In this document: positions 1 through 28,020 of the stretch, one piece after another | Layout of the letters: the number at the start of each line of letters is the position of its first letter | Position numbering within the stretch: the stretch's first letter is position 1 | IMG/VR virus record: IMGVR_UViG_3300046476_000017 | Span: 1-28,020 of that record | From: a virus | DNA: 28,020 bases | Strand: one strand, 5' to 3' | Program-made: the position numbers and the translations under genes | The notes under the pieces: model-generated | Told to the model about the DNA's origin: nothing | Seen by the model: the letters and a program-made list of their open reading frames with translations, nothing else | Database searches by the model: none

Positions 1-146
1 TCAAGGACAAGCCGCTGATCGAGGTCTATGACATCGAAGCGAAGTTCGCCGCGTTCATGAAGCAAGTGATCGCCAACAAGGACAAGGTGACGAACCCGGT
101 CCTGCTCGCCGCGCTGCAAAACGTGAAGACGACTTCGGAAGTCTGA
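1..146 (+). CDS. 3' end of an unidentified phage protein (partial)
   Basis: The reading frame is open from the left edge (first full codon at base 3) to TGA at 144-146, leaving 47 visible residues. The visible part is rich in Lys, Ala and Val and looks helical, with the phrase KFAAFMKQVIANKDKV, and ends in KTTSEV. The start lies outside the window, so the length and family cannot be judged. It belongs to the same rightward run of small genes and is followed after two bases by a GTG start, suggesting coupled translation. The codon choice (many GCC, AAG, GTG) matches the genes downstream, which supports real coding. No function is proposed. Confidence 0.6.
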   Translation, partial: KDKPLIEVYDIEAKFAAFMKQVIANKDKVTNPVLLAALQNVKTTSEV

Positions 147-148
147 CC

Positions 149-241
149 GTGAAACTTGCCGCGCTGTGCGGCCTCATCATCTGTGTGGGGCTGTTCTGTG
201 TGGTGGCCGCAATGGCTGTCGCACATCGCTGTACCAAGTAG
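149..241 (+). CDS. 30-residue single-pass membrane peptide
   Basis: This is a GTG-started frame ending at TAG 239-241. After Met-Lys-Leu it is almost entirely hydrophobic (Ala, Leu, Ile, Val, Cys, Phe) through about residue 25, then ends in a charged tail, HRCTK. It would be one transmembrane helix, probably with the short basic tail in the cytoplasm. A GGAAG stretch at 137-141 sits at a usable distance before the GTG, and the gene begins two bases after the previous stop. Early regions of T7-like phages often carry such tiny membrane peptides acting on the host envelope, but no family is recognised here. It could also be a chance frame. The hydrophobic pattern and the tight spacing argue for a real gene. 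Confidence 0.45.
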   Translation: MKLAALCGLIICVGLFCVVAAMAVAHRCTK

Positions 242-332
242 TAGCTGCACCGTTACACAAGGCTTTGCGGAGCGCCTAAAAGCTCTACCAGCACTCAACT
301 AGCTGGTGTCCGCGACAACAATTCCCAATCGA

Positions 333-743
333 ATGAAACTCCTTCTTAACGTTGGCTTGAAGCGTAACGACAACGCTGCCGACAACACCATGCTGCGCAC
401 TATCGCCGCTCTCAATCGCGCCGGTTTCCTGCTGCATCGTGGCGAAGTCAGCGATTCAACACATCCCGAGCATGGCACCGAGCGCGTTCTCGTCTGCTGC
501 GTCGAGTACATCCGGCCACTGTCGGAGCCTAGCTTCGTAGCTGGCCTCCACAGCACGGTCATGCAGGTTCACCTGAACTACGCCGCCGCGCAGCTTGCGC
601 AGGACTGCATAGCCGTCGCCAGTATCGACACGTGGGGCCGCGTTGACGGCCTCCTGATTGGCCCGAACTCGTCCAAGTGGGGCGACTTCGATCCGCAGTA
701 CTTCATCCATCCCTCCGCACTCACTCTCAAGGACGCCGCATGA
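333..743 (+). CDS. Hypothetical early phage protein
   Basis: The protein has about 136 residues from ATG at 333. The frame also allows GTG at 306, which would add nine residues. Neither start has a clear Shine-Dalgarno sequence, so ATG was preferred. The protein begins MKLLLNVGLKRND, has a moderately hydrophobic core and a Trp/Phe-containing C-terminal part (KWGDFDPQYFIHPS). No catalytic motif, signal peptide or membrane segment is visible. It is the largest gene of the first early block. Its TGA (741-743) overlaps the ATG of the next gene at 740, so the two are likely translated together. Small soluble proteins in this position often act on the host, but the sequence does not show what this one does. 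Confidence 0.7.
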   Translation: MKLLLNVGLKRNDNAADNTMLRTIAALNRAGFLLHRGEVSDSTHPEHGTERVLVCCVEYIRPLSEPSFVAGLHSTVMQVHLNYAAAQLAQDCIAVASIDTWGRVDGLLIGPNSSKWGDFDPQYFIHPSALTLKDAA

Positions 744-931
744 TCGCTCGCAACGTAATCAACACCGTTACTCGCCGCCCGCACCTCGCGGAAACCAACG
801 CCATCGTCCGAGCGTTCGCTCGTGCTGTGTTCGGTCGCTCCTTCTCTGCTGCTCCCGAGGCTACGCCGAAGGCCAGCCGCGCCGAGCGCCGCGCTGGTAA
901 GCGTCAAGCCTACGCCCTGCGGAGTGCCTAA
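740..931 (+). CDS. Small basic protein, unknown function
   Basis: ATG at 740 overlaps the preceding stop (ATGA arrangement) and gives 63 residues ending at TAA 929-931. The protein is strongly basic, with Arg and Lys throughout and a C-terminal stretch RAERRAGKRQAYALR, and contains an Ala/Arg helix-like middle (IVRAFARAVFGRSF). Such a charge profile would suit binding to nucleic acid, but no known DNA-binding fold can be recognised. The frame extends upstream to other starts inside the previous gene. The overlap start is favoured because it fits the coupling pattern of the whole cluster. Confidence 0.55.
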   Translation: MIARNVINTVTRRPHLAETNAIVRAFARAVFGRSFSAAPEATPKASRAERRAGKRQAYALRSA

Positions 932-933
932 TC

Positions 934-1110
934 GTGATCGAACGCACCCTCCGAAACGACCGCGTGATCGCGGCCCATTGTTCCGGTCCTGTCGAAGAAC
1001 GTCAGGTGTCCTTTCCCAACCGTGACCGCAAGCGCGACAAGTTGCACGTCACGAACGTGCGTCGCCAGCAACGCGACGCCAAGCGCGGCCTCGAAGCTCT
1101 GTTCGCATGA
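934..1110 (+). CDS. Small basic protein, unknown function
   Basis: A GTG at 934, two bases after the previous stop, opens a 58-residue frame ending at TGA 1108-1110. GGAG at 921-924 could serve as ribosome binding site. The protein is rich in Arg and Lys (FPNRDRKRDKLHVTNVRRQ), with a short hydrophobic patch near the start. Its stop overlaps the ATG of the next gene by four bases. The non-ATG start keeps it easy to miss, but without it there would be a 175-base hole in an otherwise gapless cluster. No family is recognised. Confidence 0.5.
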   Translation: MIERTLRNDRVIAAHCSGPVEERQVSFPNRDRKRDKLHVTNVRRQQRDAKRGLEALFA

Positions 1111-1295
1111 GTGATCGCTTCGTGGTGCGTCCTTTCTCGCCCACGCCGACACGTTACACCTCGCCGCAGACTTTCTATGCGGTAGTTGATACGGAGTCCG
1201 ACACACCCGGCGAGACGCAGTACCTCACAAACGTGGCCGCGCAGGGCGTGGCTGACGCAATGAACCGCGAGGTCGATCTCGGCCTCCGCACATAG
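1107..1295 (+). CDS. Hypothetical protein, 62 residues
   Basis: ATG at 1107 lies within the stop of the previous gene (ATGA). The product is a small, mixed-charge protein with an N-terminal part rich in Thr, Ser, Pro and Tyr (RYTSPQTFYAVVDTES) and a helical C-terminal part (AQGVADAMNREVDLGLR). The middle resembles a short beta hairpin followed by a helix, as in many small phage modulators, but this is only an impression from residue pattern. No membrane segment or metal-binding cluster is present. Confidence 0.6.
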   Translation: MSDRFVVRPFSPTPTRYTSPQTFYAVVDTESDTPGETQYLTNVAAQGVADAMNREVDLGLRT

Positions 1296-1303
1296 GAAAC
1301 AAC

Positions 1304-1549
1304 ATGCGCCAACAATACCGCACGAACGTACCCGAGCAATCCGTCACCGGCCAATACCAAGTCCAGATGAAGGGCGACAAGTGGCACGTGTTCGACGGCA
1401 AGACGGGTGGCTGGTCGAAGAACCCGCACGAGACGTACAAAGGCGCTGAAGCCGAAGCGCTGAAACTGCACGAGGCACGGCAGGCTGAGTCGGCTGCGGC
1501 CATCCAGCAGTTCCACCTCTCGCGTAACGTCAACGGGAACCCGGCCTAA
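1304..1549 (+). CDS. Hypothetical protein, 81 residues
   Basis: ATG at 1304 is preceded by AGGAAA at 1294-1299, an acceptable ribosome binding site. The N-terminal half looks beta-rich (QYQVQMKGDKWHVFDGKTGG), like a small surface domain that shows a Trp-Asp-Gly turn. The C-terminal half is an Ala/Glu helix (GAEAEALKLHEARQAESAAA). The TAA at 1547-1549 shares one base with the ATG of the next gene. No function can be assigned. The N-terminal pattern suggests a small beta fold that might bind a partner. Confidence 0.65.
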   Translation: MRQQYRTNVPEQSVTGQYQVQMKGDKWHVFDGKTGGWSKNPHETYKGAEAEALKLHEARQAESAAAIQQFHLSRNVNGNPA

Positions 1550-2046
1550 TGTTCATCCGTAAATCCAAGCACGAGGCCATCGTCGCGGGCCTGTCGGCAC
1601 GACTGGAACGCGCCACGATGCGAGCCGACACGAACGCAGAGACGATCCACCGCGAGCGGCGTGGCCGCGCCCAGTCTTCCTCGTTCGCTGCTGCGTACGG
1701 CGCTGGCCCGGCTAACGAACTGCGCTTCTACCGCGAGCATAACGACCGGCAGAGTCGGCAGATCGTGGCGCTGAATGTCGGCTTGCGTAGCCGCGACGCA
1801 GAGATCGAACGCTTGGGTAAGCAACTCCGCGAGCTTCGTCGGCGCGTGGCGAACCAGCGTGAGAGCCTGACCAACGTGATCGAGAACGCGCCCCGCTTCG
1901 GCACGAGCCTGCAAGAACTGATCCGCAAGCCTGTCGATCCGAAGGCAGTGCCGTACTGCGAAGCCCTCGCCAAGGGCCGGCCCATCTGCTGCGGCTCTTC
2001 GCCGTGCAAACTTCAACCCACCGCTGGCTGCGCTGGCGACTTCTAA
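1549..2046 (+). CDS. Hypothetical coiled-coil protein with Cys-rich tail
   Basis: This 165-residue protein starts at ATG 1549 (TAATG overlap with the previous stop). Residues from about 60 to 110 are a charged helix with heptad-like spacing (VGLRSRDAEIERLGKQLREL), so a coiled coil and self-association are likely. The last 35 residues change character and hold five cysteines: one in VPYC, two in RPICCG, then SPC and GC. That spacing could bind a metal ion or form disulfides, though it does not match a zinc finger type I can name. The N-terminus is basic. No enzyme motif is visible. The gene is followed by AAGGAG and the next ATG ten bases on. Confidence 0.65.
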   Translation: MFIRKSKHEAIVAGLSARLERATMRADTNAETIHRERRGRAQSSSFAAAYGAGPANELRFYREHNDRQSRQIVALNVGLRSRDAEIERLGKQLRELRRRVANQRESLTNVIENAPRFGTSLQELIRKPVDPKAVPYCEALAKGRPICCGSSPCKLQPTAGCAGDF

Positions 2047-2055
2047 GGAGTCCGC

Positions 2056-2250
2056 ATGATCGTCGTTCGTACCCTCAACACTGTCGGCGGATACCGCGCT
2101 CGTCCGTACCGCTCGATCCGCAAGATGAACCGCTTCGCCCGGTCGCTGGGCTTCCGTAACTGGGCCGCGTACGTGGCGAAGCTCACGATGGACAAGCTGT
2201 TCCGCGAGAACCTGCAACGCATCGCAGAAGCACACCCGGAGGCCGCATGA
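2056..2250 (+). CDS. Small basic protein, 64 residues
   Basis: AAGGAG at 2045-2050 lies six bases before the ATG at 2056, one of the clearest ribosome binding sites in the early region. The protein is basic and aromatic, with RARPYRSIRKMNRFARSLGF in the first half and an amphipathic helix (LTMDKLFRENLQRIAEAHPE) in the second. The pattern (basic loop, then helices with the turn GFRNW) is compatible with a nucleic-acid- or protein-binding helical domain, but no named family is recognised. Its stop overlaps the ATG of the next gene at 2247. Confidence 0.6.
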   Translation: MIVVRTLNTVGGYRARPYRSIRKMNRFARSLGFRNWAAYVAKLTMDKLFRENLQRIAEAHPEAA

Positions 2251-2675
2251 CGTTCAAGGTCGGCGAGACTGTACGGTTCGTATGCACCTCGTCGTTTCTG
2301 AGTGACTACCCGGAGGACAAGAAGCGCCTCGGCATGCTCGGTGTTGTTGAAAGCCTTGATAAGGGCTTGCGAGTCCTCATGCAGGACGGCTACGAGATGC
2401 GCGGATGGGGCTCGGACTCGTACGAGGAATCGTACGAGGCGGTCGTTGCGGAGGCCACGTTCTCGCTGCTTGCCGCAATGACTGGCAAGCCGCTGAAGTT
2501 CCGCTCGGGCTGCGACGTGAAGTTCGTGGCGTACGTGGCCGACGCAAAGCCGCACTGCCAACTCATTCTCCTCAACCCTGCGACCGGCAATGTCGTGACT
2601 CGCTACGCCAACGGCAAGAGCAGCGAGGAACCGTACAGCGAACCCGGTGACATCATCCTGAAGGAGCAAGCATGA
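2247..2675 (+). CDS. Hypothetical protein with SH3/KOW-like start
   Basis: ATG at 2247 overlaps the preceding stop. The 142-residue protein opens with MTFKVGETVRFVC and continues to GMLGVVESLDKGLRVLMQDG, a pattern of small beta strands with Gly and Val turns as found in SH3/KOW-type barrels. A second beta-rich part (CDVKFVAYVADAKPHCQLIL) follows after residue 80. It is acidic overall, unlike the basic neighbours. No catalytic residues are visible. The gene at 3221 opens with a comparable barrel-like segment, so the two may be distant relatives, although I cannot align them convincingly. It is coupled by overlap to a small lipoprotein gene. Confidence 0.65.
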   Translation: MTFKVGETVRFVCTSSFLSDYPEDKKRLGMLGVVESLDKGLRVLMQDGYEMRGWGSDSYEESYEAVVAEATFSLLAAMTGKPLKFRSGCDVKFVAYVADAKPHCQLILLNPATGNVVTRYANGKSSEEPYSEPGDIILKEQA

Positions 2676-2776
2676 AGTACATCATCGCCGCACTCGTCGC
2701 CGTGGCCCTGTCGGGCTGCGCAGTGAACGTCATCACGATCAACGATAGCGTGATCCGCGCCGTCGCCTCGAAGTAA
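2672..2776 (+). CDS. 34-residue lipoprotein
   Basis: ATG at 2672 overlaps the previous stop and follows GGAG at 2662-2665. The product begins MKYIIAALVAVALSGCAV: a positively charged start, a hydrophobic core and then the lipobox L-S-G-C, so cysteine 16 should be lipidated after signal peptidase II cleavage. Only 18 mature residues remain. It is therefore a tiny lipid-anchored peptide on the periplasmic side of the inner or outer membrane. It could block superinfection or alter the envelope, as short lipoproteins of some other phages do. A spanin (Rz1-like) role is less likely, since no Rz partner and no lysis gene lies nearby. The TAA shares a base with the next ATG. Confidence 0.65.
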   Translation: MKYIIAALVAVALSGCAVNVITINDSVIRAVASK

Positions 2777-2868
2777 TGCACGCCGACCTAGCCGAGACGC
2801 TGATCGCACTGGTCATCGCACTGGGCTGGCTCTCGCTCCTCGGCTGGCTGATCCACCTCTCGCTGTAA
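2776..2868 (+). CDS. 30-residue membrane peptide coupled to the lipoprotein
   Basis: ATG at 2776 uses the last A of the lipoprotein stop (TAATG), so translation is almost certainly coupled. After MHADLAET the sequence is one hydrophobic helix with Trp residues near the middle and end (LIALVIALGWLSLLGWLI), ending HLSL. This is a single-pass membrane peptide of the bare minimum length. Standing directly behind a lipoprotein, it may form a small envelope complex with it. No family is recognised. Its TAA is followed by the longest gap of the early region. Confidence 0.5.
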   Translation: MHADLAETLIALVIALGWLSLLGWLIHLSL

Positions 2869-2948
2869 CCCGTCAAACTACCCGACCGCTGTACGTTCAT
2901 GCTGGGCGTGCGGCTTTCTCTTTCCCATAATTGATTAGGACTACACAC
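2869..2948 (+). promoter_or_regulatory. Non-coding gap with possible promoter and leader
   Basis: This 80-base gap interrupts a cluster in which genes otherwise overlap. CATAAT at 2926-2931 is a good match to a sigma70 -10 box, but the matching -35 region (around 2903-2908, TGGGCG) is weak. A short CCGC/GCGG pairing followed by a pyrimidine run (about 2887-2923) could be a weak terminator or processing hairpin. AGGA at 2937-2940 followed by CTACACAC leads into the ATG at 2949. I see no copy of the 30-base late promoter element here. Confidence 0.3.
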
Positions 2949-3221
2949 ATGTCTCTCTCGACCATCATCGCTGCTGCAACCCGCAAGGCTCACCAAATCA
3001 CGGTGCGCGCTCACATCGCTTCGCTTCGTCTGACGGTGGCTGCTGCCGAGGCCAAGGTCCGCGCACTGGACACCGAAGCTCGCATCGCCGCCAGCATCGC
3101 CAACAAGGCGCGTGAGGCGTCCGAGTTCGCTGACAAGGTGGCCGACGACGCTGAACTGTCCGCTTCTGCACTGCGCCTCGCTGCGAAGACCGAAGCAGTT
3201 GCAATCGGAGGTGTCCTGTAA
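2949..3221 (+). CDS. Hypothetical Ala-rich helical protein
   Basis: ATG at 2949 has AGGA eight bases upstream and gives 90 residues. A longer frame from TTG at 2931 would start inside the leader and is not favoured. The protein is almost wholly helical by composition: Ala, Glu, Lys and Arg with regular spacing, for example LTVAAAEAKVRALDTEARI and EASEFADKVADDAELSASAL. It may form a coiled coil. There are no cysteines, membrane segments or known motifs. Being first after the only sizeable gap of the early region, it may be among the more strongly expressed early proteins. It overlaps the next ATG by one base. Confidence 0.65.
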   Translation: MSLSTIIAAATRKAHQITVRAHIASLRLTVAAAEAKVRALDTEARIAASIANKAREASEFADKVADDAELSASALRLAAKTEAVAIGGVL

Positions 3222-3676
3222 TGAGCAAGCACTTCGAACCGGGCTCCTCGATCCGCTGCATCAACACAGTGGGCGCGTCTTACCGTGGGCTGACTGCGGG
3301 CAACGTGTACACGGTGCTGCCCAAAGGCTCCGACGGTGATTGCGTGTGGATCGCGGACGACGACGGAAAACACATTGCACCGTACGGATACCGCTTCGAG
3401 GCTGTTCCCGCTGAACCAACCGGCGAGCAGGAGGTCAGCACGCACTTCGAGGTGCATCACGTTCCGCTACCCGTCGCTACCAGCACGCCGCAGGAGGTGA
3501 TTACTCGCCGCCCGACCTCTCAGGCCGCTGCCGAGAAGTTCATCGAACAGCACGGCGGTAACTACGTGGCTGGCACGTTCAAGATTGTCGAGGTCGAGGT
3601 CATCAAGCGCACCAAGACCGTGCGCCACGTCAAGCGCAACACCCGCACCATTCACGAGTTGGTGGACGCGGAGTGA
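3221..3676 (+). CDS. Hypothetical protein with SH3/KOW-like N-terminal domain
   Basis: ATG at 3221 (TAATG overlap) opens a 151-residue protein. Residues 5 to about 60 look like a small barrel: IRCINTV, GLTAGNVYTVLPKGSDGDC and VWIADDDGK are strand-turn-strand units of the kind seen in KOW and SH3-like domains. A linker with Pro, Thr and Glu follows, then a mixed domain (AAEKFIEQHGGNYVAGTFKI) that ends with the very basic stretch IKRTKTVRHVKRNTR. The two-part design suggests a binding domain joined to a basic nucleic-acid-contacting tail. That is inference from residue pattern only. The stop overlaps the GTG of the following gene. Confidence 0.65.
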   Translation: MSKHFEPGSSIRCINTVGASYRGLTAGNVYTVLPKGSDGDCVWIADDDGKHIAPYGYRFEAVPAEPTGEQEVSTHFEVHHVPLPVATSTPQEVITRRPTSQAAAEKFIEQHGGNYVAGTFKIVEVEVIKRTKTVRHVKRNTRTIHELVDAE

Positions 3677-4002
3677 CAACCGGCGAACAGCGCAAGGCCG
3701 AAGGCCAAGCGCAAGCCAAGAAGCGGGCCGGTAGCGAATGGCTCGCAGACTCGCTGTTCTGGCTCGGCCTGTGGGTCAGGAGCCGACGCGAGGCCGGTGA
3801 GACGGAGATCAACTTCGACCAGTTCCGCAGCAGTCATCTACCGGACGAGCCGCCTAACGTGAACGCGTGGGGCTCGCTGCCGAAGGCCGCTGTGCGTGCC
3901 GGGCTAATCACGCCGACCGACCGCGTAGCCAAGGCCCAGCGCCCGACCGCACAAGCCCGCACCGTCCGTGTGTGGGCAATCAACCAAAGGAGTTCCCTGT
4001 AA
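3673..4002 (+). CDS. Putative winged-helix-like DNA-binding protein
   Basis: GTG at 3673 overlaps the preceding TGA and yields 109 residues. The N-terminus is basic (EQRKAEGQAQAKKRAGSEW). Then come two helices and the segment NAWGSLPKAAVRAGLITPTD, ending in ARTVRVWAI. The order 'Trp-Gly, helix, Ala-x-x-Ala-Gly-Leu-Ile, basic hairpin, Val-x-Val-Trp' resembles small winged-helix proteins often found beside replication genes in phages and prophages. No enzyme motif is present. Standing just ahead of primase, it may help replication or regulate the block. The family link is from memory of the pattern and would need a profile search. Confidence 0.6.
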   Translation: MTTGEQRKAEGQAQAKKRAGSEWLADSLFWLGLWVRSRREAGETEINFDQFRSSHLPDEPPNVNAWGSLPKAAVRAGLITPTDRVAKAQRPTAQARTVRVWAINQRSSL

Positions 4003-4097
4003 TGCGCAAACTGTCCGACCGTACGTTGTTCATCGCCCTCACGGTCCTGCTCGTGGCCGACATCGCGGCTGATCTGCTCGTGTACTTCACCCGCTAG
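4002..4097 (+). CDS. 31-residue membrane peptide
   Basis: AAGGAG at 3987-3992 precedes the ATG at 4002 by nine bases, and the ATG overlaps the prior TAA. The peptide starts MRKLSDR, continues with a hydrophobic helix (TLFIALTVLLVADIAADLLV) and ends YFTR. It should sit in the inner membrane with the basic start inside. The TAG at 4095-4097 shares its G with the GTG start of primase, so this peptide may serve partly as a translational leader that feeds ribosomes into primase. No family is recognised. Confidence 0.55.
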   Translation: MRKLSDRTLFIALTVLLVADIAADLLVYFTR

Positions 4098-4903
4098 TGG
4101 CTGCGGCGTGGCTCAAGGCCGCGCAGCAGTTGCGAGAAGGCAGTAAGGGTCGAGCCAGCCACGGCTGCGGTGAAGGCCGCACGCTGCTGGTGGCTCATGA
4201 GCGGGACAAGTGGACGGCGTGGTGCTTCCGGTGTCAGGAGTCGCTAGTCGAGTTCAAGCCGCAGCTATCGTTCTCGGAGCGCATGAAGCGTGACCGTGAG
4301 CGGGCTGCGGAAGACGAGGCTATCGCCCGGTACACGGTGCTGCCGACGCCAGTGGTGGACGACCTATCGCTGTGGCCTATCGAGGCCCGGCTATGGCTCC
4401 TCAAGGCGTCCGTAGGCGCTCCCGAGACGCGCCAGCTAGGCGCGTACTACCACCCGCCCACTAACCGCGTGGTGCTACCCGTATTCGATCAGGCGCGGCT
4501 CTGCTACTGGCAGGCACGCAGCATCGACGGAAGACAACCGAAGTATCTAGGCGCGGCAATCGACAAGCGCGGCATCGTCGCGCAGTTCGGTGACTACAGC
4601 CCGGCAATCGTTCTGACCGAAGACGTTCTATCTGCATTCCGGTGCGGTGAGTTCGTCACGTCATGGGCGCTGCTCGGCACTGCCCTGACCGACAAGGTAC
4701 TGGCCCGGTTGATCGCAGCACAGAAGCCCGTAATCACGTGGCTCGACCCCGATGCCGCTGGCCGCAAGGCTGTGCGCCGCATCAAGACCAAGCTGGAACT
4801 CGTGGGCGTGCCCCACAGAAACATAGTCTCCCCTTTCGACCCGAAGCTCCTACCCCGAGGAGAAATCAAATCTCTCTTGACCAAAGCCTGCTCCGACTTC
4901 TGA
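4097..4903 (+). CDS. DNA primase (zinc site plus TOPRIM)
   Basis: This 268-residue protein would make RNA primers for lagging-strand synthesis. Residues 22-46 hold a compact metal site with His22, Cys24, Cys43 and Cys46 (HGCGEG, then WCFRC), corresponding to the zinc domain of T7 gp4 and bacterial primases, with one Cys replaced by His. The TOPRIM part follows: LTEDVLSAFR with the acidic residue at 175, and ITWLDPDAAGRKA with Asp217 and Asp219, the metal-binding D-x-D. T7 carries primase and helicase in one chain. Here the primase ends at TGA 4901-4903, overlapping the region where the helicase must begin. The GTG start at 4097 overlaps the previous stop and leaves only 21 residues before His22. 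Confidence 0.9.
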   Translation: MAAAWLKAAQQLREGSKGRASHGCGEGRTLLVAHERDKWTAWCFRCQESLVEFKPQLSFSERMKRDRERAAEDEAIARYTVLPTPVVDDLSLWPIEARLWLLKASVGAPETRQLGAYYHPPTNRVVLPVFDQARLCYWQARSIDGRQPKYLGAAIDKRGIVAQFGDYSPAIVLTEDVLSAFRCGEFVTSWALLGTALTDKVLARLIAAQKPVITWLDPDAAGRKAVRRIKTKLELVGVPHRNIVSPFDPKLLPRGEIKSLLTKACSDF

Positions 4904-6138
4904 AAGATCGTGAGCAATACGAACGATTGCACAGGTACGTGCCGATGGGTGACATCGACGCCAACACTGCCACCGTCCTGAAGGACTACGGCACGTACTT
5001 TAAAGAGAACCCCGGCGTCACGACCATCGACGCGAAGCCGTTCATGACGTTCTTCGCTCTGGCTCACCCGAAGCTGACGAGCGAGGCCAAGGCGCAGTAC
5101 AAGGCCACCATCGCCAACATCCAGCACGCTGCACCGCCCGGTACTGAGGACGGCATCAAGGAGCGGCTGGTGGAACTGGCTACGGCGAGCAAGCTGAAGA
5201 CGATGCTCGAAGGCTACGAGGAAGGCGAGATCGACCTGACTCAGGCGCTGCGCACGATCAGTGACCGGCACGAGACGTGGGTCCACACCAACAAGAAGCA
5301 CCCGAAGGTGAAGGACCGCATCGAGGACATGCTCCTCGCCGTGCAGAACGACACCGGCTTCCACTTCCGATTGAACTGCCTGAACGCTGCGCTCAAGCCG
5401 CTGTGGGAAGGCGACTTCATCATCGTGGCGGCACGAGTGGACAGCGGCAAGTCGAGCTTCTTCGCCAGCGAGTTGAGCTTCATGGCTCCGCAGGTTGACC
5501 AGCTATATCCCGGACAGGACCGCACGATCATCGTGCTGAACAACGAAGGGCCGGGTCGCAAGCTGCGGCACCGCTACTTCAATGCGTCGCTGGGCATGTC
5601 GAATCAGGAACTGATCCCGCTCTGCGATAAGGGCGTGGTGTACGAGGAATTCCTGAAGACGCAGGGCGGGCGTGACCTGTTCCACGTCTTCGACATCCAC
5701 GACTACACGATGGGCCAGTTGGAAGACATCGTGAAGGACTTGAACCCGGCAATCGTCGTGGTGGACATGCTCGACAACGTGCAGGCCGATGGACAGGCCG
5801 CGAACGGCGGCACCCGCACCGATCAGATTCTGGAGTGGATGTATCAGCGTGCCCGGATATGGGCCGTGAAGTACAAGTGCGTGGTGATCGCCACGTCACA
5901 GCTTAGCGGCGAGGCCGAGGGCGAACTGTTCCCGAAGCTGTCGCAGCTTGCGAACTCCAAGACTGGCAAGGCTGGTGCAGCCGAGGCCGTCATCATGCTC
6001 GGGCGGTCGGGAAACATCGACCTTCAAAACACCCGATTCATTGGCACTCCGAAGAACAAGCTGCACCGCGACGGTGGTCCGCGTGACCCGCGTCAAGAGG
6101 TGTCGTTCGACGGCTCACGAGCGAGGTTCACAGACTGA
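4870..6138 (+). CDS. Replicative DNA helicase (SF4, DnaB/gp4 type)
   Basis: This is the ring helicase that unwinds DNA at the fork. The RecA-like core shows a Walker A in ARVDSGKSS (lysine codon at 5449), a Walker B in AIVVVDMLDNV (near 5750) and the H4-like stretch ATSQLSGEAEG (near 5890). The end is set by TGA 6136-6138. The start is unclear. A strong GAGGAG at 4857-4862 lies seven bases before an in-frame AUC at 4870, giving 422 residues beginning SLDQSLLRLLKDREQYERL, which looks like a true helicase N-terminus. The first usual starts are TTG 4927, GTG 4939 and ATG 4945 (397 residues), none with a good ribosome site. The frame is also open upstream inside the primase, so a -1 frameshift fusion is possible. 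Confidence 0.85.
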   Translation: MSLDQSLLRLLKDREQYERLHRYVPMGDIDANTATVLKDYGTYFKENPGVTTIDAKPFMTFFALAHPKLTSEAKAQYKATIANIQHAAPPGTEDGIKERLVELATASKLKTMLEGYEEGEIDLTQALRTISDRHETWVHTNKKHPKVKDRIEDMLLAVQNDTGFHFRLNCLNAALKPLWEGDFIIVAARVDSGKSSFFASELSFMAPQVDQLYPGQDRTIIVLNNEGPGRKLRHRYFNASLGMSNQELIPLCDKGVVYEEFLKTQGGRDLFHVFDIHDYTMGQLEDIVKDLNPAIVVVDMLDNVQADGQAANGGTRTDQILEWMYQRARIWAVKYKCVVIATSQLSGEAEGELFPKLSQLANSKTGKAGAAEAVIMLGRSGNIDLQNTRFIGTPKNKLHRDGGPRDPRQEVSFDGSRARFTD

Positions 6139-6371
6139 TGAAAGACACCGTACTTATCGAGATGCAGACCACCACGTTCGGCGGGATGGGCTACGACTCG
6201 GAGACGACCACGACCGTCACGGAGCGGGCTATCGAGCGCCACGGCGAACGTCTCATTATCGAGCAACAGTCCGACCGTGGCGAACTCGAATGGGACGCTG
6301 CCGACACCATCGTGCTTGACGAGCCGACGCAGCGCGCACTGTACCTCGTGCTGAAGGAGCGGTTCGCGTAA
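6138..6371 (+). CDS. Hypothetical protein between helicase and polymerase
   Basis: ATG at 6138 shares a base with the helicase stop, and its TAA shares a base with the polymerase ATG, so it is translated as part of the replication operon. The 77 residues are acidic and start with alternating strands rich in Thr (IEMQTTTFGGMGYDSETTTT). The end is a helix (EPTQRALYLVLKERFA). Nothing resembles a known nuclease or thioredoxin-type processivity factor. Its fixed place between two core replication genes suggests a helper role, but no activity can be read from the sequence. Confidence 0.65.
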   Translation: MKDTVLIEMQTTTFGGMGYDSETTTTVTERAIERHGERLIIEQQSDRGELEWDAADTIVLDEPTQRALYLVLKERFA

Positions 6372-8821
6372 TGGGCTATCGAGTATTCGACATCGAGACA
6401 AGCACGAAGACGGAGTACAAGCGCAAGGCGAATCCGTTCTCTCCCGACAACTACATGGTCAGCTACGCCGCTGCGCACGGCAAACTGACCGACCCGTACA
6501 ACAAGCAGCGAGGCTCACGCGTTTTCGGCCACTACCTGCCCAAGGGTTTGACTGACCGCGACGAGCGAATCGCGGCCTGCAAGAAGCCCGGCGTGACATG
6601 GTTCAGCGACATGCTGAGCGGCGTGAAGATTCTCGTCGGCGCGAACATCAAGTTCGACATCCTGTACGCCCTCGCCAATCCGAACTGCAATCACGAGTTC
6701 AACCTCCGCAAGTGGATGGAGTTCGTGAAGCGTGGCGGCATCGTGTGGGACATCCAACTCGCTGAGTACCTGCTGCAAGGCATGGAAAAGTCGAGCCACA
6801 TGCTGTCGCTGAACGACATGGCACCCGAGTACGGCGGCAACGTCAAGCTGGACGAGGTGAAGCTGCTGTGGGATGCAGGCGTGGACACCATCGACATCCC
6901 CGAAGACCTGCTCATGCGCTACCTCTGCGGCTACGAGGAAGACGGCAAGTGGGAACACGGCGACATCGGTAACACGGAACTGATCTTCCGTGGGCAGTAC
7001 GCCGCAGCCAAGGCGAACGGCCAGCTTCGCTCGCTACTGCTCAACATGGGTTCGCTCATGTTCACCATCGAGTGCGAGCGCAACGGCATGTTCGTGAATC
7101 AGCCGCTGGCGAACGAGCTTGCTGCGAAGACCGCCGACAAGCTGGCGACGGCACTGGTCGAGGTGAACGGCTTCATCCCCGCTGACCTCCCTGCGAAGCT
7201 GGAGTTCAACTGGAACAGTCGCTTCCACAAGTCGGCGCTGATCTTCGGTGGCAAGGTCAAGTACAAGGACGATGCGCCTGTGCTGGACGACGAGGGCAAC
7301 CTCACGTACTACCAGAAGAAGGAACTGCATGCGCTGCTGAACTCGCCCGAGCTTCCCTCGTGGCCGCTGCATCTTGTCGAGGCTGACATCGCCGCAGGCA
7401 AGGAGTGGAATGTCCAGCGGTACGCAGGCGGCAAGAACAAAGGCGCGATCAAGACGAAGCAAGTCACGGTGCCTGACATCGAGCGCGGCCCGAAGACGCG
7501 GCAGGAAGACTTCTTCTACCAGTTCAAGGGCTTCACGAAGCCTAGCGACAAGTGGAAGTCAGCCGAGGATGGTGTGTACTCCACGAGCGCCGAGGTCATC
7601 GACGCACTGGGCAATCGCAACATCCCGTTCCTGAAGGCGCTGAAGCAGGTTCAGTCGCTGACGAAGGACTTGGGCACGTACTTCATCCGGTACGACGAGA
7701 AGAAGAAGCAGAACGTGGGCATGCTCACGATGGTCCAGCTCGACTCCATCGTGCACCACATGCTGAACCACACCAACACGGTGACGGGTCGGCTGTCGTC
7801 AAGCAATCCTAACCTTCAGAACCTGAGCAAGGGTCAGAAGTCGGACGTGAAGCTGATCTTCGAATCGCGCCACGGTGAGGACGGCGTGATTATCCAGTCG
7901 GACTTCTCCTCGCTGGAGGTGTACGTCCAAGCGATCCTGACCAAGGCCGAGAACCTGATTCTCGATCTGAAGTCGGGCAAGGACATGCACTGTGTGCGCC
8001 TTGCTGCTAAGGAACACATGGAGTACGAGAAGGTCTTCGAACTCTGCAAGATCATCGCTGACCCGGAGTGGGATTACAAGCGGACTGGCGCGAAGACGTT
8101 CTCGTTCCAGCGAGCGTACGGCGCTGGCGTTCGCACCATTGCCGAAGACACCGGCATGCCGCTGGAGGAAGTGCAGGCTCTGGCCGATGCCGAGGACGCA
8201 CGTTACCCGGAGATCAAGCAGTACTTCGATGACCGTGCGGTGCTGATTAAGAAGGGCCGTGTGCCTATCGGTCTGACTGTGCAGCACCCGGACATCCCCG
8301 GTCTGACTGTCCAACTCGGCAAGTCGTACAGCACGACACCTGACGGCAAGCTGTATTGCTACAAGGAACAGTGCGCACCGAAGTTCATGGCCGAGAAGGG
8401 TACGCCCCGCTCGTTCAAGCCGACCGAGATCAAGAACTACGAGGTGCAGGGCACTGGCGGTGAGATCGCCAAGGCTGCGATGTGGTTGTCGCTGCGTGCC
8501 TTCTACCACTACGACAACTTCGGCGGGCTGGCGCTGCTGGTCAATCAGGTACACGACGCCGAGTACGTCGATTCCCACAACGATGTGAAGCTGAAGGCCG
8601 CAGCCCTGCTGCACGCCGTCATGGAGGAGGCGAGCAACTTCTTCTCGTGGTGGTTCAACTGGAAGCTCCCGCTGCCGGTGCCGAGCGACACCGTGTGGGG
8701 CAAGAACATGGGCACGGAGGAGAAGATCACCGACCCGAACTTCGCTAAGGCAGTAGCAGCCCTGAAGCCGTGGCTGCGGAAGCAATTCATGAACGGCTAC
8801 ACCCCTTCTTTTACCCACTAA
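6371..8821 (+). CDS. DNA polymerase, family A, with 3'-5' exonuclease
   Basis: At 816 residues this is longer than T7 gp5 (704). The proofreading domain is at the start: FDIET with Asp7 and Glu9 (Exo I), and GANIKFDIL with Asp96 (Exo II). The polymerase domain shows motif A in QSDFSSLEVY (Asp511), motif B in RTGAKTFSFQRAYGAG (Lys575, with the usual Tyr-Gly) and motif C in VNQVHDAEYV (Asp729). Both catalytic aspartates are present. Motif C reads His-Asp-Ala where T7 and Pol I have His-Asp-Glu. It copies the phage genome together with the helicase and primase upstream and the probable ssDNA-binding protein downstream. The ATG overlaps the preceding stop (TAATG). Confidence 0.95.
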   Translation: MGYRVFDIETSTKTEYKRKANPFSPDNYMVSYAAAHGKLTDPYNKQRGSRVFGHYLPKGLTDRDERIAACKKPGVTWFSDMLSGVKILVGANIKFDILYALANPNCNHEFNLRKWMEFVKRGGIVWDIQLAEYLLQGMEKSSHMLSLNDMAPEYGGNVKLDEVKLLWDAGVDTIDIPEDLLMRYLCGYEEDGKWEHGDIGNTELIFRGQYAAAKANGQLRSLLLNMGSLMFTIECERNGMFVNQPLANELAAKTADKLATALVEVNGFIPADLPAKLEFNWNSRFHKSALIFGGKVKYKDDAPVLDDEGNLTYYQKKELHALLNSPELPSWPLHLVEADIAAGKEWNVQRYAGGKNKGAIKTKQVTVPDIERGPKTRQEDFFYQFKGFTKPSDKWKSAEDGVYSTSAEVIDALGNRNIPFLKALKQVQSLTKDLGTYFIRYDEKKKQNVGMLTMVQLDSIVHHMLNHTNTVTGRLSSSNPNLQNLSKGQKSDVKLIFESRHGEDGVIIQSDFSSLEVYVQAILTKAENLILDLKSGKDMHCVRLAAKEHMEYEKVFELCKIIADPEWDYKRTGAKTFSFQRAYGAGVRTIAEDTGMPLEEVQALADAEDARYPEIKQYFDDRAVLIKKGRVPIGLTVQHPDIPGLTVQLGKSYSTTPDGKLYCYKEQCAPKFMAEKGTPRSFKPTEIKNYEVQGTGGEIAKAAMWLSLRAFYHYDNFGGLALLVNQVHDAEYVDSHNDVKLKAAALLHAVMEEASNFFSWWFNWKLPLPVPSDTVWGKNMGTEEKITDPNFAKAVAALKPWLRKQFMNGYTPSFTH

Positions 8822-8836
8822 TACTTAGGACAACAC

Positions 8837-9790
8837 ATGAGCTACAACGCACTCGACGCAGTTAAAGCAGCAGCAGCAACCTCCGCAGACATGAACGTCG
8901 CCCAGTCGGGCGGTGGTGGTGAGTACTCCCCGCCTGCCGAGGGAGCATGCGGTCTGCGCTTCGTCGCATACATCGAACTGGGTAAGCAGGAGGGCACGTA
9001 CAAGGGCGCACCGAAGATCAGCGACAAGGCGATCCTGACCTTCGAAGTCCACGGTGCGAAGTGGGAAGTCAAGGAGTTCGACGGCGTGAAGGTGCCGGTG
9101 CGTATCAGCATCGAACTGAACCGCTCGCTGAACGAGAAGGCTGGCTTCTACAAGCTGTTCAAGGAAATGAACTACGAGGGCAAGGCGAAGATCATGGCCG
9201 AGTTGCTGGGTCAGGACTTCAGCGGTCGCATCTATCACCGCAAGTTCAAGCGCGCTGACGGCTCGGAAGGTGTGAAGGCCGAGCTTGTGAACCCGAACAC
9301 CAAGGCGTTCACGGTGACCTCGCCGTTCCTCGAAGACGAAGACGGCAACTCGAAGCGCCGCAATGTGCCGCAGCCGCTGACCGAGATCAAGGCGTTCCTG
9401 TGGGAGTACGCAACGAAGGCGATGTGGGACAGCATCTACATCGACGGCAAGTACGACGACCGCAAGGACAAGGAAGGCAACGTCACGCAAGTCGGTCGCT
9501 CGAAGAACGTGTTCCAAGAGCGCATCAAGAAGGCGAAGAACTTCGTCGGCTCTCCGATCCACACGGCCCTCGAAACGGGCGGTGCGCTGGAGGACACGCC
9601 GGTGACGCAGGAGACGAAGACGCCTGAGCAAGTGAAGGCCGAGCGTGCTGCTACCAACGCGGCGAAGAAGAAGTCGCAGGAGGCTGCGCAAGCTGCTCAG
9701 GAAGCCGCAGAAGCCGCTGCTGCATCGCAGGAAGACGCTGGCACCGACGAGTCGGACGAAGACGACACGGACCCGCTCAACGCGTTCTGA
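8837..9790 (+). CDS. Putative single-stranded DNA-binding protein
   Basis: The first ~210 of 317 residues form a mixed beta-rich domain (GLRFVAYIELGKQ, KAILTFEVHGAKWEV, VPVRISIELNRS). A long Ala/Gln/Glu helix follows (roughly 265-300, EAAQAAQEAAEAAAASQ). The last residues are strongly acidic and end in phenylalanine (ESDEDDTDPLNAF). An acidic tail with a terminal aromatic is the hallmark of replication SSBs such as T7 gp2.5 and E. coli SSB, which use it to recruit polymerase and primase. Its place between polymerase and exonuclease fits. The body cannot be matched to an OB fold by eye, so the call rests mostly on tail and context. A TTAGGAC leader at 8826-8832 precedes the ATG, one of the few non-overlapping starts. 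Confidence 0.65.
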   Translation: MSYNALDAVKAAAATSADMNVAQSGGGGEYSPPAEGACGLRFVAYIELGKQEGTYKGAPKISDKAILTFEVHGAKWEVKEFDGVKVPVRISIELNRSLNEKAGFYKLFKEMNYEGKAKIMAELLGQDFSGRIYHRKFKRADGSEGVKAELVNPNTKAFTVTSPFLEDEDGNSKRRNVPQPLTEIKAFLWEYATKAMWDSIYIDGKYDDRKDKEGNVTQVGRSKNVFQERIKKAKNFVGSPIHTALETGGALEDTPVTQETKTPEQVKAERAATNAAKKKSQEAAQAAQEAAEAAAASQEDAGTDESDEDDTDPLNAF

Positions 9791-10764
9791 TGACGTACGA
9801 CTGGCAGGAGGCGGTGAACGCCGCCGCTGCCGTCGAGGAGTTCAGCCAAGCACAGGAGATCGTCCCGCGTCGCCGTCTGCACATCGACGGTGACTACGCG
9901 GCGTACTTCTGCGCTGGCGGCTCCGACACGGAAGCGGGCGTGACCCGCATCATCACCGACAACAAGATCGAGCAGGCCGCTGCGATGTGCGGCGCTAGTT
10001 CGGTCCACCTCCACCTCACCCACGCTGCCAGCGACAAGGGCCAGCGCTACTTCATTGCGTCGGTCAAGCCGTATCAGGGCCAGCGCAAGGGACACAAGCC
10101 GAAGAACTGGGCTGTCGTCCGTGAGTACCTTGAAACTGCCCGAGGCAAAAATTGGACTCGGCATGTGTGGGCAGATCGAGAAGCCGATGACGGCCTCGGC
10201 CTAGCGTCGAGCGTCCGTGATCCGGTAGCGCGCTGCGTTCTGTTCACCAAGGACAAGGACATGCAGATGCTGCCCGGCACGCACATGGACTGGGTGGACT
10301 ACACGCTGGTGCATGTGCCGGTCGGAGCGTACGAGGTCTACGACCCGCTGCACGACAAGGTGTACGGACACAAGTGGTTCTGGCTCCAGATGCTTCAGGG
10401 CGACACCGCCGACCACATCCCCGGACTGGAGAAGTACGAGGGCAAGGACTGCGGCGCAGTCACAGCAGCAACGCTGTTGGCTGGCACTCACTGCAACGAC
10501 GAGGCGTACGAAGTAGTTAGTCGTGCATACGAAACCACGTACGGCGACGCTTGGGCTGATCGACTCGTTGAGCAAGCTGGCCTGCTGTGGATTCGCACCA
10601 CGACGCGTGCGCCGATTCATGAATTCCTTCGCGTCGTCCCGAGCAGCCGCGAGGTGCTGGGCGCGATCACGAAACTCAAACGCCGTGTGACACGGCAAAG
10701 GAACCGCATTGCGCAGATTAACGAAGGCGGAGCTTCCGGGCTATCGCAAGAAGTGGACGCGTGA
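9790..10764 (+). CDS. 5'-3' exonuclease (T7 gp6 / flap nuclease family)
   Basis: This 324-residue enzyme would degrade host DNA and remove RNA primers. The acidic metal-binding residues of the PIN/FEN-type nucleases appear in order: HIDGDY (Asp33, Asp35), DREADDGLG (Asp129, Glu131, Asp133, Asp134), TKDKDMQML (Asp155, Asp157) and LQGDTADHIPGL (Asp205, Asp208). After the last motif lies the helix-hairpin-helix-like stretch GLEKYEGKDCGAVTAATLL that contacts DNA. The C-terminal 80 residues are basic. The ATG at 9790 shares a base with the preceding TGA. The 3' end overlaps the endonuclease VII gene by about 55 bases in another frame. Confidence 0.92.
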   Translation: MTYDWQEAVNAAAAVEEFSQAQEIVPRRRLHIDGDYAAYFCAGGSDTEAGVTRIITDNKIEQAAAMCGASSVHLHLTHAASDKGQRYFIASVKPYQGQRKGHKPKNWAVVREYLETARGKNWTRHVWADREADDGLGLASSVRDPVARCVLFTKDKDMQMLPGTHMDWVDYTLVHVPVGAYEVYDPLHDKVYGHKWFWLQMLQGDTADHIPGLEKYEGKDCGAVTAATLLAGTHCNDEAYEVVSRAYETTYGDAWADRLVEQAGLLWIRTTTRAPIHEFLRVVPSSREVLGAITKLKRRVTRQRNRIAQINEGGASGLSQEVDA

Positions 10765-11089
10765 ACAGAATGGAGTCTGTCCTCTCTGCACTCGCACGAT
10801 GGATGAAGACACCGTGGTCGATCACGACCACAAGACCGGAGACTGCCGCGCCGTGGTCTGTCGCTGGTGCAATGTCATCCTCGGCAAGCTCGAAAACTGG
10901 GCTGGCCGGATAGGTCAGGGCATCGACCCGCTGCTGTTCTTCGACAACGTGGGCAAGTACCTGCGTTCGTCACCTCTGCTCGCCAAGGGCATCAAGTACC
11001 CAACCCACAAGACCGAAGACGAGAAGCGCCTGCTGCGTAACAAGCGGGCACGGACAGCACGAGCAAAGGCTAAACGTGCGGCTGATTGA
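10709..11089 (+). CDS. Endonuclease VII (Holliday junction resolvase)
   Basis: This 126-residue nuclease cuts branched DNA before packaging, as T7 gp3 and T4 gp49 do in their phages, though it belongs to the T4 endonuclease VII fold. The zinc site is formed by two pairs, CPLC (Cys24, Cys27) and CRWC (Cys51, Cys54). Between them is VVDHDHKTG with the His-Asp-His (39-41) of the active site, followed by the CRAVVCRWCN signature. The C-terminus is very basic (LRNKRARTARAKAKRAAD). The start is TTG at 10709, chosen because AAAGGA at 10697-10702 lies six bases upstream and the protein then begins a few residues before the usual core. It overlaps the end of the exonuclease gene. Confidence 0.93.
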   Translation: MRRLTKAELPGYRKKWTREQNGVCPLCTRTMDEDTVVDHDHKTGDCRAVVCRWCNVILGKLENWAGRIGQGIDPLLFFDNVGKYLRSSPLLAKGIKYPTHKTEDEKRLLRNKRARTARAKAKRAAD

Positions 11090-11411
11090 ATGCAGGATCT
11101 TGGAGTTGGAACGCCGCTGGACGCCAGCGTACGAGCCGGTGTGCCCACGCACTGATCCACCGGCCCGCAAGGCGTTCTGCACTGACCGCTACCGCAGCTA
11201 CATCACAGTGGAGTTCGATCGATTCACTCGCATGAACTCGTTCGAGGACTACGGCACGAACAGCCCCATCCGCGTCCAAGCGCAGTTGGAACATAACCCA
11301 TTGGAGGCGCAGGAGTACATCGGCAAGGCCATGTACGCGGACGCCATTCGCCACCAGCTACAGCGCATGGTTATGCGCGAGTTAGAGAAGACCATTTTCC
11401 AAGGAGCTTGA
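11076..11411 (+). CDS. Hypothetical protein, 111 residues
   Basis: A GTG at 11076 (AAAGG at 11065-11069 upstream) opens a frame that overlaps the end of the endonuclease VII gene by 14 bases and stops at TGA 11409-11411. The N-terminal half contains three cysteines and several Arg (RLIECRILELERRW, EPVCPRTDPP) and a beta-like stretch YRSYITVEFDRFTR. The C-terminal half is helical and acidic/basic mixed (EYIGKAMYADAIRHQLQRMV). It could assist the nucleases around it, but no motif supports this. The next gene starts immediately after its stop. Confidence 0.6.
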   Translation: MRLIECRILELERRWTPAYEPVCPRTDPPARKAFCTDRYRSYITVEFDRFTRMNSFEDYGTNSPIRVQAQLEHNPLEAQEYIGKAMYADAIRHQLQRMVMRELEKTIFQGA

Positions 11412-12602
11412 TTGAGCCAAGTTAGCCGTACCTCATTTACCGACCAGCAGATCGCTGACGCATTCAACATCGAAGGCACCATCGCAAAGGCAGCGAAGAT
11501 GCTGAGTGAAATGGGCAAGGGCACGGTCAGCCCGCAACTGTTCCGCTACTGGCTGAGCAAGCTGGACGTGAGCGAGTCGCACGAAGTGGACCGCGCCAAG
11601 GAACTCGCCAAGGTGCGCAACGCACAGGCCGAGAACAACAAGCTGCGCCGCGACAACCGTGCGCTGATCGACGCGCTGGGCTCGAAGAACTCACTGATCG
11701 ACGGCATCACGGACGCAGTGCGTACGCTGAATCGCCGCAAGGCTGCGCAGACTGTGAAGCAGGTACGCAACGGTACGCCGCTCACGGTTGAGATCGTGCT
11801 GTCCGACTTGCAGATAGGCAAGCTGAGCAGCGAGTACAACACGCCGGTTGCATTCAAGCGCTTGCAGGAGTTCGGCGCGGCGCTCGTGTTCCAGATCAAG
11901 CAGAAGATCGCGGCTGGATTCAAGGTCGAGCGGATCATCCTCGCCATCATTGGCGACATCATCGAATCGGACAAGAAGCATGACAACAGCGCACGAGCTA
12001 CCGACACCGGGACTGCTGAACAGATTCACGACGCCACCGTTGGAATCTTTGAACATGTCCTCACTCCTCTGGCCGCGCTGGGCATTCCCATCGACGTGCC
12101 TTGCGTCACTGGCAACCACGACTGGGACGGCCACGGCATCACGATGTTCCGACCGGGACGCGAGCAGCTTTCTTACCCTCTGTATAAAGCCCTTGAGCTT
12201 GTATGCAGGACCGCTGGATACGGCCACGTTGCCTTCGACATTGTTGACGGGTCGTTCACCACATCCAGTATCTACGGGCAGAAGGTCTTGTACGAGCATG
12301 GAGTTGGGGTTGCGGTAACCGAAGCGTCGATGAAGGCGCACAAGATCAAGCGCAGCGAACAACTCGGCAAGTACATCACGTACTTCCGTATGGGCGACAA
12401 GCACAACGTCTGCTCGTTCAACTCAGGTCAGTACGTGGTCAACGGCGCGTTCTTCGGCAGCGAGAACACAGGCGTCGAGTACAGCAGCATCGCAGGCTTC
12501 AGCAGCGTCGCCGCGCAGTGGATGGGCTTCCACACGCCGCGCAAGGACGGACGCTTCACCCTGTACGACACGTTCACGATCCAGCTTGCCCACGTCAAGT
12601 AA
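11412..12602 (+). CDS. Calcineurin-like metallophosphoesterase
   Basis: This 396-residue protein joins an N-terminal helix-turn-helix-like part (residues 9-51, IADAFNIEGTIAKAAKMLSE), a charged coiled-coil linker (60-110) and a phosphoesterase domain. Metal-binding motifs occur in order: LSDLQIGK (Asp132, with Gln134 where the family usually has His), IIGDIIES (Asp182), VTGNHDWDG (Asn235, His236, Asp237), LYEHG (His296) and MGDKHN (His331, where many members have Gly-His-x-His). It is probably a nuclease or phosphatase of Mre11 type, and phiKMV-like phages carry such a gene in the same position. The TTG start at 11412 is supported by AAGGAG at 11401-11406 and by direct abutment to the previous stop. 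Confidence 0.85.
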   Translation: MSQVSRTSFTDQQIADAFNIEGTIAKAAKMLSEMGKGTVSPQLFRYWLSKLDVSESHEVDRAKELAKVRNAQAENNKLRRDNRALIDALGSKNSLIDGITDAVRTLNRRKAAQTVKQVRNGTPLTVEIVLSDLQIGKLSSEYNTPVAFKRLQEFGAALVFQIKQKIAAGFKVERIILAIIGDIIESDKKHDNSARATDTGTAEQIHDATVGIFEHVLTPLAALGIPIDVPCVTGNHDWDGHGITMFRPGREQLSYPLYKALELVCRTAGYGHVAFDIVDGSFTTSSIYGQKVLYEHGVGVAVTEASMKAHKIKRSEQLGKYITYFRMGDKHNVCSFNSGQYVVNGAFFGSENTGVEYSSIAGFSSVAAQWMGFHTPRKDGRFTLYDTFTIQLAHVK

Positions 12603-12777
12603 CGACGTTTACGTCGAGGGCGTGCGACTCGGTAAAGGTTCGCACGCCTTATCACTCTACGCAGAAGGGCGCATGGCCGAGTGCCGCGCCCACGTCAAAC
12701 AAACACTCAAGGATATGTATGAAAGGGAGAAAGCGTGCGCTGTTCCTGCTGGCCGAGGAGTGCAGCGAGGTAGCTAA
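12586..12777 (+). CDS. Possible small protein, 63 residues
   Basis: This frame begins at TTG 12586 inside the end of the phosphoesterase gene and ends at TGA 12775-12777 inside the next gene. It fills most of an otherwise empty 116-base stretch (12603-12718). The middle reads like coding sequence (RLGKGSHALSLYAEGRMAEC, then HVKQTLKDMYEREKA), a helical, charged pattern. GTG 12622 is another start. No clear ribosome site supports either. The last part (ACAVPAGRGVQRGS) looks like out-of-frame sequence from the neighbour. It may be real or chance. If not real, the stretch is a non-coding leader for the next gene. Confidence 0.3.
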   Translation: MPTSSNDVYVEGVRLGKGSHALSLYAEGRMAECRAHVKQTLKDMYEREKACAVPAGRGVQRGS

Positions 12778-12955
12778 GGAAGCTATCCGTCAGGCACTGA
12801 AGAAGAACAGAACTCGTGTGCGCCTCACGGACGAGGTTACACAGATGCAGGCGTTGCTCGACGTGCTATGCGAAGACGGTCAGATCGACAACATCCGACT
12901 CGAAGCGAACTATCACACGCAATACAAACGGTACAAGGAAATCATCAATGGCTGA
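12719..12955 (+). CDS. MazG-like small nucleotide pyrophosphohydrolase (putative)
   Basis: ATG at 12719 gives 78 residues. The helix LFLLAEECSEVAKEAIRQAL carries the E-E-x-x-E pattern that binds magnesium in MazG/all-alpha NTP pyrophosphohydrolases, and the second helix LTDEVTQMQALLDVL sits where the family usually has E-x-x-D. Here the fourth position is Gln, so the site is incomplete by strict motif. The protein is short, about one four-helix half-unit, and would need to form oligomers. It would cleave an NTP or dNTP to the monophosphate and pyrophosphate. It overlaps the next gene, which also resembles a dNTP hydrolase, so the pair may adjust the nucleotide pool. The assignment is moderately sure. 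Confidence 0.6.
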   Translation: MKGRKRALFLLAEECSEVAKEAIRQALKKNRTRVRLTDEVTQMQALLDVLCEDGQIDNIRLEANYHTQYKRYKEIING

Positions 12956-13274
12956 GGGAATGAAGCATGACGGCGGAAAGCCGCAGTTCGATCTACTGGA
13001 AGACGGGTGCCCGAACGCGATCCTCGGCGTGGTCGAGGTCATGTCGTGGGCAGTCGAGGTGAAGGGATACGAGCCGGGTTCATGGCAGTTCGTACAGAAC
13101 GGAATCAAGCGGTACAGCGCCGCAATCCGCCGTCACCAAAACGCGAAGGCTCGTGGTGAACGCTACGACGCCGAGAGCGGCAAGCTGCACGACTTCCACG
13201 TCGCAACCAACGCACTGTTCCTCGCGGAGTTCGAAGCCCGCGCAGACCTTCTTAATAAGGCCACACCGCAATGA
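12948..13274 (+). CDS. dATP/dGTP diphosphohydrolase-like domain protein (DUF5664 type)
   Basis: ATG at 12948 follows AAGGAA (12935-12940) and gives 108 residues. The order of conserved pieces matches the phage family once called DUF5664 and now named after a dATP/dGTP diphosphohydrolase N-terminal domain: KHDGGKPQFDLL near the start, NGIKRYSAAIRRHQNA in the middle, then ERYDAESGKLHDFHVATNA. The acidic and His residues of the last two pieces form the likely metal site. The usual 'GakKYg.nW' stretch is altered here (KGYEPGSWQF). Activity in this family has been shown for few members, so the reaction is inferred. It lies between a MazG-like gene and a small unknown gene, all overlapping. Confidence 0.7.
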   Translation: MAEGMKHDGGKPQFDLLEDGCPNAILGVVEVMSWAVEVKGYEPGSWQFVQNGIKRYSAAIRRHQNAKARGERYDAESGKLHDFHVATNALFLAEFEARADLLNKATPQ

Positions 13275-13462
13275 ACGTAATCCAGTCCGTCAAAGATCAA
13301 GCAGGCTTCAACGTGTTCCAGAACCTAATCGACATCGCGCTCATGACCGGCAACGTAGCCGGTGCGCGCAGCCGTGTGCAAGAAGCACGCGAAGTTTTAC
13401 GGCCGGAACGTGTAGCACTCCTGATCGCTGACGCTCAGACGGAATACGGGGTGACTCTCTAA
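13271..13462 (+). CDS. Hypothetical protein, 63 residues
   Basis: ATG at 13271 overlaps the preceding stop by four bases, and its TAA shares a base with the ligase ATG. The protein is helical with hydrophobic heptads (FQNLIDIALMTGNVAGARSR, then EVLRPERVALLIADAQ). No cysteines, no membrane segment and no catalytic motif are seen. It may be a small adaptor in the nucleotide-metabolism/ligase group, but nothing in the sequence proves this. Confidence 0.6.
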   Translation: MNVIQSVKDQAGFNVFQNLIDIALMTGNVAGARSRVQEAREVLRPERVALLIADAQTEYGVTL

Positions 13463-14382
13463 TGACAACGTACCTGATCCACAAGGCTGTCGAGTTCGAT
13501 GCGATGACCGCCAAGGCGAAGAAGCTCCTCGGCGTCAGCACCGTCGAAGAACTCGCTGCGATCTACGACATGCAGCACAAGTATGACGGCTGCAACGCAA
13601 TCGTCCAGCTACCCGGTATCAGCAGCGACCCACTCGTGCATAGCCGCACCGGCGAACTCGTGACCTCCTGCCAACACATCGGGCGCTCGCTCCGCATGCT
13701 GCTCCAGACCCGCCTGCTGCGCGGTGAGCGCTTCGTGGTGCTGGGCGAGGTGTGGCACCACCGGCAACAGCAGCGCAAGACGAACGGCGACTTCCGCCGT
13801 GCCGATCCCTCTCCGCACCTTCAGTTCGCAGCGTTCGATCTTCTGACGATGGAGGAGTTCGAAGCCGGGCACAGCGACCGCCCGTACAAGGAGCGCTACT
13901 CAGTCCTGCACTCGTACCTGCGCGGCTTCACCACGACCGACTGCGTGTTCCTCGCGGCGACGTATCACGCCGGGACGTACCCGAGCAGCGTGCGGGTTGG
14001 CGCTAAGGAACTCGTGTCGCGTGGCGGCTATGACGGGCTGATCCTCCGCGACCCGCGTGCTGGCTGGACGGCTGGCTCCGGCAGCAACGGCGAGATCGTG
14101 AAGGTGAAGGACGAGGTGAGCTTCGACTTGCTCGTCACTGGCGTTGAGGAAGGCAAGGGAAAGCTCGCAGGCCACGCAGGAAAGCTGGTCTGCACGTTCA
14201 AGGACGGCACGGTCATCAAGGTGGCTGGCGGCACGTACGCCGACCGCAAGGCGTGGTTCGAAGACCCGGCGCTGATCGTGGGAAAGATCGTAAAGGTTGA
14301 GGCTCTGGAGCGGTTCCCGAACGGGCAACTGCGTGAGCCTCGCATGACTGAAGTACGCACCGACAAGGAGACGCACGACTAA
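13462..14382 (+). CDS. ATP-dependent DNA ligase
   Basis: This 306-residue enzyme seals nicks left by primer removal and repair. The adenylated lysine is Lys40 in HKYDGCNA (motif I, K-x-D-G). Motif Ia is seen in HSRTGEL (residues 61-67), the glutamate-containing stretch in VVLGEVWH (motif III region), the FAAFDLL strand after it, motif IV in GGYDGLILRDP and motif V in GEIVKVKDEVSFD. The C-terminal ~85 residues (LLVTGVEEGKGKLAGHAGKL onward) are an OB fold, ending with VKVEALERFPNGQLREPRM. Size is close to T7 ligase (359) minus some loops. Motif I has Asn where Arg is usual (KxDGxR) and motif IV has Asp for the usual Glu. The start overlaps the previous stop. Confidence 0.92.
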   Translation: MTTYLIHKAVEFDAMTAKAKKLLGVSTVEELAAIYDMQHKYDGCNAIVQLPGISSDPLVHSRTGELVTSCQHIGRSLRMLLQTRLLRGERFVVLGEVWHHRQQQRKTNGDFRRADPSPHLQFAAFDLLTMEEFEAGHSDRPYKERYSVLHSYLRGFTTTDCVFLAATYHAGTYPSSVRVGAKELVSRGGYDGLILRDPRAGWTAGSGSNGEIVKVKDEVSFDLLVTGVEEGKGKLAGHAGKLVCTFKDGTVIKVAGGTYADRKAWFEDPALIVGKIVKVEALERFPNGQLREPRMTEVRTDKETHD

Positions 14383-16844
14383 TGAATCAAGCAGCAGCAA
14401 GGACTCAGATCGAGCTGGAAATTGAAACCCGCGCAGCAGGCCGCGAACGTGCCGTGCAGATGATGGATAAGCGGGAGCGTGAAGGACACGCCGATACGAA
14501 CCCCTACGCTGCTGCGATCTTCCGACGCTGGCTCCTTCCGCTGGCCGAGGTGCTGGAGGCCGAGGTGCAGACACTCGGTAAGCCCGGTCGCCGTGCAGCG
14601 CACGTTGCGCTTCTGAAGCCGCTCGACGCTCGGGCTGTCGCCTACATCGCGGTGCGCGCCACGCTCGTGCAACTCCTCAAGGGCGACAACAACACCCGCT
14701 CGCTGGCCCGCCTCATTGGCAAGGACGTGTACGACGAACTCGTACTCGCCACGTTCGAACACATCAAGCCCGACCTGTTCTGGCAGATCAGCCACGACCT
14801 TGACCGCAAGCGCAGCAAGTCTACCCGCCACCGCGTCAGCGCCATGCAGGGCTCGATCCGCAACGCAGAGGTCGAGGTTCCGGTATGGCAGACCGCAGAC
14901 CGCGAGCAGGTAGGCATGTTCCTGATCGAGCAGCTACGCCTCCTAGGCATGGTGGAGGTAGGCCGCAAGATCATCAAGATGGGCAAGAAGATGACGACCG
15001 AGTTCGATGTGACGCTCAGTGACGCGGCTGCATCGGTGGTGGACAAGATTCGCCACACGGTCGAGTTGACCATGCCCTTCAGCCTGCCGTTCATCGAGCC
15101 ACCGAAGCCGTGGACTTCCCTGAATGAGGGCGGGTATCACACGACCGCTATGCGCCGCCTCATGCCGTACTGCGTGAACATGACAAGGGCAGGTAGCGTC
15201 GCGGTCATCGAGGCCGTCCAAGAGGCTCCTATGCCTTCTGTGTTCAAGGCGATCAATGCGTTGCAGGCTGTGCGCTGGCAGATCAATGGCGACTTGCTGC
15301 GCGCAGTCACCGAGCTTGCGAAGCGTGGCATCGACATGGACGAGATCATTACCCACGCCGAGATTCCGAAGCCGGAAGCACCGGAGTGGCTGGTGCCGGA
15401 ACTGACGAAGGAGCAGATGGAGCCGCAGCAGCTAGACGAGTTCACTCGCTGGAAGCGTCAGGTTGCGGAGTGGCACACCCAGCGCAAGCTGCGCGGCACG
15501 AAGTGGGGCCGGTTCTACACGGCGACGCGGACGGCGAACAAGTTCGCTCAGTACCCCGCGATCTACTTCCTGTATCAGGCCGACTTCCGAGGCCGACTGT
15601 ACGCACAGTCGAACGGTGTATCACCGCAGGGCAGCGACCTTCAGAAGGCGCTCCTGCGCTTCGCAGATGGTAAGCCGTTGGACACGCCGAAGGCTGTCGA
15701 GTGGTTCAAGATAAACGGCGCTAATCGCTACGGCATCGACAAGGTGACCTTCGAGGAACGCATCAAATGGGTAGAAGAGAATGACCAATTCATCATCGAG
15801 TGGGGAACTGATCCCGTCGCGCACACAGGCTGGTCAACAGCGGACAGCCCCCTTCAATTTCTTGCGTGGGCAATCGAATACGCTCAGTGGAGAGCAGCGC
15901 CAAGCACTTTCACTTCTCGAATCCCGGTTGGGCTCGACGGTAGTTGCAATGGCCTACAGCACTTCTCGGCAATGCTGCGAGATTCTGTCGGAGGACGGGC
16001 GACTAACCTCGTACCGGGTGTAAAGCCGAACGACATTTATCAGCAGGTTGCTGACGTAGTGGGGCTGAAACTAGCCGACCTGAAACAGGATCAGGTAACC
16101 GAGCGCGATTGGAGTTTCTGCCAGCGGTGGATTGCACACGGAATGAACCGGACGATTGTTAAGCGCTCGGTCATGACGTTGCCTTATGGCTCCACTCGCT
16201 TCTCTTGTGCTGACTTCATCCATAAGGACTACTTACAGCAGGGGAAGGCTGACGAGTTCGAGAAGTCGGAGTATCCGTTCGCTTCGAACTTCCTGTCTCA
16301 CCTTGTATGGGATGCGATTGGTCAGGTTGTTATCGCCGCGTCTGAAGCTATGAGTTGGTTGCAGAAGTGTGCGAACACCCTAATTAAAAGCGGCCAGCCA
16401 CAGATCGGTTGGGTTGCTCCTAGCGGGTTCCATGTCGTTCAGCACTATAACGAGATTGAGCTTACACACGTACGGTCACTGTTACTGGGTGGGGTGCGTA
16501 TCAGGGTGGGTATGGAGGGTGACGATCCTAGTGCTAACCGGCATAAGAACGGGATTGCTCCTAACTTCGTACACAGCATGGATGCTTCTCACTTGACGAT
16601 GACTGTATGTGATTGCGAGGACGAGGGTATCAGTTCACTGGCGATGATCCACGACGATTACGGTACGCATGCGGCTGACACTCAGCGGCTGTACGAGTTG
16701 ATCCGAGAAAACTTTGTGAGGATGTATGAGACGTTCAATCCGTTGCGTGATTTCAGCAATAGCTACAGCGGCCTGCCTGCGCTACCCAAAAGCGGTGACT
16801 TGGATTTGCGCCAAGTTCTCACCAGCAAATTCTTCTTTGCATGA
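14382..16844 (+). CDS. Single-subunit T7-type RNA polymerase
   Basis: This 820-residue enzyme transcribes the phage late genes from its own promoters. Landmarks, in order: FRGRLYAQSNGVSPQG (the D-x-x-G-R region), GLDGSCNGLQHFSAMLRD with catalytic Asp519, VKRSVMTLPYG with Lys594 and Tyr602, APNFVHSMDASHL, and MIHDDYGTHA with catalytic Asp758. The chain ends in Phe-Phe-Ala, like the conserved Phe-Ala-Phe-Ala end of T7 RNAP. It is about 60 residues shorter than the T7 enzyme, mostly before the core. The gene is placed after ligase and before the virion genes, as in phiKMV. From about base 15700 the sequence becomes less GC-rich with more T-ending codons than the first half. The ATG overlaps the ligase stop. 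Confidence 0.97.
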   Translation: MNQAAARTQIELEIETRAAGRERAVQMMDKREREGHADTNPYAAAIFRRWLLPLAEVLEAEVQTLGKPGRRAAHVALLKPLDARAVAYIAVRATLVQLLKGDNNTRSLARLIGKDVYDELVLATFEHIKPDLFWQISHDLDRKRSKSTRHRVSAMQGSIRNAEVEVPVWQTADREQVGMFLIEQLRLLGMVEVGRKIIKMGKKMTTEFDVTLSDAAASVVDKIRHTVELTMPFSLPFIEPPKPWTSLNEGGYHTTAMRRLMPYCVNMTRAGSVAVIEAVQEAPMPSVFKAINALQAVRWQINGDLLRAVTELAKRGIDMDEIITHAEIPKPEAPEWLVPELTKEQMEPQQLDEFTRWKRQVAEWHTQRKLRGTKWGRFYTATRTANKFAQYPAIYFLYQADFRGRLYAQSNGVSPQGSDLQKALLRFADGKPLDTPKAVEWFKINGANRYGIDKVTFEERIKWVEENDQFIIEWGTDPVAHTGWSTADSPLQFLAWAIEYAQWRAAPSTFTSRIPVGLDGSCNGLQHFSAMLRDSVGGRATNLVPGVKPNDIYQQVADVVGLKLADLKQDQVTERDWSFCQRWIAHGMNRTIVKRSVMTLPYGSTRFSCADFIHKDYLQQGKADEFEKSEYPFASNFLSHLVWDAIGQVVIAASEAMSWLQKCANTLIKSGQPQIGWVAPSGFHVVQHYNEIELTHVRSLLLGGVRIRVGMEGDDPSANRHKNGIAPNFVHSMDASHLTMTVCDCEDEGISSLAMIHDDYGTHAADTQRLYELIRENFVRMYETFNPLRDFSNSYSGLPALPKSGDLDLRQVLTSKFFFA

Positions 16845-16872
16845 TGTATGTCTTCCGAGCGAACCGAATTCG

Positions 16873-16902
16873 ATTACGGTCAACTCGGAAGACACCGAAA
16901 CG
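16873..16902 (+). promoter_or_regulatory. Probable phage RNA polymerase promoter, copy 1
   Basis: This 30-base element starts 28 bases after the RNA polymerase stop and ends just before the GGAG of the next gene. It is identical at 28 of 30 positions to 20434-20463. The core shared block begins CGGTCAACTCGGAAGACAC, and the two differences are at 16876 (A versus T) and 16896 (C versus A). Length, orientation, intergenic location and proximity to the polymerase gene fit a T7-type promoter of about 23 bases. The sequence itself does not resemble the T7 consensus. Transcription would cover the genes up to the terminator at 20399-20430. Confidence 0.75.
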
Positions 16903-16911
16903 GAGCAACCA

Positions 16912-17082
16912 TTGAAAGAGCAGATTCTTATTCGACTCGACCCGGACGCATACGCCCGGCTGGAGCGGGAACTCACACCGCCGGTAGTCACCAATCAAAC
17001 CACGGACCTCATGGCCGGGTATCAACTTGGCGTGCAGGAGGTACTGAAGAAGCTGCGGTCAGGCTATGTCATTGAACGTTAA
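16912..17082 (+). CDS. Small conserved-looking phage protein, 56 residues
   Basis: TTG at 16912 is chosen because GGAG at 16902-16905 lies six bases upstream. The frame extends back into the RNA polymerase gene, but that part would run through the promoter. The protein begins KEQILIRLDPDAYARLEREL and ends TDLMAGYQLGVQEVLKKLRS plus a short tail. The arrangement of one helix, a Pro-Pro turn and a second helix with 'AGYQLGVQ' resembles short proteins found next to the virion genes of several podophages. That resemblance is from memory. No function is known to me. It is the first gene behind the late promoter, so it should be made in quantity. Confidence 0.6.
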   Translation: MKEQILIRLDPDAYARLERELTPPVVTNQTTDLMAGYQLGVQEVLKKLRSGYVIER

Positions 17083-17503
17083 AGCCCGCAAGGACTTCAC
17101 GCACGATGACTGGCTCGCCATAGAGCGTGCTGTGTACGGGGTGAAGTTCCCGGACAAGTCGTGGCACCGGACGGTGAGCCTAGGCAAGGTCTTCTATGAG
17201 ATCGCCAACGGCAGTGACTTCGAGGTGCTGCTAGTTAGCGGCTACCTCCTCGCGTATCAGATCGGTGCGCCGTGGTACTCGGACGGTGACGTGTTCTACG
17301 AGCAACTGCTCCTCAAGGTTGACCCAGCAGCACATAGCATCAGACCCGTACTCAGAGCGATGGAGAACATCGCACGCGGTGCGGGCTGCGTCGGAATAGC
17401 GGTGGGCACCGCCCTAAACTCCTCCGACGAGCGCTTGGCTCGGGTCTATCACCGTGCTGGTTACAGCACCCAAGCCCACGCACTCTACAAGGAACTCACA
17501 TGA
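17066..17503 (+). CDS. GNAT-like acetyltransferase fold protein
   Basis: ATG at 17066 overlaps the previous gene by 17 bases and gives 145 residues. The alternation of strands and helices and the C-terminal part (CVGIAVGTALNSSDERLARV then YHRAGYSTQAHALYKEL) match the end of the GNAT fold, where a helix is followed by 'Y..aGf....h.y.k.l'. The middle (FEVLLVSGYLLAYQIGAPW, then FYEQLLLKVDP) fits the central strands. The acetyl-CoA loop (usually Q/R-x-x-G-x-G/A) is not clear, RGAGCVG being the nearest candidate, so the protein may not be an active enzyme. Such proteins occur before the portal gene in several podophages. Whether it modifies host or virion proteins is open. Confidence 0.6.
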   Translation: MSLNVKARKDFTHDDWLAIERAVYGVKFPDKSWHRTVSLGKVFYEIANGSDFEVLLVSGYLLAYQIGAPWYSDGDVFYEQLLLKVDPAAHSIRPVLRAMENIARGAGCVGIAVGTALNSSDERLARVYHRAGYSTQAHALYKELT

Positions 17504-17970
17504 GCGGCCTCATTAAGTCAGTCGTAAAACTTGCGAAGAAGTTCGCAGACCCCGTTAAGCTCGCCACAGGCTTCGACGCAACCAAGGAGGTAGGCGCAGC
17601 AGTCGGCGGCGTACTCGGCACCACGGCGGTAGCCGATGCCACCACAGCCGCAGCGCAGCAGCAGGCCGACGCCGTGAATGCGGCAGCAGCCCAGCAAGCG
17701 CAGCAGGCCACGGACGCGGCGAACGCACAGAAGGTCAACATCAACAACCAAGCAGCCGCAGCCGCACAGGCGCAGCAGGCCGCGATCAACCAGTCGGCAC
17801 TCGCCGCGCAGATCGCCAATACGACGCCGCCTGCCGAGAAGGCAGCAAGCGTGGACCTGAGCGGTAACGGCGCAGCAGCCGACTCCTCGGACCCGCGACG
17901 CCGCTATCAGGTGGGCGCGGCATCGAGCGCCGGTGCTTCGAGCGGCGGCGTAGGGATCAAGCTGTCGTAA
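17500..17970 (+). CDS. gp7.3-like virion/tail assembly protein (putative)
   Basis: ATG at 17500 overlaps the preceding stop and gives 156 residues. The first 30 are basic (MSGLIKSVVKLAKKFADPVK). Residues 45-110 are nearly all Ala, Gln and Asn in a long helix-like run. The end is RRRYQVG, then Ala/Ser-rich sequence, then SSGGVGIKLS. T7 gp7.3, directly before the portal gene, has the same plan: a Lys/Val-rich start with 'PVK', an Ala/Gln region, and an end in Arg/Lys, Ser-Ser-Gly-Gly-Gly-Ile. In T7 this small protein is needed for tail assembly and is ejected with the DNA. The match is in design and position, not in extended identity. Confidence 0.6.
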   Translation: MSGLIKSVVKLAKKFADPVKLATGFDATKEVGAAVGGVLGTTAVADATTAAAQQQADAVNAAAAQQAQQATDAANAQKVNINNQAAAAAQAQQAAINQSALAAQIANTTPPAEKAASVDLSGNGAAADSSDPRRRYQVGAASSAGASSGGVGIKLS

Positions 17971-17971
17971 C

Positions 17972-19534
17972 TTGAACTTCACTGCGGAGCAAGCATGGGA
18001 AGCAGGGGCGCGCAAGCGACAACCTCTGCTGACCCGATGCGAAAAGTACGCGGCGTTCACCCTTCCAACAATTTGCACGCCTCCCGGATACAACGAGGAG
18101 GCTGAGGAGCTACAGACCGATTACCAATCGGTAGGCGCGCAAGCCGTCAACAACCTTGCGAACAAACTCATGCTCGCGCTGTTCGCGCCGTCTCGTCCGT
18201 TCTTCCGGCTTCAGGTGGCGTCCGCGCTGCTCCAGAAGCTCATGCAGAAGCTCAACCTCGACGCAGGCGGTGTCCAGCAGATGCTGTCCACTGCGGAAAT
18301 GAACTGCATCAAGACGCTCGATCAGATGGGCGTACGCCCGAAACTGTACGAGGCTGTGAAGCACCTCATTATCACAGGCAACTGCATGCTGATCCTAGGC
18401 CAGAAGCCGAACGATCCGCCGATGCGTGTGCTGGGGTTGAAGCGGTTCACGGTCAAGCGCTCCATGAGCGGCAAGCTGATCGAGACAGTCATCCACGAGA
18501 AGGTCCGGTTCGATGAACTGGAGTCGGACGTGCAGAAGCACCTCAAGGATCAGCACCCGCAGAAGTACGGAAACATGGACCCGGCTGATCCGCAGTCGTG
18601 CCACGAGGTCAAGTACTTCACGTGGGTCAAGTGGGACGGTGCGGCGAACTATCTCGTCACACACCATGTTGACGACATCGACCTAGCCGACAAGTACAAC
18701 GGCAAGTACACGGACGACACACTCCCGTACCGACCGCTGACGTGGGAACTGCACGACGACAACAACTACGGCACTGGCCTAGTGGAGCAGAACGCTGGCG
18801 ACTTCGCCTCGCTCTCCGTCCTGTCTGAGGCAGAGGTCAAGGGCGCGATCCTCGCGTCGGAGTTCCGCTGGCTGGTCAACCCGGCTGGTCAGACTCACCC
18901 GGAGGACGTTGAGGCGTCGGAGAACGGCGCAGCGCTACCCGGCATGAAGGACGACATCGTACCGCTGAACTCTGGCACCGGCCAGAACATGCAGTACATC
19001 GACACCGTGGCTACCAAGTACGTGAACCGCATCGGTCGGGTCTTCCTGATCGGCAGTGCGGTAGTGCGCGACGCGGAGCGGGTCACGGCTGAAGAAGTCC
19101 GCATGCAGGCGAACGAGTTGGAAACGTCGCTGGGTGGTGTGTACTCACGCCTCGCGGTGGACTTCCAATTGCCTATGGCCTTCTGGCTGGTCAAGCGCAC
19201 CGGAGTTGACCTCGGCGGGACGCAGATCACCCCGATGGTCATTACCGGGCTCGACGCACTCTCCCGCAACGGTGACCTCGACAACCTGAAGCTCTGCCTT
19301 CAAGACCTCGCCGCAGTAAGCGGTATGCCTCCACAAGCCCTCGCTGTGCTGAACCTCGACGCAATCGCCAAGGCGATCTTCGCGGGTCGCGGCGTTGACT
19401 ACTCGCAGTACGTCAAGACAGCCGATCAGCAGAAGGCCGACATGGAGAACGCACAACAAGCAGCGCTGGCGCAGCAGGTAGCACGCCCAGTCGCATCAGC
19501 CGTCATGAGCGGCCAACCTAATCAAGGACAGTAA
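17972..19534 (+). CDS. Portal (head-tail connector) protein, T7 gp8 type
   Basis: This 520-residue protein is close to T7 gp8 (536) and would form the ring through which DNA is packaged and released. It begins FTAEQAWEAGARKRQPLL, includes ANKLMLALFAPSRPFFRLQV in the first hundred residues, and has the mid-part RVTAEEVRMQANELETSLGG, a typical piece of gp8-type portals. The C-terminus is Gln/Ala-rich (NAQQAALAQQVARPVAS). The start is TTG at 17972, one base after the previous stop. No other start lies before the conserved part, and no strong ribosome site is seen, so coupling to the gene before it is likely. Its TAA overlaps the scaffold ATG. Confidence 0.93.
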   Translation: MNFTAEQAWEAGARKRQPLLTRCEKYAAFTLPTICTPPGYNEEAEELQTDYQSVGAQAVNNLANKLMLALFAPSRPFFRLQVASALLQKLMQKLNLDAGGVQQMLSTAEMNCIKTLDQMGVRPKLYEAVKHLIITGNCMLILGQKPNDPPMRVLGLKRFTVKRSMSGKLIETVIHEKVRFDELESDVQKHLKDQHPQKYGNMDPADPQSCHEVKYFTWVKWDGAANYLVTHHVDDIDLADKYNGKYTDDTLPYRPLTWELHDDNNYGTGLVEQNAGDFASLSVLSEAEVKGAILASEFRWLVNPAGQTHPEDVEASENGAALPGMKDDIVPLNSGTGQNMQYIDTVATKYVNRIGRVFLIGSAVVRDAERVTAEEVRMQANELETSLGGVYSRLAVDFQLPMAFWLVKRTGVDLGGTQITPMVITGLDALSRNGDLDNLKLCLQDLAAVSGMPPQALAVLNLDAIAKAIFAGRGVDYSQYVKTADQQKADMENAQQAALAQQVARPVASAVMSGQPNQGQ

Positions 19535-20373
19535 TGAGCGAACAAACCGCAGCAGTAGCAGCAGCATCGGCAACCGTAGCACCGGCGCAAGTAGCCTCCC
19601 CCGCACAAGAAGCAGTAACGCCTGCGGTCGAAGCAGGCAACCAGCCCGAAGCCAAGGTTGCGCTCCCGCTTGCCTCGGAGGCTGTAACGCCCGAGCAGGC
19701 AGCGGAGCGGGCACAGGCCGCTGAGCTTGAGAAGGGCGGCTGGGTCGATCCGAGCAAGGGTGCCGTGTCCTTCGAGAAGACGGGCGACGCGGGCCTCGAC
19801 GTGGCGCTCGACTTCATCGGGCGCGCTGGCTTCACCGCCAATCACCCGGCAGTACAGGCAGCAGCACAGGGCGATTTCAGCCTGCTGGCGGCTGCGCTGG
19901 CAGAGAAGGGTGTGACGGGCTGGGAACAGCACCTGAACCTCGCCAAGGAGGCGCAGGGCCGCTTCGCTGAGCAAGAGAAGGCCAAGTCCGCTGCGATCTA
20001 CGACGCCTGCCTGCACGCTGCGGGCGGCGACGAGAAGGTGTGGGCCGAAACCCTCGAATGGGCCAGCGCCAATGCCGAGCCTGCTGAGAAGGAAGCGATC
20101 AACACAGCGCTCGCCAGTGGCGGTGTGCTGGCAGAGGCGGTGTCGCAGTGGCTGGTGAACAGCTATCGCGGCGCGCCGGGCGTGACCATCAGCCCGCAGG
20201 CATCGGCAGTCAACGCAGCCGTGGTGGCAGGAGCAGGCGCGGCGGCTGGCAACGGCCCGCTGAGTCCCGCTGAGTACGCCCGCGAAGTCGCCAAGATTCG
20301 CCAGCAAGGCAGCATCGAAGGTAGCCGTGAGTACGCCGCACTACAAGCGCGCCGTGCCATGTACCGAGGCTAA
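19534..20373 (+). CDS. Capsid assembly scaffolding protein, T7 gp9 type
   Basis: This 279-residue protein lies between portal and major capsid genes, the fixed position of the scaffold in T7-like phages (T7 gp9 is 307). The first 70 residues are low-complexity Ala, Pro, Glu and Val. The middle holds WVDPSKGAVSFEKTGDAGLD and DFIGRAGFTANHPAVQAA, typical of podophage scaffolds. The C-terminus is a helix-turn-helix rich in basic and Ala residues (PAEYAREVAKIRQQGSIEG, then REYAALQARRAMYRG), the part that usually docks on the capsid. It is mostly acidic and helical and is expected to leave the shell during maturation. ATG at 19534 overlaps the portal stop. A terminator follows 25 bases after its TAA. 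Confidence 0.88.
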   Translation: MSEQTAAVAAASATVAPAQVASPAQEAVTPAVEAGNQPEAKVALPLASEAVTPEQAAERAQAAELEKGGWVDPSKGAVSFEKTGDAGLDVALDFIGRAGFTANHPAVQAAAQGDFSLLAAALAEKGVTGWEQHLNLAKEAQGRFAEQEKAKSAAIYDACLHAAGGDEKVWAETLEWASANAEPAEKEAINTALASGGVLAEAVSQWLVNSYRGAPGVTISPQASAVNAAVVAGAGAAAGNGPLSPAEYAREVAKIRQQGSIEGSREYAALQARRAMYRG

Positions 20374-20398
20374 GCCTCACCCGCTGTAACCCCGCAGA

Positions 20399-20430
20399 GG
20401 CCCGTCCAGCAAACCGCTGGCGGGCCTTTT
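20399..20430 (+). terminator. Intrinsic terminator after the scaffold gene
   Basis: GGCCCG (20399-20404) pairs with CGGGCC (20421-20426) and CCAGC (20406-20410) with GCTGG (20416-20420), with one unpaired T in the left arm and a five-base loop. TTTT follows. This is a strong, textbook hairpin with a T run, eight bases before the shared TTTCGG of promoter copy 2. Confidence 0.88.
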
Positions 20431-20433
20431 CTC

Positions 20434-20463
20434 ATTTCGGTCAACTCGGAAGACACAGAAACG
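20434..20463 (+). promoter_or_regulatory. Probable phage RNA polymerase promoter, copy 2 (capsid promoter)
   Basis: The 30 bases match 16873-16902 at 28 positions on the same strand. It lies directly behind a terminator and 44 bases before the major capsid ATG. Placed so, it would restart transcription for the most abundant virion protein. Confidence 0.78.
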
Positions 20464-20507
20464 TGTCATTGGCCAATCACACAATTTCACAATAAGGAAT
20501 CCTACAC
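20464..20507 (+). promoter_or_regulatory. AT-rich capsid leader with palindrome and ribosome site
   Basis: The leader of the capsid message holds a perfect ten-base palindrome ATTGGCCAAT (20468-20477), an AT-rich stretch (20478-20495) and AAGGAA at 20494-20499, eight bases before the ATG. In this GC-rich genome the low-structure stretch is unusual and should keep the ribosome site open. The phrase TACACATG at its end recalls the leaders at 2940-2951 and 8832-8839. Confidence 0.5.
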
Positions 20508-21521
20508 ATGGGTCTGTCTTACACGAACGTCAACCGTCCGGGCGCAGCGCTTCAGACTGGCAACAACGCACAGATCGGCGCAGCACCGTCCGCAACGAAC
20601 CCGCTGGCGCTCCACATTGAGGAGTACGGCGGCGTTGTGGAACACACGCTGGCTCGCCGCTCCATCATCCGTAACTTCGTCCCGGTTCGCCCGGTGAAGG
20701 GTACGTCCACGATCACGAACTTCCAAGTCGGTCAATCGACCCTCTCGAAGGTCACGCCGGGTACTGAACCCGATGCGAACGTGGTGCAGGCACAGAAGGT
20801 CAAGCTGACAATCGACACGCTGGTGAATGCCCGCGCTGTCGTGCCGCTGCTGGACGACTTCCAAAGCTCGTACGACGCACGCGCCGCAATCGGTACGGAA
20901 CACGGTATCGCAATCTCGAAGTTCTTCGACCAAGCGTTCTTCATCCAAGCGATCAAGGCCGCAGGCATCACCGACATGTCGCAGTACCCGAGCGGCTGGC
21001 AACCGGGCACGACCACGACCTTCGCCGCTGTTGGCGATGAACTCGATCCGGTCAAGCTCGAAGGCAAGCTCCTCGACATGTTCGCCGCGATGGCCGACAA
21101 GGACGTGGACCCGCACGACGATGGTCTCGTCATCGTGACGAAGCCGAAGTACTTCTACACGCTGCTCCAGAACAACCGCCTGATCGACCGCGAACTCCTT
21201 ACGAGCGACGGTACGACGATCAAGACGAAGGCGATCTCGGCTGCTGGCGTGCCGATCTACTTCTCGAACAACGTTCCGACTACCAACGTGACGGGTCACT
21301 ACCTGTCGAACGCTGGTAACGGCGCTGCGTATGACGGTGACTTCTCGAAGACCATCGCATCGGTGTTCTCGCCGCGTGCGCTGCTCGCCGGTGAAACCAT
21401 CCCGCTGACTTCGGAGGTCTTCTACGATCAGAAGTCGAAGATGTGGTTCATCGACGCACACCTCTCGTTCGGTGTCGCTCCGAACAACCCGGCATTCGCC
21501 GGTGTCCTGAAGTCGGCTTAA
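20508..21521 (+). CDS. Major capsid protein, T7 gp10 type
   Basis: The protein has 337 residues, very near T7 gp10A (345), and would form the icosahedral shell with the HK97 fold. It starts GLSYTNVNRPGAALQTGNN, followed by EEYGGVVEHTLARRSIIRNF, and then the long beta/helix backbone (FDQAFFIQAIKAAGITD, DKDVDPHDDGLVIVTKPKYF, ALLAGETIPLTSEVFYDQ). Codon use is the most biased of the window, with uniform CTG, GTC, ACG, AAG, as expected for a highly expressed gene. The gene has its own promoter and a terminator on each side. Unlike T7 there is no visible 10B-like frameshift extension. The terminator begins 13 bases after the stop. Confidence 0.95.
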   Translation: MGLSYTNVNRPGAALQTGNNAQIGAAPSATNPLALHIEEYGGVVEHTLARRSIIRNFVPVRPVKGTSTITNFQVGQSTLSKVTPGTEPDANVVQAQKVKLTIDTLVNARAVVPLLDDFQSSYDARAAIGTEHGIAISKFFDQAFFIQAIKAAGITDMSQYPSGWQPGTTTTFAAVGDELDPVKLEGKLLDMFAAMADKDVDPHDDGLVIVTKPKYFYTLLQNNRLIDRELLTSDGTTIKTKAISAAGVPIYFSNNVPTTNVTGHYLSNAGNGAAYDGDFSKTIASVFSPRALLAGETIPLTSEVFYDQKSKMWFIDAHLSFGVAPNNPAFAGVLKSA

Positions 21522-21534
21522 CCAGCCGCACCCT

Positions 21535-21565
21535 AGCCCCATGCCTACCCGGTGTGGGGCTTTTT
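21535..21565 (+). terminator. Intrinsic terminator after the capsid gene
   Basis: AGCCCCA (21535-21541) pairs with TGGGGCT (21555-21561) over a 13-base loop, followed by TTTT to 21565. It corresponds in position to the late terminator after gene 10 of T7. Read-through is needed for the tail genes unless another promoter lies elsewhere, since none is seen before 21583. Confidence 0.85.
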
Positions 21566-21582
21566 CGTTTAAGGAGCATTCA

Positions 21583-22185
21583 GTGGCCGCTATTTCCACA
21601 CTCGACGTAGTGAACGCGTGCCTCGACACAATGGGAGAGTCGCCACTCAATGCGATTGACGCCGACCATCCCTTCGTGCAGGCGGCGCTCAACAAACTTA
21701 AGACCACCAACACCCAAGAGCAGGCTAAGGGCTGGTGGTTCAACTCAGACGCACAGACGATTGCACTCGACGTGCAGTACGGCTATGCGTACGTGCCCGC
21801 AGACGCTATCAACGTGGACGCGGGAGACACACGCATCGTGCAGCGCGGACGCCGCCTGTACGACCGATCCAATTCAACGTACGACCTGCGCAGCCTAGTC
21901 AATGGCTCGGTCAACGCCTTCGTCGTCCGCGAGATTCCCTTCGAGGACTTGCCGATGCTGGCGCAACACGTTATCTCGTGCCGCACTCAACTGGACTTCC
22001 AGAACAGCTTCGACGGCGACAACAACAAGTACTCGAAGCTCGGTGCGGCGTATCAGCAAGCCTATTCCACGTTGCGTGCGGAACACATCCGTAACTCACG
22101 CGTGAACATGTTCAACACACCCAGCGTTGCGGAGCACCTGCGATTGATTGCGCCAATGAGCCGCTTCGCACGCCGCCGTTGGTAA
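21583..22185 (+). CDS. Tail tubular protein A (gp11 type, adaptor)
   Basis: This 200-residue protein (T7 gp11 is 196) forms the ring between portal and tail nozzle. It opens AAISTLDVVNACLDTMGE, with the WWFNSDAQTIALDVQYG and RIVQRGRRLYDRSNSTYDL pieces typical of this family, and ends in a helix with Arg (MSRFARRRW). The start is GTG at 21583, since AAGGAG lies at 21571-21576. The upstream ATG at 21541 is inside the terminator hairpin and would add 14 residues unlike the family. A very strong AAGGAGGT at its end serves the next gene. Confidence 0.9.
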   Translation: MAAISTLDVVNACLDTMGESPLNAIDADHPFVQAALNKLKTTNTQEQAKGWWFNSDAQTIALDVQYGYAYVPADAINVDAGDTRIVQRGRRLYDRSNSTYDLRSLVNGSVNAFVVREIPFEDLPMLAQHVISCRTQLDFQNSFDGDNNKYSKLGAAYQQAYSTLRAEHIRNSRVNMFNTPSVAEHLRLIAPMSRFARRRW

Positions 22186-22194
22186 GGAGGTCTA

Positions 22195-24804
22195 ATGGGT
22201 AAGGTAGTGGGAAGTTACGCCTCGGTCACGCGGGGAGTCTCGGAGCAGGTTCCGCAGGAGCGGCATCCGGGGCAAATGTGGGAACAGGTGAACATGCTGT
22301 CGGACCCGGTTGTGGGCCTCGCCCGCCGTCCCGGTTCCGTATGGCTCGCAGAGACGGACGCGACGACCAGCGCGACACTGACACCGCAGACTCTCGCGGA
22401 CCTGACGAACTACCGGGAATACACGTTCTTCGTGCGCGGCAAGGAGTACTGCCTGCTGTACCAAGTCACACCGTCAGTGGCCGGCGATCAAATGTCGTCC
22501 CTGTTCGTGCTGAACAAGGATGACTCGAAGTTCCTCAACGTAGTCAACCCGAACCCAACGTTCACCGCGCCGTGGCTCACAGGTGGTATCTCGGCTGTCA
22601 CAACGGTCGGGGACTACGTGTGCATGGCAGCGCAAGGCATGGGTCCGGGATACAGCACGACTGACCCGTACGCGGCGAGCAACACAGTCGGCGTTGCATG
22701 GGTACGCGGCGGTGCGTACAGCCGCACCTTCACTCTGAGCGTTACGCGCAAGTCCGATGGTCGCGTGTTCGTGGCGACGCGGACGACGCTGGCATCTAGC
22801 TACCCGACCTTGCTGAACACCTCGGACATCCCGCAGTCAGCGACTGACTATCAGAAGCAGGTGAACGACCGTGTGAACGCCTACAACTCGGCGGTCAACG
22901 CATGGATCGGTACGGCAGCGCAGAGCGTGCAGCCGTCAGACATCGCAGCCCAACTCGTGAGCTACCTGCACACGCAGGGCTTCGCAGAGGTCAGTGCGGT
23001 CGGCGGCACCATCACTATCTGGAATGCCAGCGCTATCTCGGCTGAGGACGGCGGCGACGGTACGCTGTTCCGCTCGGTCTTCAATACGGTTGACGACCCG
23101 GCGAAGCTCTCCTCGGTCCACTTGAACGGTAAGGTTGTTCAGGTGCAGAGCAAGGGCGCGGCTCACCCGTACTACATGAAGTTCATCGGGGACGCTGTTA
23201 CAGCAAGCGGCTGGACTACCGGAACGTGGGTTGAGGCACCGGCGCAGATCGTGACTCCGGGGCAGGTACTCATGCTAGGCGGCATCAGCAGCGACGGTAA
23301 CGACTTCGTGATCGGCGCAGCACCGGACCTCAACGCAGCGAAGAACGCGAGCAACGTGTCGTACGGGTTCAATGCCCCCGGCTTCTCCGCGTCACGCTGC
23401 GGCGACCTGAACGCGACCGGCGCTATCCCGTACTTCTTCGGTAAGCAAATCTCGATGCTCACGATGTTTCAAGACCGCTTGGTCATCGTGGCGAACGGGA
23501 CCATCTTCATGTCGAAGGCGGGTGACTACTTCAACTTCTTCCGCGACACGATGCTGTCGGTGCATGACGACGACCCGATTGAGGTGTACGCACTCGGCGC
23601 GGCTGACGATGTGATCTCGCGCTCGGTGACCTTCAACAAAGACTTGTTCATGTTCGGCAAGCGCAACCAGTACGTGATCTCGGGCCGTCAGGTGGCATCG
23701 CCGCAGACGATCTCCGTATCGACCACGGCAGCAGAGCGGGACGCTACGAACGCGCAGCCGGTGACGAACGGGAACCTGATCTTCTACGGCAAGGCGCGAG
23801 ACGCCAGCGATCAGTCGGGCGGCTCACCGTACGCTGGGCAGCTTAACCAGTTCCAGCTAGGGCTGTTCCAAGACACTCCTGAGACGTATCAAATCTCGAA
23901 GCAGTTGGACAAGTACATGCGCGGGCGACCGATTGAACTCGCCGCGCTCTCGGCACCGGCGACGCTGTTCGTGCGAACGGACGGCTACACCTCGGGCTTC
24001 TACGTGTACTCGTACATCGACTCGGCAGGCTCGCAGCAGCGTGCGTGGGACTCGTGGAGCCGGTGGGAAGTCAGCCCGTCGATGGGCACGCTGGTCGGCA
24101 TGACGCCGCACCGGCAGACGCTGATCGCGTTCTTCGTCACTCCCAATGGTGCTGTCGGACACAACACGAAGTACAGCCTCATGGCCGTCAGCTTCAGCCT
24201 CGACGCCAAGCAGTCAGGTACGCCGTACCTAGACGGGCTGCGTCCGCTGAGTCAGGCGACCGGCTCCATCGCGCTCCAGTTCCCTAATCGAGCCACGGCT
24301 TCTATGTGGCCGGACTGCTACGCATCGGTGGATGTGTCGAAGCCTGAGTTCCTGTACCACTCCCCGCTTGCTAACTGGGACGCGTTCGCCGCGCCGTACC
24401 TCGCCAAGGGATACACGACCGCGAACTTTCAGACCGGCTGGGACTACGCCTCGTACGTGACGATCACTGCACCGTACGTGCGCGATCAGAACGACAAGGC
24501 GATCACGACCGGGCGGCTGACTGTCCAGCGCTACGCAGTGTCTGTCACGGACACCGCAGGCATGGACACGGTGCTGACGGCGAGCGGAGTGGACAAGACG
24601 GTGGCGAAGTTCAATGGCCGGATTCTCGGCTGGGATACCGACATGGTGGGCGTACAGCCGGTGGCGACCACAACCATCAGCGTGCCAGCGGGCCGCGCTA
24701 ACACAGAGCATCGTGTCACGTTCAAGTCCCGCACGTGCCTGCCTATGTCGATCTCCGCGATTGAGTGGGTGGGTCAGTTCTTCTCTAACTCTCGGAGGGT
24801 TTAA
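22195..24804 (+). CDS. Tail tubular protein B (gp12 type, nozzle)
   Basis: The protein has 869 residues against 794 in T7 gp12. It would build the hexameric tail nozzle. It begins GKVVGSYASVTRGVSEQVPQ, close to the start of gp12-type proteins, with GLARRPGSVWLAE following. The rest is dominated by beta strands with Gly, Thr, Asp and aromatic residues, including RDTMLSVHDDDPIEVYAL and KRNQYVISGRQ in the middle. The end is a small beta domain (RVTFKSRTCLPMSISAIEW). AAGGAGGT ends two bases before the TAATG-like context and the ATG at 22195, a full match to the anti-Shine-Dalgarno sequence. It is followed within four bases by the next gene. Confidence 0.93.
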   Translation: MGKVVGSYASVTRGVSEQVPQERHPGQMWEQVNMLSDPVVGLARRPGSVWLAETDATTSATLTPQTLADLTNYREYTFFVRGKEYCLLYQVTPSVAGDQMSSLFVLNKDDSKFLNVVNPNPTFTAPWLTGGISAVTTVGDYVCMAAQGMGPGYSTTDPYAASNTVGVAWVRGGAYSRTFTLSVTRKSDGRVFVATRTTLASSYPTLLNTSDIPQSATDYQKQVNDRVNAYNSAVNAWIGTAAQSVQPSDIAAQLVSYLHTQGFAEVSAVGGTITIWNASAISAEDGGDGTLFRSVFNTVDDPAKLSSVHLNGKVVQVQSKGAAHPYYMKFIGDAVTASGWTTGTWVEAPAQIVTPGQVLMLGGISSDGNDFVIGAAPDLNAAKNASNVSYGFNAPGFSASRCGDLNATGAIPYFFGKQISMLTMFQDRLVIVANGTIFMSKAGDYFNFFRDTMLSVHDDDPIEVYALGAADDVISRSVTFNKDLFMFGKRNQYVISGRQVASPQTISVSTTAAERDATNAQPVTNGNLIFYGKARDASDQSGGSPYAGQLNQFQLGLFQDTPETYQISKQLDKYMRGRPIELAALSAPATLFVRTDGYTSGFYVYSYIDSAGSQQRAWDSWSRWEVSPSMGTLVGMTPHRQTLIAFFVTPNGAVGHNTKYSLMAVSFSLDAKQSGTPYLDGLRPLSQATGSIALQFPNRATASMWPDCYASVDVSKPEFLYHSPLANWDAFAAPYLAKGYTTANFQTGWDYASYVTITAPYVRDQNDKAITTGRLTVQRYAVSVTDTAGMDTVLTASGVDKTVAKFNGRILGWDTDMVGVQPVATTTISVPAGRANTEHRVTFKSRTCLPMSISAIEWVGQFFSNSRRV

Positions 24805-24807
24805 CCC

Positions 24808-25728
24808 ATGTGGGGTGCAATGATCCAGATGGGGATGCAGGCCGCTGGCGGCGCTGCGAAGGCCGAGTTGCAGAACGCCACCAACGCGGCGAACTACACA
24901 ATCGACAAGGCTAACGTGGGTGCCAGCAACTTGCTCGCCACGACTAACGCGAACAACGCGAACATGCTGCGGTACGCGGGTAACGGATTCCTGATCGCTC
25001 AGGCCAATCTCGCCAACACGCAGCGCAGTATCGGCAACAACCAAAAGGCCGACGCAATCGGCGCGCAGTACGGCAACCAGCAGACGAACATCCAGCGCCA
25101 GTTCGACTCAATGAACCGGGGCTCGCTGGAGCAGCAGATCAACAATGCGGCGACGCTCGGTGCGATGCAGGCCGACGCGTCCGCACGCGGCGTGGGCGGC
25201 AGCAGCGCCGCGATCATGCGCGAAACGATGCTTCAGACGCAGGGACGCCAGCGCACGCAGCAGGCCGACAAGACTGCGAGCATGACCTTCGACGCACACC
25301 TCGCCTCGGTGGGGATCATGCGCAACATGGTCTTCTCGCAGGACCAGTCGCAGAGCGTGGCTAACCTCGACTACGGCGTGAACATCGCGCAGACGCAGAT
25401 CGAGCCGATGAAGCCTATCGCAACCGATCCGGGCGACGCAGCAATCCAAGGCATGTTCGGCGTTGACGTTGGCTCGATCATGTCGGGCCTGCATGGCGGC
25501 AGCACAGTCGGCAACGGTATCGGCAGCGTCACAGCAGGTTCAGGTGCAAGCGCTGTTCTGTCAGGAGTCCAAGGTATCGGCTCTGGCGGCTGGTCGAGCA
25601 GCAACAACTGGGGCGTCGGCAGCGGTCACGACTACGGCTTCAAGGCCGATGTCGGCGGCGACACGAACGGGTTCTTCTCCAGCACCGTAGGCAGCAGCGG
25701 CGGGGAATTCAACTTCACACTTAAGTAA
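24808..25728 (+). CDS. Internal virion protein B (gp14 type)
   Basis: At 306 residues it is longer than T7 gp14 (196). The first 220 residues are Ala/Asn/Gln-rich helices (AAGGAAKAELQNATNAANYT, NNANMLRYAGNGFLIAQANL, GVGGSSAAIMRETMLQTQG) as in gp14 proteins, which make the first part of the channel formed across the envelope at infection. The last 80 residues are Gly/Ser-rich and lack helices (GNGIGSVTAGSGASAV, SGGWSSSNNWGVGSGHDYG), an extension not present in T7. CGGAGGG precedes the ATG. Position between gp12-like and gp15-like genes supports the call. Confidence 0.82.
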   Translation: MWGAMIQMGMQAAGGAAKAELQNATNAANYTIDKANVGASNLLATTNANNANMLRYAGNGFLIAQANLANTQRSIGNNQKADAIGAQYGNQQTNIQRQFDSMNRGSLEQQINNAATLGAMQADASARGVGGSSAAIMRETMLQTQGRQRTQQADKTASMTFDAHLASVGIMRNMVFSQDQSQSVANLDYGVNIAQTQIEPMKPIATDPGDAAIQGMFGVDVGSIMSGLHGGSTVGNGIGSVTAGSGASAVLSGVQGIGSGGWSSSNNWGVGSGHDYGFKADVGGDTNGFFSSTVGSSGGEFNFTLK

Positions 25729-25737
25729 GGAGCAAGT

Positions 25738-28020
25738 ATGGCGAACTTCGCCTTGAATGGTGACGGCGGTTTAGTAGTGCAGCAAAGCACCGCAACCGGG
25801 GCGGGTTCGCAGACTCGCCTCGATGGCGGCGGTGCTGGCTCGTATCAGGGCGACGGCGGCGTACGCGCCCCGCAGCAGGACATGGGATTGGTCGGTGGTG
25901 CGAACTCGGAAATGAAAACCATCGACTCGCTGAACCGGCTGACGCAGGGCATGCTACAGCCGCTGGTTGAGCAGCAGAAGAAGCAGATGTACTTTCAGGG
26001 CATGGCTGAGGTAGCGCAGGGCAAGGCCATGATCGACGTTAAGAACGATCAGCCGAAGTGGACGCAAATCTTCGGCCCTGACGCGACGACGCAGGGCGCG
26101 CAGCAGATGACCGCCATGACGGCGATGAACCAGTCGCAGACTGACTTCATGGCGTCGATGCCCGACTTGCGCAAGCAGTCTCCCGATCAGGTGCGTCAGT
26201 ACCTCGTGGATCAGGCCAGCAAGATCGGCAGCACAGGTGACCCCGCAACGGACATGCTGGTGCAGGCGAAGCTCGGTGAGCAGATGGGGCCGATGCTCCA
26301 GACGCACATGAAGCAGCACTTGCAGTACATCCAAGAGCAGAACATCAACGCGTACGGCAACAATCAGATCAGCACCGGCGACGCAGAGCAGGCCAGCATC
26401 GCAGCAGCAGTGAAGGTACAGGATCAGCCGGGCATCGACGCGGCGCGTGGGCGCATCAAGGATAACCTTGCGCAGCTTCCGGGCATGACGGACGAGGCGT
26501 GGATCAAAGCCACTACCCAGTCGATCACGGCGAACGGTCTGCGCGGCAACTTCGCGTACGTGGACGTAGCCAAGCAGACGCCGGAAGTGTGGAACAAGCT
26601 ACCGCTCGAAGCACGCGATGCTATCGACAAGCAGATGCCGCTATGGGCCGAGAAGCACCGGCTGAATGACCCGAACTCTGCGGACATCCTCACCTCGCGG
26701 CAGGGGCTTGTGTACAACCTCACGCAGGGCACGACCGGCATTCCGGCTTCTCCCGATGGTGAGCAGGCGCTGCGCAAGATCGTGGACGACATGAACATGA
26801 AGGACCGCACGCTCAACGGCAGCACCACGCCGATGATCGACAACGGCATGTACGCCAAGCTCGTGCAGTCGCTGTACGCGGGCGACGCCAAGATGAAGGC
26901 CGCAGCCGCGAAGGCAGGCAACAAGCAGGCGAACTACGACGAGGGCGTGACGGACGGATTGCAGGCGCTGAACAGCGGGCAGTACGCCCAGCTTAAGAGC
27001 ATCCCGTACGCACCCGGATCGCTGGAGCAGGCGGCTGACGAGACGTTCAAGAAGTCGATTGGAGACAATACGACTCCCGAGCAGGCGCAGACGACGATCA
27101 ACAAGCTCGCCGCAGTAAGCGAGTACGAACGTACGCGCAGCCCACTCCTGACCCAGCAGTTCCAGCAGCAGCTACAGCCGCTGGTCGAAGGGAGCCAGCC
27201 CGCTACACCGGCAATGGCGCAGACCCTAGCGTACGCGTCGATGATGATGAAGGCACCGAACGGCACAGCAGCGCTGACGAACTACCTCGGTGCGTCGGCT
27301 CCCAAGGTCATCGCGTTGCTGAATTCGAACATCGACATCAACGACCCGGACCAGCTTCTGTCGCAGCGTCAAGTCCTCGCACGTGCTGCGACGGTACAGC
27401 CAACGCCCGAAGACAAGAAGGCAGCGACCGCGGTTGTCGCCGGTGCCGATCCCAGTTGGTTCAAGCAGATGGTGCCGTTCATCGGCGGGCCGGGGCAGCT
27501 AACCGAGTTCAACCTCAATGACGGGAACAAGCAGGCACTCGCCACGCAGATCGGCCCACAGATCGCCAAGCTGAAGGCGGCGTTCAACTACACCGACGAG
27601 CAGGCAGCGAAGGTGGCGTTCGCGCAGTCGCTGAAGCACGCTGACTTCGTACCGGGTGCATTCGTCCTGCACAACCCGGCAGTGAGCGACGGCAGCTTCT
27701 CGGAGGCGGTGAACAAGGCGTATCCCGGCTTCGGTAATCAGACGGACACCGGCTATCAGCAAGCGGTCAAGTCCCTCGTGGGCGAGCAGGTAACTGCGCA
27801 AGCCCAACGGGCCGGTGGGGACATGAAGAACTTCTCGGCAGACGACTATCAGATTCAGACCGGCGAGCAACTAGGCGGCGGTCACATGGTCTTGATGCTC
27901 GTGAACAAGAAGACTCTCGCACCGATGAACGTGTACCTCGATGCCCGCGACGTGGGCAAGCGATACAAGGACACGTACGCAGCACCGAAGAAGACCACAG
28001 CAGACGACAACTCTCTGGCG
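25738..28020 (+). CDS. Internal virion protein C (gp15 type), 3' end beyond the window
   Basis: ATG at 25738 has AAGGAG at 25726-25731, and the frame is open to the last base, giving 761 residues so far (T7 gp15 has 747). The first 45 residues are Gly/Gln-rich. After that the chain is helical, with many Gln, Ala, Lys and Met (LTQGMLQPLVEQQKKQMYFQ, then TTQGAQQMTAMTAMNQSQ). The C-terminal visible part includes a beta piece (GGGHMVLMLVNKKTLAPMN). In T7 gp15 and gp16 extend the ejection channel into the cytoplasm. The position after a gp14-like gene and the size agree. No lysozyme motif is visible in the part seen. Confidence 0.85.
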   Translation, partial: MANFALNGDGGLVVQQSTATGAGSQTRLDGGGAGSYQGDGGVRAPQQDMGLVGGANSEMKTIDSLNRLTQGMLQPLVEQQKKQMYFQGMAEVAQGKAMIDVKNDQPKWTQIFGPDATTQGAQQMTAMTAMNQSQTDFMASMPDLRKQSPDQVRQYLVDQASKIGSTGDPATDMLVQAKLGEQMGPMLQTHMKQHLQYIQEQNINAYGNNQISTGDAEQASIAAAVKVQDQPGIDAARGRIKDNLAQLPGMTDEAWIKATTQSITANGLRGNFAYVDVAKQTPEVWNKLPLEARDAIDKQMPLWAEKHRLNDPNSADILTSRQGLVYNLTQGTTGIPASPDGEQALRKIVDDMNMKDRTLNGSTTPMIDNGMYAKLVQSLYAGDAKMKAAAAKAGNKQANYDEGVTDGLQALNSGQYAQLKSIPYAPGSLEQAADETFKKSIGDNTTPEQAQTTINKLAAVSEYERTRSPLLTQQFQQQLQPLVEGSQPATPAMAQTLAYASMMMKAPNGTAALTNYLGASAPKVIALLNSNIDINDPDQLLSQRQVLARAATVQPTPEDKKAATAVVAGADPSWFKQMVPFIGGPGQLTEFNLNDGNKQALATQIGPQIAKLKAAFNYTDEQAAKVAFAQSLKHADFVPGAFVLHNPAVSDGSFSEAVNKAYPGFGNQTDTGYQQAVKSLVGEQVTAQAQRAGGDMKNFSADDYQIQTGEQLGGGHMVLMLVNKKTLAPMNVYLDARDVGKRYKDTYAAPKKTTADDNSLA

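Follow-up and report, generated by a model that had tools for sequence, protein, structure and literature searches.

In bacteriophage T7, the region directly behind gene 1 is the primary origin of replication, reportedly the subject of studies by Romano in 1981 and Fuller in 1983 (both cited in PMC5997990), and two promoters of the phage RNA polymerase (RNAP), phi1.1A and phi1.1B, stand there, both facing forward. Burkholderia phage JG068, described as strictly lytic, carries intergenic elements on the gene strand behind the RNAP gene, before the capsid gene, before the tail fibre gene and at the left end, and these sense sites have been predicted as phage promoters with PHIRE (PMC3765740). 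In Aquamicrobium phage P14, the element lies behind the RNAP gene and before the capsid gene, and the element found here contains the promoter predicted for this phage (TTTCGGTACGCTCTAGCA; PMC11475235). LUZ100, like the phage studied here, is a temperate-type member of the Autographiviridae with a promoter set of its own, and the accessible part of its transcription map places antisense RNA downstream of the capsid gene and a special promoter upstream of the RNAP gene (PMC10134795); that same part shows no antisense promoter behind the RNAP gene, and the word antisense is absent from the accessible part of the P14 genome paper (PMC5295034). Indeed, we found no description of antisense or divergent promoters behind the RNAP gene of Autographiviridae in the literature searched, which left out most subscription journals.

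The DNA analysed here (herein the window) is a 28,020-base virus record of an Autographiviridae phage that codes for a T7-type single-subunit RNAP. Over positions 14001-20600 (6.6 kb spanning both of the sense sites described below), it is identical to IMG/VR record G001 (44,031 bases), which was used as a nearly whole genome for the window phage. By tblastn and alignment, the window RNAP shares 63.6% identity with that of Burkholderia phage Paku and 54.7% with that of JG068; a further relative, G002, has 73% RNAP identity, and the comparison set comprised 80 RNAP relatives from viral contigs and one prophage in Achromobacter deleyi. A tyrosine integrase is encoded in G001 (G001:C1:3742-4737, L022; also L003:41344-42378), G002, Paku and L031-L033, and the T7-type clade of the window phage is therefore at least partly temperate. 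The features of the locus, in window coordinates, are as follows:

14382-16844, plus strand: gene for the T7-type single-subunit RNAP (820 aa), identified from tblastn, alignment and specificity-loop residues, whose product presumably recognizes the elements
16848-16870, minus strand: predicted antisense promoter element, AATTCGGTTCGCTCGGAAGACAT, in the gap that separates the RNAP stop (16844) from the sense copy at 16873
16873-16895, plus strand: predicted promoter element in sense orientation, ATTACGGTCAACTCGGAAGACAC, directly after the RNAP gene, with an exact 19-nt core in common with 20438-20456 and syntenic copies in relatives
16912-17082, plus strand: first gene predicted to be served by that sense copy (TTG start, 56 aa), a homologue of Paku gene 34, located by tblastn against G001, which is identical to the window there
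20399-20430, plus strand: intrinsic terminator, GGCCCGTCCAGC-aaacc-GCTGGCGGGCC-TTTT, read directly, just 5' of the predicted capsid promoter and homologous to the Paku terminator annotated at 22855-22886
20434-20456, plus strand: predicted promoter element in sense orientation, ATTTCGGTCAACTCGGAAGACAC, preceding the capsid gene, at the same locus as a PHIRE-predicted JG068 promoter
20508-21521, plus strand: major capsid protein gene, predicted to be served by the second sense copy, 83.4% identical to the Paku capsid protein

The original prediction drew attention to two copies of a 30-base element, which do agree at 28 of 30 positions (ATTACGGTCAACTCGGAAGACACCGAAACG at 16873-16902 and ATTTCGGTCAACTCGGAAGACACAGAAACG at 20434-20463, both on the plus strand). 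Their placement outside genes is also as it described, and both are on the gene strand, the first directly behind RNAP, between its stop (16844) and the next gene (~16912), and the second behind a terminator, between the hairpin at 20399-20430 and the capsid gene at 20508. The length of 30 bases holds for this repeat but not for the element, the core common to all four sense copies in G001 being ~23 nt ([AT]TTWCGGTCARYTCGGAAGACAC) and the 3' GAAACG being present in only two of the four. Similarly, the pair is correct as far as sense copies in the window are concerned, but the minus strand carries a third copy, at 16848-16870, that was overlooked. In a scan of both strands of the window, this antisense copy appears as the next best site (16841-16870, with 10/30 mismatches to the second copy), and all remaining sites on either strand have at least 11/30. 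From the layout of the element, transcription would start near 16891 (the G of GACAC) and 20452 at the two sense copies and near 16852 at the antisense copy.

A scan of G001 with a 23-nt query yielded five matches at up to five mismatches, against a mean of 0.013 for shuffled queries. Four intergenic sense copies lie on the gene strand of G001 before transcription modules: one near the left end, one behind the RNAP gene, and one each ahead of the capsid and tail fibre genes, the last two both standing behind a terminator. Two matches inside the SLT gene (G001 13761 and 13230 (-)) are look-alikes and probably not promoters, being within a coding region, and one of the two has a G002 counterpart. 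The arrangement in which an element behind the RNAP gene recurs ~3.4-4.2 kb on, before the capsid gene, is common among the 80 contig relatives and the Achromobacter prophage. The prophage itself (A. deleyi LMG 3458, NZ_CADIJO010000007.1; L110, L134, L135) has promoter-like copies behind its RNAP gene and before its capsid gene, and another at 99320 that precedes an additional gene. Across nine genomes, 4-6 matches were observed, whereas shuffled queries at the same threshold gave means of 0-0.02.

The sequence of the element changes together with the RNAP while its positions stay constant. Paku, G002, L031-L033, JG068 and others have their own, differing elements at matching positions: ATTTCGGTCAGCCATACAGACAC, or a sequence close to it, at all four sites in G002, ATTTCATGACCCTAAGCAGACAC at the corresponding places in Paku, and ATTTCAGTAGACTATCTAG in JG068, where it contains the PHIRE-predicted promoter and differs in sequence from the window element. 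JG068 also differs in having two extra copies before its DNA polymerase gene, and its published 16-nt consensus (TCAGTAGACTATCTAG) is not matched by the window element, the loci alone being in common. Among the nearest phages, the element is alike at both ends and varies in the middle, a pattern that an AT-rich segment, a specificity segment and a start site would be expected to give. The RNAP has H/R/R/R at the residues aligned with T7 positions 746/748/756/758, compared with R/N/R/Q in T7, which fits the earlier suggestion that this polymerase may have a specificity of its own. Among the aligned RNAPs, those with R746 and N748 mostly go with GGTAC- or AGTAC-type promoters, and the window lineage combines H746 and R748 with GGTCA.

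Taken together, the repeated element is almost certainly the promoter of the phage's own single-subunit RNAP, a reading first put forward in the original prediction and now supported by the syntenic sense copies in relatives and by the PHIRE predictions at the JG068 sites. The accompanying remark that promoters of such phages are few and hard to find is true only in a relative sense, since synteny readily locates them in this clade. The sense copies are thus of a known kind, with published JG068 predictions at the same loci; the new part is the conserved divergent antisense copy.

This copy (16848-16870) and the sense copy at 16873 diverge, the antisense one facing the 3' end of the RNAP gene. 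It has 5/23 mismatches to the sense consensus and is the sole match at that level on the opposite strand of G001. Copies on the other strand had been named in advance as evidence against the promoter reading, and one does exist, yet it belongs to a conserved divergent arrangement. Scans with each phage's own element (G001, Paku, JG068, G006, G007, G008, G016, G025, G033, G035 and, within a 10-kb stretch, P14) found 2-6 copies in sense orientation and, on the opposite strand, a single recognisable copy, always divergent and always right behind the RNAP gene; the antisense copy of G002, read directly and counted with that phage's own consensus, brings the carrier genomes to 12. The same inverted pair stands behind the RNAP gene of contig L030. 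The JG068 copy, at 18804 (-), was seen in this analysis and is absent from the JG068 annotation, and that of P14, a phage whose element is of the GGTAC type, unlike the window sequence, is at 20341 (-). The antisense copies fit worse than the sense copies, with 3-5 mismatches in most genomes, and may therefore be weak promoters; those of G025 and G033, with eight mismatches, are distinguished by their place rather than by score alone.

Most carriers fall into one 12-row clade of the RNAP tree (which does not include P14), and three more carriers, L044, L058 and L077, are on separate branches. Within the main clade, L034 and L074 are without an antisense copy, and in the A. deleyi prophage (L110), sense copies are present but an antisense copy is not recognisable. 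No antisense copy was found behind the RNAP genes of phiKMV, IME-DE1, Cd1, Percy and P26059B, and close copies of the promoter used for the IME-DE1 RNAP all face forward. The antisense copy is present in all six integrase-bearing phage records that include the locus; an integrase as its reason was nevertheless rejected, as JG068, G035 and G016 have the copy and no integrase, and a link to lysogeny fails in general given that the antisense-bearing JG068 is described as strictly lytic. A protein encoded by the antisense transcript was also considered, but only a 7-codon frame directly follows in the window, and nothing persuasive was found.

We hypothesize that the RNAP recognizes all copies and would initiate at each, with +1 near the G of GACAC. 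The sense copies, behind the RNAP gene and before the capsid gene in the window and, beyond it, at the left end and ahead of the tail fibre gene, would start the middle and late transcripts, and the antisense copy, back to back with a sense copy, would start a transcript running backwards into the RNAP gene. Once late transcription has begun, this transcript could restrain RNAP production, both because transcription would run head-on and because the RNA would pair with the RNAP mRNA. That the element is the promoter of the phage's own RNAP, with a divergent antisense copy behind the RNAP gene, is the best explanation of the sequence data and in our judgment a highly probable one. We are similarly confident that the antisense copy is active as a promoter, which is needed whether the pair acts as a brake or as an origin. 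On balance, and with only slight confidence, we favour the view that the conserved divergent pair is one or the other, an antisense brake or a bidirectional origin, across a broad range of phiKMV-like, partly temperate phages, unlike the one-way transcription of the T7 type. Restraint of RNAP expression by the antisense transcript is our first choice between these two, and we give it about an even chance of being correct.

The main rival and second choice, which we consider possible but doubtful, is that the divergent pair is a replication origin at which RNAP transcripts prime leading strands in both directions, much as phi1.1A and phi1.1B serve the primary origin of T7. By sequence, the window has two promoter-like elements directly behind its RNAP gene, exactly where T7 has two promoters, Xanthomonas-type relatives carry two tandem direct copies there, and a divergent pair would suit bidirectional replication. 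However, the T7 primary origin has tandem promoters in the same direction followed by an AT-rich block; the window copies are divergent and not T7-like in sequence, no such block is found, and the ~70-bp gap is not AT-rich. Many relatives also have only one promoter behind RNAP. In Paku, JG068 and the window, third-position GC skew shows no shift at this locus, which weighs little either way. An origin would moreover require both copies to be promoters, and so is compatible with the reading of the element as the phage's own promoter. Separately, contigs L048, L049, L061, L078 and L082 have two tandem direct promoter-like copies ~10-130 bases behind RNAP, resembling phi1.1A/phi1.1B, and the all-one-direction promoter layout of T7 is not found in the window, where one copy behind RNAP is antisense.

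Whether the antisense copy follows the promoter or its neighbour can be assessed by comparing it, within each genome, both with its sense neighbour and with the sense copies further away, which we did for 11 genomes. At the 24 positions where the neighbour deviates from those distant copies, the antisense copy follows the distant copies at 20, the neighbour at two and neither at two; another 37 positions differ in the antisense copy only, and such differences would disrupt or weaken pairing between the arms. Most antisense copies were first found by an inverted-repeat search that ignored the distant copies, so that for these the comparison is not circular, although the related phages compared are not independent. 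The antisense copy thus tracks its own phage's promoter rather than its neighbour, a pattern that favours recognition by the RNAP over a hairpin.

This tracking also weighs against the idea that function is confined to the sense copies, the antisense copy being the decaying remnant of an inverted promoter duplication, which we regard as unlikely. Within a given genome, the antisense copy has usually diverged more than any other, and it is lost or unrecognisable in L110, L034 and L074; nevertheless, it has been kept, and has tracked a changing promoter, in phages on separate tree branches with RNAPs down to ~48-55% identity to that of the window, whereas a remnant would not follow a new specificity, and intergenic space is otherwise scarce. 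Less likely still is that read-through transcripts fold into a hairpin of the two arms, serving as an attenuator or RNase III site behind RNAP, with the left arm resembling the promoter only as a by-product of pairing. The window does contain a perfect 11-bp inverted repeat, its sense strand folds better than shuffled sequences (z = -3.15), and L031 gives z = -4.68, but the Paku region folds no better than shuffles (z = -0.88), the left arms retain the 5' TTTC/TTCGGT block of the promoter, and compensatory change between the arms, which such a structure predicts, accounts for only the two of 24 informative positions noted above. That the repeats are instead host promoters, serve packaging or recombination, or arose by chance is scarcely credible, given the placement of the elements before modules and after terminators, the change of their sequence with the RNAP at constant positions, and the lack of any sigma-70-like site in 12-21 kb of the window, in which Rfam likewise matched no known RNA family.

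If active, the antisense copy would provide, within the literature searched, the first indication that T7-type phages have a conserved antisense promoter directed at the gene for their own RNAP, and it makes RNAP restraint in such phages, several of which carry integrases, directly testable. Promoters of diverged single-subunit RNAPs are also a bottleneck for the use of these enzymes; indeed, ~70% of candidate RNAPs were inactive in one study, in which wrong promoter predictions were suspected (PMC11475235). Synteny across relatives yields the complete element for a dozen RNAPs, among them that of JG068, whose full element, ATTTCAGTAGACTATCTAGGA, is longer than the published 16-nt version. The latter was tested in the same study (PMC11475235) without the 5' ATT and 3' GGA, and their omission might matter for JG068 promoter activity; both are common, in whole or in part, to most JG068 (L004) and G035 copies.
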